A DNA stretch of 64,000 nt, from the NCBI GenBank assembly GCA_023255735.1, contig JAGDVP010000028.1, forward strand, positions 149,428-213,427, written 5' to 3'. The stretch is from Halothiobacillus sp. (GTDB lineage Bacteria > Pseudomonadota > Gammaproteobacteria > Halothiobacillales > Halothiobacillaceae). This document shows, in pieces, positions 1 through 64,000 of the stretch. The notes below the pieces were generated by a model that saw only the letters and a program-made list of their open reading frames with translations, was not told the origin of the DNA and did not search any database. The position numbers were made by a program, and so were the translations under genes. The number at the start of each line of letters is the position of its first letter. Positions within the stretch are counted from its first letter, which is position 1.

Positions 1-587
1 TTCAAAATGGCGCGTTGTTTACCGATTTAACGGCGGCGGACAACGTGGCTTTTCCGCTGCGTGAGCACACCCGACTGCCGCCGGCCTTAATTGCGCGAAT
101 TGTGGCGCTCAAGCTGCAAGCGGTGGGCTTGTTGGCCGCAGCCGACCAAATGCCCGCGGCATTATCGGGCGGCATGGCGCGGCGGGTGGCGTTGGCGCGC
201 GCGCTGGCGTTAGACCCTGAGCTCATGCTGTACGATGAACCGTTCACGGGTCAAGACCCCATTAATGTGGGCGTGCTGCTTCGGTTAATTGCTTCATTGA
301 ATCAAGCGCTGGGGTTAACCAGTGTGCTGGTATCGCACGATGTGGCCGAGGTGTTTGCCATCGCAGATTGTGTGTTCGTGATTAATGAGGGCCGAGTGGT
401 GGCTAAAGGCTCGCCCGATGAGCTGCGGGCGCAAATGCCGCACGTGCCTTTTTTGCGTCAGTTTCTTGAAGGGGCGCCGGATGATAATCAGTCGCAAGCC
501 AGCCAGCAATCGGCAAATTATTTGGCCAATGCATTAGGGTTAAAACCGCCCTCTGATAAGCGCTCAGCTTTAAGAGGCACCCGATGA
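1..587 (+). CDS. mlaF: MlaF, ATP-binding subunit of phospholipid ABC transporter (5' truncated)
   Basis: Cytoplasmic ATPase of the Mla phospholipid transporter, which drives lipid movement between the inner and outer membranes together with MlaE, MlaD and MlaB. The reading frame is open from base 3, so the gene begins outside the window and the Walker A motif is missing. Visible are the Q-loop region (FQNGALF), the ABC signature LSGGM followed by ARRVALARALA, the Walker B stretch LMLYDEPFTGQDP and the H-loop in VSHDV. A polar C-terminal tail rich in Gln, Ser and Ala follows the nucleotide-binding domain, as is common in MlaF. The stop codon overlaps the mlaE start by four bases (ATGA), which indicates translational coupling. 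The family is clear; only the N-terminus is unseen. Confidence 0.95.
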   Translation, partial: QNGALFTDLTAADNVAFPLREHTRLPPALIARIVALKLQAVGLLAAADQMPAALSGGMARRVALARALALDPELMLYDEPFTGQDPINVGVLLRLIASLNQALGLTSVLVSHDVAEVFAIADCVFVINEGRVVAKGSPDELRAQMPHVPFLRQFLEGAPDDNQSQASQQSANYLANALGLKPPSDKRSALRGTR

Positions 588-1384
588 ATCGCGTGCTCAC
601 TGCATTACTCAATGGCCTTGCTGCCTTGGGGCAGGGGGTTTTATCGGCGGCTGCCCACACCGGCCAGCTTACGTTGTTTATCCGGCAATTAATGGGGCGG
701 CTGATTCCCGCCTGGACTCGACCGAAGCTGATTGTGCAAGAAATTTATGCCATTGGTGTGTTGTCGTTGGTGATTATTGTAATCTCCGGTGGGTTTGTCG
801 GCCTGGTGTTGGGGCTGCAGGGCTTTAATATTTTATCTAAATTCAACGCGACTGAATCTCTTGGGGTTATGGTCGCCCTGTCTTTGGTGCGTGAGTTGGG
901 GCCGGTGGTGACCGCACTATTATTTGCCGGTCGCGCTGGTTCCGCGGTTACCGCTGAAATTGCGTTAATGAAAACCACCGAACAGCTTGCGGCCATGGAA
1001 ATGATGGCGGTAGATCCGCTTCGTCGTGTGATTGCGCCTAGGTTTTGGGGGGCGGTGATTGCGATGCCGCTGTTGGCCGGCCTATTCTCTTTGGTGGGGA
1101 TAGCGGGTGGTTATTTTATTGGTGTCGTGGTGCTGGGGGTCGATGCCGCCTCTTATTGGGGACAAATTCAGCAGCAAATGCAGCCCATGGATGACGTGAT
1201 GAATGGGGTCATTAAAAGTCTTGTTTTTGGTGTTGTCATTGGTTTAGTCGCTGTTTTTGAGGGCTTTAATGCGGAACCGACCTCTCTGGGTATTTCGCGG
1301 GCGACGACGCGAACCGTCGTTTTGAGCTCTTTATTGGTGCTGGGTTTAGATTTTATTTTGACCGCTTGGATGTTTGGGGCTTGA
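584..1384 (+). CDS. mlaE: MlaE, permease subunit of phospholipid ABC transporter
   Basis: Inner-membrane permease of the Mla system, which forms a dimer carrying two MlaF ATPases and an MlaD hexamer. The 266-residue length is typical. It contains several hydrophobic segments and the family's best conserved block, ELGPVVTALLFAGRAGSA followed by a TAEIALMKTTEQLAAMEMM coupling-helix region at about residues 105-145. The start overlaps the mlaF stop (ATGA) and mlaD follows directly after the stop. The gene is complete and nothing is unusual apart from its operon setting, where a TolC-family gene sits two genes downstream. Confidence 0.96.
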   Translation: MNRVLTALLNGLAALGQGVLSAAAHTGQLTLFIRQLMGRLIPAWTRPKLIVQEIYAIGVLSLVIIVISGGFVGLVLGLQGFNILSKFNATESLGVMVALSLVRELGPVVTALLFAGRAGSAVTAEIALMKTTEQLAAMEMMAVDPLRRVIAPRFWGAVIAMPLLAGLFSLVGIAGGYFIGVVVLGVDAASYWGQIQQQMQPMDDVMNGVIKSLVFGVVIGLVAVFEGFNAEPTSLGISRATTRTVVLSSLLVLGLDFILTAWMFGA

Positions 1385-1849
1385 ATGATGAATACGCAAC
1401 GGGGTATTGAAATTGTCGTCGGGGCTTTTGTGCTGGCAGGCATGCTTGCCTTGTTAGTACTGACGCTTAAATGGAGCGATTTCGGCACAAGTTCGGTGAG
1501 TGGCTATACGGTTAGTGCTCAATTCGACAATATTGGCGGCTTAACCGATCGCTCGCCCATTAAGCTTGCGGGGGTCACGATTGGCCGCGTATCGAGCATT
1601 CAAATTGATCCCAAAACCTTCGAGGCGGTGGTCACGATGGTGATTGGTAGCCAATATAATGATTTGCCTAAAGATTCTTTTGCGAGCATTTACACAGCGG
1701 GCTTGCTGGGGGCGCAATATATTGAAATTTCCCCCGGCGGTGATACCCAAGTGCTTAAAAATGGCGACAAAATCACCATGACCCAATCGGCCGTGGTGCT
1801 CGAAAAAATTATCTCCAAATTTCTCTTTAACAAGGCAGCAGAAAAATGA
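1385..1849 (+). CDS. mlaD: MlaD, MCE-domain periplasmic lipid-binding subunit
   Basis: Membrane-anchored MCE protein that forms a hexameric ring with a central hydrophobic pore for phospholipid. One N-terminal transmembrane helix lies at about residues 8-28, followed by the MCE domain at about 38-117 (FDNIGGLTDRSPIKLAGVTIG) and a short C-terminal amphipathic helix (SAVVLEKIISKFLF). At 154 residues it is the short, single-ring type, not a long needle type such as PqiB or LetB, so it cannot by itself span the periplasm. Two ATG codons occur in tandem at the start; the first abuts the mlaE stop. The stop overlaps the start of the following TolC-family gene by four bases. Confidence 0.95.
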   Translation: MMNTQRGIEIVVGAFVLAGMLALLVLTLKWSDFGTSSVSGYTVSAQFDNIGGLTDRSPIKLAGVTIGRVSSIQIDPKTFEAVVTMVIGSQYNDLPKDSFASIYTAGLLGAQYIEISPGGDTQVLKNGDKITMTQSAVVLEKIISKFLFNKAAEK

Positions 1850-3210
1850 AAAAGTCTTATCTTTTGCTTGTGATGCTCAGTGCCTTTAGTGCCGGCGCAG
1901 AGGCACAAACGGTTAACTTGCAGCAGGCGACCGACATGGCGATGAACGCCGATCCGCGCATTGAGGAGCAGCGCGCCAATGTCGCTGCGGCGCAAGCCTT
2001 AATTGCCCGGGTCGAGGGCGAGGGCGGCCTTCGGGCCAGCGTAAATTTATACGCCGCGCTCGCGCCTAAAGCGACGGACGGTATTTTTACCAATGGCAGC
2101 AATACCTGCGCTGCCGGCCAAAACTGCACGTTGCGCAGTGATGGCAATACCCTCAATGATGGGGTAACGGTGACATCGGGTATTACCGCTTCCATCATCA
2201 AGCCGCTGTATACCTTCGGTAAATTAGAAAATTACAAAACAGCGGCGCAATATAACAAACAGCTTAAATCAGATGAAGTGGCGCTGGCCAAAGGCCAAAC
2301 TTGGCTTACCGTTCGGCGGGCTTACTACGGCTATTTAACCGCTCGGGATACTCGGGCTTTTTTAGAGGGCGTGCGCACGCAATTGGCAGAATCGGAGCAG
2401 CCGATGAAGAAAAAAGCCGATGAAGGTAAAGCGGCCATGCGTGATGTGTATGCCTTAGAGAATGGCCTAGGCTTGCTTAATCGCTATATTGCAGAATCTG
2501 AAGGCGTTGAAAAGATTGCCTTAGATGGGCTGAAAACCATCATTGGTGTGCCATTAAATGACCCGCTCGAAGTGGCTGATGAGCACATAACACCCGTTAA
2601 AATGCCCGATGGCAGCATGGCGCACTATTCAAATCAGGCGTTGGCCGATCGCCCCGAGATGCACATGGCGCAATCGGGCTTAAGCGCGCTGCGCTCGTAT
2701 GTTGAGGCGCGTAAAGCCGAACGCTACCCTGATATTTATGCCGGCGTTGTAGCCACTGCGGCGTTCACGCCGGGGCGTCAACAAATTAATAACCCGTATA
2801 TTAACGATCCCTTGAATCAAGCGTTCGCCACGCCGGTGATTGGTATTAAGTGGGATTTCAACCCCGGCGTTTTGTCGGCCAATGTCAGCGGCGCCGAGGC
2901 GGATTTACGCGGCGCCGTGGCCAAAGCGCAGTTGGCTCAGGTGGGTATTCCGTTTCAAGTATCCCAAGCCTATCATTCGGTTCACGCGCTAGAAAAGCAA
3001 ATTACCGCGTTAGATCAGGCTCGTGTTGCAGCAAAACGCTGGATGATTTCAAGCTTTCTTGATTTTCAGGCAGGCTTAGTTGATGGCGGCACGCTTGGCA
3101 TGGCGGTGGCGGGCAATGTGTCCACTCAGGTTAATTATTTCAAGGCCTTAAACGACTTTAATATGCAAGTGGCTGAACTTAATGTTGCCACCGGAGATTA
3201 TCCTCAATGA
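1846..3210 (+). CDS. TolC-family outer-membrane channel protein inside the mla operon
   Basis: Predicted outer-membrane efflux-type protein (OEP/TolC fold). Residues 1-20 form a signal peptide ending AEA before Q21; there is no lipobox cysteine. The mature part has the two-repeat pattern of the family: helical stretches rich in Ala/Gln/Glu (about 25-60, 140-230, 270-300, 355-440) alternating with strand-rich parts such as ITASIIKPLYTFGKLE near residue 115. At 454 residues it is normal for the family. Unusually, it sits between mlaD and mlaC, and both junctions are ATGA overlaps, so it is made in step with the Mla proteins. No MlaA gene or periplasmic adaptor gene is nearby. A role as outer-membrane partner of the MCE complex is inference; a general efflux channel that happens to be co-transcribed is the alternative. 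Confidence 0.88.
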   Translation: MKKSYLLLVMLSAFSAGAEAQTVNLQQATDMAMNADPRIEEQRANVAAAQALIARVEGEGGLRASVNLYAALAPKATDGIFTNGSNTCAAGQNCTLRSDGNTLNDGVTVTSGITASIIKPLYTFGKLENYKTAAQYNKQLKSDEVALAKGQTWLTVRRAYYGYLTARDTRAFLEGVRTQLAESEQPMKKKADEGKAAMRDVYALENGLGLLNRYIAESEGVEKIALDGLKTIIGVPLNDPLEVADEHITPVKMPDGSMAHYSNQALADRPEMHMAQSGLSALRSYVEARKAERYPDIYAGVVATAAFTPGRQQINNPYINDPLNQAFATPVIGIKWDFNPGVLSANVSGAEADLRGAVAKAQLAQVGIPFQVSQAYHSVHALEKQITALDQARVAAKRWMISSFLDFQAGLVDGGTLGMAVAGNVSTQVNYFKALNDFNMQVAELNVATGDYPQ

Positions 3211-3863
3211 ACCGATCACAACTTGCCATTGCTCAGATGTTTTTACGCGCTCATTTAATCGCGGCGGCTTTATTTTTGGGCTTAACTGCTTTGCTGATTA
3301 CCCCCGCGCACGCGGATGCCCCCCCAAGTGCTGCCGCCGCCATGAATGCGGTGCAGCAAACAGCTGATTCGGTGATTCACGAAATTGCAGCCCAGCAAGC
3401 GCAAGTGAATAAAGATCCGGGTGCTTTGCTTGACATCGTAAAAAAGAAATTATTGCCGCAGGTGGATACTGATCGCATGAGTCGCTTGGTGCTGGGGCGC
3501 TATTGGCGCACGGCCTCCGCCGCACAAAAAACGGCATTTACCGATCAGTTTGCGCAACTGTTGGTTCGCACCTATGCAGGCCCGCTGTCAAAATTGGGGA
3601 ATCAAAAAATTACGGTAACGGGAACTAAGCCCGGCGCTGATTCTGATGAGCTGGTGGTTCAATCAGTTGTTTCAGGTGGCGACATGGGCTCGGTGCCGGT
3701 GGATTATCGAATGGCGCCAGTTGATGGCCAATGGAAAGCTTTTGATGTTGTGATTGACGGCATCAGCTTAATTAACAACTATCGAGGCAGTTTTGCGCAA
3801 GCGATTCAGCAAAAAGGTTTAGATAGCTTAATTCAAACGATGAAATCGCAAAATAATGGCTGA
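3207..3863 (+). CDS. mlaC: MlaC, periplasmic phospholipid shuttle
   Basis: Soluble periplasmic carrier that ferries phospholipid between the outer-membrane partner and MlaD. It has an N-terminal signal peptide with a long n-region and hydrophobic core, probably cleaved after PAHA near residue 36. The Ttg2D/MlaC domain follows, recognisable from LVRTYAGPLSKLGNQKI and the C-terminal VDGQWKAFDVVIDGISLINNYRGSF block. The length of 218 residues is standard. The start overlaps the upstream TolC-family stop (ATGA), and the stop overlaps the mlaB start by eight bases. Presence of MlaC beside a TolC-type protein is notable, since the canonical outer-membrane partner MlaA is not encoded here. Confidence 0.94.
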   Translation: MNRSQLAIAQMFLRAHLIAAALFLGLTALLITPAHADAPPSAAAAMNAVQQTADSVIHEIAAQQAQVNKDPGALLDIVKKKLLPQVDTDRMSRLVLGRYWRTASAAQKTAFTDQFAQLLVRTYAGPLSKLGNQKITVTGTKPGADSDELVVQSVVSGGDMGSVPVDYRMAPVDGQWKAFDVVIDGISLINNYRGSFAQAIQQKGLDSLIQTMKSQNNG

Positions 3864-4185
3864 ACCCGTCGCACATCCTTTGCTGCAAATTCGAACCGAG
3901 CCGGGTGTGGTGCGTCTGCAGGGTGACTTGTTGTGTGCTGCGATTGAGCCATTAAAAGAAATGAGCTTGCCCATGCCAGAAGGCCAAGGTGCCGGCTCAA
4001 GGCTTGAGATTGCGCTTGGGCAAATTACCGCCATGGATACCGCGGGTCTTGCTTTTTTAATTGGCTGGCAGGTCGAGGCAGCCGCACAATCCGTCACTCT
4101 GCGGTACACTCATCCCCCCAAAGCGATGCGTGCTATGGTGCAGGTCTATGGATTAGATGATTGGATGATCCTAGAAGGGGTTTAA
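3856..4185 (+). CDS. mlaB: MlaB, STAS-domain regulator of the MlaFE complex
   Basis: Small cytoplasmic STAS-domain protein that binds MlaF and is needed for assembly and activity of the Mla ATPase. The single domain spans nearly all 109 residues. The signature is AMDTAGLAFLIGWQ near residues 56-69, with the conserved Asp-Thr at the start of the helix, followed by an alternating strand-helix pattern to the end. It overlaps mlaC by eight bases and ends the recognised mla operon. The stop codon overlaps a possible 27-codon frame (TAATG). The call rests on STAS features plus position. Confidence 0.9.
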   Translation: MAEPVAHPLLQIRTEPGVVRLQGDLLCAAIEPLKEMSLPMPEGQGAGSRLEIALGQITAMDTAGLAFLIGWQVEAAAQSVTLRYTHPPKAMRAMVQVYGLDDWMILEGV

Positions 4186-4268
4186 TGTACCCAAGATGCA
4201 CGGGTGCGCCCAATCTGCCTGCATCGGAGCCACAACCCAAGGCCGCACCGCTTAATAAAACGTTTTAA
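4185..4268 (+). CDS. possible 27-residue peptide frame coupled to mlaB
   Basis: A short frame starts at the ATG that overlaps the mlaB stop (TAATG) and runs 27 codons before TAA. A purine-rich AGAAGGGG lies a few bases upstream and could serve as a ribosome-binding site. The peptide is rich in Pro and Ala, carries one Cys and is unlike any family I recognise. It ends 15 bases before murA. It may be an expressed leader peptide, a remnant of a lost gene (many relatives have a bolA-like gene here), or chance. Weak support only. Confidence 0.25.
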   Translation: MYPRCTGAPNLPASEPQPKAAPLNKTF

Positions 4269-4283
4269 CTAAAAGCAAATTGA

Positions 4284-5543
<1,260 letters not shown>

Positions 5544-5560
5544 AATTCAGACGCGCTATT

Positions 5561-6208
5561 ATGGCTAACCAAAATATCATTATCGCCCTCTCCAAAGGGC
5601 GCATTTTTAAAGACACACTGCCGCTTTTAGCGCATGTGGGCATCATCCCTCAAGATGACCCGGAAACCACGCGAAAGCTCATTCTTGATACCAATCATCC
5701 ACACATTAAATTGCTCATTTTGCGGGCCTCTGATGTGCCAACCTATGTGCAATATGGGGCCGCCGATTTGGGCGTGGCAGGCAAAGATGTGCTCATGGAG
5801 CATGGCGGAGAGGGGCTGTTTGAATTGCTGGATTTAAATATCGCCCGCTGCCGGTTGATGGTGGCAGGTCGGCCAGATGCGATGTTAAAAGCAGGGCGGC
5901 TTCGGGTGGCCACCAAATATACCCATTCGGCGGAATGTTATTTCGCTGAACAAGGCCGCCAAATTGAATTAATTAAATTGTATGGCTCCATGGAACTCGC
6001 CCCGCTCGTTGATTTGGCCGATTGTATTGTCGATGTCGTCGACACCGGCAATACCCTGCGCGCCAATGGGCTTGAACCCTTGTTGCCGATTGCGGATATT
6101 TCGTCGCGCTTAATTGTGAATCGTGCCGCACAAAAGCTTAAACATCACGTCATTGCCGATTTGGTAAAACAACTCGATAGGTATTTGCAGGCAGGTGCTC
6201 CTCAATGA
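5561..6208 (+). CDS. hisG: HisG, ATP phosphoribosyltransferase, short form
   Basis: Catalyses the first step of histidine synthesis, condensing ATP with PRPP. The protein is 215 residues and ends shortly after the second catalytic domain, so it lacks the C-terminal ACT-like regulatory domain of the long (about 300-residue) form. Short HisG proteins require the HisRS-like subunit HisZ for activity and feedback control; no hisZ is in this window. Recognisable segments are the N-terminal [18 protein letters not shown] and [13 protein letters not shown], the PRPP-binding loop. The stop overlaps the hisD start by four bases. Confidence 0.96.
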
Positions 6209-7506
6209 TTACTCGTTTGAATTCGGCCGATGCAGGGTTTGATGCCGCGCTGCTCAAACTGCTCGATTGGGCTAATGTGGCAGATGCCGGTGTGCAACAA
6301 ACCGTCGATGAAGTGATTCATGCCATCCGAACACGCAAAGACGCCGCTTTGCTGGAATACACCGCCAAGTTTGATCGGTTATCACTGCCCTCTGCAGACG
6401 CATTAGCCTTTACGGTTGAAGAAATTGATGCCGCCGTAGCCCGCACACCGGCGGCGTTGCTCACCGCGCTGCATCAAGCCGCCGAGCGGATTCGTGCTTA
6501 TGCCGAGCATCAAAAATTAACATCATGGTCTTACACCGAAGCGGATGGCACGGTGCTCGGGCAGCAAGTCACCGCGCTAGATCGGGTGGGGCTTTATGTG
6601 CCGGGCGGCAAAGCGGCGTACCCCTCATCGGTCTTAATGAACGCCATTCCGGCCAAAGTGGCTGGCGTGCGCGAACTCATCATGGTGGTGCCCACCCCCG
6701 ATGGCGTAGCGAACGATACGGTGCTTGCGGCCGCGCGTGTTGCCGGGGTTGATCGCATTTACCGGATTGGCGGCGCCCAAGCCATAGCCGCTTTGGCATA
6801 TGGCACCCAAACAATTCCCGCGGTGGATAAAATAGTAGGTCCTGGCAATAGCTATGTGGCGGCAGCGAAACGGGCTGTCTTTGGCAAAGTGGGCATTGAT
6901 ATGATCGCAGGCCCTTCAGAGATATTAATCGTGAGCGACGGCCACACCAATCCTGAATGGATTGCGATGGATTTATTTTCGCAGGCCGAGCACGATCAAC
7001 AAGCGCAAGCAATTTTAGTCTCCCCCGATGGCGCCTTTCTCGATAACGTGGCCAAGGCCATAGCTTCGCTCATTACCGAACAGCCACGCGCCGAAATAAT
7101 TCGCACTGCACTCGCCACGCGGGGCGCGTTAATTCAAGTGGCCGATTTAGATGAAGCCATTGCGCTCATTAACACCATAGCCCCTGAACATTTAGAACTA
7201 TCATTTGATAAGGCAGCCGATCGGGTAACTGAAATTCGTCATGCGGGGGCGATTTTTGTCGGTAAATATACGGCAGAGGCACTGGGCGATTATTGCGCGG
7301 GGCCTAATCATGTTTTGCCCACTTCGGGCACGGCGCGATTCTCCTCGCCGTTAGGGGTTTACGATTTTCAAAAACGCTCCAGTATGATTCATGCCTCAGC
7401 TTTGGGCAGCAAAACACTCGGCGAGATGGCCATGGTGTTGGCCGAGGCTGAAGGCTTGCACGCGCATGGCCAATCGGCTCGTTATCGTGTTGAAAGCAAT
7501 CGTTAA
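6205..7506 (+). CDS. hisD: HisD, histidinol dehydrogenase
   Basis: Zinc enzyme that performs the last two oxidations of histidine synthesis, from L-histidinol to L-histidine with NAD. At 433 residues it matches the family length. The signature block [12 protein letters not shown] is followed by [13 protein letters not shown], which supplies the zinc-ligand Gln and His, and by IAPEHLEL and [14 protein letters not shown] near the C-terminus. The start overlaps the hisG stop (ATGA) and hisC follows after 32 bases, so hisG, hisD and hisC form one transcription unit. Confidence 0.97.
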
Positions 7507-7538
7507 ACTTAAGCGAACTTTATCGCAAAGGATCGGGT

Positions 7539-8615
7539 ATGAACTCTCCCTTATGGTCGAACGTTGTCACTCAACTCACGCCCTATGTGCCCGGCGAGCA
7601 GCCGGCGGGCGTTGGGCTGGTTAAGCTTAATACCAACGAAAATCCCTACGGCCCCTCGCCCAAAGTGGTTGCGGCCATCGCTTCTGCGCTAGATGATTCG
7701 CTTAGGCTGTATCCTGATCCCACTGCCAGCAAGTTACGTGAAACCATCGCCACTTATTATCAATTAACCCCTGAACAAGTTTTTGTCGGCAATGGATCGG
7801 ATGAGGTGTTGGCCTTTGTCTTTCAAGGTTTATTAGCCCACGGCCGCCCGATTTTATTTCCGGATATCAGTTACAGTTTTTACCCCGTTTACTGCCAGTT
7901 GTATGGTATTGAATTTCAAACCATGGCCCTAGATGAACACTTAAACATTCAAGTGGCTGATTATATTTCACCGCAATTACCAGCCATTGGCGGCATTATT
8001 TTTCCTAACCCAAATGCACCAACCGGCCGCGTATTACCACTTGATGCGATAGAAGAAATTATTAAAGCGCATCCGAATACTGTTGTTGTCATTGATGAGG
8101 CCTATATTGATTTTGGCGGTGAAACAGCCATACCGCTCATCGCACGTTATTCTAATGTACTGATAACGCAATCATTATCAAAATCACGCGCACTCGCAGG
8201 CTTGCGGGTAGGGCTGGCGCTCGGGCATCCATTGCTGATTGAAGCGTTAGTGCGTATTAAAGACAGTTTTAACTCCTATCCGCTTGATCGGTTAGCGTTG
8301 GCAGGTGCCACCGCGGCATTTGAGGATCAAGATTATTTTTTAACAACCTGCGCAAAAATTATTCGTGAACGAGCCCTATTAACGCAAGCGTTAAGTGAGC
8401 GCGGATTTAATGTATTACCTTCGGGCGCTAATTTCTTATTCGTGACCCATAAGCACCAATCAGGGCTGGGCTTATATCAAGGTTTGCGCGCGCAAAATGT
8501 CATCGTTCGGCATTTTAATAAACCCAGAATTAATGAATACCTGCGAATTACAATCGGCACCCCAAAAGAAAATGCCGCCTTGTTGGCCGCGCTTGATGTC
8601 TTACTTGCGGCATGA
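7539..8615 (+). CDS. hisC: HisC, histidinol-phosphate aminotransferase
   Basis: PLP-dependent class I/II aminotransferase of histidine synthesis, converting imidazole acetol phosphate to histidinol phosphate. Visible landmarks are [14 protein letters not shown] near the N-terminus, [25 protein letters not shown] (the Asp contacting the PLP ring) and the PLP-lysine motif [16 protein letters not shown]. The 358-residue length is normal. It is the last gene of the local his cluster; hisB and the remaining his genes are not in the window. The start has a GGATCGGGT purine stretch a few bases upstream. Confidence 0.96.
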
Positions 8616-8700
8616 TGCACGCGCGTATAGCCATAGGGTATGAGTTATGGTATTGTTTAACTCCATTTTTTATTCAAAAGATGGTTTCTATGGTGTTCCG

Positions 8701-8806
<106 letters not shown>

Positions 8807-8844
8807 TCATTCTCCAATTTCCCTCTCAGCGTGGATATTCCGGC

Positions 8845-10539
8845 ATGAGCTATCTCGTCCTTGCGCGCAAATGGCGCCCGAAAAGCTTTGCGCAAATGGT
8901 AGGGCAGGGGCATGTACTCCAGGCTTTAACCAATGCGCTCGACAAGAGCCGCTTGCACCATGCCTATTTATTCACCGGTACGCGCGGCGTGGGTAAAACA
9001 ACCGTTGCCCGCATTTTTGCGAAAGCGTTAAATTGCGAACAAGGCATTTCAAGCACGCCCTGCGGCGTGTGCAATGCCTGTGTTGAAATTGACCAAGGCC
9101 GGTTTGTTGATTTAATCGAGGTGGATGCCGCCTCGCGCACAGGCGTAGACGATACGCGGGAATTACTCGATAACATAGCGTACGCTCCCGTGCGAGGCCG
9201 CTTTAAAATCTACTTGATTGACGAAGTGCATATGTTTTCAAAATCAAGCTTTAACGCCTTATTAAAAACCCTGGAAGAACCGCCGGAACACGTTAAATTT
9301 TTGCTGGCAACAACAGATCCGCAAAAATTACCCGTGACCGTATTATCTCGTTGCCTGCAGTTTAATTTACGCGCGTTGCCGGTCACGCAAATTCAGGCCC
9401 ATTTGGCCGATGTACTCCTACGTGAGCAAATGAAGGCAGAACCAGCGGGATTAAATCTCATTGCCGAAGCCGCTAATGGCTCCATGCGGGATGCGTTGAG
9501 TTTGCTAGATCAAGCTATTGCATTTACGGGCGGAAATCTTAACTCAACTCAAATAAGCCAAATTTTAGGTTTGAGCGATCATCATTTAGTCTGGGCGATG
9601 ATCGAAGCACTTGCCGAAGAACAGGCCGATCGCTTGTTTCAATGTGTTGAAGAGGCATTAGATCGCGCTGTTGAGCCTGTGATTTTGCTCACACAGTTAA
9701 TTGAAGCACTCCACCAATTGTCCTTGCAGCAATGGGTTGCAAGCACGCCCAGCCTGATGCAACTACCCGATACCATTCACCAAATTGATGCAGAGACATT
9801 GCAGCTGTGGTACCAAATTGCTGGAACGGGGCGGCGTGATATGGCTTGGGCACCTAATGCCCGCATTGGGCTTGAAATGACCTTACTACGTATGCTGGCC
9901 TTCGCCCCCATCAAGCCAGATAGCTCGATGAATCAGGCTCGCGCAAATCAAGCCCACATAACTCAAACTACGGAAGAAGCCCGTGCCCGCCCACCGCAAG
10001 CGCAAGGGGTGTCTGAGGTCAGTCTGCCGCCCAAACAAGCATTATCCGAGCGTACGGATAAAGCGCCAGAACTTAATGCAGCGGAACTAACTCCCCATTT
10101 ACTGCGAGAAATTAACGATGAGCAATGGCATGCCCTTGTTGATCGAATACGAGTGGGTGCAGCACGGTCGCTTGCTAGTAACTGCCATGTGCAAATGAGC
10201 AATGGACAAATTCAACTCATATTCGCTCCTGAATTTGAAGCGGTAGCCAGCCCGAAAACGAAAGAGAGTCTCCTTAATCAGTTAGCTGATGTATTGGATG
10301 TTCAAAACGTAAAATTCATAATGGCAACAAAATCTGAATGTGCGCCAAGTCCTGGCACGCTTCAAGCAAAGCGCACACCCGCTGAACGAAAAAGCTTAAT
10401 CGAACAAAATAGCCAAAAACAGCGAAAAGAGTCTATCTTGCAACATCCCGCAGTCGGTGTTTTACAGGCAAAAGCTTCTGCGGTTCTTGTAGAAGAAAGT
10501 ATTACAGCAATAGATGATTCAGAACTTAACTTAAACTAA
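8845..10539 (+). CDS. dnaX: DnaX, DNA polymerase III tau/gamma subunit
   Basis: Clamp-loader ATPase subunit that assembles the polymerase III holoenzyme. The N-terminal AAA+ module carries Walker A GTRGVGKTT near residue 45, a zinc-binding cysteine set (C-x8-C-x2-C-x2-C, in NCEQGISSTPCGVCNAC) and the Walker B/DEXH-type LIDEVHMFS. Domain III follows to about residue 365, then a Gln/Lys-rich tau-specific C-terminal part. At 564 residues it is a full tau-length product. I see no convincing A-AAA-AAG slippery heptamer, so production of a short gamma form by frameshifting is not supported. It follows ffs and precedes ybaB and recR. Confidence 0.96.
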   Translation: MSYLVLARKWRPKSFAQMVGQGHVLQALTNALDKSRLHHAYLFTGTRGVGKTTVARIFAKALNCEQGISSTPCGVCNACVEIDQGRFVDLIEVDAASRTGVDDTRELLDNIAYAPVRGRFKIYLIDEVHMFSKSSFNALLKTLEEPPEHVKFLLATTDPQKLPVTVLSRCLQFNLRALPVTQIQAHLADVLLREQMKAEPAGLNLIAEAANGSMRDALSLLDQAIAFTGGNLNSTQISQILGLSDHHLVWAMIEALAEEQADRLFQCVEEALDRAVEPVILLTQLIEALHQLSLQQWVASTPSLMQLPDTIHQIDAETLQLWYQIAGTGRRDMAWAPNARIGLEMTLLRMLAFAPIKPDSSMNQARANQAHITQTTEEARARPPQAQGVSEVSLPPKQALSERTDKAPELNAAELTPHLLREINDEQWHALVDRIRVGAARSLASNCHVQMSNGQIQLIFAPEFEAVASPKTKESLLNQLADVLDVQNVKFIMATKSECAPSPGTLQAKRTPAERKSLIEQNSQKQRKESILQHPAVGVLQAKASAVLVEESITAIDDSELNLN

Positions 10540-10564
10540 TTGAGAAAAAACCGAGGAGTACATC

Positions 10565-10891
10565 ATGATGAAAGGCGGCATAGGCAATTTGATGAAACAA
10601 GCGCAGCAAATGCAAGAAAAAATGCAGCGCATGCAAGATGAAATAGCCAAGCTAGAAGTGCTGGGCGAATCCGGTGGGGGCATGGTAAAAGTCAGCATGA
10701 CGGGTAAGCACGAAGTTCGGCGCATTATGATTGACGACAGTTTAATGGGCGATGATAAAGAAATGCTTGAAGATTTAATCGCCGCAGCCATTAATGATGC
10801 GGTGCGTCGAGTTGAAGTAAATCAACAAGAAAAAATGTCGGGTATTACGGCCGGAATGAATTTGCCGGCCGGAATGAAACTCCCGTTTTAA
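10565..10891 (+). CDS. ybaB: YbaB/EbfC family nucleoid-associated protein
   Basis: Small DNA-binding protein of the YbaB/EbfC family, thought to act at the nucleoid. It has 108 residues with a long N-terminal helix rich in Met, Gln and Lys ([19 protein letters not shown]), followed by the conserved strand region [25 protein letters not shown] Shine-Dalgarno sequence precedes the ATG ATG start. Its place between dnaX and recR, separated from recR by only seven bases, is the standard arrangement and supports the call. Confidence 0.95.
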
Positions 10892-10898
10892 TTTTGGT

Positions 10899-11498
10899 AT
10901 GTTTTCACCAAAATTTACAGAACTCGTTCAAGCACTTCGAATTTTGCCTTCCGTAGGGCAAAAATCGGCACAACGTATGGCATTGCACCTGCTTGAGCGT
11001 GACCGCACCGGCGCTTTAGCGTTATCGCAAATTATCGAGCAAGCACTCAATGTCATTGGTCGGTGTGATCAATGCCGAATATTTACTGAATCTTCGCGCT
11101 GCTCAGTTTGTTCAGATAGTAAAAGAAATAAAACTCAACTATGCATTGTGGAATCTCCAACAGATTGGATCGCCATTGAACAATCAGGCGCCTATGAAGG
11201 GCTATATTTTTTATTATCCGGTAGGCTTTCACCACTAGATGGCATTGGGCCAAACGAAATTGGCATAAACGAACTCAAAAAAAGACTTGAGCAAAGCCCG
11301 GTTGAAGAAATTATTATTGCGATCAGTGCCACACTGGAAGGCGCGGCCACGACTACGTACATCATGGATATGCTTAAAAATCAAAACTATAAAATCACAC
11401 GATTAGCTCAGGGTATTCCGATGGGCGGGGAGCTTGAATATCTTGATGCGCATACCCTAAGTTTGGCGCTCAAATCTCGTCGGGAAGTCGAAGATTAA
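10899..11498 (+). CDS. recR: RecR, recombination mediator protein
   Basis: Works with RecO and RecF to load RecA on gapped DNA. The 199-residue protein has the N-terminal helix-hairpin-helix (ILPSVGQKSAQRMALHLL), a four-cysteine zinc finger (CDQCRIFTESSRCSVC, residues about 57-72), a Toprim domain beginning IVESPTDWIAIEQ and the Walker-B-like end region TRLAQGIPMGGELEYLD. It is the last gene of the dnaX-ybaB-recR run. The next gene is on the opposite strand. Confidence 0.96.
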   Translation: MFSPKFTELVQALRILPSVGQKSAQRMALHLLERDRTGALALSQIIEQALNVIGRCDQCRIFTESSRCSVCSDSKRNKTQLCIVESPTDWIAIEQSGAYEGLYFLLSGRLSPLDGIGPNEIGINELKKRLEQSPVEEIIIAISATLEGAATTTYIMDMLKNQNYKITRLAQGIPMGGELEYLDAHTLSLALKSRREVED

Positions 11499-11551
11499 TT
11501 TCTAATCGTTAATTCTCAACGAGGATTCTTTTATTTTAATATGTCGCTTAT

Positions 11552-11947
11552 TTAAGCAATAAACAAAGCGCGCCAGTCATGAAAATCCGACCCCTCTCCT
11601 TCGTAAAGAATCTCAACACCACAATCGTAGCAAAGTTTGGTTGGATTTTTATCAGAGGCCGCGCACCAGAGTATTTTTCCTGAAACCAAAAAAATCAAAT
11701 CCTCCTCTTTAATAAAAATAGAAACTTTAATTTCAGAGCCGACAAGTAATTGGGAATCTAAAGTAATTTTTAAACCACTGGCACTCACATCAGATAATTC
11801 GCCATTGATAACAAATTGAGCAGCCGAATCAGCCTTTATTAAAGTGACGCCTTCTAACTTAACGCGAGTAAAATATCGTCTATCAAGTTTGGATCCATAC
11901 AACAGTTGAGAAGTATTTGTCGAGCTTTTAAGATCAAGAAAAGTCAT
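11552..11947 (-). CDS. PilZ-domain protein, putative c-di-GMP receptor
   Basis: A 131-residue single-domain PilZ protein. Both c-di-GMP-binding motifs are intact: R24-x3-R28 (RYFTR) and D53-x-S55-x2-G58 (DVSASGL), followed by the beta-barrel pattern and a closing Phe-Asp/Trp-rich segment. It is the last gene of a minus-strand operon with glgB, glgA and a DUF1631 gene; its start overlaps the DUF1631 stop by four bases. PilZ proteins bind c-di-GMP and act on a partner, so the partner here is most simply the DUF1631 protein or glycogen enzymes; that link is inference. The gene is A/T-rich compared with flanking genes. Confidence 0.9.
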   Translation of the reverse strand: MTFLDLKSSTNTSQLLYGSKLDRRYFTRVKLEGVTLIKADSAAQFVINGELSDVSASGLKITLDSQLLVGSEIKVSIFIKEEDLIFLVSGKILWCAASDKNPTKLCYDCGVEILYEGEGSDFHDWRALFIA

Positions 11948-14079
11948 AAAGTGAAGCCTAGATTTTTTAATTCAATAATCAGGTTGTTGAGATCATGAGC
12001 ATAGCTAGAACTTTCAAAAACGGGATAGGTTCTGTGGCTAAAAATATCTTGAAAGAACTGATCAAGAGACAAATTTAAAGTAGAAACACCATTTTTATTT
12101 ACGAAAACTGTTGCCATTAATGATTTGTCAATTTTAGAAGGTTTAAGCGTTCTAAGTGGCAAATCTGGTGCAATGAAAACCTTGAACCATTCATTATTAA
12201 AAATATGCTTGGTCGAAAATAAAGATACGGCTGTATGGTTATATGGTACGGAAATTTTTTCAAATCTGTTTGATTTGTTATCTGGGCTTCTAAGGCCTGT
12301 ATCTAAACTCGAGAGTAAATCAAATTCGGTGTTGTTTTTAATCGGTGCGTACGGTTCTGGTTTTACTGGTGATAAAACTTGATTAGGCGGTGGGGAAACT
12401 GATAAACCAGAATTATCAGGGGGGGGGATGCTTTGATTAAACTCAAGGGACGATTGAATTGAATTGAGTTTGATTCCATCAAAAGTGAATTTATTAAGGT
12501 AGGTTATATACGCAGCAGTATAACTGTTTTCGGCAAAATGCCAATGTTGGTTCTGATTTTCAAGCGTTGAAATTAAATTGATAATAGGTTCAATGTGGAG
12601 TTTGCTATCAACGGAGCGGCCTGTTAAATCGGCCTCAAAGAGCACAATTTGGCTAATTAAACTATTTGCATCGCGCCAAGCCGGAGAGAGCTGGCCATGT
12701 CGAGTCAGTATATAAGTTAAAAAATCAATCAAGGTGTTTTCGATAAATTCTTTGGCTGGCGCGCTTAAAATGCCACCCGAAATGTGCTTTTCGATAATTT
12801 CTCTTACAAAATTCGAGTAACGTTGTGTAAATTCTTTAGTGTCACGCGTTTTAGCCGGTGAAGTGTTTATAATTTTAGGTAATGCTGTTTTAAATTCAAG
12901 TTGATTGAGATTGTTAGTTAATGTTCTGAAATCTTCATCGCTGCCATTTGAAAAATTATCAATGAAAAATGAAATTTTATTGGCGACTTCATTTAAAACA
13001 GATAAGCTTGTGCTGGTATTTGTGCCGATAGAAGATATCGTAATGAGCGCAGCCCTGGCAGGGTGATCTGGTTGATTCATAAACGAAGGGCATGAAAAAG
13101 CTGTCATTAAAAAAATTGACTGCATTTCAATAACTTTGTTTCTTATAACTGGACTTATGGTGCTTTTGTTAATAATGGCAGATAATAAAGATCCAATTGA
13201 TTCTAAAATATCAAGATCTGTGTTAGAGATTCTTCTATTTGAATGTTCGGGTCTGATTGATTGAATTAAATGCTGATTGAACTGTTTGACAAATTCAGTT
13301 GCAGTCCAGTTCGATTTTTTTAGCATCACATGCCGCTTTGTATTAATGCAGCTGCTAATAAATTCAATAATTTCTGTTGTTGGTATTATGATTGATTCAT
13401 CAAGTTCTTTACTCATTAATTGTTCGTTTTTATCAAGCTCTTTAATTAGCAAATCGGCGTGTGATAATGCATAAGTTTTTTTGGTGCTTTTAATCTCTGC
13501 TATTACACCAAATTGAATTAAACTTTCATTCATTAAAATGTATAATGGTTCGAGCTTGAACAGAAGCTGATTGCCTAAAGACCGGATGACTTGATCCTTT
13601 AGTGGATTTTTAAGTATCTTGCTTGCTTCTAAAAATTTGAGTACCAAAAAGTTTATTGTAAAAAAGCTTTTTGAAAAATGATCAGGGAAATTACTACAAA
13701 GCCAGTTTATTCGTGATTCAAACTGTGCATGCTCTACACCATACAAGGCTTTGGCGTGGGTAATTACATCTTCAATTTGAAGTGCTAAATTCCTATTTCC
13801 AGTTGCCTCTAACCAAGTTATCTCTGGCTCCGTGGCAGGTTTTTCCATTATTGATTTGAAAAAAAACTCTTCAAATTCCTTGTTTTTTTTCTTAATCATC
13901 TCAAGATGATTAAATAATGCTAACTTATCAGCAGGGTTTTCGGTGTGTTCAGCACGCAAAAAAATCTTTTTTTCAATGTCACTGAAAAGGCTTCCTAATG
14001 CACTTTTTAATGCGGATTGAAAAAGTAAGTTAAGATTGTTTTTAATCTCTTGCGGCTTTAAATTGGTTCTATTCATCAT
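11944..14079 (-). CDS. DUF1631 family protein
   Basis: A large (711-residue) cytoplasmic protein without a signal peptide or membrane helix. The N-terminal half is helical with the family pattern ITWLEATGNRNLALQIEDVI near residue 88, and NPLKDQVIRSLGNQLL near 157; a later block EMQSIFLMTAFSCPSFMNQPDHPARAAL near 325 resembles the conserved DUF1631 HPARR region. A Pro/Ser-rich linker lies at about 555-590. DUF1631 proteins are uncharacterised and often occur with PilZ domains. The start is one base past the glgA stop, and the stop overlaps the PilZ gene start, so it is translationally linked to both. The gene is strongly A/T-rich (37 G+C of 120 bases at 12001-12120). Divergence from typical members makes the family call good but not certain. 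Confidence 0.75.
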   Translation of the reverse strand: MMNRTNLKPQEIKNNLNLLFQSALKSALGSLFSDIEKKIFLRAEHTENPADKLALFNHLEMIKKKNKEFEEFFFKSIMEKPATEPEITWLEATGNRNLALQIEDVITHAKALYGVEHAQFESRINWLCSNFPDHFSKSFFTINFLVLKFLEASKILKNPLKDQVIRSLGNQLLFKLEPLYILMNESLIQFGVIAEIKSTKKTYALSHADLLIKELDKNEQLMSKELDESIIIPTTEIIEFISSCINTKRHVMLKKSNWTATEFVKQFNQHLIQSIRPEHSNRRISNTDLDILESIGSLLSAIINKSTISPVIRNKVIEMQSIFLMTAFSCPSFMNQPDHPARAALITISSIGTNTSTSLSVLNEVANKISFFIDNFSNGSDEDFRTLTNNLNQLEFKTALPKIINTSPAKTRDTKEFTQRYSNFVREIIEKHISGGILSAPAKEFIENTLIDFLTYILTRHGQLSPAWRDANSLISQIVLFEADLTGRSVDSKLHIEPIINLISTLENQNQHWHFAENSYTAAYITYLNKFTFDGIKLNSIQSSLEFNQSIPPPDNSGLSVSPPPNQVLSPVKPEPYAPIKNNTEFDLLSSLDTGLRSPDNKSNRFEKISVPYNHTAVSLFSTKHIFNNEWFKVFIAPDLPLRTLKPSKIDKSLMATVFVNKNGVSTLNLSLDQFFQDIFSHRTYPVFESSSYAHDLNNLIIELKNLGFTL

Positions 14080-14080
14080 G

Positions 14081-15523
14081 TCAGTGCTCCTGTAGAAGCG
14101 CTAGATATATTTTTTTGTACTCGCCCGCGCTAACAATCCATTCATGTTGGGTATTCATGCCATTCAATTGAATTTTATTAAAATTTTCTTTGTTTTCATA
14201 CAGGCTAACAAAATAATTAATTGCCCAAATGATTGCGGGTACATCAAGATAATCTATTACTACACCATTTGCTGTTCCAGCCGTAATTGTTTCCTCATTT
14301 GAATGGGTGACGGAATCGGCTAAACCACCCACTCGGTGAACAATGGGTATGGTGCCATACTTTAAGCTGTAGAGCTGGTTGAGTCCGCATGGCTCAAATC
14401 GACTTGGCATAACGAATGCGTCGCCTGCTGCCTCTAATCTATGTGCTAATTTTTCATCGTATCCAATATGAACGGCGATTTTATGGGGATTCTGTGCGGC
14501 TAGTTTATTTAAGGTTTGCTCAAATCTATTTTCTCCCGTGCCGAGAATAGCAAATTGGATATTTTCATCTTTCAAGGCCTCAATTGCTTGAATGAGCAAA
14601 TCAATGCCTTTTTGTTCTACCAATCTGCCAATATGGACAATTAATGGCGTTTTTTCGTTTTCAGGGAGACCTAGGTGCTTTTGGACTCTGGTTTTGGTAA
14701 TATATTTTCCAGCCATATGCTCAGGGGCGTAGTTTTCATCAATCAGGTGATCGGTTGCTGGGTTCCAGTCTTCGCCAATACCATTGAGAATTCCTTTTAA
14801 ATTTTCTCCTTTGTTATTTAGTACACCATCCAAGCCATAACCGTATTCTTTAGTTTTTATCTCTTCCGCATAGGTAGGGCTTACCGTTGTTACGGTATCT
14901 GAAAAAACAATTCCTGATTTCATGAACGACATATTGCCCCAATATTCAAGCGCGTTATCTCGCCATAGACTCCAGGGTAACCCGAGTCTTTCAAAAGTTT
15001 GTCGGTCAAAAACGCCCTGGTAGGCAAGGTTATGAATTGTGAAGATATTTTTAGGTTTGTCGCTCTCAGATAATAACGCGGGAATGAGCCCGGTTTGCCA
15101 ATCATTGGTGTGGATGATATCGGGATGCCAATTTTCATTAAATTCACCGGCTGCCAGTGCAACGACGGCTCGGCAAAATAACCCAAAACGATCTGGGTTA
15201 TCATGCCATGGGTTTTTGTCTGGCCCCATGTAAGGGTTTCCTTTTCTCGCGGAAAAAGTAGGATGATCGACGAGATAGATTTCTAATTTTGAGTTGATTA
15301 ATGTCGTTTTAAAAATTTCTACATTTTGTCCGAGTATTTCGACTTTCCCAATGCTTGATTTGGATGCAATATATTCGTTTTTAAGATCGGCATAATTGGG
15401 TAGTATCACTTTTATATTTATTTCTAGGTTGCTTAATGCTTGTGGCAGTGCACCTGATACATCAGCGAGTCCGCCTGTTTTTATTAGCGGAAACATTTCA
15501 CTTGTCGCAAACAATACGTTCAT
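14081..15523 (-). CDS. glgA: GlgA, glycogen synthase
   Basis: GT5 glycosyltransferase that elongates alpha-1,4-glucan from ADP-glucose. The 480-residue protein shows the N-terminal ADP-glucose-binding KTGGL at residues 15-19, HTNDWQTGLIPALL, and the C-terminal GT-B nucleotide-binding and catalytic block PSRFEPCGLNQLYSLKYG, followed by HRVGGLADSV. It lies 10 bases after glgB and one base before the DUF1631 gene on the minus strand. Its substrate would come from GlgC, encoded in the divergent operon. Base composition is richer in A/T than the housekeeping genes to either side. Confidence 0.96.
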   Translation of the reverse strand: MNVLFATSEMFPLIKTGGLADVSGALPQALSNLEINIKVILPNYADLKNEYIASKSSIGKVEILGQNVEIFKTTLINSKLEIYLVDHPTFSARKGNPYMGPDKNPWHDNPDRFGLFCRAVVALAAGEFNENWHPDIIHTNDWQTGLIPALLSESDKPKNIFTIHNLAYQGVFDRQTFERLGLPWSLWRDNALEYWGNMSFMKSGIVFSDTVTTVSPTYAEEIKTKEYGYGLDGVLNNKGENLKGILNGIGEDWNPATDHLIDENYAPEHMAGKYITKTRVQKHLGLPENEKTPLIVHIGRLVEQKGIDLLIQAIEALKDENIQFAILGTGENRFEQTLNKLAAQNPHKIAVHIGYDEKLAHRLEAAGDAFVMPSRFEPCGLNQLYSLKYGTIPIVHRVGGLADSVTHSNEETITAGTANGVVIDYLDVPAIIWAINYFVSLYENKENFNKIQLNGMNTQHEWIVSAGEYKKIYLALLQEH

Positions 15524-15533
15524 TTTATTTTCC

Positions 15534-17702
15534 TTATTTGTATATTTTTAAGATTATAGCGCTTAAAGGGGGAATGTTGAGCTCTATATAATCATCCTTT
15601 CCACTATCTTCTTTTGATGCTATATGTTTTATGTCGAGATGGGTATCGTTGCCCATGAAGTATTTTGAGTCGGTATTTAGCATTACTTCGAATGCATTAA
15701 ATTGCATTGTTTTTATTTGATAATTTTCTCTTAAAACGGGTGTAAAGTTTAAAATTACAAGGGCTGTTTCTGTTGAGCTTTTTCTGTAATAGCTTATTAC
15801 TGAATTATGTCGGTCGTTGCAATCGCACCATTCAAAGCCTGTGTGGTGAAAATCTTTTTCATGCAGTGTTTTTTCGTTTCTATATAAGTGATTAAGTGCC
15901 TTAGATAAATTACTGATCCCTTGATGTAAAGGGTATTCAAGTACCCACCAATCAAGCGCTTTTTCATTATTCCACTCATTGCCTTGGCCAAACTCACAGC
16001 CCATAAACAGCAATTTTTTACCGGGGTAGGTATATTGATAAGCCAATAATAATCTCAAATTTGCAAATTTTTGCCATTCATTGCCCGGCATTTTATTTAG
16101 TAATGAGCCCTTTCCGTGTACTACTTCATCATGAGAAAAGGGTAATACGAAATTTTCAGTGAAACTATACAATAATCCAAATGTGAGTCGATTATGGTGA
16201 TATTGCCGATTAATTGGGTCTTCTTGAAAGTATTTTAGCGTGTCATTCATCCAGCCCATGTTCCATTTCATGCTAAAACCTAAGCCACCATGTTCAGGCG
16301 GGCTTGAAACTTGTGGCCATGAGGTGGATTCTTCGGCGATGATGAGTGTGCCGGGATTTCTTGTTTGGGTGATTTTATTGAGTGCTCTTAGAAAATCTAT
16401 GGCTTCTAAATTTTCTCGCCCCCCATAAGCATTGGGCAACCAATCGCCATGATCTCTTGAGTAATCTAGATAGAGCATGGATGCCACTGCATCGACCCGT
16501 AATCCATCGAGATGCATTTCTTCTAACCAATACAGCGCGGATGCAATGAGAAAGTTGCTTACTTCTTTGCGTCCATAATTGAAAATCAAGGTTCCCCAGT
16601 CTCTATGCTCCCCGCGACGAGGGTCTTCGTGTTCATAAAGTGCTGTGCCATCGAATTTTGCGAGCGCAAATTCATCTCTTGGAAAGTGGGCGGGTACCCA
16701 ATCAAGTAGAACGCCCAATCCGGCTTGGTGGGCTTGGTCGACAAATGATTTAAATTGCTCCGGTGTGCCGAACCGTGAGGTCGGTGCAAAATAGCCGGTT
16801 GTTTGATACCCCCATGAGCCATCAAACGGGTGCTCCGTAATGGGTAATAACTCAATATGAGTAAAGCCATGCGCAACAACATAGGGAATAAGCTCTTTGG
16901 CAAGTTCTATGTAGGTAGGTAAATTTCCTTTAGTCGTGCGCCATGAGCCTAAATGTACCTCGTAGATATTGGTGGGTGTATGGAGCCAGTCTTGTTGTTT
17001 ACGTTGCACAATCCAATCATGATCGCCCCAGTTAAATGGCGTGCTGGAAACAACGCGTGCCGCGGTATTGGGCCTAAGCTCAAAGCTTTGCCCCACAGGA
17101 TCGGTGCGAACTGACACGGCGAGGGTATCTTTATTTTTTATTTCAAATTTATAGAGATCTCCAGCGGTTAACCCAGGAATAAATAATTCCCAAACACCAT
17201 TACTGATTCGATTGCGCATGGGATGACGCCGCCCATCCCACGAATTAAAATCACCCACGACACTGACTCTGCACGCATTCGGCGCCCATACGGCAAAGCG
17301 TACTCCAGCGACCTCGTCAATCGTATCCTCGTGCGCACCTAACATTTTCCAAAGATTGTAGTGATTACCTTCGGCAAATAAATAAAGATCTAATTCCCCT
17401 AAAAAGGGTTCAAAGCAATACGGGTCAACTATTTCGTAGAGGGATGTATTGGGTAATTCAATTAATAACTTGGGTCGTGCTTGTAAATCTTGGTTTGGAA
17501 ATTCTCCGCCAAAAATTCCCGGGAACCTCGGAAGTGGGGCAAGTTCAATCAAATCACCCAGCACGGTTTCTATCGATACGCGCCTTGCTTGTGGCTGATA
17601 GGTATGAAATCGACACCTTTGCGCCCCTAATGGATGTTTGCCCAGTAACGAAAACGGGTCATGCATTCGAGCTTCAATGATCGCTTGGAAATCTAAAGGC
17701 AT
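15534..17702 (-). CDS. glgB: GlgB, 1,4-alpha-glucan branching enzyme
   Basis: Introduces alpha-1,6 branches into glycogen. The 722-residue protein has an N-terminal N1 module, a CBM48 module ([23 protein letters not shown] near residue 130), a GH13 catalytic barrel and a C-terminal beta domain. Catalytic landmarks are the nucleophile Asp in [17 protein letters not shown], the acid/base Glu in [10 protein letters not shown] and the His-Asp in [16 protein letters not shown]. It is the first gene of the glgB-glgA-DUF1631-PilZ operon; a GGGAAGAA Shine-Dalgarno precedes the ATG. A TATGAT hexamer on the minus strand at 17748-17753 may be part of its promoter. Confidence 0.96.
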
Positions 17703-18201
17703 GATTTGATTCTTCCCGTGATTAATTTATTGTTCGTTGTGAGTGATCATACCGAGGCATTAAAACCTATGTCCTAGCGCAAAAGTCATGAATACCTGCA
17801 GCGGCGCACTATCTTAAGATGAATTTACTTCTTGCGGTATATCATACTTTTGCTCTTATTGGGCGACTAAAGCGTGCGCCGACTGCTAGTTGGCTTTGAG
17901 CGTGGACTTAAATTTTTTGTGACTTGGCTTGGAATAAAACTCATAAAATCAATGGCTAATATAATAAATATCTCCGTTGAGTCTCTTCTTGAGTAGTGCT
18001 TGGCGCTCGCATGGAGCAATGGCTTGATGGAAATCATGCAATTAAAAAAGCCATGGGTTCTTTAAAGCCTCACACCTTAAAACAAGTATTTGTGATGTGC
18101 CGCTTGACGAGCGCATTGTAAGGGTAGGATTATGAGTTACGTGGACTTGAATATAAACGCTTGAATTGTGCTTAGTGCCTTGTATTTAAAGGGAAATTGT
18201 T
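17703..18201. other. 499-base divergent control region between glgB and glgC
   Basis: This gap separates the start codons of the two divergent glycogen operons and must carry both promoters. A plausible glgC promoter is at 18104-18133, and a TATGAT at 17748-17753 on the minus strand could be the glgB minus-10 element. A 36-codon frame at about 18011-18121 (start ATG, ending in TAA) has no recognisable product and I do not call it a gene. No CRP- or FNR-type palindrome, riboswitch fold or terminator was recognised. Confidence 0.5.
18104..18133 (+). promoter_or_regulatory. candidate sigma-70 promoter for glgC operon
   Basis: A minus-35 hexamer TTGACG (18104-18109) is followed after 18 bases by GATTAT (18128-18133). 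Matches to consensus are five of six and four of six. The predicted leader would be about 60 bases before the glgC ATG, which is preceded by AAAGGGA. Other weaker hexamer pairs exist closer to the gene but would leave almost no leader. Confidence 0.4.
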
Positions 18202-19473
18202 ATGAAAATTGAAAGCCCAAAGCGGTTGGTTAGCCGAATCACGCGAGATACACTCGCCCTAGTACTCTCGGGCGGACGAGGATCAAGGTTAAAGCAGCTG
18301 ACAGACTGGCGTGCAAAGCCTGCTGTCCCATTCGGTGGGAAATTTCGAATCATTGATTTCCCTCTATCCAATTGCGTGAATTCTGGCGTGCGGCGAATGG
18401 CGGTGCTGACTCAGTACAAAGCGCATTCATTAATTAAGCACATTCAATTGGCTTGGGGTGCTAACCGCATGGCACGTGATGAATTTGTGGAGCTTTTGCC
18501 CGCTCAGCAAAGAATAAACGAACAATCATGGTATAGCGGCACCGCCGATGCGGTTTACCAAAATATTGATATATTACGTACACACAATGCTGAATACATT
18601 CTGATACTTGCCGGTGATCATATTTATAAAATGGATTACGGCCCGATGATTGCTTATCACGTTGAAAAAAATGCCGATTTAACGATTGGTTGCATTGAAG
18701 TGCCTGTCAGGGATGCCAGTTCTTTCGGTGTTATGGGTATTGATAAAGCCGGCCGCGTTAACATGTTTTTGGAAAAACCCAAAGACCCGCCGCAAATGCC
18801 GGATTGCCCGGGGGTTTCTTTGGCCTCAATGGGTATTTATGTTTTTAATACAAAGTTTCTCTTTGAACAGTTAATTTATGATGCAGATGATCCTCATTCA
18901 GAACATGATTTTGGTAAAAACATTATCCCTCGTGTCATAAAAAATTATCAGGTATATGCATATCCATTTCGGGATATACAATCGGGTGCGCAAGCTTATT
19001 GGCGTGATGTCGGCACAATTGACTCCTACTGGGCTGCTAATCTTGAGTTAATTGGTGTAACACCAGACCTTAACTTATATGACACAGAATGGCCAATATG
19101 GACTCATCAAGAGCAATTGCCGCCTGCTAAATTTGTATTTGATGATGTCGATAGACGTGGGATGGCCGTTGATTCAATGGTTTCGGGCGGGTGCATTATT
19201 TCGGGTGCGCTCGTTCGTCACTCCCTATTATTTTCTAATGTGTTAGTAAATGAACATGCCTCGGTTGAAGATTCGGTTATTTTGCCTAATGTGGTAATTA
19301 ACGAACGGGTTAAAATTCGTAAAGCTGTTATTGATAAAGGTTGTGTCATTCCTGAAGGAATGGAAATTGGTTTTGATCTTTCGCTTGATCGACAGAGATT
19401 TGAAATTAGCGAAGGGGGTGTCGTTTTGGTTACGCCAGATATGCTCGGCCAACGCTTACATATGGTGCGTTAA
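18202..19473 (+). CDS. glgC: GlgC, glucose-1-phosphate adenylyltransferase
   Basis: Makes ADP-glucose from glucose-1-phosphate and ATP, the committed and usually allosterically controlled step of bacterial glycogen synthesis. The 423-residue protein shows the nucleotide-binding [20 protein letters not shown] and [15 protein letters not shown] blocks, the catalytic [12 protein letters not shown], and a C-terminal left-handed beta-helix of hexapeptide-like repeats ([19 protein letters not shown]). The stop codon shares one base with the GH57 start (TAATG). It is transcribed away from glgBA, so substrate supply and polymerisation can be regulated separately. Confidence 0.97.
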
Positions 19474-21191
19474 TGATTCATAAAAAACTCCCCGTTGTGC
19501 TTTGTTGGCACATGCACCAGCCTGAGTACCGAGATCCGCGCAATAAAATTTATCAGCAGCCTTGGACTTATCTGCATGCTATTAAAGATTATGTCGATAT
19601 GGCAGCTCATCTTGAGAAGCACACAGGTGCGCGCGCAGTTGTAAATTTTGTCCCTATTTTGCTTGAGCAATTAGACGACTACTCTCATCAAATAGATGCC
19701 TACTTGGAGACGAATGGAGAAACGCCCCTTCGCGATATTCTTTTGACGGCACTCGTTAACCCGTCGGCAATAACTGAATCAGACCAGCGAATGGGTGTTG
19801 TGCGCTCCTTAATGCGTGCAAATGAAGAACGATTGATTCGGCGCTTCGAGCCGTTTGAAGATTTAATTGATTTGGCTCGATCAATTTCATCTAATACAGA
19901 CAATGGTCAGTATTTAAGTGATGATTTTATTTCTGATTTGGCTGTTTGGTATCACTTGGCATGGATGGGGGAAACAGTCCGCAGAGAAAATGATTTAATT
20001 ATTCGGTTGATGGCTAAATCCGGTCAATTTAATTCCCATGAGCGATTAGAATTTCTTGCACTTATTGGCGTGCTAATTAAAGGGGTTTTTTCTCGGTATA
20101 AATCTTTAGCCAAGCTAGGTCGTGTTGAGCTATCGATGACCCCGTATGCTCATCCGATTATGCCCTTACTCTTGGATATGAAAGCAGGCAAGCAGGCTTG
20201 CCCCAATGACCCCCAGCCTGAACATGAGACCTATCCTGGCGGCGCTTCGCGGGTGCAGTGGCATTTGCAGGAGGGGTTAAAAGTTTTCAAAAAGTATTTT
20301 GGTGTGCATCCAACGGGCTGTTGGCCCTCTGAGGGGGCTATTTCGGAGCAAACAATTCATGAACTGGCCAAGGCGGGCTTTTCTTGGATTGCCAGTGGCG
20401 ATCAGGTGCTGAGACATTCGCTTGCCAAAGATAATAGTTCAGAGCAAACCTGTCGTCATCGAGTTTGGCAATTTGATCACTTATCACCCGCTTTATTTTT
20501 CCGTGACGATGGCCTTTCTGATTTAATTGGTTTTGATTATCAAAAATGGCATGCAGATGATGCGGTTTTGAACTTTATAACGCACCTAGAGCGTGTGCAG
20601 GAATCATGCAAAGATGAGGATGCCGTTGTTTCTATCATTCTTGATGGAGAAAATGCTTGGGAGTTTTACCCGTACAATGGCTATTGGTTTTTAGATGCTT
20701 TATATGAAAAACTGAGTAACCATCCTGGTATTGAACTTACGACATTCGCAGCCGTTGTAGATAAAACTTATCAACGTAAAATATTAAAACATATTGTTGC
20801 GGGTAGTTGGGTTTATGGCAATTTATCTACTTGGATTGGTAGTGATGCGAAAAATCGCGCTTGGGATTTATTAGTTGCGGCAAAACTTGCTTTTGATCAG
20901 GCTGGGTTTTCAGCTCAAGAAGGGGTATCAAATTGGGATGCTGAAACTTTAGCCAGAAATTCGCAACAATTAGCCATTTGCGAGGGCTCTGATTGGTTTT
21001 GGTGGTTTGGTGACTACAATCCGAGTGATGCGGTTCGTGATTTTGATCAATTATTTCGGTTGCAATTAACGCGCCTTTATGAATTAATCGAAATGCCCGC
21101 GCCTGAAGTTTTGCAGCACCCCTTATGTTTATCTGCTCTGAGTGATAGAGTGGTTGAAGCGGGCGGTGTGATGCGGCGTGGTCAATCATAA
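19473..21191 (+). CDS. Glycoside hydrolase family 57 protein (alpha-glucan active)
   Basis: A 572-residue GH57 enzyme, a family that includes alpha-amylases, 4-alpha-glucanotransferases, amylopullulanases and branching enzymes. The diagnostic conserved regions are present: HMHQP at residues 13-17, GCWPSEGAISEQ containing the probable nucleophile Glu, and IILDGENAWEFYPYNG containing the probable acid/base Asp. A trailing helical domain follows with WWFGDYN. No signal peptide is visible, so it should act in the cytoplasm on glycogen or maltodextrin. It is coupled by TAATG junctions to glgC upstream and malQ downstream. Substrate and linkage specificity cannot be read from the sequence. Confidence 0.9.
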   Translation: MIHKKLPVVLCWHMHQPEYRDPRNKIYQQPWTYLHAIKDYVDMAAHLEKHTGARAVVNFVPILLEQLDDYSHQIDAYLETNGETPLRDILLTALVNPSAITESDQRMGVVRSLMRANEERLIRRFEPFEDLIDLARSISSNTDNGQYLSDDFISDLAVWYHLAWMGETVRRENDLIIRLMAKSGQFNSHERLEFLALIGVLIKGVFSRYKSLAKLGRVELSMTPYAHPIMPLLLDMKAGKQACPNDPQPEHETYPGGASRVQWHLQEGLKVFKKYFGVHPTGCWPSEGAISEQTIHELAKAGFSWIASGDQVLRHSLAKDNSSEQTCRHRVWQFDHLSPALFFRDDGLSDLIGFDYQKWHADDAVLNFITHLERVQESCKDEDAVVSIILDGENAWEFYPYNGYWFLDALYEKLSNHPGIELTTFAAVVDKTYQRKILKHIVAGSWVYGNLSTWIGSDAKNRAWDLLVAAKLAFDQAGFSAQEGVSNWDAETLARNSQQLAICEGSDWFWWFGDYNPSDAVRDFDQLFRLQLTRLYELIEMPAPEVLQHPLCLSALSDRVVEAGGVMRRGQS

Positions 21192-22654
21192 TGGCTGTAT
21201 TAACGGCTGATCTATGCGCGCTTGAATTACCCTGCGTCAAGCGAAGGGCGGGGGTACTTGCTTCGGTGTTTAGTTTGCCGACAGCAGATTTTGGTTTTGC
21301 GCTCGATGCTTTTTTTGACTTTATGCAGAAAAGTGGATTAACGGTTTGGCAGGTTTTGCCACTTGGGCCGCCGTTAATGGATGGCTCACCGTATCAATGT
21401 AGCTCGTCTTTTGCGCTTAATCCGGCTTTTTTATCGGATGAGGTTTTGCGGGTTGATGCGGGGTTTGCTGCGCAGTCCTCATTGACTGACCGCAAACAGG
21501 GTCGTGGGTTAACGATTGAACTTCAACATGAGTGGTCGCTTTTTCAAGTTAATGAAGCCCACTGGCTGGATGATTATGCTTTATTTATGGCCATTAAATC
21601 ATCTGAACACGGGGTTCAATGGGTTGAGTGGCAACCCGGTTTAAGAGATCGGCAGCCTTTAGCTCTTGCACACTTTGCTGATTTACATGCCGATTTATTA
21701 TTCAGTATTAAGTTTGAGCAATTTTTATTGCAAAGGCAGTGGCAACGTGTCGTTGGCTCGGCGCGGCGGCGCGGCATTCTTGTTTATGGTGATTTGCCTA
21801 TTTTTGTTGCAGGAGATTCTGCCGATATTTGGGCTAATCGATCCTTATTCCAGTTAGATGAATGCGGTTTACCCATCGCTGTTGCGGGCGTCCCACCGGA
21901 TTATTTCTCAATGACAGGCCAGCGCTGGGGCAATCCGCTGTTTAATTGGGACAAAATGCAGTCAGATGGCTTTATTTGGTGGCGCGCACGATTCAAACGG
22001 CATGTGGCGCTGTTTGACTGGGTGCGTATTGATCACTTTCGTGGTTTAGCTGCCTATTGGTCTATTCCTGCGACTTGTCATACGGCGATTGATGGCCAGT
22101 GGATCAATGCGCCTGGATATGCCCTGCTTGAAGTGCTTGCTCAAGATTGCGGCAATACTTTGCCCGTTATTGCAGAAGATTTAGGTGTTATTACGGATGA
22201 TGTGGTGGCATTGAGGAAGGCGTTTTCCCTGCCGGGTATGTTGATTTTACAGTTTGCTTTTGACAGCGATGAGTTGAATCCTTATTTGCCGGCTAATCAT
22301 GAGCCTGATTCGGTAGTGTATACCGGCACGCATGACAATGACACGACGTTGGGTTGGTGGCTTGGACTTGATGAACCGGCAAAATTACATGTGCGCGCGT
22401 TATTAAATGAGCAATTATCTATTCCAATGGATGAGCCTATGCCGATGGCGTTAATTCATGCGGCCATGGCATCGGTCGCTCAACTGGCGGTTATCCCAAT
22501 GGCTGATTGGTTGAACTGTGATTCGCGCGGCAGAATTAATACGCCGGGTACGCTATCGGGCAATTGGCTTTGGCGTTTTTCTCTTGATGCGTTGTCGGAT
22601 GAATTGGCTTTAACGATTCGGCAATTAATTGAAAAAACCCACCGATTGGTTTGA
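21191..22654 (+). CDS. malQ: MalQ, 4-alpha-glucanotransferase (amylomaltase)
   Basis: Transfers alpha-1,4-glucan segments between maltodextrins; a GH77 enzyme. The 487-residue protein carries SPYQCSSSFALNP near the N-terminus, the nucleophile region VRIDHFRGLAAYW, the acid/base segment PVIAEDLGVITDDV and the third catalytic Asp region YTGTHDNDTTLGWW. The length matches the short DPE1 type without N-terminal binding modules. It overlaps the GH57 stop (TAATG) and ends the glgC-GH57-malQ operon. With GH57 it probably handles short glucans released from glycogen, as no glgP or glgX is in the window. Confidence 0.95.
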   Translation: MAVLTADLCALELPCVKRRAGVLASVFSLPTADFGFALDAFFDFMQKSGLTVWQVLPLGPPLMDGSPYQCSSSFALNPAFLSDEVLRVDAGFAAQSSLTDRKQGRGLTIELQHEWSLFQVNEAHWLDDYALFMAIKSSEHGVQWVEWQPGLRDRQPLALAHFADLHADLLFSIKFEQFLLQRQWQRVVGSARRRGILVYGDLPIFVAGDSADIWANRSLFQLDECGLPIAVAGVPPDYFSMTGQRWGNPLFNWDKMQSDGFIWWRARFKRHVALFDWVRIDHFRGLAAYWSIPATCHTAIDGQWINAPGYALLEVLAQDCGNTLPVIAEDLGVITDDVVALRKAFSLPGMLILQFAFDSDELNPYLPANHEPDSVVYTGTHDNDTTLGWWLGLDEPAKLHVRALLNEQLSIPMDEPMPMALIHAAMASVAQLAVIPMADWLNCDSRGRINTPGTLSGNWLWRFSLDALSDELALTIRQLIEKTHRLV

Positions 22655-22682
22655 TGTGACTTCTCCAATCACACGTTTTTTA
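22655..22682 (+). terminator. weak hairpin with T-run after malQ
   Basis: TGTGA (22655-22659) can pair with TCACA (22669-22673), followed by CG and a run of six T. The stem is only five base pairs, so this is a weak candidate for the end of the glgC-GH57-malQ transcript. It lies immediately past the malQ stop and before the convergent DUF4010 gene. Confidence 0.35.
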
Positions 22683-22705
22683 TTTAAGTAATCATTTCTC
22701 ATTGA

Positions 22706-23974
22706 TTAGCCAATCACGATTGCACTCCAGCAGAAGGATATTAAAAAAGTAATGGTCAACCAGCCGGCTGCGTAATAAAGCTCGGGGTTGCGTGATAACC
22801 CGAGAGTATAAGCTGCTTTCAGTAGATTATTACTCCCACTGGCAAGGATAATCGCTGCCTCAAGGGCGCTTTCTTTCACATGAAATTTACCATCGAGCAG
22901 GGATAGAACGAACGGGTCGATATCGGTAAACCCAACCATAAATGACAACACATGCAGCCCGCTGGCACCAAAATTTTGCACGACAAAATGCGTCACCGTG
23001 GCAAAAAATACGAATAAAAAAGCAAACAAAAGTGCGGTTGAAAATTCAAGCGGATGCTGGGGTGGGGGTTCGGCTTTTGGTGTGCTGGATTGGGTGGTTT
23101 TTTGATATAAAAACCAGGCTACCATTGCGGACGTTATCGCAAGTAGCGAGAAGGGTAGGGCAAGTCGCATGGCTGTCTCGGTGTGGCCTAAAACCCAAAT
23201 GATTGCCCATAAGCGCAAATACATCATGAGAGTTGCCAGCACAATGGCGGCGCCAATGATTCGGCTTTCCTCTGCATTCATGGCGTGGGCTCTTTTGCTC
23301 AGCACCACGGTGGCGGCTGTGCTTGAATACAGGCCGCCGAGCACGCCGGTGAGCAATACGCCCCTCGCGGGAAAAAAATAGGTTTGAGCGAGGTAACTTA
23401 AATAAGAAATAGCCGATACGACGATGACCGCCAACCAAACCTGATACCAGGTGACCGATATAAAAGGCGCGATTTCTTGGTTGGGAAGGAGCGGTAAAAT
23501 CACCCCAGCCATGATGAAAAACTTAACTAAGGTGCCAGCTTCTTCGTGGCGAAAGGCATCTGAAAACCGCCGAATGCCGGGTTTATCGCCCAAAAGTAAG
23601 AGCACCACAATCACAAAAAGCAGCGGTAGCCACAATGGGCCGTGCAGCGATAAGGGGCCGAGTGTGTAGGCGATGAGCGCAATGAGCGTGCTCAGCAGAT
23701 GGTTATCTTGTGTTTGTAGCCTTTTCCAATATTCGAGAGCAAATAGCGCACCGATAACAAATAAGCCCACACTGTAGGCTACAAATGTGGGATCAATAAT
23801 CACTAAAGCCAGCCCGAAAATGGCCAATAGGGTAAATGTGCGGGTTGTGCCAAACCCTAAGTCCCGCTGACTTGCACGGCGATAGCTATGCCATTCTAGG
23901 CCAATTAAAAACCCGAACAAGGCGGTTTCTATGAAGGCAACCAGTAAGGGGGAAAATGGGGGTAAGTTATCCAT
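22706..23974 (-). CDS. MgtC/SapB and DUF4010 membrane protein
   Basis: A 422-residue integral membrane protein with about a dozen hydrophobic segments. The N-terminal 130 residues match the MgtC/SapB type (ETALFGFLIGLEWHSYRR then GTTRTFTLLAIFGL), and the rest matches DUF4010 (LLTGVLGGLYSSTAATVVLSKRA, LSFMVGFTDIDPFVLSLL, ASGSNNLLKAAYTLGLSR). Members of this two-part family are widespread and of unproven transport function, often assumed to affect ion homeostasis. It stands alone, convergent with malQ and divergent from crcB, so context does not narrow its role. Confidence 0.85.
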   Translation of the reverse strand: MDNLPPFSPLLVAFIETALFGFLIGLEWHSYRRASQRDLGFGTTRTFTLLAIFGLALVIIDPTFVAYSVGLFVIGALFALEYWKRLQTQDNHLLSTLIALIAYTLGPLSLHGPLWLPLLFVIVVLLLLGDKPGIRRFSDAFRHEEAGTLVKFFIMAGVILPLLPNQEIAPFISVTWYQVWLAVIVVSAISYLSYLAQTYFFPARGVLLTGVLGGLYSSTAATVVLSKRAHAMNAEESRIIGAAIVLATLMMYLRLWAIIWVLGHTETAMRLALPFSLLAITSAMVAWFLYQKTTQSSTPKAEPPPQHPLEFSTALLFAFLFVFFATVTHFVVQNFGASGLHVLSFMVGFTDIDPFVLSLLDGKFHVKESALEAAIILASGSNNLLKAAYTLGLSRNPELYYAAGWLTITFLISFCWSAIVIG

Positions 23975-24148
23975 AAAATTCCGATGACTATTGATTTTCG
24001 TACTATGCGTTCATCGCGCTGTTCACACAAGGGGTTTGTCGGCGCGGGTATTGGGTTTTGGCTGGGCGAATGGGTTTAAGGCAACTGCAGTACGGTGGCA
24101 CTGGGGTTAGAATTTACCATCGTGCATTTTATTCTAGTGGGGGTTTCT

Positions 24149-24523
24149 ATGCGGGTGTATTTGTTGATTGCATTGGCCGGCTCTATGGGCGCTATGGCGC
24201 GTTTTGGCCTGATTAATTTTGTGAATCATCACATGGGGCGGGCATTTCCGTTTGGCACTCTGATTGTAAATATATCTGGCTCTGCTTTAATGGGGTTTTT
24301 AGCGGTTTATTTATTGCAAAAATTTCAATTGGCGCCTGAATATCGCATTGCCATTTTGACGGGTTTTTTAGGAGCGTTTACCACGATGTCGACCTTTTCG
24401 ATCGACTCGCTCACTTTGATTGAGCGTAACCAATGGCTTTTGGCCAGTGTGTATATCGCGGTAACCGTTGTGGTGTGTATCGCGGCGGCGCGCGGGGGCA
24501 TGCTTTTAGCTGAAAGACTTTAA
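24149..24523 (+). CDS. crcB: CrcB/FluC fluoride ion channel
   Basis: Small dual-topology membrane protein that exports fluoride. From the ATG chosen here the protein is 124 residues with four transmembrane segments, the family norm. Landmarks are GSMGAMARFGLINFV, PFGTLIVNISGSALMGFLAVY (with the conserved Asn) and ILTGFLGAFTTMSTFSIDSL with the Phe-box residues. An in-frame upstream codon at 24095 would add 18 atypical residues and is rejected. No fluoride riboswitch consensus is seen upstream. The stop codon is immediately followed by the queG start. Confidence 0.94.
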   Translation: MRVYLLIALAGSMGAMARFGLINFVNHHMGRAFPFGTLIVNISGSALMGFLAVYLLQKFQLAPEYRIAILTGFLGAFTTMSTFSIDSLTLIERNQWLLASVYIAVTVVVCIAAARGGMLLAERL

Positions 24524-25633
24524 TTGAATACCCAGTTTATTAATTTATCGGCATTAAAAGAAAAAATCCACGCTTGGGCCATTGAGCTCGGCTTTGATGA
24601 TTTACGCGTCACGGATACCGATTTGTCGCAGTACGAACAAAGGTATTTAGATTGGATAGCGCAAAATTATCACGGCACTATGAGCTATATGGCAAGCCAT
24701 GGGTTAATGCGCTTTCGTCCTCAAGAGTTGGTGCCGGGTACGCGGCGTGTTTTAACGGTGATTAAAAATTACCTCCCGCCCGATGTGCAAGGTCCAAGTG
24801 AGGTATTGCGGAATCCACAGTTGGGGTATGTTTCTCGTTATGCCCTGGGTCGGGATTATCACAAAGTGATACGGCGCAATTTGCACAAACTGGCCGATAA
24901 AATAACGGCTGAAATTGGCGAATTTGGTTTTCGTGCGTTTGTCGATTCGGCACCGGTGTATGAAACGGGTTTGGCGGAAAAGTCAGGTTTAGGCTGGAAA
25001 GGCAAGCATTCGTTGGTACTTAATCGCGCAGCCGGTTCGTGGTTTTTTTTAGGCGAGCTATTTATTGATTTTGATTTGCCAGTTGATACCCCCGTTATCC
25101 CGCATTGTGGCTCTTGTACGGCGTGCATTGCCGTGTGCCCCACCCAGGCAATTGTGGCTGATGGGGTGGTGGATGCGCGCCGGTGTATTTCGTATCTGAC
25201 GATTGAATCGGCCGAGGATATTCCCGAAGAATTTCGCGCCGATATGGGTAATCGAATTTATGGGTGTGATGATTGCCAGTTAACTTGCCCGTGGAACCGG
25301 TTTGCCAAAATTTCGGCTGATGCGGATTTTCGGGCACGCCATGGGTTAGATGCACCGAGTTTGGTTGAGCTATTTAACTGGGATGAAGCCCTATTTTTAT
25401 CTCGTACTGAAGGCATGGCGATCAGGCGGATTGGTTGGCAACGCTGGTTGCGAAATATCGCGGTCGCGCTGGGCAATTTGTTGCGCGTTGAGCCTGAAAA
25501 TCTAGAGGCGATTGCAGCGCTTAAGGCTCGCCAAGGCCGGGTAAGCGATCAACTCGATCGGCATATTAGCTGGGCATTAATGCAGGGGCGATCGATGCGG
25601 CGCGGCTCGATTAGGGCGTCCAAAAAAGCATGA
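24524..25633 (+). CDS. queG: QueG, epoxyqueuosine reductase
   Basis: Cobalamin- and iron-sulfur-dependent enzyme that reduces epoxyqueuosine to queuosine in tRNA. The 369-residue protein has the N-terminal region YHGTMSYMASHGLMRFRPQELVPGT, the catalytic-Asp region FVDSAPVYETGLAEKSGLGWKGKH, and two 4Fe-4S motifs (CGSCTACIAVCPTQAI and CDDCQLTCPW). The frame begins directly after the crcB TAA, and the first possible start is TTG at 24524; the next Met lies inside the conserved domain, so TTG must be used. The last 23 bases overlap the convergent HDOD gene. Confidence 0.95.
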   Translation: MNTQFINLSALKEKIHAWAIELGFDDLRVTDTDLSQYEQRYLDWIAQNYHGTMSYMASHGLMRFRPQELVPGTRRVLTVIKNYLPPDVQGPSEVLRNPQLGYVSRYALGRDYHKVIRRNLHKLADKITAEIGEFGFRAFVDSAPVYETGLAEKSGLGWKGKHSLVLNRAAGSWFFLGELFIDFDLPVDTPVIPHCGSCTACIAVCPTQAIVADGVVDARRCISYLTIESAEDIPEEFRADMGNRIYGCDDCQLTCPWNRFAKISADADFRARHGLDAPSLVELFNWDEALFLSRTEGMAIRRIGWQRWLRNIAVALGNLLRVEPENLEAIAALKARQGRVSDQLDRHISWALMQGRSMRRGSIRASKKA

Positions 25634-27005
25634 AGTAATCAAAAATTGTCCGTAGCGGCGCAATATCGGCAGCAGTGTTTATATCAACCACCACGAGGGC
25701 AAAGGGCTTGTGATTGATGCTGAGTGTGTGCAGGAAGCAATCAACGGCGATGAGTTTTTGGCCATCAGCATCCAAGAGCCGATTGAGGGTCGGGCGGTTG
25801 CTTGCATCAATGGCGAGCGCTTTGTTGCCGATGATGAGCCGATCAAGCAAGGGGTTGCTTTGCAAGTTAAGTTGAGGCGCGTAGCTTTCTGGGTTAGGGC
25901 GCTTGTTGATATTAAGCGTTAAGCCTTCAAGGTTCGCGGCTTTGGTTAAAACCAACACGCGCACAAAGTGTAAATCTTCAATTAAACCCGCCAGAAGCGC
26001 TTTAATGAGTGTATTTGGGGTGCGATTTTTTTGAGTTGTAATTTGGTGGGCCAAATTAAATTGCGCACGCTGGATTCGGCTTAAATCAATGCCATAGGCG
26101 TCGGGAAATGGCCAGCAGATGGGGGGTGTGGCGCTATCTATCAAGAGTTTGGCACTGCTATAAAGCCCGATGGGTTCAAACTCTTGCGCGGTTTTAACCG
26201 CAATTTGGTGGATGAGTTGATCGGTTGCTGCGCAATCGCGTTTAAGCAGTTCTGAAATTTCTTTCTTTGTGGCTAGGATGTCGGCGTGGTACCACCCAAG
26301 CTCACTGAAAAAACTTAATCGCCGCGCGAGCAGCACAATGGTTTGATGCTGCCGCGCTAGGATGGGGGTGGCTGCCTCATCGGAAAACAGTTGGGTGGGC
26401 AAATAATAAAAACCGTTTAACGCGTGCTCCAAGGTTTTAAGCTCAACCCCTGCATCGGCGAGCACGGCCTGCACGGCGTGCCCTAAGGTGCGGGTTTTCT
26501 GATCGCGTACTTGAATTAGGGCTTGGCGCATGAGTTCAGGCGCATCTCGCCACAAGGCCAATTCAATAAAATTGTGCAATAAAGTGGCCACCACCACAAT
26601 TTCATAACTGGTATCACGCAATTCAACGAGCCAGCTTTCGGCATGCCTTGCGGCATGTAAACTCCGCGCTAAGGCGGTTAAATAGCCTTGGCGCTGCGCG
26701 TTATCGGGTAGTGCGTCTTCAAGCACAGGGAGCTTGGGGAGGGTTTGCTTCATCCACATGATGCCGAGCAGCGACAGGGCATGATCTAAACTGTGCGGCG
26801 CATCGCGGCCGCGCGTACGCTGCGCTCGGGCGGCCGCCCCCATCACAAAGCCGCACGCAGCCGGATCACGGCGTAGCCAGCCTATGATTTCGCTCAAGTC
26901 GATTTCATCCCGCCGCAAACAACCTGTCAGCCTGCGATGCACTTCCCCCCGCACGGGGAGTGGGGTGTTTTTAAGATGCAGAGCCCAATCGTTCGGCAGT
27001 GTCAT
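25611..27005 (-). CDS. HDOD-domain protein
   Basis: A 464-residue cytoplasmic protein whose N-terminal half matches an HDOD output domain (residues about 15-210: LPVRGEVHRRLTGCLRRDE, DHALSLLGIMWMKQTLP, VVATLLHNFIELALW). The HD dyad is not intact, as usual for HDOD. The C-terminal half (about 230-464) is not recognised. It is the second gene of a minus-strand pair, seven bases after purB. HDOD proteins occur in signal transduction but seldom have a known target, so no function is assigned. The 3' end overlaps queG convergently. Confidence 0.72.
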   Translation of the reverse strand: MTLPNDWALHLKNTPLPVRGEVHRRLTGCLRRDEIDLSEIIGWLRRDPAACGFVMGAAARAQRTRGRDAPHSLDHALSLLGIMWMKQTLPKLPVLEDALPDNAQRQGYLTALARSLHAARHAESWLVELRDTSYEIVVVATLLHNFIELALWRDAPELMRQALIQVRDQKTRTLGHAVQAVLADAGVELKTLEHALNGFYYLPTQLFSDEAATPILARQHQTIVLLARRLSFFSELGWYHADILATKKEISELLKRDCAATDQLIHQIAVKTAQEFEPIGLYSSAKLLIDSATPPICWPFPDAYGIDLSRIQRAQFNLAHQITTQKNRTPNTLIKALLAGLIEDLHFVRVLVLTKAANLEGLTLNINKRPNPESYAPQLNLQSNPLLDRLIIGNKALAIDASNRPTLNRLLDADGQKLIAVDCFLHTLSINHKPFALVVVDINTAADIAPLRTIFDYFMLFWTP

Positions 27006-27012
27006 GGCGGGA

Positions 27013-28383
<1,371 letters not shown>

Positions 28384-28416
28384 TTACCTATTCTTTGGGG
28401 CGCGATTTGATTGAAA

Positions 28417-29313
28417 TTATACGGTCGCAGGTTCGATTGGCGCGGCCAATACGCGGGTTAAATCCAAAATTAACCGCCGCAGGGCTTCAACCATTAAGCG
28501 CTGATCGGCATCACGCTGTTGATCGGCATCATCAATGATCTCAGAGGATTCCTCTGCGCCCAATTGCTCGGTGGGTTTAATGCGCGCCAGGCTGCCATCG
28601 GCTTTCAGCATGAAGCGGATGCGTTCTTGCCAAATTAATTCGAGTTGATCGACTTTCAGGCCCTCATGCAAATGTGCAATCACATGCGGATCAGGCAGAG
28701 CGAGTTTGGCGACGGTAATGCTGCCGCCCTCGCGCAAATCAATGAGTTTTGCCGCCTCGCCAATCTCAAACCCCAAGGGCGGCGCGCCCAGCAACCACGC
28801 GCTTAAGTGCGATGAAATATCGGTGCTGCCAAATAACGGCACCATGCGCCATTGCCCTAAGGCTTCGCGCAATTGCAGGCTTAGGCGCTCAACTTTAGTC
28901 GCGGTGGCGGTATCAAACCAAACTTGCGTATTTTTCGCATCAATCAAGGCTTGGGTTTGACTTTGGCGGGGGAACGCTTGGGGCAGTAAATCAAGCAGTA
29001 CCGCATCTTGCATGGCCGTGCGCTCAGCCCTTGTGGGCTCGCCCGCCGCGCCGTCGCGTGCACGCAGGCGATTATCCGCTTCTTCACGCACCACAGCGGC
29101 AGGCACAGAGCGCTCTTCTCGCTGCAAAACGATGCGGGCGGCGCCATCGGTTTCATGCACAAACTGAGTGCCTAACGCCGGCTGCCAGCCAATGGATTCA
29201 ACCTGTTGCGCCCGTGTCGGCATGAAAGGCTTCGTGCTTAAAGTAGCATCCAGCGTTGTGAAATCGGGGCAGGGTGTTTCGAGCCGATAAACCGTTAATT
29301 GACGAAAAAACAT
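28417..29313 (-). CDS. rdgC: RdgC, recombination-associated DNA-binding protein
   Basis: Ring-shaped DNA-binding protein that limits RecA activity. The start at 29313 gives a 298-residue protein beginning MFFRQLTVYRLE and has a good Shine-Dalgarno (TTGGAGGATTTT) directly upstream; an in-frame start nine codons earlier lacks this and is rejected. Recognisable blocks are SIGWQPALG near residue 40, LLPQAFPRQSQTQALIDAKN near 115 and LDLTRVLAAP at the C-terminus. RdgC is confined mainly to beta- and gammaproteobacteria, which supports the taxonomic reading. It is separated from purB by 39 bases. Confidence 0.94.
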   Translation of the reverse strand: MFFRQLTVYRLETPCPDFTTLDATLSTKPFMPTRAQQVESIGWQPALGTQFVHETDGAARIVLQREERSVPAAVVREEADNRLRARDGAAGEPTRAERTAMQDAVLLDLLPQAFPRQSQTQALIDAKNTQVWFDTATATKVERLSLQLREALGQWRMVPLFGSTDISSHLSAWLLGAPPLGFEIGEAAKLIDLREGGSITVAKLALPDPHVIAHLHEGLKVDQLELIWQERIRFMLKADGSLARIKPTEQLGAEESSEIIDDADQQRDADQRLMVEALRRLILDLTRVLAAPIEPATV

Positions 29314-29496
29314 AAAATCCTCCAAGCAAGTGGCAGGCATTATGCCGCATCCCTTGCGGGGTTGCTCTCGCTTTGCTTTGGTGTGATGTGGTGGGAAAAG
29401 GGCGATTTAATCCACAGGGCGGTCACGGCGAGCGCTTCGCCGCGTTATACTTGAACCCATTCCAAGCATTGTTTTACTAAAATTTTAGGTATTTTT

Positions 29497-32139
29497 ATGT
29501 CAATGACCCCGCCTGAAGTCGCTCAAGAAATTAAATTATCCGATTACACCGTGCCCGATTTTTTGATTGATTCAGTTGATTTGACCTTTCATCTTGAGCC
29601 ACATGAAACGCGCGTGCGCTCGCAAATGAGGCTCCGGCGCCAGGGTGGGCATGATCGCGATTTGGTGTTGAATGGTGAAGGGCTAATTTTGCAGAGTGTT
29701 CGCCTCAATGGGCGCACATTAAGCGGGGATCAATACCGCGTTACCGCTGGTGCATTGATGATCCCGAATGTGGGCGATGAAGCAGTTTTGGTGATCGAAA
29801 ATCAAATTGATCCTGCGGCTAATGCAGCATTAGAGGGGTTGTATTTATCTTCGGGTAATTTTTGTACTCAGTGCGAGCCTGAAGGTTTTCGTCGCATCAC
29901 CTATTTTTTAGATCGCCCGGATGTGTTGGCGCGTTATAGCGTCACTTTAATTGCCGATGCTGAGCAATACCCCGTGCTATTGGCCAATGGTAACCCCGTC
30001 AGTTTTGAGCGCATGAATCATGGCAAACATCAGGCACGCTGGGTTGATCCGCACCCTAAACCCTCGTATTTATTTGCCTTGGTCGCCGGTAAATTAACCC
30101 GCATTCAAGATCAATTTATTACTCAATCGGGTAAAACAATTGATTTAGGCATTTACGTCGAGGCGCATAACGCTGATCGGTGCGCGCATGCCATGGCCTC
30201 ACTCAAACATTCGATGCGCTGGGATGAGCAAACCTTTGGCCGTGAATATGATCTGGATGTGTTCAATATCGTTGCGGTTGATGATTTCAACATGGGTGCC
30301 ATGGAAAACAAGGGCTTAAATATTTTTAATTCCCGCTATATCCTGGCCAAACCGGATACCGCCAGTGATGCGGATTACGCCGGTATTGAATCGGTGGTAG
30401 CCCATGAGTATTTCCACAATTGGTCCGGTAATCGCGTCACGTGCCGAGATTGGTTCCAACTCTCGCTAAAAGAGGGTTTTACCGTGTTTCGCGATCAGGA
30501 GTTCTCATCAGATATGAGTTCACGCGCGGTTAAGCGCATCCAAGATGTCAATACGCTGCGTCAAGTGCAATTTGCGGAAGATGCCGGCCCCCAGGCCCAT
30601 CCCGTGCAGCCCAAGCACTATCGAGAAATTAATAATTTCTACACCGCTACCGTGTATAACAAAGGCGCCGAAGTGGTGCGCATGTTGCGCAACCTGCTTG
30701 GCGCAGCTGCATTTCGAAAAGCAACCGATTTGTATTTTGAGCGCTTTGATGGCCAAGCGGTTCGCATTGAAGATTTCATTGCCTGCATGGCCGATGTTTC
30801 AGGCCTCGATTTAAGCCAATTTCGCCATTGGTACGATTATGCGGGTACGCCCAAGCTTGTGATTACCGATGAGCGTCAAGCGGGGCGTTATCGGCTGCAC
30901 ATTACACAAAGCTTACCAGGTAATTCCGGGGATGCCCCTGCCTTTATGCTTCCCTTTACCGTGGCTTTATTTAACGCCAGCGGCAAGCCTGTGCTCATGA
31001 ATGGCCAAGCTGAACACACCTTGGTTGTGACTCAATCGCAACAAACTTGGGATTTTGTTGTTGATGCGCCCGCCTGTGACGCCTTATTCCCCTCGCTCAA
31101 TCGGGGGTTTACCGCACCGGTTGATGTGGAATTTACCTATTCAGACGAAGCGCTGAGCGTTCTAAGCCGCAATGATACCGATGCATTTAATCGCTGGGAT
31201 GCCATGCAAAGGCTTATGCAACGCGCACTGTTAAACCGAATTCGCGCAGCCGCACAAGCCGAGCAATTGGGGCAAGATGAGTTACCTGCCAATCTATCGG
31301 CGGCTTTTGGTGAATTGCTGCACTCATCCCAGCATGACCCGCTGTTTGTAGCCGAATGCATTGCTCTGCCAAGTGAAAGTTATCTCGCCGATCAGTTTAG
31401 AGAAAATACCCCAGTCGAGTGGATTCATCATGAGCGCAATCGTCTGCGGAGGCAATTAGCCGCCGAGTGGGAATCCACCTTGATATTGGTGTATGGTAAT
31501 CAAGCGCCGCAAGGCCGCTACCATTTTGAAGCGCGTGCCGTGGGGCAACGCCAATTGCGTCGCCAGCTGCTCACCTATCTGTGTAGCTTAGATAATCCGG
31601 CTTGGATTCAAGTAGCGGTTGAGCAATTTGAGCGTGCCGATAACATGACCGAATCATTTAATGCGCTCACCGCGTTAAGTGTGAGTTGTGATGCGGCGTT
31701 CGATCGACTAATGACCACGTTCGAAGCGCGATGGCGCCGTGATGGCTTGGTGATGGATAAATGGTTTGCCCTGCAAGCACAACGCACCGATGACCAATCG
31801 TTGCAACGCCTAGAGACATTAATGCAGCATGAAACATTCTCGCTTAAAACACCGAATCGGGTGCGGGCATTAATCGGGTCATTTGCGCGCCTAAATGCCT
31901 TGTGTTTCCACGCCCCAGATGGTTCGGGTTATGATTGGGTAGCCGATAAAATTATCGAATTGGATAGTTTTAATCCGCAAATTGCCGCGCGTATGGCGCA
32001 AGCCTTTAATTTATGGCAACGTTTTGATCTTAAACGTGCCGATTTAATGAAGACCGCCCTGAAAAAAATGCGTGATCGGCCTCAATGTTCGCCCGATTTG
32101 GCCGAAATAACAGGGAAGGCTTTGGCGGGCTCTGTTTGA
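29497..32139 (+). CDS. pepN: PepN, aminopeptidase N (M1 family)
   Basis: Broad-specificity cytoplasmic zinc aminopeptidase. The 880-residue protein has the PepN N-terminal beta domain, the exopeptidase motif GAMENKGLNIF near residue 268 and the zinc site HEYFHNWSGNRVTCRDW...LKEGFT (HExxH with the distant Glu) near residues 304-326, followed by the long helical C-terminal domain ending in a PDLAEITGKAL block. The length is normal for proteobacterial PepN. It lies 184 bases from the divergent rdgC, and a TATACT hexamer at 29446-29451 may belong to its promoter. Confidence 0.97.
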   Translation: MSMTPPEVAQEIKLSDYTVPDFLIDSVDLTFHLEPHETRVRSQMRLRRQGGHDRDLVLNGEGLILQSVRLNGRTLSGDQYRVTAGALMIPNVGDEAVLVIENQIDPAANAALEGLYLSSGNFCTQCEPEGFRRITYFLDRPDVLARYSVTLIADAEQYPVLLANGNPVSFERMNHGKHQARWVDPHPKPSYLFALVAGKLTRIQDQFITQSGKTIDLGIYVEAHNADRCAHAMASLKHSMRWDEQTFGREYDLDVFNIVAVDDFNMGAMENKGLNIFNSRYILAKPDTASDADYAGIESVVAHEYFHNWSGNRVTCRDWFQLSLKEGFTVFRDQEFSSDMSSRAVKRIQDVNTLRQVQFAEDAGPQAHPVQPKHYREINNFYTATVYNKGAEVVRMLRNLLGAAAFRKATDLYFERFDGQAVRIEDFIACMADVSGLDLSQFRHWYDYAGTPKLVITDERQAGRYRLHITQSLPGNSGDAPAFMLPFTVALFNASGKPVLMNGQAEHTLVVTQSQQTWDFVVDAPACDALFPSLNRGFTAPVDVEFTYSDEALSVLSRNDTDAFNRWDAMQRLMQRALLNRIRAAAQAEQLGQDELPANLSAAFGELLHSSQHDPLFVAECIALPSESYLADQFRENTPVEWIHHERNRLRRQLAAEWESTLILVYGNQAPQGRYHFEARAVGQRQLRRQLLTYLCSLDNPAWIQVAVEQFERADNMTESFNALTALSVSCDAAFDRLMTTFEARWRRDGLVMDKWFALQAQRTDDQSLQRLETLMQHETFSLKTPNRVRALIGSFARLNALCFHAPDGSGYDWVADKIIELDSFNPQIAARMAQAFNLWQRFDLKRADLMKTALKKMRDRPQCSPDLAEITGKALAGSV

Positions 32140-32194
32140 ACGAGTAAACAAGGCGACGGAATTTATGGATCAATTAGTTTAACTTGGAACACAC

Positions 32195-33049
32195 ATGACG
32201 CTCATCATCGGATGGATCATTATCTCAATATCGGTTGTTGGCGGCTTTATAATGGCCGGCGGCCATGTGGCCGTTCTTATTCAACCCATTGAATACCTTA
32301 TGATCCTTGGCGCTGCAATTGCGGCGTTTGTGGGATCAAATTCAGGCAAAACTATTAAAGCGACCCTAGGCGGGTTTGGTACGGCCATCAAAGGCTCTAA
32401 ATACAACAAAGCGTTGTACATGGAAACCTTGGCTTTGCTCTACAACATCTTCACCCGTGCGCGCAAAGAAGGCCTGATGGCGATTGAAGAGGATATTGAA
32501 GATCCGCAAAACAGCGCCTTGTTTAAAGAAGCGCCCAAGGTGTTGGCCGATCACCACGCGCTTGAATTTATTACCGATTATTTGCGCTTAATGGTTTCAA
32601 GTACGCTCGATGTGCATCAAATCGATAACCTCATGGATATTGATATTGATACCCACCACCAAGAGGCCTCCTTGCCGGGTAATAATATTGCCAAAATGGC
32701 AGACGCCATGCCTGCATTCGGTATTGTGGCCGCCGTTTTAGGCGTTGTGCATGTGATGGAGTCGGTGAGTTTGCCGCCGGCAGAGCTCGGTAAATTAATT
32801 GCCGCAGCACTGGTGGGTACATTCTTGGGTATTTTTGTTTCTTACGGTTATATCTCGCCTGTTGCCAATAACCTTGAGCATAAAGTGAATGACTCAACCA
32901 AATATTATCAAAGCATTAAAGCATCAATGATTGCATTTATGAATGGTTATCCGCCCCAAGTCGCTGCAGAGTTCGGGCGCAAAGTGCTTTTCTCATCTGA
33001 ACGGCCAGGCTTCCAAGAACTTGAAGAGTTTTTGAAACAGAAAAAATAA
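32195..33049 (+). CDS. motA: MotA, flagellar stator proton-channel subunit
   Basis: Inner-membrane stator subunit that couples ion flow to flagellar torque. The 284-residue protein has four transmembrane segments (about 1-22, 34-52, 170-190, 200-222) and a cytoplasmic loop between the second and third. The torque residues Arg90 and Glu98 of the E. coli protein fall at the same positions here (ARKEGLMAIEED), and the conserved prolines are present in MADAMPAFGIVAAVLGVVH. It precedes motB by 41 bases. No flagellar sigma-28 promoter was recognised in the 55-base gap after pepN. Confidence 0.96.
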   Translation: MTLIIGWIIISISVVGGFIMAGGHVAVLIQPIEYLMILGAAIAAFVGSNSGKTIKATLGGFGTAIKGSKYNKALYMETLALLYNIFTRARKEGLMAIEEDIEDPQNSALFKEAPKVLADHHALEFITDYLRLMVSSTLDVHQIDNLMDIDIDTHHQEASLPGNNIAKMADAMPAFGIVAAVLGVVHVMESVSLPPAELGKLIAAALVGTFLGIFVSYGYISPVANNLEHKVNDSTKYYQSIKASMIAFMNGYPPQVAAEFGRKVLFSSERPGFQELEEFLKQKK

Positions 33050-33090
33050 GCCGCGTTTCATCCCGACCCTTGTAGCAAAAGAGAATTCCG

Positions 33091-34149
33091 ATGGCCGAAC
33101 AGCCGGATCAAGCCAAACCCATCATTATAAAAAAGGTTAACAAAGGGCATGGCGGCCATCATGGCGGCGCGTGGAAAATTGCCTACGCCGATTTTGTGAC
33201 GGCGATGATGGCGTTTTTTTTGCTCATGTGGTTGCTCGGTTCGGTGAGCAAAGCCAAGTTAGAAGGCATCGCGGATTATTTTAACAACCCCGTTAAAGTA
33301 ACCCTTGAGGGCGGGCCTAGCGCAGGCATGTCGGTAAGCCTGATTAATGCCGGGGGCGAGGATTTAACCCGTCAACAAGGCCAAGTGCGCAACGGCGACA
33401 TCACGCCTGATCCTGCAAAAATTACCGAAGAAGAAGCGCGGAAAAAAATCGAAGAAGCTGATAAAAAACGGATTGAAGCACTTAAAAAAGAACTGGAATC
33501 TATGATTCAGGTTGATCCCTCCCTGCAAGCCTATAAAGATCAAATTAAGCTTGATATGACCCGAGATGGCCTGCGAATTCAAATTATCGATCAAGATAAA
33601 CGTCCCATGTTCAAAATTAGCTCGACGAAACTTGAGCCCTATGCTGCTGAGATTCTTAAAAAACTGGCGCCGGTCATAAATCAATTACCCAACCGGCTAA
33701 CCATCGCTGGCCACACCGACTCGCTACCCTACAACGGCATTGATCGAACCAACTGGGAGCTCTCAGCAGATCGAGCAAATGCGGCTCGGCGTGAATTAGT
33801 TTCAGATGGCTATGATGAGAAAAAATTATTACGGGTTATCGGCATGGCCGATGCCTTACCGTTATTGCCCGATGCCCCGACCGATCCGCGAAATCGGCGC
33901 ATTTCTATCACGGTTATGAACGATAGTGCGGCCGATCGCGTACTCAACCCGCTCGATTTTGCATCGGATAGCGCAGGGTTAACCGCCCGAAGTAAGGGAG
34001 TGCCTGCGACAAATGCGCCGGGTGCCGCCTCTAACGCTCCCTCCTCAAAGCCCGCGGTGAACTCAACCCGCATCGAAGGGATTACCGGCACCATGACAAA
34101 CCCCGAGGCAATTATGCCCACGGCGGTGCCCCCCGCACCCAAACCCTAA
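33091..34149 (+). CDS. motB: MotB, flagellar stator subunit
   Basis: Peptidoglycan-anchored stator partner of MotA. One transmembrane helix at about residues 28-50 contains the proton-accepting Asp34 in IAYADFVTAMM, indicating a proton-type motor. A Lys/Glu-rich linker (about 110-145) leads to an OmpA-like peptidoglycan-binding domain at about 165-285 with IAGHTDSLPYNGIDRTNWEL and SADRANAARRELVSDGY. A Pro/Ala/Ser-rich tail of about 60 residues follows and is longer than in E. coli. A methyltransferase gene begins five bases after the stop. Other flagellar genes are not in the window. Confidence 0.96.
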   Translation: MAEQPDQAKPIIIKKVNKGHGGHHGGAWKIAYADFVTAMMAFFLLMWLLGSVSKAKLEGIADYFNNPVKVTLEGGPSAGMSVSLINAGGEDLTRQQGQVRNGDITPDPAKITEEEARKKIEEADKKRIEALKKELESMIQVDPSLQAYKDQIKLDMTRDGLRIQIIDQDKRPMFKISSTKLEPYAAEILKKLAPVINQLPNRLTIAGHTDSLPYNGIDRTNWELSADRANAARRELVSDGYDEKKLLRVIGMADALPLLPDAPTDPRNRRISITVMNDSAADRVLNPLDFASDSAGLTARSKGVPATNAPGAASNAPSSKPAVNSTRIEGITGTMTNPEAIMPTAVPPAPKP

Positions 34150-34154
34150 CGGCC

Positions 34155-34946
34155 ATGCCCCGGTTATTGGGTTTTATTCTTGCGCTCATAAGTTTCAGTT
34201 TCGGTATTGGTTTTAGCCTGGGAATTATTTATCTCGCCCAGCTAAATCAATGGCCGCGTGTACCGATTTGGGTGCTCGCGCTCTTATCGGGCGTTGTCTC
34301 CATGCTGATTACCTGGCGATTATTGCCTGCATGGTGGCGGCCAGTGCTGTTGATTTTGCCGCTTGCTGCGCTTTTTTCTTTATCCATTAATTCATGGTGG
34401 TGGTTGTTTGCCGCCATTTTGTTGCTGGCTTTTCAATGGAATGCCATTTTTACCCGCATTCCGCTGTACCGCTCAGATGCCATGGTGGCTGAAGTATTGA
34501 TGGCTTATATGCAGCGCGATGGACAAAAATCGTTGCTGGATTTAGGTTGTGGCGATGGCCGCTTGTTGTGGCGGATGGCCAAGGCGCAACCTGAAAGCCA
34601 ATTTGTCGGGATCGAAAGTGCGCCTATGTTGTATTTGATCGCCCGCTGGCGGTGCCGCAATCAACCCAATTGTCGCATTGAGTTTGGGGATTTTTGGCCG
34701 CGCTCTTGGGCGGATTTTGATGTGGTTTTTGCATTTTTATCCCCTGAACCTATGTTGCCTGTATGGCGAAAAAGGTTGCGTGAAAGCGGGGAAGGTGCCG
34801 TTCTCGTGAGCTTGGCATTTTTGGTGCCGGGCATTGAGCCCAGTGAATTATTGCCGGCCCAGCAGTTTGATATGTATTTGTATCGGGCGGATTATCATGC
34901 GGTTGTGGGGCAAATAATTGCGGATGCCAGCAAGCTTGCTACATGA
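34155..34946 (+). CDS. Membrane-anchored class I SAM-dependent methyltransferase
   Basis: A 263-residue protein with three to four N-terminal hydrophobic helices (about residues 1-95), then a soluble domain starting with the SAM-binding motif I LLDLGCGDGRLLWRMA near residue 126. An acidic residue ends the second strand (FVGIESAPML), and a motif resembling IV is FDVVFAFLSPE. The substrate is unknown; the conserved NPPY of amino-methylating enzymes is absent. It sits five bases after motB, so it is probably co-transcribed with the stator genes, although no Shine-Dalgarno is obvious. A link to motility is only suggested by position. Confidence 0.75.
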   Translation: MPRLLGFILALISFSFGIGFSLGIIYLAQLNQWPRVPIWVLALLSGVVSMLITWRLLPAWWRPVLLILPLAALFSLSINSWWWLFAAILLLAFQWNAIFTRIPLYRSDAMVAEVLMAYMQRDGQKSLLDLGCGDGRLLWRMAKAQPESQFVGIESAPMLYLIARWRCRNQPNCRIEFGDFWPRSWADFDVVFAFLSPEPMLPVWRKRLRESGEGAVLVSLAFLVPGIEPSELLPAQQFDMYLYRADYHAVVGQIIADASKLAT

Positions 34947-34963
34947 CACATTCTTCCAGGCAT

Positions 34964-34988
34964 AAAAAAAGACTCAACAAAGAGCCTT
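34964..34988 (-). terminator. rho-independent terminator for the RRM gene
   Basis: Read on the minus strand, AGGCTC pairs with GAGTCT (one G-U) around a TTTGTT loop, followed by a seven-base T run. It lies about 70 bases past the RRM gene stop codon, in the right orientation. The methyltransferase gene converges from the other side. Confidence 0.6.
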
Positions 34989-35012
34989 GCTTGGTGCTTT
35001 AAGCTTGACACG

Positions 35013-35035
35013 AGCCACCAAAATTAATGGTGGCT
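35013..35035. terminator. AGCCACC hairpin between convergent genes
   Basis: AGCCACCA (35013-35020) pairs with TGGTGGCT (35028-35035) around an AAATTAA loop. Only a short T stretch follows on the plus strand, so it may terminate the motAB-methyltransferase transcript weakly or act as a 3'-end stabiliser. Confidence 0.4.
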
Positions 35036-35055
35036 TTCATCAGAAGCTCTAAAGC

Positions 35056-35364
35056 TTAGCGACGGGCGCGGAACTCGCCACGATCACCACCACGGTCGCC
35101 ACCGCGATCGTTGGTGCGCTCACGTGGGCGTGCTTCGTTCACACGAATGTTACGACCGTTCAACTCGGTGTTGTCGAGTTGTTCGATGGCAGTTAAGCCA
35201 GCGGCTTTATCGGTCATTTCAACAAACGCGAAGCCTTTTGAGCGACCTGTGGCCATATCTTGAATAACTTTGGCAGATTTAACTTCGCCAAAGGCTTCAA
35301 AAGCAGCAAGAACGTCTGCATCGCCAGATTGATAGGACAGGTTGCCAACATAGATATTAATCAT
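35056..35364 (-). CDS. RRM-type RNA-binding protein with RGG-like tail
   Basis: A 102-residue protein with one RNA-recognition motif. RNP2 is IYVGNLSYQ at residues 4-11 region and RNP1 is KGFAFVEM near residue 44, both intact. The C-terminus is a short glycine/arginine/aspartate repeat tail (RGGDRGGDRGEFRARR). Such single-RRM proteins are common in proteobacteria and cyanobacteria and are often cold-induced or abundant RNA chaperones. The start codon has no clear Shine-Dalgarno. The gene stands alone, with its own candidate promoter and terminator. Confidence 0.93.
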   Translation of the reverse strand: MINIYVGNLSYQSGDADVLAAFEAFGEVKSAKVIQDMATGRSKGFAFVEMTDKAAGLTAIEQLDNTELNGRNIRVNEARPRERTNDRGGDRGGDRGEFRARR

Positions 35365-35670
35365 CGGAAAAAATACTCTTCTACACGTGCTTACAGTTTC
35401 AGCTGTGCGGCGTGTTTAGCACTAAAAACTCGCCTCACAGGTATTTATTGTCTAACGGCGTTAGCCTGTCGCAAAAATACTCGACTGAAGATAAAGCATT
35501 AATCAATTAAAACAAGATGTTTTTTTGCCTATTCGTGCACTTTTTTGAAATATGTTGCGTAAAAACCAATTAATACGTCATCTGAATTAAATAGTTATGA
35601 TCGATTTGTTTTTTTAATGACGATGATCGTTCATTTTTTATTTTTAACCGTGTTTGTTAAATTAGGTTTT
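35365..35670. other. 306-base A/T-rich gap between the RRM gene and the DUF815 ATPase gene
   Basis: This stretch lies upstream of the RRM gene and downstream of the DUF815 gene (both on the minus strand). It holds the candidate RRM promoter at 35488-35515. The part at 35500-35670 is very A/T-rich with several T runs that could help end the DUF815 transcript; no strong hairpin was recognised there. Confidence 0.5.
35488..35515 (-). promoter_or_regulatory. candidate promoter for the RRM gene
   Basis: On the minus strand TTGTTT (35510-35515) and TATCTT (35488-35493) are separated by 16 bases. Transcription would begin near 35481 and give a leader of about 115 bases before the ATG, long enough to fold, which is of interest because the start lacks a Shine-Dalgarno. 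Confidence 0.35.
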
Positions 35671-36570
35671 TCAGGGGGTTGGGGTGTTTGTTTCAGGTAA
35701 GTTCTCCCCTTGCCAGAAGCGGGCAAATTGGTTGGCGACGCGCCCACTCCGTGAACCCCGCAGCCGCGCAAATTTGAGTGCTTCTTGCCGCCAGAGCGCT
35801 TCATCGCGCAAAATTGCCGTTAGTTCGGGTGTTTCTCCTTGTAGTTGGGCTATTTGGTTGCGTGCAATGTCGAGATATTGTTCTTGGCTAAAGGGATGAA
35901 AGGCGAGCCAGAGCCCAAAGCGCTCGGATAGTGAGACTTTTTCGTCGATAGCATCACCTTCATGAAGCTCGGTATCTTCCATGCTGGCGTTGAGGTTGTC
36001 TTGCATCGTTTCGGGCAGCAAATGGCGGCGGTTGGAGCTTGCATACACCAATAGGTTGGGCGGGGGCGCCATTAGCGAGCCATCCAATAGTGCCTTAAGC
36101 CCTTTATAACTGGGGTCGTTGGCCTCAAAAGACAGGTCATCTAAAAAAAGTATGTAGTGCCTAGGCTGGGTGCTCAGTATTTGAATTAAATCGGCGAGCC
36201 CGATTAATCCGGCACGATCCAGCTCAATCATGCCTAAATTTTTTCCACCATATCGGGTGAGTAGCGCACGGATCAGTGAGCTTTTCCCTGTGCCACGCGC
36301 ACCCCAGAGTAGAACGTGGTTCGCTTGTTTCCCCTCTAAAAACAGACGGGTATTGCGCTCAATTTGAGCCCATTGTCGCTCACGATGGCGCAGTGCTTCG
36401 GGTTCGATGAGCGCCGGCTCCCGAATCACGGTAAAACCTTGGGCGGGCTGCCAGCGTTGGGCGATTGCACGGGGATCCGGTGTTAATCTTTGTCTTGGGT
36501 TTTGGTTGAGTTGCTCGATTAATGCTTGCCAATCGAGGCTATGGTGTTTGAACCGTGAATTAAAGCGCAT
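35671..36570 (-). CDS. DUF815-family AAA+ ATPase
   Basis: A 299-residue P-loop ATPase of the DUF815 (ATPase YjeE-unrelated, AAA-like) family. Walker A is LLWGARGTGKSSLIRALL near residue 88 and Walker B is YILFLDDLSFE near residue 137, with a sensor-1-like LLVYASSNRRHLLP and the family's typical SERFGLWLAFHPFSQEQYL block. The C-terminal helical part includes ARLRGSRSGRVANQFARF. These proteins are widespread and uncharacterised. It is divergent from the thioredoxin-like gene, with 128 bases between the starts. Confidence 0.88.
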   Translation of the reverse strand: MRFNSRFKHHSLDWQALIEQLNQNPRQRLTPDPRAIAQRWQPAQGFTVIREPALIEPEALRHRERQWAQIERNTRLFLEGKQANHVLLWGARGTGKSSLIRALLTRYGGKNLGMIELDRAGLIGLADLIQILSTQPRHYILFLDDLSFEANDPSYKGLKALLDGSLMAPPPNLLVYASSNRRHLLPETMQDNLNASMEDTELHEGDAIDEKVSLSERFGLWLAFHPFSQEQYLDIARNQIAQLQGETPELTAILRDEALWRQEALKFARLRGSRSGRVANQFARFWQGENLPETNTPTP

Positions 36571-36698
36571 GTCGCCCTCTTGCTGTGTTTGAATGGTTTT
36601 TGGTTGGAGGCGTTTTTGGCTATTTTGTTCAATGTGTAAGCCAAGCGATTGTTACATTGAGTTTGCCGTTTTGAATTGACCGTGGGAGGTTGCTGACA

Positions 36699-37187
36699 AT
36701 GCCTGATTTGACCGTGCCGACCGTATTGGCCGCGTTAGTTTTGCTGATTTTGTTGGGGCAGTGGGTGGTGCAGCGCCGGGCGCAATCGATGCGCGGCCAA
36801 GTGGTGCCGCAAGCGCTTGTGGCGACTTTGGTTGCCGAGAGCCCGGCAATGGTTGTGGCTGCAGAATCGCCACACTTTGCGGCATTGAACGCCTTGATTG
36901 AATTTGGTTCGCCCAATTGCAGCGCTTGCCGTCGCATGGCGCCAGCACTGGCGAAGTTAAGTGCGCAATATCCGGGGCGCGTGATCCATTTGTCGGTGGT
37001 AAATCACCGCACGTTGGCGCAAACGCTGCGTATCATGGGCACGCCGACCTTGGTTTTAATTCAAAACGGCCACATTGCTGAGGTGTTTGTGGGGATAACC
37101 CCTTTGGCACGATTGGCTGAGCAATTAAAACGCCGATGGCCGGGGATTACACCAATCAATACCGAAGTCGTCGGAGGTGATGTTTAG
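36699..37187 (+). CDS. Membrane-anchored thioredoxin-like protein
   Basis: A 162-residue protein with one N-terminal transmembrane helix (about 6-24) and a thioredoxin fold carrying the active-site motif C74-S-A-C77, with the conserved cis-Pro in MGTPTLVLIQNG. The CSAC motif differs from the CGPC of true thioredoxin. The ATG at 36699 is chosen because GGGAGG lies eight bases upstream; a TTG nine bases earlier is less likely. With the helix inserted N-in, the domain would face the periplasm. Substrate unknown. It precedes a glycosyltransferase gene but is 184 bases away. Confidence 0.8.
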   Translation: MPDLTVPTVLAALVLLILLGQWVVQRRAQSMRGQVVPQALVATLVAESPAMVVAAESPHFAALNALIEFGSPNCSACRRMAPALAKLSAQYPGRVIHLSVVNHRTLAQTLRIMGTPTLVLIQNGHIAEVFVGITPLARLAEQLKRRWPGITPINTEVVGGDV

Positions 37188-37371
37188 TCCGTTTGCGGCA
37201 AGTGCGCTAATCCTGCGGGTTTTCATGCGAGTGGCTCAATTATGTGCGCAAGGTTGGGGCTTTTGTTTTGAATTTGGCATAAAATCTCGTGCTTTTGCAC
37301 TCAACGCGATCGTTCGATTAAATCAGGCGTTTCGATTTTTTCGATGCTTAGGTCAATGAATAGGAGCCTGT

Positions 37372-38403
37372 ATGCCCCCTTATCGTGCGGCAAGTTTGTC
37401 GCTGGTCATTCCCGTATTTAATGAGCAAGACAATATCGCTCCGTTATTACAGCGTGTGCATGAGGCGCTGGCCGCGTACCCCGAGCCGTGGGAAGTTTTA
37501 TTGGTTGACGATGGTTCATCGGATCGAACGGTTGCACAGATCGCGCAGGGTCGGGTTGTTTATGGTACGCATGTGCGGTGTGTGCCGTTAGCGCGCAATT
37601 TTGGCCAAACGGCGGCGATGCAGGCTGGGATTGATCTTGCGCGGGGCGAGGTAATCGCAACGCTAGATGGCGATATGCAAAATGACCCGATGGATATTCC
37701 GCGCATGGTGCATCGCTTGCTGGCTGAAGATCTGGATTTAGTTTCTGGCTGGCGTAAAAACCGCAAAGATAATTTGTGGCTGCGAAAAGTGCCTTCCACC
37801 ATCGCCAATCGGCTGATTCGTAAAATTACGGGTGTGACTCTGCACGATTACGGCTGCAGCCTGAAGGTGTTTCGCGCCTCGGTGATTAAAGGCGTGCGTT
37901 TATACGGTGAAATGCACCGATTTATTCCGGCCTGGTTGGCGACACAAACTTCTCCGAGCCGAATTCAGGAAGAGGTGGTAGCGCATCATCCCCGCACGGC
38001 GGGCGTATCTAAATATGGTTTGTCGCGCACGTTTCGGGTCATTATCGACTTGCTTTCTGTGTATTTTTTTATGCGGTTTGCCGCGCGCCCGGCGCATTTT
38101 TTTGGCATGTTAGGGTTGGGATTTGGTGCCGTCGGAGGCGCCATTTTAACCTACTTACTGACGCTCAAAATGCTGGGTGAGCGTATTGGTGATCGGCCCC
38201 TGTTTATGGTGGGCATTATGCTGGTGCTGATTGCCGTACAAATTTTAACTACCGGTGTGCTCTCTGAAATGTTATCTCGCACCTATTACGAATCAAAAGA
38301 GGTGAAGTCGTACCATATACGGCCAACCGCTTTGGCTGAACTTGAGTTGGCGGATTGGTGTCAACCTGCCGCCTCTTCATCCCAAACACCGGCGGCTTCA
38401 TGA
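37372..38403 (+). CDS. Family 2 glycosyltransferase, polyprenyl-phosphate type (ArnC/GtrB/DPM1-like)
   Basis: Membrane glycosyltransferase that probably moves a sugar from a nucleotide donor to undecaprenyl phosphate on the cytoplasmic face. The GT-A domain has VIPVFNEQDNI, the donor-binding VDDGSSD (Asp46-Asp47) and LDGDMQNDP, plus YGCSLKVFRASVI. Two C-terminal transmembrane helices follow (about 232-262 and 275-298), as in ArnC and GtrB. The 343-residue length fits. The stop overlaps the start of the PAP2 phosphatase gene (ATGA), a pairing typical of lipid-carrier-based sugar modification of envelope lipids. The sugar is not predictable. Confidence 0.9.
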   Translation: MPPYRAASLSLVIPVFNEQDNIAPLLQRVHEALAAYPEPWEVLLVDDGSSDRTVAQIAQGRVVYGTHVRCVPLARNFGQTAAMQAGIDLARGEVIATLDGDMQNDPMDIPRMVHRLLAEDLDLVSGWRKNRKDNLWLRKVPSTIANRLIRKITGVTLHDYGCSLKVFRASVIKGVRLYGEMHRFIPAWLATQTSPSRIQEEVVAHHPRTAGVSKYGLSRTFRVIIDLLSVYFFMRFAARPAHFFGMLGLGFGAVGGAILTYLLTLKMLGERIGDRPLFMVGIMLVLIAVQILTTGVLSEMLSRTYYESKEVKSYHIRPTALAELELADWCQPAASSSQTPAAS

Positions 38404-39251
38404 ACCATCAAGCAGATTTAGCGCGCGCCAATATCAATCTTTTGGCTCTGCCGGGCATGCGTTTAGCTTGTGGCTTTGCGGTAACGGCAACAATTGCATT
38501 GATTTTTATCAGTATTTTTCCAGATTATCGCTTGGCGATATTTCACGCCTTTAATAATTTAGGCCCTTTGGCGCCGCACTTTTGGTCGGGGATGACCTCG
38601 CTTGCCGATACCTATCTGGCTTTGGGTTTGTTTTTACCCGTGCTGCTGCTGCGCCCGCGTGTTGCGGCTTTATTACTCGTATCGGCCTTAATTGCGACGG
38701 TTATTACCCACACTATTAAGCCGATTTTAGATGTACCGCGCCCGCCTGCCGTGCTGGCTGCCGATATGATGCATTTAATCGGCCACAGGCTTGATCACGG
38801 CAGTTTTCCCTCGGGGCATGCGGTCACCGCGTTTACGCTGGCGGGCTTGATGATTGTGGGGTTGCGGTTATCGCTCGGATGGTCGGCTTTGGTGCTATTT
38901 GCCGCGTCTGTTCTGGCCGTTTCGCGGATGGCCGTGGGTGTGCATTGGCCCACTGATGTCTTGGCTGGCAGTATCATTGGGTTGACGTCGGTGGTTTTGG
39001 GGCAAAAATTATTATCAAAATGGCCTAAATTAGCCCACGCGCGCTGGCCTGCGCCTGTGGGCATTGTGGTGACCGCCATTTGTGCGTTATCCGCGCCGTG
39101 GTTTGATGCGGGCTACCCGTTAGGGGAATGGGTCAATTGGACGCTTGCCGTACTCGGGTTGGCCTCGCTCGCATGGGCATCTGGGCGCTATTGGCCGTTG
39201 TTTCGCAATCGCCAGCGCTTGCCCTTGCGCGATTTGGGGCGCAATGAATGA
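38400..39251 (+). CDS. PAP2-type membrane phosphatase
   Basis: A 283-residue membrane phosphatase with five to six transmembrane helices. All three PAP2 signature parts are present: Lys107 followed by Arg114-Pro115 (KPILDVPRP), Pro-Ser-Gly-His at 137-140 (SFPSGHAVTAF) and SRMAVGVHWPTDVLAG with Arg176 and His182. The catalytic site should face the periplasm and act on a lipid phosphate such as undecaprenyl pyrophosphate or lipid A phosphate. The start at 38400 overlaps the glycosyltransferase stop; an upstream in-frame start would extend into that gene and is rejected. Confidence 0.88.
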   Translation: MNHQADLARANINLLALPGMRLACGFAVTATIALIFISIFPDYRLAIFHAFNNLGPLAPHFWSGMTSLADTYLALGLFLPVLLLRPRVAALLLVSALIATVITHTIKPILDVPRPPAVLAADMMHLIGHRLDHGSFPSGHAVTAFTLAGLMIVGLRLSLGWSALVLFAASVLAVSRMAVGVHWPTDVLAGSIIGLTSVVLGQKLLSKWPKLAHARWPAPVGIVVTAICALSAPWFDAGYPLGEWVNWTLAVLGLASLAWASGRYWPLFRNRQRLPLRDLGRNE

Positions 39252-39304
39252 GACAAATCCGCCCCCAAGTGATGGCCATTCATGCGAATTTGAGGCTTTG
39301 CTTA

Positions 39305-39310
39305 TATAAT
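39305..39310 (+). promoter_or_regulatory. possible minus-10 element upstream of hemA
   Basis: A perfect TATAAT lies 64 bases before the hemA ATG in the 122-base gap after the PAP2 gene. I found no convincing minus-35 hexamer at the usual distance. A second TATAAT at 39360-39365 is too close to the start codon to serve. Confidence 0.3.
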
Positions 39311-39373
39311 CGTGACTTTCGATCTAACACGCAGGATGCAGCTATCCTAACTGAAAGGCTATAATTCCTCGAT

Positions 39374-40636
39374 ATGTCACTTATTGCGTTCGGATTAAAT
39401 CATAAAACAGCCCCTGTGGATGTGCGCGAGCGCGTGGCGTTTGGTCCTGAACGCTTAGTGCCCGCGCTCAATGGTTTAATTCACAGTTGCGGCGCTAAAG
39501 AAGTGGCGATTGTCTCTACTTGTAATCGCACCGAAATCTATGCCCGCTCCAATTGCGTGCGAGAAAACCTTGTGGAATGGTTGGCCGCTTTCCATCAACT
39601 GCCGGTTGAATCCATTGCCCCTTATGTGTATGCGCACACCGATGAGTTGGCGATTCGTCATCTAATGCGTGTGGCTTGCGGGTTGGATTCTATGGTGTTG
39701 GGCGAGCCGCAAATTCTTGGGCAAATTAAAGACGCTTTTACCATCGCCCAAGATGCCCAAGCCTTGGGTCCTGTGCTTAATCGATTATTTCAGCATACTT
39801 TTTCGGTTGCCAAACAAGTGCGAACCGATACCCAAATTGGGGCAAGCCCGGTATCAGTCGCGTTTGCCGCGGTGAGCTTGGCCAAACAGATTTTTGGTGA
39901 TTTCTCGCAAAAAACAGCCCTATTAATTGGTGCGGGTGAAACCATCGAATTATGTGCGCGGCACTTGCAAGGCAATGGCTTGCGCCAAGTGATTGTGGCT
40001 AATCGCTCGATCGATCGAGCCCACCATCTGGCCGAACAGTTTGGGGGCATCGCCATTGGGCTGGTTGATATTCCAAAGCATTTGCATAGAGCTGATGTGG
40101 TCATCTCATCAACCGCGAGCCCGGTACCTGTGTTGGGCAAGGGCGCGGTTGAGCAGGCATTAAAACAACGTAAACGTCGGCCGATGTTTATGGTGGATAT
40201 TGCCGTTCCCCGAGATATTGAGCCGCAAGTGGCCGAACTGCAAGACGTGTATCTCTACACCGTGGATGATTTAAAAACCGTCATCGATGAAGGGCAAAAA
40301 TCCCGTGTGGCGGCGGCCGAACAAGCGGAAGAAATCATTAGCCTTCAAGTGGGGCATTTTCTTGAATGGGCGCAGTTGCAAACGGGCGCTGAATTAATTA
40401 AATCCTATCGCCAGCAGTCAGAACAAATGCGCGATGATGCGTTATTTCGCGCTAAAGCCCTGTTGGCTGCGGGTAAAAGCCCCGCTGAAGCCTTGGATTT
40501 TTTAGCCAACACCTTAACCAACCGGTTAATTCACCACCCTACGGTTGTGCTCCGCGAAGCCTGCGCCAGTGGTGATTTGCCCGCCGTGCATGCGGTGCAA
40601 AATGTGCTCGGTTTAGTGGATACGCCCCACCGTTAG
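39374..40636 (+). CDS. hemA: HemA, glutamyl-tRNA reductase
   Basis: Reduces glutamyl-tRNA to glutamate-1-semialdehyde, the first step of C5 tetrapyrrole synthesis. The 420-residue protein shows GLNHKTAPVDVRERVAF at the N-terminus, the catalytic Cys50 in STCNRTEIY, the tRNA-reductase block CGLDSMVLGEPQILGQIK, and the NADPH-binding LIGAGETIEL. The C-terminal dimerisation helix is present. It is followed after 67 bases by prfA and prmC, the common proteobacterial order. Confidence 0.97.
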   Translation: MSLIAFGLNHKTAPVDVRERVAFGPERLVPALNGLIHSCGAKEVAIVSTCNRTEIYARSNCVRENLVEWLAAFHQLPVESIAPYVYAHTDELAIRHLMRVACGLDSMVLGEPQILGQIKDAFTIAQDAQALGPVLNRLFQHTFSVAKQVRTDTQIGASPVSVAFAAVSLAKQIFGDFSQKTALLIGAGETIELCARHLQGNGLRQVIVANRSIDRAHHLAEQFGGIAIGLVDIPKHLHRADVVISSTASPVPVLGKGAVEQALKQRKRRPMFMVDIAVPRDIEPQVAELQDVYLYTVDDLKTVIDEGQKSRVAAAEQAEEIISLQVGHFLEWAQLQTGAELIKSYRQQSEQMRDDALFRAKALLAAGKSPAEALDFLANTLTNRLIHHPTVVLREACASGDLPAVHAVQNVLGLVDTPHR

Positions 40637-40703
40637 CGTCGCTGTCTCTTCTCGCTTGAGGGTGTAATGCCCTCGTTCAATTTACCTTATGCGCTGAAAA
40701 TTT

Positions 40704-41798
40704 ATGTTACCACCCGCCTTATTTAATCGATTATTTGCCTTGTCTGAGCGGTATGAAGAATTAACCGCGTTATTGTCCGAGCCTGAGGTGATTAATGATC
40801 AAACGCGCTTTCGCACTTTATCTAAAGAACATGCCCGCCTGCATGATTTGGTTGATGTGCTGGCGCGTTATCAAAAAACCAAGCAGGCTTTAGAGGCCGC
40901 GCTCATCATGAGCAAAGAAGCTGATCGGGATATGGCAGCGCTCGCAGAGGAAGAAATCCCGCAACTGCGCAACCAAATTGAAGTGCTGGATGATGCGTTA
41001 AAACTGCATTTGCTACCCCATGACCCCGCCGATGATGGCGATATTATTTTAGAGGTGCGAGCCGGTACGGGCGGAGATGAAGCCGCGATTTTCGCCGGTG
41101 ATTTGTTGCGCATGTATTTACGGTATGCCGATACGCGGGGTTGGCGTTCGGAGATTTTATCGGCGCAGGAAGGTGAGCACGGCGGGTATCGCGAGGCCAT
41201 TGCCCAAATTAGTGGGGATGGGGTGTACGCGGCGCTCAAATTCGAATCGGGTGCGCATCGCGTGCAGCGGGTGCCTGCCACTGAAACCCAAGGGCGGGTG
41301 CATACCTCGGCTGCCACCGTTGCGGTTATGCCGGTAGTGCCTGAAGCCGAAGCCGTTACCCTTGATCCTTCAACCTTACGGATCGATACCTTTCGCGCCT
41401 CGGGTGCGGGCGGGCAGCACATTAATAAAACTGATTCAGCCATTCGCATTACCCATTTGCCGACCGGCATGGTGGTGGAGTGCCAAGATGAGCGCTCGCA
41501 ACACAAAAACAAAGCCCGTGCTCTGAGTGTTCTGGCTGCTCGTTTGGCCGATGTGGAGCGCCAGCGAGCCCATGCGGAGCAGGCCGCCACGCGCAAGGCA
41601 CTGGTGGGCTCTGGGGATCGATCGGAGCGTATTCGTACCTATAATTTCTCGCAAGGCCGAGTGACTGATCACCGTATCAATTTAACGCTCTACCAGCTCG
41701 AACGTATTTTGGCCGGCGATCTTGATCCGGTTATTCACCCGTTGCGCCAAACCGACCAAGCCGATCAGCTCATGGCCTTGGCTGATGAAACCTTCTGA
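40704..41798 (+). CDS. prfA: PrfA, peptide chain release factor 1
   Basis: Recognises UAA and UAG stop codons and triggers peptide release. The 364-residue protein has the codon-recognition PAT tripeptide at 191-193 ([10 protein letters not shown]) and the GGQ motif at 236-238 ([15 protein letters not shown]), whose Gln is methylated by PrmC. The length and acidic [14 protein letters not shown] block are typical. Its last 14 bases overlap the prmC start, which couples the factor to its modifying enzyme. Confidence 0.97.
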
Positions 41799-42672
41799 GC
41801 CTGAATTGATCCCCCTTTCTGCATTGTTGGCAGAAGGGCGGGCGATTTTATCGGCCAATACGTCGGCTGAACCCCAAGTGGATGCACGGCTTTTGATTGA
41901 ACACGCAACCGGCCTCAACCGCACCCGCCAGCTGGCTAACCCTGATGGGTTGGTGCCCATGGCGCAGGCCGAGCAAGCGCGGGCTGCGTTCGCGCGCCGT
42001 GCCGGTGGCGAGCCGGTCGCTTATATTGTTGGATACCGCAGTTTTTGGCATCACGATTTTTTGGTGACTAAAGATACGTTAATTCCACGCCCCGAAACGG
42101 AGCATTTGGTCGAATGGGCGCTTGATAAAATACCTTTATATCAAGAAGTTACTGTAATTGATTTGGGTACAGGCTCCGGTGCAATTGCCTTGAGCTTGGC
42201 TATCGAGCGCCCAAACGCGTTAGTGATTGGTTGTGATTTAAGCAGGGCTGCATTGCGCGTAGCGCGCGCTAATCAAGCGCAAATGGCACCCAATGCACCA
42301 AAGCCTGTCGGCTGGATTAATGGGCACTGGGCCTGCATGCTAAAAGCACATCGTGCTGATTTAATTGTAAGCAACCCGCCTTATATTGCGGCCAATGATC
42401 CGCATTTGAATCAAGGCGATGTGCGTTTTGAGCCGCGAAGCGCCTTAGTGGCGGAGGGCGAGGGGTTAGATGACTATCGGGTCATTATCGAGCAAGCTTA
42501 CCGCGTGCTTAAACCCGGCGGCTGGCTTATATTTGAGCATGGGTACAATCAGGGCGAATCGCTGCGCGCCTTACTCGCAGAGGCGGGTTTTGTTTCGATC
42601 GAAACCCGTCAGGATTTAGCCGGATTACCGCGCAATACCGCAGGTCAAATAGCGCCAAACGGCACAAAATAG
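41785..42672 (+). CDS. prmC: PrmC, release factor glutamine methyltransferase
   Basis: Methylates the Gln of the GGQ motif in release factors 1 and 2. The start at 41785, inside the prfA 3' end, gives a 295-residue protein beginning [18 protein letters not shown]; the in-frame extension upstream to 41722 lies wholly within prfA and is rejected. Motifs are [14 protein letters not shown], the SAM-binding [16 protein letters not shown] and the catalytic NPPY at 197-200. It is the third gene of hemA-prfA-prmC. Confidence 0.96.
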
Positions 42673-42737
42673 AGGAAGTGCGCGGGCGGCATAAACGCTT
42701 TGGTTATTTCGCTTAAAAGATTAGCTTAGGGGGAATC

Positions 42738-43160
42738 ATGGATAGCGCTAAGGTAGTTAAAACGCGAGAAATTACGTTTCGTGGACCGCATCATCAAGGT
42801 AATCAAGCGGCAGGAGCCTGCGCTTTTGTGGTGTATTTACCCGGTGTGCAGCGCGCGCAGAGCAAGCACGCGGCCTGCATGCAAGTGGATTACGATTTGC
42901 GCTGTATTTGTTTGCGGGTATTGCGGCGTCACTTGCAATTGGCGGGCTTTCATTTGGATGCCTCATTGCTTAATAAACTTAGAACCGCTTTGATTGAATA
43001 TTCGGAAGAAAATCAGCGCGAAGAATGGGGCTTGGGTGATTGTGCCATGCCCAATCAAGCGTTTCGTCCAACGGTCGATCAATTATCCGCCTGCGCACGG
43101 TTTACGAAGCCGCCCGCCGCGCCAGAACGCAGCGATGATCCGTGGCGGCACTATTTGTAA
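42738..43160 (+). CDS. Hypothetical protein, cysteine-containing, between prmC and moeB
   Basis: I do not recognise this 140-residue protein. It starts at an ATG with a strong AGGGGGAAT Shine-Dalgarno. It has no signal peptide or membrane segment. The middle is helical (YDLRCICLRVLRRHLQLAGFHLD), and the C-terminus ends with a basic-acidic DDPWRHYL. Five cysteines are spread over the chain (two of them in a C-x-C in RCICLR). It lies 65 bases after prmC and 32 bases before the MoeB/ThiF-type gene on the same strand, so it may be co-transcribed with them. No function is assigned. Confidence 0.7.
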   Translation: MDSAKVVKTREITFRGPHHQGNQAAGACAFVVYLPGVQRAQSKHAACMQVDYDLRCICLRVLRRHLQLAGFHLDASLLNKLRTALIEYSEENQREEWGLGDCAMPNQAFRPTVDQLSACARFTKPPAAPERSDDPWRHYL

Positions 43161-43192
43161 TTTCAATCATCACGGGCTTATGACTTTCGCTT

Positions 43193-43945
43193 ATGAATGA
43201 CGATCAACTTCTGCGCTACAGCCGCCACATGATGCTGCCTGAAATAGACTACGCCGGCCAAGAACGCCTGCGCGCCGCCCGGGTGCTAATTGTTGGGTTG
43301 GGTGGCTTAGGTTCACCCGTTGCATTGTATTTGGCGGCAGCGGGCGTAGGTGAACTCGTGTTGGCTGATTTTGATACCGTTGATTTAAGCAATTTGCAAC
43401 GTCAAATCGCCCACGATACGGCCTCGGTGGGCCGCCTTAAAGTCATGTCGGCTGAGGCGAGAATTAAGGCCATTAACCCCGATGTGCGCGTGCATCTGCT
43501 GCCAGAGCAATTGCAAGTCAATAACTTGGCTGAACACCTCGCCGGCGTTGATTGTGTATGTGATTGCTCAGATAATTTTGCCCTGCGGTTCGCCTTAAAT
43601 GCGGCGTGTGTTCAGGCGCAAAAACCGCTGGTATCGGGCGCGGCGATTCGCATGGAAGGGCAAGTTACCGTGTTTGATACCCGGCGGGTTGAATCGCCTT
43701 GTTATCGCTGTCTTTATCAAGAAGAGGGTGAGGATGCCCTGCGATGCGGTGATGCCGGCGTACTGGCGCCGTTGGTGGGGGTGATCGGCAGCCTGCAGGC
43801 CGCAGAGGTGATTAAATTATTGGTAGGTTTTGGGACACCCTTGATCGGGCGGTTGGCGCTGTTTGATCTTAAGCGCGCCGAGTTTCGATCTATTCGCTTC
43901 AAGCGAGACCCCACGTGTCCGGTTTGTCAGGCGCGTCCAGCTTGA
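43193..43945 (+). CDS. moeB: MoeB/ThiF family adenylyltransferase
   Basis: E1-like enzyme that adenylates the C-terminal glycine of a ubiquitin-fold sulfur carrier (MoaD for molybdopterin or ThiS for thiazole). The 250-residue protein has [19 protein letters not shown], the nucleotide-binding [38 protein letters not shown], and zinc-ligand pairs CYRC and CPVC. The block [26 protein letters not shown] favours the MoeB type. No moa or thi genes are near, so MoeB and ThiF cannot be separated by context. The last 19 bases overlap the convergent pyrD. Confidence 0.87.
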
Positions 43946-44967
43946 GGCATCCGCGCTAAAGCTTGGCTGATTTGGGCAATCAGTGGCGGGCCTTGATAAA
44001 TAAAACCCGTATAAATTTGGATTAAATCCGCGCCCGCGTTGATTTTCTCAACGGCTGCATCAGCGCTATCAATGCCGCCCACCCCAATAATGGGAAAGCC
44101 CGCAGGCAGGCAGTTGCGCAAGGTTTTAATCACCTCGGTTGAGGCGGCACGCACGGGGCACCCACTTAACCCCCCCGCCTCATCAGCGTAAGGCAGGCCG
44201 GCTACCGCATCGCGTGCAATTGTGGTGTTGGTGGCAATAACCCCATCTATCCCTTCATTAACCAGCAATTTAGCCATCTGTTCGATGTCATCGGTGGCTA
44301 AATCCGGCGCGATTTTGACCACGAGGGGCACAATCTTTTGGTTGGACTGATCGAGCCGGTCTTTTTCCGCCCGCAAGGCCGCTAGCAAGGGGGCGAATTG
44401 ATCGGCGGCCTGCAATTGGCGTAAATTTTTGGTGTTGGGTGATGAAATATTGATCGTGACATAATCCGCCACGGCATGCACCCCACGAAGGCCGATTAAA
44501 TAATCATCCACCGCGCGTTCAATCGGGGTATCAAAATTTTTACCGATATTGAGCCCTAAAATTCCTGTGGAATGGCGCGCCCGAACATTGGCTAAAAAAT
44601 GCGCTAAACCCTCATTATTAAAGCCCATTCGATTAATTAACGCCCCTGCCTCGGGCAGCCGAAATAAGCGCGGACGGGGGTTGCCCGGCTGGGCGCGCGG
44701 GGTTACGGTGCCCACTTCGATAAATCCAAAACCCAAACAGCTCAGTGCGTCAATATGGGCGCCATTTTTATCTAACCCGGCGGCCAAGCCGATTCGATTG
44801 GGGAACTTAAGCCCCATCACCGTCGTGGGATCGGCCAAAACTTGGCTTGCGGCAAACCCGCACCACGGGGTTTTAGCGGCAAGATCCAGCAGATTAAACG
44901 TGAGCCTGTGCGCGGTTTCAGGTTCAAGTTTAAAGAGCAGGGCGCGCGCATACGGATATAAAGTCAT
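43927..44967 (-). CDS. pyrD: PyrD, dihydroorotate dehydrogenase, class 2
   Basis: Membrane-associated quinone-linked flavoenzyme of pyrimidine synthesis. The 346-residue protein has the class 2 N-terminal extension ([24 protein letters not shown]), the FMN-binding [20 protein letters not shown], and the catalytic Ser in [14 protein letters not shown], followed by [12 protein letters not shown] and [14 protein letters not shown] serine base rather than cysteine confirms class 2. It converges with the MoeB-type gene, overlapping by 19 bases. Confidence 0.96.
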
Positions 44968-45317
44968 GATGGGGCAAATCGTATGTAGCTAAAAGGATGC
45001 TTAGTTTGCCGTGTGCTACCGCTGGGCGCAATCCGTGCGGTAAATAAGCCCAATGAGTCAAAAAATAAAGCCGAAACGCCAACGAACCATCGCGGCTTGA
45101 GTCTGTATCAAATTTTGAGCCGAGATAACTGCTCTGAACGCATTTAGGGCGCTTTGTGCGCAAATTTCACTGCGAGCGGGCAGCAAAAAAACCGTGTGAT
45201 TGGGTTTGGGGCAATCAAGCAAATTAAGCGGTATTGCCAAGATAGGCGGCGTAATTCGCATGGGGGTGCAATCGGCACTAAACTGATCGCTTTATAAACC
45301 TGCCGTGGAATAATCCC
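44968..45317. other. 350-base gap upstream of pyrD and the small gene at 45318
   Basis: The region lies between the divergent starts of pyrD (minus) and a 134-residue unknown gene (plus). I see no tRNA, riboswitch, terminator or credible small gene. A TACGAT-like hexamer occurs on the minus strand near 44986, but with no good minus-35 partner. It is presumably a promoter region. Confidence 0.4.
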
Positions 45318-45722
45318 GTGGATAGCCCCTATATTCTGCCCATCAAGACCCCATTAGACCCGACTTTTTCGCGGCAAATTCAGAGTTTTTTAGACCAGGC
45401 TTACGGGGTGATACCGACCACACACCAAGCGGCACTGCTCCAAGCAGCGGCAGGTGGGCGGGCAGATCAACAGGTTGTTGCACACTACGCGATTGGGCTT
45501 GTGTGGTTCAGTTGGCGTTACGCTAAGGCGTTGCCCCTATTGGAATCAGCCGTTAATGCCTCAGGCGCTTTCATTGCGAGCCATAAGTATCTTAAATTAC
45601 AACAAGAGCTTGTTTTATTGAAATTTTTGCCTTTATTCGCGGAGCCAAGGGCACAAGCTCAACCCCTTGAACAGATGTATCAAGAGGCGCGCTTGATTGC
45701 GTACTTAACCACAGGGCGTTAG
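45318..45722 (+). CDS. Hypothetical protein with helical repeat character
   Basis: A 134-residue protein I cannot place in a family. It begins at a GTG; no strong Shine-Dalgarno is visible. The chain is mostly helical with TPR-like spacing of small and aromatic residues (VVAHYAIGLVWFSWRYAKALPLLESAV), and no signal peptide or membrane helix. The stop is followed at once by an inverted repeat (45727-45771). It could be a short TPR-type adaptor; that is a guess from composition. Confidence 0.5.
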   Translation: MDSPYILPIKTPLDPTFSRQIQSFLDQAYGVIPTTHQAALLQAAAGGRADQQVVAHYAIGLVWFSWRYAKALPLLESAVNASGAFIASHKYLKLQQELVLLKFLPLFAEPRAQAQPLEQMYQEARLIAYLTTGR

Positions 45723-45726
45723 GGAA

Positions 45727-45771
45727 CCTCTGATTTAATTCCGTTTCGGCCACGGGGGATTTAATTAGAGG
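45727..45771. repeat. imperfect inverted repeat after the gene at 45318
   Basis: CCTCTGATTTAATTCCG (45727-45743) is the near reverse complement of CGGGGGATTTAATTAGAGG (45753-45771), so the transcript can form a long hairpin with a nine-base loop. There is no T run after it. It may be a 3'-end structure, a decayed mobile-element remnant or a regulatory site. Confidence 0.45.
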
Positions 45772-45820
45772 CTCACCAGCTCTTTGCGCCAGAAAATCAA
45801 GCAGATGATATGCAAGGCTA

Positions 45821-45847
45821 CTTGAAAAATCCGCGAAGTACCCAAAC
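45821..45847 (+). promoter_or_regulatory. sigma-32-like heat-shock promoter for htpX
   Basis: CTTGAAA (45821-45827) and CCCAAAC (45841-45847) are separated by 13 bases. This fits the heat-shock sigma factor pattern CTTGAA, 13-17 bases, CCCCATNT with only the end of the minus-10 part imperfect. It lies about 90 bases before the ATG of htpX, a gene controlled by sigma-32 in E. coli. Confidence 0.5.
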
Positions 45848-45939
45848 TTTACGCTAAAGTATTCGCCTAATGGGGTGCCATGCACTTGATTTGGGTGCTT
45901 TTAGGTGATCAGGTTTAATTTAGGAGCGAAAAAACCGCC

Positions 45940-46869
45940 ATGAAACGTATTTTTCTGTTTTTGTTGACCAACTTAGCAGTGATGGTAATTTTATCCCTCG
46001 CTTGGTTTGTTATCTCTAAGGTTTTCGGCCTTGGCGTCACCATGGATAAAAATGGCATTAATTACGGTTCGACCCTCGTACTCGCTGCCGTGTTTGGTTT
46101 TGGTGGATCGCTGATTTCTTTAATGATGTCCAAATGGATGGCTAAGCGCAGCGTCGGCGCGCAGGTCATTGAGCAACCCAGTAATGAAGCTGAACGTTGG
46201 TTGCTGCAAACCGTAGAGCGTCAGGCAAAAATGGCCGGTATCGGTATGCCGGAAGTGGCTATTTATGACTCACCCGAAATCAACGCGTTTGCCACAGGCG
46301 CCAGCCGTAATAATGCCTTGGTTGCGGTTTCAACGGGCTTGCTTGCCAATATGTCGCGCGATGAAGCCGAAGCGGTGCTCGGGCATGAAATTGGCCATGT
46401 CGCCAATGGCGATATGATTACCCTAACCTTGGTTCAGGGCGTGGTGAATACCTTTGTTATTTTCTTTGCACGAATTGTGGGCTACTTTGTTGACCGTGTT
46501 TTATTGAAAAATCAAGGGGATGGTCCTGGTATTGGCTTTTATGTGGCCACCCTTGTATCGGAGATGGTGTTTGGCATTCTAGCCAGCATGATTGTGATGT
46601 GGTTCTCGCGCCAACGCGAGTTTCGTGCTGATGAGGCGGGTGCCAAGTTTTCGTCCCGCGCGAAAATGATTGCCGCCTTAGAGCGCCTAAAATTGAACTA
46701 TGAAACGCCGGCTCAGCTACCCGCGCAGATGACGGCCTTCGGTATTTCAGGTCATCAAAGCAAGTTCGGTCAATTATTTATGTCGCATCCCCCGCTGGAT
46801 GACCGTATTGCCGCCTTACGCTATGGTGCTAACGCTTCAGTCGGTGGGCGAACCAGCACTGTGCAGTAA
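45940..46869 (+). CDS. htpX: HtpX, heat-shock membrane zinc protease
   Basis: Inner-membrane M48 metalloprotease that cleaves damaged membrane proteins. The 309-residue protein has two N-terminal transmembrane helices (about 5-27 and 43-64), the zinc motif HEIGH at 149-153 in [14 protein letters not shown], two further hydrophobic segments (about 160-215) and the third-ligand region [19 protein letters not shown] precedes the ATG. A sigma-32-like promoter lies upstream and a rho-independent terminator downstream, so it is a single-gene unit. Confidence 0.97.
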
Positions 46870-46892
46870 TCACATAGCGCCTAGTTGAAGCC

Positions 46893-46925
46893 AAAGCCCA
46901 CAATTAAGGTGGGCTTTTTTTGTTT
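46893..46925 (+). terminator. rho-independent terminator after htpX
   Basis: AAAGCCCAC (46893-46901) pairs perfectly with GTGGGCTTT (46909-46917) around a seven-base loop and is followed by a long T run. It lies just past the htpX stop. Confidence 0.85.
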
Positions 46926-47008
46926 TTATGGCCTTGGAGCTTGTACACTCATTAGGTGTTTTGAGCCGAAAAAAAGTTTAACAACGCAGGGTGGTGCAGG
47001 AGGGTGTG

Positions 47009-47236
47009 ATGGGCGTGCTGTATTTATTTGTGCCGATCAGTATGGTGATTGCGGGGATTTTGGTTTGGGCGGCTTTCTGGGCTATTCGAAATAATCAATA
47101 TGAAGATTTAGAGGGCCCAGCGCACCGTATTTTACTGGATGATGATGATCCGAGAATCCCGACTCAGCCGAAAACGGTAGAACCGGTTAAACCTTTGCCG
47201 TATACCGTGGCGGATAAAAATCGAATGCCTAAATAA
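47009..47236 (+). CDS. ccoS: CcoS, cbb3-type cytochrome oxidase assembly protein
   Basis: A 75-residue protein with one N-terminal transmembrane helix (about 4-25) and the family signature WAAFWAIRNNQYEDLEGPAHRILLDDDD. CcoS is needed for cofactor insertion into cbb3-type cytochrome c oxidase. The ATG at 47009 is chosen because GGAGG lies a few bases upstream and the mature length then matches relatives; an upstream GTG in frame is less likely. No ccoNOQP, ccoG or ccoI gene is in the window, so it is an orphan here. Confidence 0.88.
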   Translation: MGVLYLFVPISMVIAGILVWAAFWAIRNNQYEDLEGPAHRILLDDDDPRIPTQPKTVEPVKPLPYTVADKNRMPK

Positions 47237-47246
47237 AAAGCCGATT

Positions 47247-47290
47247 AAAAAAACGCACCAGAAAAGCCACAAAGTCTGCGGCTTTTCTGG
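47247..47290 (-). terminator. rho-independent terminator after metG, possibly bidirectional
   Basis: CCAGAAAAGCC (47258-47268) pairs perfectly with GGCTTTTCTGG (47280-47290). On the minus strand the hairpin is followed by TGCG and seven T, directly after the metG stop. On the plus strand it can also end the ccoS transcript. Confidence 0.75.
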
Positions 47291-47300
47291 GCGGGGTTTC

Positions 47301-49355
47301 TTATTTTACCCGCATGCCAGCGGTGGCGCCCGCATCGGGGGAGAGGATAAATATCCCGCTATCACCCTGACTTGCGGCCAGTACCATGCCTTCAGATAAG
47401 CCAAATTTCATTTGGCGAGGTTTTAAGTTGGCCACCATGACGGTGTGTCGGCCAATCAGGGTTGCGGGGTCGTAGGCGGATTTAATGCCCGCAAAAACCT
47501 GACGGGGTTTTTCTTCACCGATATCGAGCGTTAATTTTAAGAGTTTGGCGGCACCCTCAACGTGTTCGGCCTGCACAATGAGCGCAATGCGCAAATCAAC
47601 GGCAGTAAAGGCATTGAGGTCAATTTCTGGCGCAATGGGATCAATAGTCACTTTTTTAGGTTCAATTTCCGTGTTAGTCGGGGTGGCTTGCATGAGTGCT
47701 TGTGCCTCTTGTTGGGTTGCAGCTAAAAGGGCATCAATGGCCGCGGGCTCGATGCGGGTCATGAGCGGTTCAAAGGCGTGAATTGTGTGTGCCACTAAGG
47801 GGGTGGCGATATCTTGCCAGCGCAAGGCGGGCAGATTCAAAAATTGCGCCGCTTGGAGGCTCATCTTTGGCAGTACGGGAGTGAGGTAGGTCATCAAAAT
47901 TCTAAAAGCATTCAAGCCATCGGTACACACGCCTTGCACGCCGGGCAAAGTTTCTGGTGTTTTGGCCATCGTCCAAGGCTTTTTCTCGTCGATGTATTGG
48001 TTTACCAAATCCGCCAACGCCATAATTTCTCGCATGGCTTGGCCGGTTTCACGCCGCTCATAGCGGTTTTGAATGGATTCCGCCGCGGCAATCAGCTGGG
48101 CGTTCAGATGAGGCGCGTTTAATTCAGCGCTTAATTGATGGTTGAATTGCTTATTGATAAACCCCGCGCAACGGCTGGCGATGTTAATAACTTTGCCCAC
48201 GAGATCCGAGTTAACGCGGGCACGAAAATCATCTAGGCTTAAATCAATGTCGTCGATGCTGGCGCTTAATTTGGCTGCAAAATAATAACGCAAGGCTTGG
48301 GGATCAAGATGATTTAGGTAGGTGCGCGCTTGAATAAACGTGCCACGCGATTTACTCATTTTTTCGCCATTGAGCGTTAAAAAGCCATGCGTGAATACCG
48401 CCGTGGGGGTGCGCATGCCCGCACCTATCAGCATGGCCGGCCAAAACAGGGTGTGAAAATAGGCAATGTCTTTGCCAATAAAGTGATAAAGCTCGCTTGT
48501 GGCGTGCTCGCCCCAATAATCTGCAAAATTTAAATTTGTGCTTTCGGCGAGTTTTAAGAAGGCACCCATGTAGCCGATGGGCGCATCGAGCCACACATAA
48601 AAGAATTTGCCCGGCGCTCCTGGGATTTCAAAGCCGAAGTAGGGTGCATCGCGGGAAATATCCCAAGCTTGCAAGCCGCTATCGAACCATTCTTGGAGTT
48701 TGGCGCGAATGGCGGGTTGGACACGATCTTCGCTGAGCCATTGTTTTAATTGGCTTTCCATTTGCGGCAGGTCGAAGAAAAAGTGCTCTGAATCGCGCTC
48801 AACCGGGGTCGCGCCTGACAGTACCGAGCGGGGATTTTTTAATTCCGTGGGGCTATAAGTGGCGCCACATTTTTCGCAATTATCGCCGTATTGGTCGAGT
48901 GCACCGCATTTGGGGCATTCGCCTTTAATAAAGCGGTCGGGCAAGAACATTTCTTTTTCTGGATCATAGGCTTGCTTAATCGTTTTGCGTGAAATAAGGC
49001 CGCGAGCATCTAGTTTTAAGAATACTTCGCTCGCCATTCGCCGATTTTCTTCTGAATGGGTGCTGTGAAAAATATCAAAACCAATCATGAAGTCAGCGAA
49101 GTCGGCTTGATGGCTGCGGCTGACTTCGGCAATGAGCGCTTCAGGGCTAATGCCCATTTGCTGCGCTTTGAGCATGATGGGGGTGCCGTGGGTATCATCG
49201 GCACACAGATAACGACAATCGTTGCCAAACATTTTTTGCGCGCGCACCCATATGTCGGTTTGGATGGTTTCAATAATATGGCCTAAATGGAGCGGGCCAT
49301 TGGCATAGGGCAAAGCAGAGGTAACCAGGATGCGGCGGGGGGATTGGTGAGTCAT
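47301..49355 (-). CDS. metG: MetG, methionyl-tRNA synthetase
   Basis: Charges tRNA(Met). The 684-residue protein has the class I signature [10 protein letters not shown] (HIGH-type), the four-cysteine zinc knuckle [18 protein letters not shown] near residue 147, the [11 protein letters not shown] loop near residue 340, an anticodon-binding helical domain, and a C-terminal EMAP/Trbp111-like tRNA-binding domain ([21 protein letters not shown]) joined by a linker. The full form with the dimerising C-terminal domain matches E. coli. It is transcribed alone. Confidence 0.97.
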
Positions 49356-49452
49356 AAAACGCTAAACGCCCAAGATAAATGTCTAGGAAAACTAAGCTGC
49401 GAAGTTTAGCATGAGGCCCTTGTTAAATGGCCTTTTAAGGGGGGGTTATGCA

Positions 49453-49599
49453 ATGAAATCTGAGCTGGGTTCTCTGCAAATGCCCACTGATACACGCTTT
49501 ATTTGGGCGGCTTTTAACTTGAAAATGACGATACACCTAGATGCTGACACGGGAATCATGATGCCAAGGTTGATGAGTTTTGATGCAAATCGGTTTTGA
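49453..49599 (+). CDS. possible 48-residue leader frame overlapping the murB start
   Basis: A short frame begins at an ATG seven bases after a strong AAGGGGGGG and ends with TGA inside the murB coding region. The peptide has no recognised motif. The purine run may instead serve an untranslated leader. If translated, it would end 17 bases past the murB ATG, so the ribosome could re-initiate on murB. Weak support. Confidence 0.22.
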   Translation: MKSELGSLQMPTDTRFIWAAFNLKMTIHLDADTGIMMPRLMSFDANRF

Positions 49600-50659
49600 G
49601 ATTGAACGGGATGAAGCCATTGCCAACACCATGCGGGTACCCGCCTTTGCGGGGCGTTATTTGCGGATCTGCGATGCGCACGCCGCACTCGAACATGAAA
49701 AGGTACGCACGGATTGGCTGGCAGACCCTAAAACCCTCATCGTGGGCGGGGGCAGTAATATTTTGTTTGTTCGCCCGCAGGTTGAAAAAGTGGTGCATTT
49801 GGCCGCAGCAACCTTTGGTTATGTAGATGAGCCCCACACAGTTTTGGCCTGGGCCGAGGGCGGTTTAGGATTTGATGATTGGGTGCGCTGGACTACCACC
49901 CAAGGCTGGTATGGATTGGAGCGCTTGGCTGAAATTCCCGGCACAGTCGGGGCGGCGCCCATTCAAAATGTGGGCGCCTATGGCATGCAGCTCTCGGATG
50001 TGCTGATTAGCGTGGATGTGTGGGATCGCGTGCAGCAATGCCGATCGGTGTTGCCGGCTGCGGCCTGTGATTTTGGCTATCGATATAGTTGCTTTAAAGC
50101 CGAGCCGCATCGATGGTTTATTTTGCGTGTCACGGTGCGCTTGCGCAAAACAGCGCCGCCGGATTGGCCACCTTTGAATTACCCCGGTTTAGCGCAAGCC
50201 GCAGATAGCTTCGCGCACGAGGCCAATCGCGCTTTGCCTTTGCTCACCCCGTGTGATTTAGCTCAAATCATAACCCGCGTGCGGCGGCAAAAACTGCCCG
50301 ATTGGCGTGAACTTCGTTTGGGCAGTTTGGGCAGTTTTTTTCAGAACCCTGTTGTATCAAATTCCTTTGCGGCAGCGTTAAAACAACGTTGGCCAGATTT
50401 GCCGGTTTATCCGCAGGCGGCGCAAAATGCGTTTGTGGCTGAATCGAAACTTTCAGCGGGCTGGCTGATTGAGCAGGCAGGTTGGCGCGGCTTTAGCCAC
50501 AATAATGCGGGCATTTATGCCCAACATGCCTTGGTTTTGGTTAATTTGGGCGGGGCGCTGGGCTCAGATTTATGGGACTTGGCCCAACGTATTCAGGCGG
50601 ACGTGTTTGAGCGCTATGGTGTGCAGCTTGTGCCGGAGCCTTTGATTATCGACAATTAA
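49583..50659 (+). CDS. murB: MurB, UDP-N-acetylenolpyruvoylglucosamine reductase
   Basis: FAD-dependent reductase that follows MurA in peptidoglycan precursor synthesis. The 358-residue protein from ATG 49583 shows the FAD-binding block LIVGGGSNILFV, EIPGTVGAAPIQNVGAYGMQLSD, and GSLGSFFQNPVVS with the catalytic Ser, plus the C-terminal SAGWLIEQAGWRGFSHNNAGIY and the terminal PEP. It is the type I form, like E. coli. It is unlinked to murA here. Confidence 0.95.
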   Translation: MQIGFEIERDEAIANTMRVPAFAGRYLRICDAHAALEHEKVRTDWLADPKTLIVGGGSNILFVRPQVEKVVHLAAATFGYVDEPHTVLAWAEGGLGFDDWVRWTTTQGWYGLERLAEIPGTVGAAPIQNVGAYGMQLSDVLISVDVWDRVQQCRSVLPAAACDFGYRYSCFKAEPHRWFILRVTVRLRKTAPPDWPPLNYPGLAQAADSFAHEANRALPLLTPCDLAQIITRVRRQKLPDWRELRLGSLGSFFQNPVVSNSFAAALKQRWPDLPVYPQAAQNAFVAESKLSAGWLIEQAGWRGFSHNNAGIYAQHALVLVNLGGALGSDLWDLAQRIQADVFERYGVQLVPEPLIIDN

Positions 50660-50768
50660 TTGATGCCATTCGACCCGCAGGCCATCTGTCATTCGCCGGT
50701 CATCTTATTTACTTAGCTTATGCGCTTAGCTTGGTTGGCGGCCTAGCGATTCATTTTTCTATGCTTTA

Positions 50769-50805
50769 ATAGAAATTGGCTATAATATTGATAGGAATTA
50801 TTCAT
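50769..50805 (+). promoter_or_regulatory. OxyR-type operator upstream of the peroxiredoxin gene
   Basis: ATAG (50769-50772), CTAT (50780-50783), ATAG (50791-50794) and TCAT (50802-50805) are spaced by exactly seven bases each. This reproduces the ATAG-N7-CTAT-N7-ATAG-N7-CTAT tetrad bound by oxidised OxyR, with only the last element degenerate. It lies about 135 bases before the start of a peroxiredoxin gene, a typical OxyR target. Confidence 0.65.
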
Positions 50806-50938
50806 TTTATTTATTGATTTGATATTGATAAATTTAATTTCGCAGCAAGACAACGACTTGTTGATATCACAGCCGCACTGTCGGTGATGCCATAGGGCAA
50901 GCGGAATTTTCCGCGTTTAACTTTTAGGAGTACTTTTC

Positions 50939-51583
50939 ATGAGCGAAGCTTCAATTTCTTTACCCCGTTTGAATGAGCGTGCGCCAGAATTTGATGCGCC
51001 AACAACGCACGGTCGTAAAACCCTCGGCGATTATGCGGGCAAATGGCTGGTGCTGTTCTCACACCCTGCGGATTTTACTCCGGTGTGCACCACAGAATTT
51101 ACCGCGTTTGCTTTGGCGCACCCCGATTTCCGCGCCATTAACTGTGAACTGTTGGGTCTATCGATTGACAGCCATTACTCGCATATTGCTTGGGATCGCA
51201 ACATCAAAGAAAAATTTGGCGTTGAAATCACCTTCCCAATTATTGCGGATTTGTCGATGACGGTAGCCAAATCATTTGGCATGGTGCACCCCGGCGCATC
51301 CGATACTCAAGCGGTGCGAGCCACGTTTGTGATTGATCCTGAAGGTGTATTGCGGGCCATGTTGTATTATCCCATGAGCAATGGTCGTTCAATTCCTGAA
51401 ATTTTGCGCTTGGTTAAAGCACTGCAAACATCAACCAAACATGGCGTGGCAACGCCAGCCGGTTGGCAGCCCGGCGATAAAGTGATTGTGCCCCCACCGG
51501 CTACCGCCGCTGAAGCGGAAGCGCGTTTCAACAGTGGTGAGTTTGAGTGTGTTGATTGGTATTTCTGCAAAAAATCACTGTAA
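50939..51583 (+). CDS. Peroxiredoxin, Prx6-like
   Basis: Thiol peroxidase that reduces hydrogen peroxide and organic peroxides. The 214-residue protein has the peroxidatic Cys50 in PADFTPVCTTEFTAFA, the thioredoxin-fold FVIDPEGVLRAMLYYP and a C-terminal arm with Cys204 and Cys210 (CVDWYFC), like the archaeal-type two-cysteine Prx6 enzymes. The start has TTAGGAG upstream. A strong OxyR-type operator and a downstream terminator mark it as a single-gene oxidative-stress unit. Confidence 0.92.
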   Translation: MSEASISLPRLNERAPEFDAPTTHGRKTLGDYAGKWLVLFSHPADFTPVCTTEFTAFALAHPDFRAINCELLGLSIDSHYSHIAWDRNIKEKFGVEITFPIIADLSMTVAKSFGMVHPGASDTQAVRATFVIDPEGVLRAMLYYPMSNGRSIPEILRLVKALQTSTKHGVATPAGWQPGDKVIVPPPATAAEAEARFNSGEFECVDWYFCKKSL

Positions 51584-51631
51584 ACATCCCTGTGATGGTT
51601 TTGATTTAATCATGCCCCGTTAGCGGGCGCA

Positions 51632-51665
51632 GCAATAAAGCCCGAGTATTCGGGCTTTATTTTTG
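51632..51665 (+). terminator. rho-independent terminator after the peroxiredoxin gene
   Basis: AATAAAGCCCGA and TCGGGCTTTATT form a near-perfect hairpin with a short TAT-type loop, followed by TTTTTGG. It may act in both directions because the dsbG-like gene converges and ends 12 bases later. Confidence 0.8.
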
Positions 51666-51676
51666 GGCGGAACACC

Positions 51677-52354
51677 TTACTTTTTGGGATTTATCGCCGT
51701 GCCGCCGCCAAAATTTCCTGATGCGACAAATGCCAGCAATTCTTGCAATTGGGTTTGGGTGCGCTGCCCCATAAAGTAAAACGGTTTGCCATCGGTTGCT
51801 TGGAATACCACGACGGGGATTCCCGCGAGGTTTTCTCCTTGCAGAATGGATAAATTTTCATCCAGTAAGGTTTGGGTGGCGTTGGTGATGTTTTTTACAG
51901 GTTGAATGCCACCGCCGGTATCGTTATCTAAAAAGCCGTAATTGCGCTCACTTTGATGAAATGCGGCCAAGGGGTCGGGCGCTTGAATGATGGCCGCGGC
52001 TTTGCCAATAGAGGTGCCACCGAGCAGTGCTAAGGGTACCCAGCGATATTGAAGATCCGGCTGGGTTTTGCGGATTTTAACTAACGAATCATAAACGTTA
52101 TGGCAATAGGGGCAGTTAGGATCAAAAAAAACATAAATGATTTTGCTGCCCTCACCCTCTTGAATCCAGCGGGAAGCGTTCAAATTGCTCATTAAATGCG
52201 CAGCGGTGACCCGATCGGCATTGGCCGCGAAACACCCGGCGCTGAAAAAGGCGAAAGTAAGTGCGATTAAGCCAAGCTGTCGGGCTTTGTATTTTACGGC
52301 GTGCGTCAAGGATGAAATTAACGCGAGTTTTGCAAAGCGGGTATTTAGATTCAT
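51677..52354 (-). CDS. DsbG/DsbC-like periplasmic thiol:disulfide protein
   Basis: A 225-residue exported protein of the DsbG type. A long n-region leads to a hydrophobic signal core (LGLIALTFAFFSAGCFA), with probable cleavage near residue 43. The thioredoxin-like domain has the active site C81-P-Y-C84 in FFDPNCPYCHN and the cis-Pro region AGIPVVVFQATDGKPFYFMG. It is missing much of the N-terminal dimerisation domain of E. coli DsbC/DsbG. It ends a minus-strand run after a coiled-coil membrane protein and a VWA protein, separated by 32 bases, so it may serve those exported proteins. Confidence 0.82.
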   Translation of the reverse strand: MNLNTRFAKLALISSLTHAVKYKARQLGLIALTFAFFSAGCFAANADRVTAAHLMSNLNASRWIQEGEGSKIIYVFFDPNCPYCHNVYDSLVKIRKTQPDLQYRWVPLALLGGTSIGKAAAIIQAPDPLAAFHQSERNYGFLDNDTGGGIQPVKNITNATQTLLDENLSILQGENLAGIPVVVFQATDGKPFYFMGQRTQTQLQELLAFVASGNFGGGTAINPKK

Positions 52355-52386
52355 AAACTGCCTGCCGGAAATGGTGAAAGGTTAAA

Positions 52387-53565
52387 TTAGGCGGGTTTTT
52401 TACTTAAATCCAGTTCATCGTCATCCAGTGTGGGGAGTTTTTTGGGCTCTGGGAGTGTGGCCGATTGCTGGCGGGCAATTTCTGCATCCAGCAGCGCATC
52501 AATATCATCTAAATCAAGATTGAAGTCGGTGGTGCTCTCAATCGGTTTGGGGAGTTCGATTTCATCCAAATTAATTAACGTTTCAATCATGGGCGGTTTT
52601 GCCGCAGCAATTGCGTTGGCAGCTTGATCAAGGGGGCGGGCGACGGGCGGCGATACGGGCTCTGGTGCCGGTTTTATTGCCTCGGGTTCGATGCGTGCGG
52701 GTGGTTGAGCGCTCAACGCCGCCTCAGATGCCTGATCGACTGGGGGCATCAAGGATTGTGACACCGCGCTCGGGAGCGCATCACTTGGGGTGGTTTCATC
52801 CAAAGCGTCGATAAAAATAATGCCATTGGCCATAGCCTCATCGGCGCTTCGTTTGGCCGCGCTCATATCTAAACCGGCATCGGTTGCCTGCAGATACAGC
52901 AAAGCGCGCAAAATTTGGGGGACTTTGTAATCGGCATCCACGCCGAATTTGCGGCCATATTCGCTGACGATAATGCTCACCGATTTTAACGCTTCGGCTA
53001 ATTGAGCCGATCGCTCACGCTCGGCGTGGAGGCTTGCGGCTAACTCGTGCTGTAATTGCGCCACCGCTTGTGTTTGTGTTTCAGTTGGTGTGGATTCTAG
53101 CGGGGTGGCGGGGCTGCGGAAAATAGCTGCAATTTGATGTAAATCATTGTGCCGTATCGTCATTATTTCACGCGTGGCTTGCCTCAGCCCATCGGGTGAG
53201 GGGGTCAACCAAGGCGCTACCAACTCGCCGATTAAATCAAAACTGCGCTGCTCATAATCGGCTAATTCTTGCTCGGTGAGCGGCTGATCGGGGCGGAGCG
53301 CCGAATAATGTTGATTGAATGTTTCGGTCGCATTCTCGGCTAGGCGGTCGCGTTCATCCAGTAAAAAACGGGCGGCTTTAATGCGCCTTCGACGGAATAT
53401 CATCGCAAGGATGCCCACAATCAAGGCAAACAAAAAAAATACCACCGCCAATTCAGTCGCGAGGATGGCCCAGTTGGGGGTGAAAATACTGCCCTCGTTT
53501 AAGGCGGGCGGGGTGATGGCTGCGCTATGCGCCAACGAAGTGACCGGTGTGGTGGGGGAAGTCAT
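52387..53565 (-). CDS. Membrane-anchored coiled-coil protein, partner of the VWA protein
   Basis: A 392-residue protein I do not recognise as a named family. A transmembrane helix lies at about residues 32-56 (LATELAVVFFLFALIVGILAMIF) followed by RRRRIKAAR, which should hold the rest in the cytoplasm. Residues about 60-240 are helical and rich in Glu, Gln and Ala, with coiled-coil character (QLQHELAASLHAERERSAQLAEALK). The C-terminal third is Pro/Ala-rich and ends in an acidic segment. Its start overlaps the VWA gene stop by four bases, so the two proteins are probably made together. Confidence 0.62.
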   Translation of the reverse strand: MTSPTTPVTSLAHSAAITPPALNEGSIFTPNWAILATELAVVFFLFALIVGILAMIFRRRRIKAARFLLDERDRLAENATETFNQHYSALRPDQPLTEQELADYEQRSFDLIGELVAPWLTPSPDGLRQATREIMTIRHNDLHQIAAIFRSPATPLESTPTETQTQAVAQLQHELAASLHAERERSAQLAEALKSVSIIVSEYGRKFGVDADYKVPQILRALLYLQATDAGLDMSAAKRSADEAMANGIIFIDALDETTPSDALPSAVSQSLMPPVDQASEAALSAQPPARIEPEAIKPAPEPVSPPVARPLDQAANAIAAAKPPMIETLINLDEIELPKPIESTTDFNLDLDDIDALLDAEIARQQSATLPEPKKLPTLDDDELDLSKKPA

Positions 53566-55343
53566 TGCGTTTTCGCCTCGTTAAGCAGTTGGATGGTTTG
53601 GCGACGGGTGGATCTTTTCCACAGCCAAAAGCCAAGCCCAATAAATAAAAATAAAGCGGCATTGATTGATCCGATCAGCCACCAATTGATTTGGGTGCCT
53701 GGGTTACCCTGACCGATTTTGGCCGCCTGCGGGGGCAAGGGGGCGGGCGATACCATTGATGTGGGGGTGAGGCTGAACGGAGCCAATTCAAGCGTGATGG
53801 CACGGTGTGTGGTGAGTGTGGCGTTGAGTGTGGCGTTGAGTGTGCACAAAATGCCATCGGGCGCGGGCGCGGGGATTTGGCTCACGGTTTGGTTGAGCGT
53901 GATGTTTACTGCTGTTGTGGCTGGGCTAACCCCAGCGCAGGTCCATTGTCCTCTAATGTGCGCCGTGCTGGGTTCGATGACGGTGGGGTCTTGGGTGATT
54001 TGAATGGCGCGTGTTTTGGGCGAATCCCCTGCGGCTAGGGGGGCGGCGGCAGCTTGGCTAATTTGAGTGAGTTGAATCGGTGCTTGGGTCGCCATCGCAA
54101 AATTTTGGCGCCAATCGCGTTGAAAGGTAGGGCTAATGGCGGTTGCAACTAGGCTATAAATTCCAGCGGGATCAATCAAATGCAGTTGAAAATTAAAGGC
54201 GCCATCGCCGCCGATGATGTCGGGATCTGCACCTTGGTCATTGAGTTTAATTTTTTGAATCAGTTCTTGATCGCGGCGCTCCTCGATGTTGGCGTTAATC
54301 ACTTGAGTAAGCGCAGGCTGGGTGATGGGCTGATTAAAATTGGTGAGCATCAGTGCGCCATTTATTTGTTCGCCGGGGTAAATCCGGGTTGGGATGGCGC
54401 TCACTTGCAGCTTAAGGTCGGTAATAATGAGCGCGCGGTTATCGGGATCTAGCGCGCCGATAATTTGCCATTGGCCGGCTGGGGGCTGCTCGATTGTAAT
54501 GAGATCACGGCCACCGCTGGCATCCCAATGCCAGCCGGCGAGGGTTTTGCTTTTGGCCTCGTCAACTATTTGGCCTTCGGGTGTTTTAAGACTGGTGGGG
54601 AGATTCGATTGCGCGCGGAAGGCAAGAATTGTCAATTCTTTGACGGATTTATCAACTAGGAATTTGTTGTCTTTGAGCGGCAAACCATCACGGGGCGCTG
54701 CGGCCTCAAAAATTTTCAAAAAAGCGCGTTGCAGCGCATCGGCCGAATCGGCTTCGACAAAAAGCCCCCCGGTATCGGCGGCAATTTTAGCCAACAAAGC
54801 CCGATCGGCATCCTGTGATAGTGCAATGGTGTGCACACGGATATGTTCGGCGCGCAGCTGCGGCAGGATTTTTTCTAGAAGTTCGGCTTGCGCCCGTGCG
54901 TTGATATTTTTATCGGGTGAAATATCGACCATGCCATCGGAAAGCAGCAAAATATTGCGATCTGTGCCCGTGGCCCAGTTTTGCGCCGCTGCGGTTAGGG
55001 CGTGGGGAATATCGGTGAAGGGCTCGTTTGAGCGGATTTTCGCGGCAGTGTCGCGCACCTGCGCTTTAATCGCCGTGCGGGCCGATTGTGTGGGCAACAT
55101 GGGGGTGACTTTGTCGCCAAAAAACCAAATGCCAATTTGTGCCGACGGCGGGAGTAAATCACCCAATAAACGCAGGGCAGGGCGGCGAAGGTTGGTGGGG
55201 TCGGTTTGTTTCATGCTGCCAGAAACATCAATCAATACATGAAGTTCCGGTGGGCTGCTGGCTTGCGCCATCCCCAAAAAACTGCTGCACCCAAACAGGG
55301 TGAGCACGATAAAAAATCGCAGCCGGGCACACAAAACGCGCAT
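53562..55343 (-). CDS. Exported von Willebrand factor A domain protein
   Basis: A 593-residue membrane protein. The start at 55343 gives a signal peptide (LRFFIVLTLFGCSSFLGMAQA) and follows GAAGGTGGA; extension to 55526 would run through the ettA start region and is rejected. The VWA domain (about 33-220) carries the MIDAS motif DVSGSM at 39-44, with TDIPHAL and LLSDGMVD as the other metal-site parts. A long beta-rich middle part precedes one transmembrane helix near the C-terminus (INWWLIGSINAALFLFIGLGFWLWKR), so the VWA domain faces the periplasm. The 3' end overlaps the coiled-coil partner gene (ATGA). It resembles uncharacterised VWA proteins of gammaproteobacteria. Confidence 0.8.
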   Translation of the reverse strand: MRVLCARLRFFIVLTLFGCSSFLGMAQASSPPELHVLIDVSGSMKQTDPTNLRRPALRLLGDLLPPSAQIGIWFFGDKVTPMLPTQSARTAIKAQVRDTAAKIRSNEPFTDIPHALTAAAQNWATGTDRNILLLSDGMVDISPDKNINARAQAELLEKILPQLRAEHIRVHTIALSQDADRALLAKIAADTGGLFVEADSADALQRAFLKIFEAAAPRDGLPLKDNKFLVDKSVKELTILAFRAQSNLPTSLKTPEGQIVDEAKSKTLAGWHWDASGGRDLITIEQPPAGQWQIIGALDPDNRALIITDLKLQVSAIPTRIYPGEQINGALMLTNFNQPITQPALTQVINANIEERRDQELIQKIKLNDQGADPDIIGGDGAFNFQLHLIDPAGIYSLVATAISPTFQRDWRQNFAMATQAPIQLTQISQAAAAPLAAGDSPKTRAIQITQDPTVIEPSTAHIRGQWTCAGVSPATTAVNITLNQTVSQIPAPAPDGILCTLNATLNATLTTHRAITLELAPFSLTPTSMVSPAPLPPQAAKIGQGNPGTQINWWLIGSINAALFLFIGLGFWLWKRSTRRQTIQLLNEAKTQ

Positions 55344-55458
55344 ACTCTGTCCACCTTCGGATTCGATACGGGGTTGCGGCACTGGCATCCGTCCCTTAAT
55401 TTGATTGATAATACCCGCACATTTTAACGTTAAGTCACTTGGATAAAGTAAAGCTCGT

Positions 55459-57126
55459 ATGGCGCAATATATATTTACGATGAACGGTGTGGGCAAATTA
55501 GTTCCGCCGAAAAAATTCATTCTCAAAGATATCTACCTCAATTTCTTCCCGGGCGCCAAAATTGGCGTGCTCGGCTATAACGGTGCGGGCAAATCGACGT
55601 TGCTGCGCATTATGGCGGGCGTGGATACCGATATTGTCGGTGAGGCGCGCCCGCAACCCGGCATTAATATCGGCTACTTAAAACAAGAGCCGGATCTTGA
55701 TCCCACCAAAGATGTGCGCGGTAACGTGATGGATGGCGCCGGCGAAACCGCCCGTTTGCTGCAACGCTACAATGACATAAGCAATGAGTTTGCCAACCCG
55801 GATGCCGATTTTGACACGCTCTTGGCTGAACAGGCGGATTTGCAAGATAAAATTGATGCCGCAGGCGGCTGGGATTTAGATCGCAAGCTCGAAATTGCCG
55901 CCGATGCGTTGCGTCTGCCGGCTTGGGATGCGGATGTCACCGTGTTATCGGGTGGTGAGCGCCGCCGAGTGGCTTTGTGCCGCTTGCTGGTTTCCAACCC
56001 TGACATGCTGATCTTGGATGAGCCAACCAACCACTTGGACGCTGAATCGGTGGCTTGGCTTGAGCGCTTCTTGCAAGAATTTAACGGCACCGTGGTGGCG
56101 GTGACGCATGATCGGTACTTCCTTGATAACGTGGCCGGTTGGATTTTAGAGCTGGATCGCGGTCAAGGGATTCCTTTTGAAGGCAATTATTCCGATTGGC
56201 TCGATAGCAAGCAAAAACGATTGGCTTTGGAAGAAAAAACCGAATCGGCTAAGCGTAAAGCGATGGAGCAAGAATTGGAGTGGGTGCGGCAAAATCCCAA
56301 AGGGCGCCAAGCCAAATCGAAAGCCCGCATGGCGCGTTTTGAGGAGTTGCAAACCGAGGAATTTCAAAAGCGCTCTGAAACCAATGAGCTCTATATTCCG
56401 CCCGGACCGCGCTTGGGCGATAAGGTGCTTGAAGTCACCAATTTATCCAAGCAGTTTGGAGATCGGGTGCTGTATCAGGGCTTATCGTTTACCGTGCCCA
56501 AGGGCGGTATTGTCGGCATTATCGGGCCTAATGGCGTGGGCAAATCGACGCTTTTTAAAATGTTGATTGGTGAAGAGCAACCTGATTCAGGCGAGATTTC
56601 TGTTGGCGAATCGGTACAAATCTCCTATGTGGCGCAAGGGCGCGAAGATTTGGAAAACAATAAAACCGTGTGGGAAGAAATTTCGGGCGGATACGACATC
56701 ATCACCGTAGGCAAATATGAAATGCCGTCGCGGGCTTATTTGGGGCGCTTTAACTTCAAAGGCCAAGATCAGCAAAAATTCATGAAGGATTTATCGGGCG
56801 GTGAGCGCAATCGCGTCCACCTAGCCAAGCTTTTAAAATCCGGTGGTAACGTGTTGCTGCTCGATGAGCCCACCAACGATTTGGATATTGAAACGCTGCG
56901 CGCGCTGGAACAGGCTATTTTGGAATTTCCGGGTTCCGCCTTGGTGATTTCGCATGATCGCTGGTTCTTAGATCGCATCGCAACCCATATTTTAGCGTTT
57001 GAAGATGATGGTTCCGTTGTGTTTTTTGAAGGCAACTTTCAAGATTACGAGGCGGATCGTCATCGGCGTATCGGTTCGGATGCCGATCAGCCCCACCGCA
57101 TAAAATATACCCGGTTGGCGAGTTAA
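55459..57126 (+). CDS. ettA: EttA, energy-dependent translational throttle ABC-F ATPase
   Basis: Ribosome-binding ABC-F ATPase that gates entry to elongation according to ATP/ADP level. The 555-residue protein has two nucleotide-binding domains: Walker A GYNGAGKST near residue 40 and signature LSGGERRRVALC near 165, then a charged ribosome-contact linker, GPNGVGKST near 355 and LSGGERNRVHLA near 445. The N-terminus (MAQYIFTMNGVGKLVPPKK) and length are diagnostic for EttA. It starts 115 bases from the divergent VWA gene. Confidence 0.96.
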   Translation: MAQYIFTMNGVGKLVPPKKFILKDIYLNFFPGAKIGVLGYNGAGKSTLLRIMAGVDTDIVGEARPQPGINIGYLKQEPDLDPTKDVRGNVMDGAGETARLLQRYNDISNEFANPDADFDTLLAEQADLQDKIDAAGGWDLDRKLEIAADALRLPAWDADVTVLSGGERRRVALCRLLVSNPDMLILDEPTNHLDAESVAWLERFLQEFNGTVVAVTHDRYFLDNVAGWILELDRGQGIPFEGNYSDWLDSKQKRLALEEKTESAKRKAMEQELEWVRQNPKGRQAKSKARMARFEELQTEEFQKRSETNELYIPPGPRLGDKVLEVTNLSKQFGDRVLYQGLSFTVPKGGIVGIIGPNGVGKSTLFKMLIGEEQPDSGEISVGESVQISYVAQGREDLENNKTVWEEISGGYDIITVGKYEMPSRAYLGRFNFKGQDQQKFMKDLSGGERNRVHLAKLLKSGGNVLLLDEPTNDLDIETLRALEQAILEFPGSALVISHDRWFLDRIATHILAFEDDGSVVFFEGNFQDYEADRHRRIGSDADQPHRIKYTRLAS

Positions 57127-57150
57127 TCGTTTCTTTTACAAGGAGTTTGT

Positions 57151-57966
57151 ATGTCGAATCCCGCTTTAGAGCAGGCGATTATCAATAAAATCATGGAGAA
57201 AGGCATTTCGCTGCCTGTATTGCCTGATGTGGCTATTCGGGCGCGTCGGGTGGCCGAAGCGCCTGATAGCACGATTGGCGAGTTGGTGGATGTCATCGCC
57301 CAAGACCCAGCGATTGCGGCGCGCTTGATCCAAGTGGCTAACAGCGCGATGTACCGCGGTGCCCAGCGCATTGATGCCTTGCAACAGGTGATTGCACGAA
57401 TGGGCATGCGCACGGTAAGCCAATTAATTGTCTCTTTGGCGACGCAGCAGTTATTCACGGCCAAGCATCCTGTGATTAAAAAGGCGATGCAAAACCATTG
57501 GTCTTTTTCCGCTCAGGTGGCGGCGTTATCGCATCGTATTGCGCGCGAGCGAACCCACCTTGATGCCGATCAAGCCCTGCTCGCCGGGCTGCTGCATGGG
57601 GTGGGCGGAATTCCGGTCATCGTGGTGGCTGAAGATATTCCTAAACTCCAAGAAGCCCCGGCGGTGCTCGATGAGCTGGTACAAAATTTACAACCTCGGT
57701 TGGGTTTGAAAATTATGCAAGCATGGGATTTTCCGCCCATGTTTGAATTGGTGGTGCGGGAAGCGGGCAACTTGAACTATCAGCACGAGGGCGCAGCCGA
57801 TTACGCCGATGTGGTGATTACAGCTATTGCGGCGGCAAAAAATTTATCCCAAACCGCCGAAGGTACGCCCATTGCCTCTGCGGTGCGATTGGGCATGGAT
57901 TTGGGCGAGAGCCTGATCGATCAAGAAATTGAAGAAGCCATGCGGGCGCTGACCGAAGGGTTTTAA
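57151..57966 (+). CDS. HDOD-domain protein
   Basis: A 271-residue cytoplasmic protein consisting almost entirely of an HDOD domain. Landmarks are LPVLPDVAIRARRVAEAPDS, the HDOD core VIAQDPAIAARLIQVANSAMYRG, and AALSHRIARERTHLDADQALLAGLLHGVGG. The single-domain form lacks a receiver or GGDEF partner. It follows ettA by 24 bases, with a CAAGGAG Shine-Dalgarno, so the two may be co-transcribed. Its target is unknown. The 3' end overlaps the convergent small gene by four bases. Confidence 0.9.
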   Translation: MSNPALEQAIINKIMEKGISLPVLPDVAIRARRVAEAPDSTIGELVDVIAQDPAIAARLIQVANSAMYRGAQRIDALQQVIARMGMRTVSQLIVSLATQQLFTAKHPVIKKAMQNHWSFSAQVAALSHRIARERTHLDADQALLAGLLHGVGGIPVIVVAEDIPKLQEAPAVLDELVQNLQPRLGLKIMQAWDFPPMFELVVREAGNLNYQHEGAADYADVVITAIAAAKNLSQTAEGTPIASAVRLGMDLGESLIDQEIEEAMRALTEGF

Positions 57967-58262
57967 TCGATTTCAAATAGATGGTGATGTAACGCGCGGG
58001 CCAACTCGGGCGCAAGCTGGCGTTGCAGCTCGGGGGTTAAGGCATGGCCGCTGTCGCTGATAAGGCTAATAGTCCAGCTCGGGATGGTGTTCTCTTGAGC
58101 CCGGCCTAGATAATCGCGGTGCAACTTCAGCGCGTTAGTTATATCTTGCAAAACCAAGGCGGCGGGATCATCTATGACATCAATGACGATGCCTCGATGC
58201 CCATTTAATTGCAGGGTTTGCCCAATTAAAGGCTCAAGAAGGCGGATAAGCGATGGCGTCAT
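57963..58262 (-). CDS. Hypothetical protein convergent with the HDOD gene
   Basis: A 99-residue protein of unrecognised family, starting MTPSLIRLLEPLIGQTLQL. The ATG at 58262 is chosen because GAGG lies five bases upstream; the frame stays open to a TTG at 58352, which would leave only 28 bases to the divergent nudF. A central stretch HRGIVIDVIDDPAALVLQD suggests a small strand-rich fold, followed by a helical C-terminus. No signal peptide or membrane segment is seen. Confidence 0.55.
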   Translation of the reverse strand: MTPSLIRLLEPLIGQTLQLNGHRGIVIDVIDDPAALVLQDITNALKLHRDYLGRAQENTIPSWTISLISDSGHALTPELQRQLAPELARALHHHLFEID

Positions 58263-58380
58263 GGGTGCCTCATAAATGATTTGCAGTGGGTCAGGGCGCT
58301 TTATGCGCAAGAGGCAACTGGGCAAGAGTTCTTTTTCCGCCTGATGATCCAATCTTAACGCTTTAAAGAAGGATAAGCCG

Positions 58381-58956
58381 ATGCGCTACGAATTGCTTGC
58401 GGTTGACCCGTTGTATCAGGGGTTTTTTGCGCTAAATCGGTATCGTTTACGTTTCGAGCTTTTTGCTGGCGGGTTCTCGCCTGACATTGATCGAGAGGTA
58501 TTTGAGCGCGGGCATGCGGTTGCCGTGCTGCCCTACCATGCCGCCCGCGATGAAGTGATTTTAATTGAGCAATTTCGCCCCGGCGCACTGCAAGCGCCCG
58601 GCGGGCCTTGGCTTATGGAAATTGTGGCCGGCATGATTGAGCCTAATGAGTCTGTTGAGGCGGTTGCGCAGCGGGAACTCCACGAGGAGGCGGGTTTAAC
58701 CACGCACCGCTTAATCCCCATTACACGGTATTGGGTTAGCCCAGGCGGCACAACCGAAAGCATTTATCTTTTTTTGGGCTTAATTGATTCGATGCCGGGG
58801 GCGCACTTTTTTGGCTTGCCTGAAGAGCAGGAAGACATCAAGCCGCATGTCATGACGCTTGATGAAGCTTTGGCTCGGGTAGATGCGGGCAGCATTTGTT
58901 CTGCCGCCCCAATCATTGCCTTGCAGTGGTTGGCTCGGCACAAGGCGCGGTTTTGA
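58381..58956 (+). CDS. nudF: NudF, ADP-ribose pyrophosphatase
   Basis: Nudix hydrolase that cleaves ADP-ribose to AMP and ribose-5-phosphate. The 191-residue protein has the complete Nudix box GMIEPNESVEAVAQRELHEEAGL near residues 84-106 and the preceding FRPGALQ and WLMEIVAG strands typical of the ADP-ribose type. The downstream SPGGTTESIYLF block also matches. AAGGATAAG precedes the ATG. It is divergent from the small unknown gene and is followed by acnB after 224 bases. Confidence 0.94.
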   Translation: MRYELLAVDPLYQGFFALNRYRLRFELFAGGFSPDIDREVFERGHAVAVLPYHAARDEVILIEQFRPGALQAPGGPWLMEIVAGMIEPNESVEAVAQRELHEEAGLTTHRLIPITRYWVSPGGTTESIYLFLGLIDSMPGAHFFGLPEEQEDIKPHVMTLDEALARVDAGSICSAAPIIALQWLARHKARF

Positions 58957-59180
58957 GATGCCTCTTTTTAGGTTGGCTGCCTGCCTATTTTGCGTGCGCT
59001 GAGCGCAACACCTTGGTTTTAATGTTCTCTTGTGTGTGTTGCGCCGCCGTAAATTGGTGCAGGCTGCTCAAAATCGGGCAAACGGCGGTCAATCAATTGA
59101 TGGCGCAATTTTTATTGCCCACGTTGCCGCAACCTTAGACAATCGCTTAACCCATTTTTAGAATTTATGAGGAATACAAC

Positions 59181-61763
59181 ATGCTCGAAGCCTATTTGCG
59201 CCATCAACAAGAACGCGAGCAACAAGGGGTGCCGCCCAAGGCTTTAACGGCTTTGCAAACGGCGAGTTTGATTGAACTAATTAAAATTCCACCCACGGGC
59301 GTGGATGGCGATTATTTGCTGTATTTACTTACCGAATGCGTGCCGCCGGGGGTAGATGAAGCGGCCTATGTTAAAGCCGCATTTTTAACCGATTTGGCGC
59401 AAGGCAAGGCCAGATCGCCGTTGATTGATCGGGTGCAGGCGGTGCATTGGCTTGGCACCATGATTGGCGGTTACAACATTGATCCGTTGATAGCCCTGCT
59501 TGATGATGAGGTGGTGGGCGATGCAGCAGCCGAGGCGCTCAAGGGCACCGTGCTCGTGTATGACGCGTTTCGCGATGTGGAAGATAAAATGCGCGCGGGT
59601 AGCGCGCGGGCACGCGCGGTGATTGAATCGTGGGCTGCGGCCGAATGGTTCTTAAACAAACCCGTGTTGGCAGAAGAAATCACCGTCACCGTGTTCAAAG
59701 TGCCGGGCGAAACCAACACCGATGATTTATCCCCCGCGCAAGATGCTTGGAGTCGTCCGGATATTCCACTGCACGCGCAGCAGATGCTCGGCAGCAAAAT
59801 GCCGGGTGGCTTGGCCTTAATTGAAACCTTAAAAGCCCATGGCCACCCTGTGGCGTATGTCGGCGATGTGGTGGGCACAGGTTCATCGCGCAAATCGGCT
59901 ATCAATTCAGTGCAATGGACGATGGGGCGCGATATTGCTCATGTGCCGAATAAACGCACGGGCGGTGTGGTGTTGGGCAGTAAAATCGCGCCGATTTTTT
60001 TTAATACCGCTGAAGATTCCGGCGCTTTGCCGATTGAGGTGAATGTTGATCGGCTGGAAACGGGCGATGTGGTCACCCTGCGCCCCTATGCGGGTGAGTT
60101 GCTTAAAAATGGGCAAGTGATTGAAAGATTTGAGCTTAAACCCGCCACCTTGCCTGATGAAGTGCGGGCGGGTGGGCGCATTATGCTCATTATTGGCCGC
60201 GCCTTAACCGATCGCGCGCGTGCGGCTTTAGGCTTGCCCAGTTTTGATGTGTTTCGCCGCCCCGTTCAGCCCAAAGATTCCGGCAAAGGCTATACATTGG
60301 CGCAAAAAATGGTCGGCAAAGCCTGTGGCGTGGCGGGCGTGCGCCCGGGTACTTACTGCGAGCCGCGCATGGCGACCGTGGGCAGCCAAGATACCACGGG
60401 GGCTATGACCCGCGATGAGCTCAAAGAGCTGGCCTGCTTGGGTTTTTCGGCAGATTTAGTGATGCAATCGTTTTGCCACACCGCGGCTTACCCTAAGCCT
60501 GTGGATATTGCGCTCCAACATGAATTGCCTGAGTTTATCAGCACGCGCGGCGGGGTCTCGCTGCGCCCGGGTGATGGCGTCATTCACTCATGGCTTAACC
60601 GGATGATTTTGCCGGATACCGTCGGCACGGGTGGCGATTCACACACGCGCTTCCCCATTGGTATCTCGTTTCCGGCGGGCTCGGGGCTTGTTGCGTTTGC
60701 CGCAGCTCTGGGTGTGATGCCGCTGGATATGCCCGAATCAGTGCTGGTGCGCTTTAAGGGCGAAATGCAGCCTGGCATTACGCTGCGCGATTTGGTGAAT
60801 GCCATTCCATATGTCGCTATTTCGCGGGGCTTGATGACGGTCGAGAAAAAGGGCAAGAAAAACGTCTTTAATGGTCGCGTGCTGGAAATCGAAGGCCTGC
60901 CCAATCTTAAAGTGGAACAAGCCTTTGAATTTGCCGATGCCAGCGCCGAGCGTTCCGCCAATGGCTGCACTGTGCACTTAGGCAAAGAGCCAATCATTGA
61001 GTTTTTGAACAGCAACATCACCTTGTTGCACTGGATGATTGCCAACGGCTACGAAGATAAACGCACCCTCGCGCGGCGCATTGAGGCCATGCAAAAATGG
61101 CTCGAAGATCCGGTATTACTCGAGCCGGATGCGGATGCCGAGTACGCCGAAATCATCGAAATTGATCTGGCCACCATCACAGAGCCGCTACTCGCCTGCC
61201 CGAACGACCCCGATGACATCAAGCCACTCTCAGCGGTTCAGGGCGCAAAAATTGATGAAGTGTTCATCGGTTCGTGCATGACTAATATCGGCCACTACCG
61301 TGCGGCGGGTAAAGTGCTGCAAGCGCATGGTGGCGCGGTACCGACCCGATTATGGATTGCGCCGCCCACGCGGATGGATGAGCATCAGCTCATCGAAGAA
61401 GGCTATTACAGCATTTTTGGTCAATCGGGTGCGCGCACCGAAATGCCCGGTTGCTCGTTGTGCATGGGTAACCAAGCGCGGGTGGCCGATGGTGCAACTG
61501 TGGTTTCCACCTCAACCCGCAATTTCCCCAATCGCATGGGTAAAGATACTTTTGTCTATTTAGCTTCGGCCGAGCTTTCTGCTGTCGCCTCGATTCTCGG
61601 GCGCTTGCCGACGGTGGCGGAATATCAAACCCATGTCGCCGGTTTAAAACCGCTGGCCTCGGATATTTACCGCTATTTGAATTTCAATGAGATTGCTGCC
61701 TATCAAAAGGAAGCCACCAAAGGCTTACAGATGATTCAAGACATTCCGGTTATTACAATGTAA
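59181..61763 (+). CDS. acnB: AcnB, bifunctional aconitate hydratase 2 / 2-methylisocitrate dehydratase
   Basis: Iron-sulfur enzyme that interconverts citrate and isocitrate in the TCA cycle. The 860-residue protein has the AcnB order: an N-terminal HEAT-like domain ([22 protein letters not shown]), the swivel domain, then the catalytic domains. Cluster-ligand cysteines are in [15 protein letters not shown] and [13 protein letters not shown], and the catalytic [12 protein letters not shown] block is intact. It stands alone, with AGGAAT upstream of the start and a strong terminator downstream. Confidence 0.97.
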
Positions 61764-61815
61764 TGCTCTGCAGCCGAGACATCATCACGATGCCACCCGC
61801 CGATTGAATTCAAGC

Positions 61816-61844
61816 ATCCCCCGACATTCAAGGGGGATTTTTTT
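61816..61844 (+). terminator. rho-independent terminator after acnB
   Basis: ATCCCCC (61816-61822) pairs with GGGGGAT (61832-61838), followed by a T run. It lies about 50 bases past the acnB stop, before the convergent yebC. Confidence 0.85.
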
Positions 61845-61885
61845 GGGTTTTAGCAGCTTTTTGTGGCGGCTTGGGCGCGGTGTGT

Positions 61886-62599
61886 TTAATACACCGCGTC
61901 GTGATACACGCTTTGCACATCTTCCACGTCATCAAGCATGGCGAGCAGACGCTCCATAATGGCAATATCGTCGCCGGTTAATGGGGTGGATGTTTTTGGC
62001 ACGAATTGAATTTCATCCACCTCAAAATCGATCTCGCCAAACGCAGTTAGGAGCGCGTGGCGGGCTTTGCCATATTCAGATTGCGGCACAAACACCGTGA
62101 CCATGTCGCCATCGGTTTCGATGTCGGTCACGTCCACATCATCAGTTAGAAGCGCTTCGAGTACCGCATCTTCGGTGCCCTTAAAGGCAAAAATAGCCGC
62201 GTGATCGAACTGGTGCATCACGGTGCCAGGCGTGCCTAATTTGGTTTTTGTTTTGGTAAAGCAATTGCGCACATCGCCGATGGTGCGGTTGGGGTTATCA
62301 GTTAAGCAATCCACCAACACGATGCTGCCGCCGGGACCAAAACCTTCATAACGAGCAGGGCTAAAATCCTCGCCCGTGCCGCCTTTGGCTTTTTCGATCG
62401 CTTTTTCGATGACATGCGCGGGGACTTGATCTTTTTTCGCCCGCTCAATCATGCTGCGCAGCGCCAAATTACCGGCGGGGTCGTATCCGCCATTTTTAGC
62501 GCATACATACAGCTCGCGGCCATAGCGGCTATAAACTTTGGTTTTTGCATCGGCCGTTTTGGCCATCGATTGTTTGCGGTTTTGGTAGGCGCGACCCAT
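61886..62599 (-). CDS. yebC: YebC/PmpR/TACO1 family protein
   Basis: Conserved protein first described as a transcriptional regulator (PmpR) and now linked to translation of difficult, proline-rich stretches in some bacteria. The 237-residue protein begins MGRAYQNRKQSMAKTADAK and carries the family blocks NLALRSMIERAKKDQVPAHVIEKAIEKAKG and RYEGFGPGGSIVLVDCLTDNPNRT. The N-terminus and length are standard. No ruvC or other usual neighbour accompanies it here. Confidence 0.95.
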   Translation of the reverse strand: MGRAYQNRKQSMAKTADAKTKVYSRYGRELYVCAKNGGYDPAGNLALRSMIERAKKDQVPAHVIEKAIEKAKGGTGEDFSPARYEGFGPGGSIVLVDCLTDNPNRTIGDVRNCFTKTKTKLGTPGTVMHQFDHAAIFAFKGTEDAVLEALLTDDVDVTDIETDGDMVTVFVPQSEYGKARHALLTAFGEIDFEVDEIQFVPKTSTPLTGDDIAIMERLLAMLDDVEDVQSVYHDAVY

Positions 62600-62721
62600 T
62601 GCCGTTGTGCTCCGGTAAATATAAGGGCGTAATAATACCGCAAAGCTGCGCGTTTGCCTGACCGAATAAGATGGCGATGTGCGAAAATCAATGCTCTATG
62701 AATGCCTAAAGGAGGCCTTTG

Positions 62722-62958
62722 ATGTCCCAATTTTTACCGCGTACCCTATCCTTTGCCGCCCCCTTAAGCACCGCGTGTGTGCTTATTTTGGCGACATTAA
62801 GTTTGGCAGGATGTGGCGCTGGCGGCACGGCCACTCAAGCGGCTGCTGAGGCACAAGCGGCCAAAGCGGCTAAACAGAATTTAGATTCTGCCAAGGCGCA
62901 AATTAAGGCCGCTGAACAGCTCGATAATCAACGCTTAAAGCAAGCTGAGTCACAATAA
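62722..62958 (+). CDS. Small lipoprotein
   Basis: A 78-residue predicted lipoprotein. A signal peptide ends in the lipobox LAGC near residue 31, and the mature part is an Ala/Gln/Lys-rich helix (AAAEAQAAKAAKQNLDSAKAQIKAAEQL), reminiscent of Lpp-like coiled coils but without a recognised match. The ATG at 62722 is chosen because AAAGGAGG lies six bases upstream; a TTG just before is rejected. The stop overlaps the ycgN start by one base (TAATG). Confidence 0.78.
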   Translation: MSQFLPRTLSFAAPLSTACVLILATLSLAGCGAGGTATQAAAEAQAAKAAKQNLDSAKAQIKAAEQLDNQRLKQAESQ

Positions 62959-63434
62959 TGCCACCCGTGGACACAGAAAATCGTCCCTTTTGGCAACGCA
63001 AACGCTTATCGCAAATGACCAAAGCGGAGTGGGAATCTTTGTGTGACGGCTGCGCTAAGTGCTGTCTGCAAAAAATTGTGGATGATGAGGACGATGAACA
63101 AGAAGTGTTCTACACCGAACTTGCCTGCGATTTACTGGATTTGGGCACGTGCCGGTGTGGCGACTACGCCCACCGCCAAATCCGCGTACCTACGTGTGTG
63201 TGGTTAAAGCCCGAGGATTTAGACGAATTTCATTGGCTGCCCGCTACCTGCGCGTATCGCCGCCTAGCCGAGGGGCGCGATTTACCCGATTGGCATCCCC
63301 TTAAAACCGGCAGGTTGGCTTCGGCGCGCGAAGCCGGATTTGCAGTCACCGGGCGGGCGCGGCATGTGGCGGGCTTAGATGAGGCCGATTGGCCTTTGCA
63401 CATTGTCGATTGGCCGCTCGAAGAAAGCCCTTAA
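62958..63434 (+). CDS. ycgN: YcgN / UPF0260 family cysteine-cluster protein
   Basis: A 158-residue protein of the UPF0260 (YcgN, YkgJ-type cysteine cluster) family. It has PFWQRKRLSQMTKAEWESLCDGCAKCC at the N-terminus and the further block CRCGDYAHRQIRVPTCVWL, with many cysteines arranged to bind iron or zinc. The C-terminal ATCAYRRLAEGRDLPDWHPL is also typical. Function is unproven. It is coupled by a one-base overlap to the upstream lipoprotein gene. Confidence 0.93.
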   Translation: MPPVDTENRPFWQRKRLSQMTKAEWESLCDGCAKCCLQKIVDDEDDEQEVFYTELACDLLDLGTCRCGDYAHRQIRVPTCVWLKPEDLDEFHWLPATCAYRRLAEGRDLPDWHPLKTGRLASAREAGFAVTGRARHVAGLDEADWPLHIVDWPLEESP

Positions 63435-63462
63435 CCTCCAAGGCTCCCCTGCGGCGGGTGGG

Positions 63463-64000
63463 CTAATCTGTGGTTGGCAGGTCTTGGCTTTCATGGGCAG
63501 TTGGCGGCGGGGTAAAAAGGTGACCCACCAAAGTATTGGCAATTAAATCATCCGCCACCACAATATCGGTAGCTCCCGCTCGGCGCAGCAACAAGCCACG
63601 GCTATTGTCTTCAGCGGTAACGGCGATGCGTAAATTAGCATTACGGGCATGCGCCATGAGGGTGATAGCCAGTTTTCGATCGGCAGCTTCGCTGGTAACC
63701 ACGAGCGCTTTGGCAAAATCGATGCCCGCCCGAGTGAAGACTTCATCGTCCAAACCCGCATCGCCCTGGACAACGAGCAACCCCTGTTCAGATGCCTGAT
63801 TGGCCAGATCTTCCCGCTTCTCAATAATCACCACGTTTTCATCAGGCGCTAATCGCTGGGTAACCAGTCGACCTAAGGGGCTGTAACCAATCACAATGAC
63901 GTGATTACGCAGCGTTTCAAACGTCTGACTCATTTGGTGGTTCTCACGGTTGATGGCGACAATGGGATTGGTTAACCAATTGATGGTTTGGGTAATGGCA
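63463..64000 (-). CDS. Potassium-channel protein with TrkA-N (RCK) domain (5' truncated)
   Basis: The visible part is a Rossmann-type TrkA-N domain: HVIVIGYSPLGRLVTQRL (nucleotide-binding motif), VVQGDAGLDDEVFTRAGI and AIDFAKALVVTSEAADRKLAI-like repeats, ending with a short Pro-rich tail. A Met at 63933 could start a stand-alone domain, but the frame is open to the window edge and encodes ITQTINWLTNPIVAINREN, which looks like the end of a transmembrane or pore segment. I therefore read it as the C-terminal RCK domain of a two-helix channel whose pore lies outside the window. Confidence 0.78.
   Translation of the reverse strand, partial: AITQTINWLTNPIVAINRENHQMSQTFETLRNHVIVIGYSPLGRLVTQRLAPDENVVIIEKREDLANQASEQGLLVVQGDAGLDDEVFTRAGIDFAKALVVTSEAADRKLAITLMAHARNANLRIAVTAEDNSRGLLLRRAGATDIVVADDLIANTLVGHLFTPPPTAHESQDLPTTD

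Follow-up and report, generated by a model that had tools for sequence, protein, structure and literature searches.

A TolC-family channel gene between mlaD and mlaC: a probable replacement for MlaA in the Mla system

In the Mla pathway, MlaA is regarded as the gateway at the outer membrane. In the Escherichia coli system (MlaFEDB-MlaC-MlaA/OmpC), the carrier MlaC uses overlapping surfaces to bind MlaA and MlaD (PMC10245069, PMC10719372). Other arrangements have been described. Veillonella parvula carries mlaEFD-tolC-tamB without MlaA or MlaC, and the accessible part of the account assigns its tolC no Mla role (PMC10665443). The Brucella Mpc system is a chimera of Mla and Pqi (PMC12436622), and Anabaena employs the TolC homologue HgdD together with DevBCA in glycolipid export (PMC6161253). 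TolC is not mentioned in a review of MlaA (PMC11131202). Our literature search, which took in few subscription papers and no bioRxiv preprints, found no description of an mlaD-TolC-mlaC arrangement, Veillonella being the sole mla-tolC linkage.

The locus examined here lies in 64,000 nucleotides of Halothiobacillus sp. DNA (the window). It shares mlaF, mlaE, mlaD, mlaC and an mlaB-like gene with E. coli, in the same order and next to murA (L189), and MlaC is kept; however, MlaA is missing and a TolC-family gene separates mlaD from mlaC, whereas in E. coli these two genes adjoin. The Veillonella operon likewise has a tolC homologue directly after mlaD and no MlaA, but it combines a long, barrel-ended MlaD with the lack of MlaC, whereas the window encodes a short MlaD and an MlaC. 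Brucella Mpc resembles the present locus in being a transporter of the Mla type whose outer-membrane part is not MlaA, and differs in its needle-like MCE protein, its PqiC-like lipoprotein and the absence of MlaC. A second MCE system in the Halothiobacillus genome (L174:1360-5143; G000:C4 about 105359-109142) resembles Mpc and consists of a MlaE-like permease (394 aa), an ATPase, a 332-aa MCE protein and an ABC_trans_aux (PqiC-like) lipoprotein. Finally, HgdD-DevBCA also places a TolC homologue in lipid transport, but with a classical ABC pump and a membrane fusion protein, and for export only.

Organization of the operon

The window opens within the mla operon, and all of its features described below are on the forward strand. 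The open reading frames give mlaFED, the TolC-family gene, mlaC and the mlaB-like gene, followed by murA, hisG and hisD. The ABC ATPase gene mlaF (3..587) is an open-ended frame truncated at its 5' end by the window start and is assigned through MlaF matches in related loci. The permease gene mlaE (584..1384, 266 aa) matches PF02405 with 240 bits and NF033619 with 378 bits, over the cut-off. The product of mlaD (1385..1849) has 154 residues and one MCE domain (PF02470; TIGR04430, 183 bits against a cut-off of 135), bearing out the short single-ring MlaD of an earlier, sequence-only reading of this DNA. The TolC-family gene (1846..3210, 454 aa) occupies the MlaA slot and is identified by an OEP match (PF02321, 76 bits, cut-off 22), an AF2 model and Foldseek. 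The periplasmic lipid carrier gene mlaC (3207..3863, 218 aa) matches PF05494 with 178 bits; against more specific models its product scores about equally, with 93 bits for HpnM and 90 bits for MlaC, each under the cut-off. The mlaB-like STAS gene (3856..4185, 109 aa) exceeds the cut-off for STAS_2 (PF13466, 61 bits) and reaches 25 bits for NF033618, for which the cut-off is 90.

Both junctions of the TolC-family gene are ATGA overlaps, the first joining the mlaD stop to the TolC start (1846-1849) and the other the TolC stop to the mlaC start (3207-3210). The coupling to both neighbors inside an mlaFED-CB order had been proposed from the letters and is borne out by the DNA, the reading frames and the family matches. 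The window junctions were read directly, whereas junction statistics for other loci choose whichever start codon lies closest to the stop, which exaggerates overlaps. No adaptor (membrane fusion) gene is present among the window genes of this neighborhood (1-10539), and the ORF list shows no ABC-2 exporter pair in the window operon.

Fold, phylogeny and conservation of the channel

OEP domains (PF02321) are found in all 59 Mla-linked TolC members, and the AF2 model (59 sequences) has the shape of a TolC protomer with a pLDDT of 88.5. All 44 significant Foldseek matches to the model are TolC, OprM, CusC and their relatives, with top TM scores of 0.71-0.78, while a sequence search of the PDB returned no relatives. 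The N-terminus resembles a type I signal peptide and has no lipobox. A family tree against efflux TolC, suggested in the sequence-only reading, sets the Mla-linked group apart from 10 other OEPs of this genome and from TolC and CusC of E. coli; the separating branch is moderately supported (79/91) and recurs in 88% of bootstrap trees. The genome's own efflux TolC (L136) groups with E. coli TolC (99/96).

The protein shares the PF02321 domain and the fold with TolC, OprM and CusC of efflux and secretion, but differs in having no adjoining adaptor gene, in the loss of the tip signatures and in a conserved extracellular loop 2. Periplasmic tip 1 (residues 186-203; 2401..2454) has lost GLVAITDV and contains an insertion of one to three residues in most homologues. 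Similarly, VGTRTxVDV is replaced in tip 2 (residues 401-420; 3046..3105), which is preceded by near-invariant R398 and W399. The extracellular loops are predicted from the AF2 model and TolC topology. Loop 1 (residues 75-106; 2068..2163) contains R97 and D99, and loop 2 (residues 308-324; 2767..2817) carries the motif GRxxxNNPYIxDPLN with R311; these three residues are invariant across the 59 sequences. A cysteine pair in loop 1 (C88 and C94; 2107-2127) is kept in many, though not all, members.

The two kinds of channel also distribute their conservation differently over these four regions. Across seven orthologues of efflux TolC, conservation is highest in the tips (z 0.67 and 0.85) and loop 2 is variable (z -0.65), whereas the Mla-linked group has its highest conservation in loop 2 (z 0.49) and its lowest in tip 1 (z -0.45). 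Another, unrelated OEP group gives a mixed pattern (z 0.77 for loop 1 and 0.44 for tip 2).

Distribution of the TolC gene and of MlaA

Orthologues of the window TolC, at 42-95% identity, were found in each of the 27 family genomes examined and in two others of the class. The order mlaE-mlaD-TolC-mlaC is present in 25 of 25 family loci checked and in nearly all of 110 further loci (about 135 in total), indicating that the arrangement is not due to chance. One locus (L125, G116) appears to have two MlaD stretches in tandem between mlaE and TolC. In a sample of 369 genomes of the class, strong TolC matches occur in 45 genomes from 21 families, nearly always between mlaD and mlaC. TolC in the mla operon is therefore not a strain oddity. 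The named carriers include Halothiobacillus, Guyparkeria, Thiobacillus, Sulfuriferula, Sulfuricella and Sideroxydans, and there are MAGs labeled Chromatiaceae, Ectothiorhodospiraceae and Thiotrichaceae. Most named carriers (L026-L105) are sulfur or iron chemolithotrophs, which may merely follow phylogeny. Outside the class but within the phylum, distant versions with 26-31% identity occupy the same slot (L181-L183); another distant homologue of 444 aa (L184, G547) has its context clipped by a contig end. A search for plasmid-borne relatives found none.

MlaA (PF04333) was detected neither in this genome nor in 26 family relatives, several of which are single-contig genomes. The same search finds it in 22 of 30 other class genomes of the first sample and in 286 of the 369 class genomes. 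It was also absent from the other-class carriers G392, G432 and G470, and from G684. Among MlaC-containing genomes of the class sample, in which some assemblies are fragmentary, MlaA accompanies 4 of 45 with TolC versus 277 of 297 without it (Fisher p 4e-33, a statistic that ignores relatedness). Both proteins are encoded in G109, G127, G154 and G222, and 20 MlaC-containing genomes have neither. A tree built from concatenated MlaE, MlaD and MlaC implies about 8 changes of the TolC state (7-9 across bootstrap replicates), no fewer than 3 of them on firm branches. Independent pairs over all branches give 6.6 in the expected direction against 0.1 in the opposite one (median p 0.016); firm branches yield 3 pairs, of which 2.8 agree, too few for significance. 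The tree of MlaC by itself is poorly resolved.

The position of the gene adds to this picture. In the sampled MlaA genomes mlaD and mlaC usually adjoin, as in E. coli. In three loci (L166, L167 and L231), however, the MlaA gene itself lies between them, with an ATGA overlap to mlaC in L167; the outer-membrane partner slot is the same as in the window, but it holds a lipoprotein there and a TolC-family channel here. L231 belongs to genome G330 of family f76, and two genomes of the same family, G101 and G228, carry TolC without MlaA. Outer-membrane partners have been exchanged here at one operon position.

These results divide the original suggestion that TolC replaces or adds to MlaA. Replacement is supported by the absence of MlaA, the complementary distribution and the common slot; addition is not, as both occur together in only 4 of 45 TolC genomes. 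The sequence-only reading would have given way to a position within a pure drug-efflux clade combined with occurrence in a single strain, a normal mlaA elsewhere and no predicted interface with Mla proteins; the first three of these were looked for, and none was found. It had also proposed to search other genomes for TolC genes between mlaD and mlaC and for a lack of mlaA: the gene occurs in 21 families, nearly always in that slot, and 41 of the 45 TolC genomes lack MlaA.

MlaC as the likely partner, and competing readings

Two MAG-like genomes, G290 (97% complete) and G385 (92%), contain a TolC-mlaC pair, and no MlaE, MCE protein or MlaA was found in either. Two named MAGs (L089 and L096) show the same layout with an ATGA overlap. 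In L173, two genes part mlaD from TolC, but the overlap of TolC with mlaC is retained. Since the pair survives without MlaFED, an MCE protein or MlaA, the closest partner of the Mla-linked TolC seems to be MlaC; in G290 and G385 it might do another job. Partial correlations of TolC distances given MurA are 0.77 for MlaC, 0.75 for MlaE, 0.73 for MlaD and 0.69 for MlaF, the differences between partners being small. The surfaces by which MlaC binds MlaA and MlaD are broadly kept in the TolC-type system, and at the known MlaA-contact positions (K84, R90, V171 and S172) TolC genomes are not clearly separated from MlaA genomes. A hairpin near E. coli P144/P145 reads QPGGFPIPIDY in TolC genomes versus GGPxIPINY in MlaA genomes, a suggestive difference that is confounded by relatedness. 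L224 (G233, 87% complete) has a MlaC with a TolC-type hairpin, GGYPIPINY, and neither MlaA nor a Mla-linked TolC was found there.

We consider it probable that a dedicated TolC-family trimeric channel has taken over from MlaA as the Mla system's partner in the outer membrane. This reading is based on the operon and its conservation, the absence of MlaA, the complementary distribution, the common slot, the lone TolC-MlaC pair, the fold, and the changes in tips and loops. The lack of MlaA, together with a divergent TolC in its operon place, points to a second way of docking Mla to the outer membrane. MlaC most likely docks on the TolC-type channel instead of MlaA, and the evidence favors MlaC handing lipid over as a shuttle. 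The short MlaD hexamer, seated on MlaFE(B), would exchange lipid with soluble MlaC in the E. coli manner, and at the outer membrane MlaC would meet the TolC-type protein, presumably by direct contact, in place of MlaA-porin. The cargo would be phospholipid, taken from the outer leaflet, perhaps via R97 and R311, and returned to the inner membrane. Conservation of the surface loops suggests that recognition takes place at the outer leaflet, in keeping with such retrograde removal. Against the replacement reading stand the four genomes that have both partners and the 20 with neither; the interior of known TolC relatives is moreover hydrophilic, and this counts against its lipid-passage part. It is also possible, if doubtful, that TolC and MlaC form an autonomous outer-membrane lipid module, in which the trimer loops recognize outer-leaflet lipid and trade it with MlaC without an adaptor and, in some genomes, without the MCE/ABC transporter.

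A continuous conduit, in which the MlaD hexamer docks on the TolC tip like an efflux adaptor and an MlaFED-TolC tunnel carries the lipid, helped by MlaC, appears quite improbable. The symmetry of an MCE hexamer is compatible with that of a TolC trimer, and both the mlaD/TolC ATGA overlap and the correlation of TolC with MlaD distances would suit such a complex. Nevertheless, MlaD has no extension beyond its 154 residues, MlaC is always kept, and the TolC-mlaC pair persists without any MCE protein and with mlaD two genes away (L173). A direct MlaD-TolC tunnel is not favored, since this MlaD is short and the pair can be kept without it. With the adaptor-docking tip sequence altered and tip 1 poorly conserved as well, the periplasm-spanning MCE-TolC route first envisaged for this locus is not supported. 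An extra exit alongside a normal MlaA pathway could be imagined for the four genomes that encode both proteins, but the lack of MlaA from the other 41 TolC genomes, complete single-contig ones included, makes it very improbable.

The channel could instead share only an operon with Mla and export some other cargo or serve some other machine (drug efflux, a downstream ABC-2 exporter, hopanoids or sulfur compounds). TolC relatives do work in efflux and secretion, three loci have an ABC-2 pair downstream of mlaB (L175:6917-8609, L173:1424-3123 and L167:6144-7822), the window MlaC scores about equally as HpnM and as MlaC with both under the cut-off, and carriers are mostly sulfur or iron oxidizers. 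We nonetheless regard such a duct as unlikely: no adaptor gene adjoins, the window operon has no ABC-2 pair, the efflux tip signatures are lost, the protein is separate from this genome's efflux TolC, and the exclusion with MlaA would be left to be explained. An efflux hitchhiker as first choice is ruled out by the complementary distribution and the OEP tree.

If the replacement of MlaA holds true in many proteobacterial families, TolC proteins would have an adaptor-free role in lipid transport that is so far undescribed. One carrier would then have two unrelated outer-membrane partners, and the direction of Mla transport and the hand-off step could be tested by comparing them. Genomes that possess only TolC and MlaC would represent a natural deletion of the inner-membrane pump.

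What the first reader, a model, noticed from the sequence alone, without database searches (positions are those of the whole stretch)
51677..55343. VWA protein, coiled-coil membrane protein and DsbG-like protein in one run
Seen: an exported VWA protein with an intact MIDAS, membrane-tethered at its C-terminus, overlaps by four bases a protein with one membrane helix and a long cytoplasmic coiled coil; a periplasmic CPYC thiol protein follows. Inference: a transmembrane pair sensing or binding something in the periplasm, with the Dsb protein keeping its thiols correct. I know of no described system with this composition.
Basis: partly seen in the sequence, partly recalled or inferred. Interest (0 to 1): 0.5.

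Follow-up and report, generated by a model that had tools for sequence, protein, structure and literature searches.

The report
Flagellum-linked VWA membrane protein pair
Two neighbouring membrane proteins, one holding a binding domain outside the inner membrane and one trailing a flexible tail inside the cell, are kept together in many flagellated bacteria; in some of them the tail copies short peptides of the flagellar motor that receive steering signals, so the pair probably helps control swimming.

Summary
The three genes are as described: a Halothiobacillus VWA protein with intact MIDAS and C-terminal membrane helix, a four-base-overlapping membrane protein with one N-terminal helix, and a CPYC thiol protein. 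The first two are a conserved pair: such a partner follows the VWA gene directly in 87 of 104 loci, 4 more re-found. The Dsb-like gene is not part of it: among 131 loci it was seen in 10, from 7 Halothiobacillus genomes. Behind the VWA domain lies a TIGR03503-like region, the architecture reported for MotW, a polar motility regulator of Vibrio (PMC8789113). The pair tracks flagella: FliM in 97 of 102 strong carriers against 106 of 268 other genomes (not corrected for phylogeny). Partner tails carry the FliM docking peptide [DE]IDAL[LF] (21 copies in 15 of 92 tails, shuffled mean 0.022), this one included; one family carries FliN-like DPWADALAEQ arrays. Best reading: an envelope-spanning motility regulator whose tail displays switch-complex peptides to hold CheY-P-like receivers or FlhG. 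Binding is inferred; 36 of 44 families show no FliM-like motif even in looser form. New variant of a known kind.

The parts
53562..55343 (-). VWA gene, 593 aa: signal peptide, VWA domain, TIGR03503/MotW-like region, C-terminal TM, short basic tail
54693..55256 (-). VWA domain, about aa 30-217
   Evidence: fold match to VWA structures, e.g. 4fx5 Z 22.6, rmsd 1.7, 189 aligned
55215..55229 (-). MIDAS DVSGS, aa 39-43 (with T110 and D136)
53739..54683 (-). TIGR03503-like (MotW-like) region, about aa 221-535
   Evidence: 112.6 bits, below the cut-off 305.6; BLASTP E 1e-19 to a TIGR03503 protein without VWA domain
53613..53684 (-). C-terminal membrane helix, about aa 554-577
   Evidence: and sequence
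52387..53565 (-). partner gene, 392 aa: one N-terminal TM, cytoplasmic helices, acidic disordered tail
53395..53472 (-). membrane helix of the partner, about aa 32-57
   Evidence: and sequence
52459..52512 (-). helix aa 352-369 in the disordered tail, holding the FliM-like motif DIDALL (aa 354-359, 52489-52506)
51677..52354 (-). DsbG-like CPYC protein without the dimerisation part; seen beside the pair only in Halothiobacillus, so a neighbour rather than a member

Best explanation
A two-protein inner-membrane motility regulator. The exported protein (VWA plus MotW-like Ig region, anchored at its C-terminus) binds or senses something in the periplasm at the flagellar base or cell pole through its MIDAS. 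The adjacent one-helix partner carries this into the cytoplasm by its helical region and a long acidic, disordered tail. In some lineages, this one included, the tail displays the N-terminal docking peptides of the flagellar switch complex (FliM EIDALL; in a few, FliN-like DPWADALAEQ). The most likely action is to hold or compete for a ligand of those peptides, a phosphorylated CheY-like receiver or the number regulator FlhG, and so to tune motor switching or flagellar assembly. Shown: pair conservation, architecture, association with flagellar genes, motif enrichment. Inferred: contact of the pair, binding by the motif, the periplasmic ligand, the phenotype.
For: Pair: a same-strand ORF with an N-proximal membrane helix lies directly downstream in 87 of 104 loci, 4 more re-found, often with 4-base overlap; the next recurrent neighbour cluster spans 17 loci at scattered positions. 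Flagella: FliM in 97 of 102 genomes with a strong hit (E <= 1e-80) against 106 of 268 others; FliM or FlhF in 99 of 102. Two of the three exceptions, G121 and G313, have VWA genes split into two and three ORFs and no FliN found; G228 and G380 of the same family have uninterrupted genes and FliN. Motif: [DE]IDAL[LF] 21 times in 15 of 92 tails; shuffles mean 0.022, max 1; reversed 0; neighbours 3 in 235,264 aa against 28,716 aa of tails. FliM of this genome has the same peptide near its N-terminus, LSQDEIDALLNG. FliN-like repeats: 5 and 6 copies in L078 and L082, with an 11-mer identical to one in the FliN of another family and close to their own FliN. AlphaFold2 puts a helix on the motif in an otherwise disordered tail. 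Literature passages: EIDALL binds CheY-P (PMC9126983, PMC6700473, PMC6946799); FlhG binds the FliM N-terminus (PMC12826062); MotW is a polar motility regulator of similar architecture (PMC8789113). Context: receiver + TPR gene and HATPase gene directly downstream in L050 and L086; CheV 325 bases downstream of the VWA gene in L034, where no partner was found.
Against: The strict FliM motif is in 16 of 91 tails from 5 of 44 families, the loose one in 22 tails from 8; many partners have no long tail. The association with flagella is not corrected for phylogeny, and 106 FliM genomes lack a strong hit. G106 (99% complete) has the pair but no FliM or FlhF; G019 has the pair but no FliM found. The splits in G121 and G313 (560 and 410 contigs) could be sequencing errors. 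Recurrent neighbours are not flagellar as far as I could read them. The FliN pattern was chosen after seeing the tails; scored with BLOSUM62 against FliN N-termini, L037 and L028 do not beat shuffles and L095 barely does. The review passage says that FlhG of monotrichous species binds FliM, not FliN, which fits the FliN-like arrays badly. MotW is HubP-dependent, but no FimV/HubP C-terminal domain was found in G000, G009 or G014. That MotW is of the TIGR03503 type rests on architecture and recalled synteny, not on its sequence.
Confidence: 0.58

Rival explanations
1. The pair is a spatial landmark that positions flagella or other polar machinery, working like magnetosome McaA/McaB: the periplasmic VWA domain recognises an envelope site by its MIDAS and the cytoplasmic parts recruit cargo such as FlhG.
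For: McaA is signal peptide-VWA-TM-cytoplasmic C-terminus with a MIDAS needed for location and function; McaB has one N-terminal TM and its C-terminus inside (passages of PMC9512821). FlhF in 96 of 102 strong carriers. The HubP-like tail of G158 (L193), a genome whose TIGR03503 protein has no VWA domain, itself carries DIDALL repeats.
Against: Homology to McaA or McaB was not tested. The paper's two-hybrid assay saw no McaA-McaB contact. Receiver-domain neighbours (L050, L086, L034) point rather to CheY-like ligands. FlhF and FliM occur together almost everywhere, so co-occurrence does not separate the readings.
Confidence: 0.2
2. An envelope-stress or adhesion receptor not specific to flagella; the flagellar association reflects shared phylogeny, and the DIDALL helix is a general docking motif.
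For: Pair kept in G106 without FliM or FlhF; in 36 of 44 families no FliM-like motif even in loose form; mixed neighbourhoods.
Against: 97/102 against 106/268 for FliM; split VWA genes in two genomes of one family without FliN found; motif enrichment over shuffles and neighbours.
Confidence: 0.17
3. One reading: the pair with a dedicated Dsb protein keeping its thiols.
For: Genes adjacent in Halothiobacillus; a Cys pair in the VWA protein (aa 469, 500).
Against: The Dsb-like gene is not in the loci of the sister genera, which keep the Cys pair, nor in other families. Six homologues outside the family that were checked (L018, L019, L035, L039, L041, L042) have no Cys behind the start of the VWA domain.
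Confidence: 0.05

Closest known systems
MotW (VC2232) of Vibrio cholerae / NCBIfam TIGR03503
   Same: Signal peptide, Ig-like periplasmic region, single C-proximal TM, short basic tail. The window protein matches TIGR03503 and a VWA-less TIGR03503 protein at E 1e-19. MotW is described as HubP-dependent at the pole and affecting tumbling and speed (PMC8789113: abstract, passages, section 14 and part 1 of section 18 seen).
   Different: MotW as described has no VWA domain, and the two VWA-less TIGR03503 genes read here (L122, L123) have no partner gene beside them. The window protein scores 112.6 against a cut-off of 305.6.
McaA/McaB of Magnetospirillum
   Same: Exported MIDAS-VWA protein with C-terminal TM, and a second protein with one N-terminal TM and its C-terminus inside (passages of PMC9512821).
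   Different: Magnetosome positioning; no sequence relation tested; no FliM-like tail in the passages seen.
FliM and FliN N-terminal peptides of the flagellar C-ring
   Same: [DE]IDAL[LF] and DPWADALAEQ-like peptides in disordered segments.
   Different: The tails carry only the peptides, sometimes in arrays, on a membrane protein and not on a C-ring protein.
Bat-type aerotolerance VWA proteins (BatB 3ibs, 4jdu)
   Same: Bacterial VWA fold.
   Different: The matches cover the VWA domain only.
DsbG
   Same: Thioredoxin-type domain with CPYC.
   Different: Below the family cut-off; the N-terminal dimerisation part is not matched; not part of the conserved pair.

Membership tests
TIGR03503 (MotW-type) | NCBIfam curated score of 305.6 bits | tested here: not met
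   112.6 bits; 0 of 92 relatives searched pass; L122 and L123 pass with 423.6 and 416.6
TIGR03503 (MotW-type) | Homologous region in front of a C-terminal TM | tested here: met
TIGR03503 (MotW-type) | HubP-dependent polar localisation and motility role (as reported for MotW) | not testable with these tools
   reported in PMC8789113; no FimV/HubP C-terminal domain found in G000, G009 or G014
VWA domain with MIDAS | DxSxS...T...D | tested here: met
   D39, S41, S43, T110, D136
CheY/FlhG docking peptide of FliM | EIDALL-type peptide, helical, in a disordered segment | tested here: met
CheY/FlhG docking peptide of FliM | Binding to CheY-P or FlhG | not testable with these tools
   needs an experiment or a complex prediction
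McaA/McaB | Sequence homology | not tested
   no McaA or McaB sequence was fetched; architecture compared from passages only
DsbG | NCBIfam cut-off and full-length match including the N-terminal dimerisation part | tested here: not met
   85.3 against 124 bits; profile 99-248 of 251

The most novel reading that the evidence does not exclude
A widespread transmembrane receptor that mimics the flagellar switch: a periplasmic VWA/Ig sensor coupled to a tail displaying FliM- and FliN-type N-terminal peptides, which captures CheY-P (or FlhG) away from the motor in response to an envelope signal. The docking peptide moves between carriers: the partner tail, the VWA protein's own tail (FliN-like in L091; a looser DIDQLL in L071 and L072), or HubP (L193).
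Probability: 0.35. Interest if true: 0.8.

Novelty: new variant of a known kind. Interest (0 to 1): 0.6.

Why it matters
It gives a likely function and a direct test to a conserved pair whose partner has no match above a curated cut-off in the Pfam and NCBIfam libraries and nothing better than E 0.2 in PHROGs, and it links MotW-type motility control to many lineages beyond Vibrio, with an added metal-site VWA domain and a partner. If the tail binds CheY-P or FlhG, flagellar control has an envelope-coupled competitor of the motor's own docking peptides, which would bear on how the envelope feeds into motor switching or flagellar number.

Tried and rejected
Dsb gene as third member: rejected on its distribution. 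Solved structures: phmmer gave none at E 0.01; with the profile and by fold the matches lie mainly on the VWA domain, so nothing is said about the fold of the Ig part. PHROGs: no match better than E 0.04. McaA/McaB homology: not testable, kept as 'works like'. The FtsZl1-VWA membrane-remodelling idea (PMC2875224, part 1 of 5 of the text seen) was not pursued or tested. FimV/HubP tails as control: 11 loci, only the C-terminal 544-547 residues each; L183 was read in a wrong frame; of the other ten only L193 carries the motif. Choosing between CheY-P and FlhG by co-occurrence failed. A partner profile (A3) was searched in 12 genomes, but it missed even the window's own partner in G000, so its silence in G158, G336 and others means nothing. 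Literature: TIGR03503 in 0 papers; VWA/flagella/motility, 20 of 43 listed, none about this pair by title or start of abstract; MotV/MotW/HubP, 5 papers; EIDALL/DIDALL, 20 of 154 listed, unrelated text; HubP/FimV/EIDAL, 12 of 69 listed; VWA with coiled coil, 7 papers. Of PMC6946799, PMC12826062, PMC9126983, PMC6700473, PMC9512821 and PMC12391452 only passages were seen. That VC2233 is dnaQ and VC2234 rnhA is recalled; one search found nothing on it. Rows dropped: one search kept 111 of 132 loci (duplicates and short loci left out) and recovered a profile hit in 104; seven were lost (L036, L081, L088, L103, L104, L109, L130). The 104 include weak hits (L049, L051) and VWA-less proteins (L122-L124). 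Of the 12 loci without a partner, re-found one in L032, L074, L105 and L115; L092 has one 376 bases on; none was seen in L034, L051, L067, L090, L122-L124. Five counted upstream (L030, L043, L047, L049, L110) were not verified and are left out of the 87.
Full report
What is there. The window lies in a Halothiobacillus genome: the nearest searched genomes are of one genus, and of the six named loci most like it five are Halothiobacillus and one is an unnamed proteobacterial MAG. On the minus strand are a 593-aa exported VWA protein, a 392-aa one-helix membrane protein that overlaps it by four bases, and 32 bases further a 225-aa CPYC protein. The MIDAS is intact; its residues are nearly invariant or invariant in 21 homologues, one row lacking the DxSxS. 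AlphaFold2 gives the VWA protein a mean pLDDT of 87, with a VWA domain, a beta-rich region and a C-terminal helix. The partner (mean 71) has helices from aa 30 to 246 and then a disordered acidic tail with a helix at 352-369 and three helical residues near the end.

Conservation. A relative of the VWA protein is present in 47 of 96 genomes searched with the protein, and in 124 of 370 genomes of the class at E <= 1e-20 with a profile, 102 of them at E <= 1e-80. In the 104 loci with a recovered hit, an ORF with an N-proximal membrane helix lies directly downstream in 87 and in 4 more on closer reading. Clustering of neighbours puts the partner first: 45 loci in one cluster and 8 in each of two more, nearly all at position +1 on the same strand; the next cluster spans 17 loci at scattered positions. 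The Dsb-like gene was found by tblastn in 10 of 131 loci, from 7 Halothiobacillus genomes, and in no other genus.

Relation to MotW. The region behind the VWA domain matches TIGR03503 below its cut-off. Two genomes (loci L122, L123) have VWA-less proteins of 502 and 439 aa above that cut-off, lying beside what I read as dnaQ and rnhA; that of L123 matches the window protein at E 1e-19. MotW is described as signal peptide, three Ig-like domains, C-proximal helix and short positive tail, about 50 kDa, HubP-dependent at the pole, with changed tumbling and speed when deleted, and with suppressors that include FliG and VieS (PMC8789113). I infer that MotW is of the TIGR03503 type; the Vibrio sequence was not fetched.

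Link with flagella. Among 370 genomes, FliM is found in 97 of the 102 strong carriers and in 106 of the other 268 (Fisher p 3e-25, not corrected for phylogeny). FlhF is found in 96 of 102, and either one in 99 of 102. Of the three exceptions, G121 and G313 belong to one family; their VWA genes are split into two and three ORFs and FliN was not found in either. A 39-position FliM piece at a contig edge remains in G121. Both assemblies are in several hundred contigs, so errors are possible. G228 and G380 of the same family have FliN and uninterrupted VWA genes. G106 remains an exception; its partner tail has no strict motif. In the window's own family, G011, G015 and G017 lack both FliM and a real VWA homologue (G015 has only a weak generic match). 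G019 has the VWA gene without FliM found at 92% completeness; G025 and G026 likewise at 79% and 64%; G008 (81%) has FliM but no VWA hit.

The tail. The FliM core [DE]IDAL[LF] occurs 21 times in 15 of 92 tails, against a shuffled mean of 0.022 (maximum 1 in 2000 rounds), none in reversed tails, and 3 in 235,264 residues of neighbouring proteins. With re-found partners added and upstream ones left out it is 23 copies in 16 of 91 tails from 5 of 44 families; the looser form is in 22 tails from 8 families. One re-found partner ends LSDEDIDALLSGRKQN. A looser search of this genome gave 13 sites; 10 could be placed in a reading frame, among them FliM and this partner; one unplaced site also spells EIDALL. 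In eight further genomes 37 sites were found, 30 fetched and 25 read; they include FliM N-termini, partner tails and scattered other ORFs. A FliN-like pattern, chosen after seeing the tails, occurs 20 times in VWA and partner tails, none in 239,861 residues of neighbours, shuffled mean 0.285, maximum 3. Scored against FliN N-termini, L078, L082 and L091 beat 40 shuffles each, L095 barely, L037 and L028 not. L078 and L082 hold 5 and 6 copies; the FliN proteins of the same genomes have EEDPWAEAMNEQ and EEDPWSEAMDEQ near their N-termini. In L091 the VWA protein has the long tail and carries the FliN-like repeats; in L071 and L072 it ends with a looser DVDIDQLLEEE.

Reading. EIDALL is the CheY-P site of FliM (passages of PMC9126983, PMC6700473, PMC6946799), and FlhG also binds the FliM N-terminus, though not FliN in monotrichous species (passages of PMC12826062). 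A tail with such peptides on a membrane protein coupled to a periplasmic VWA/Ig protein is best explained as a motility regulator that holds one of these ligands. Receiver-domain genes directly downstream in two families, and CheV in a third, favour CheY-like ligands, weakly. Binding, contact of the pair and phenotype are untested. Most families show no recognisable motif, so docking by these peptides cannot be the whole function.

Third gene. It is a DsbG-like catalytic domain without the dimerisation part. The VWA protein has a Cys pair at aa 469 and 500, kept in the family also where the Dsb-like gene is not adjacent; a disulfide there is plausible, a dedicated Dsb partner is not needed.

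Noticed in passing
L193 (G158, FimV/HubP C-terminal region): A HubP-like acidic tail carries two DPDDIDALL and two looser repeats; nine other FimV/HubP C-terminal regions read do not.
   Followed up: partly
L050:771-4725 and L086:7717-10790: In two families the partner is followed on the same strand by a receiver + TPR protein and a HATPase protein.
   Followed up: partly
window 12001-16000: G+C drops to 0.345-0.386, against 0.42-0.55 in the other 2-kb windows; possibly acquired DNA.
   Followed up: no
G000, G009, G014: No FimV/HubP C-terminal domain (TIGR03504) found in three genomes of the window's family, although FliM is present.
   Followed up: no
L204 and L206 (G313, G121): VWA genes split into several ORFs in two genomes without FliN found; uninterrupted copies exist in the same family.
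   Followed up: partly
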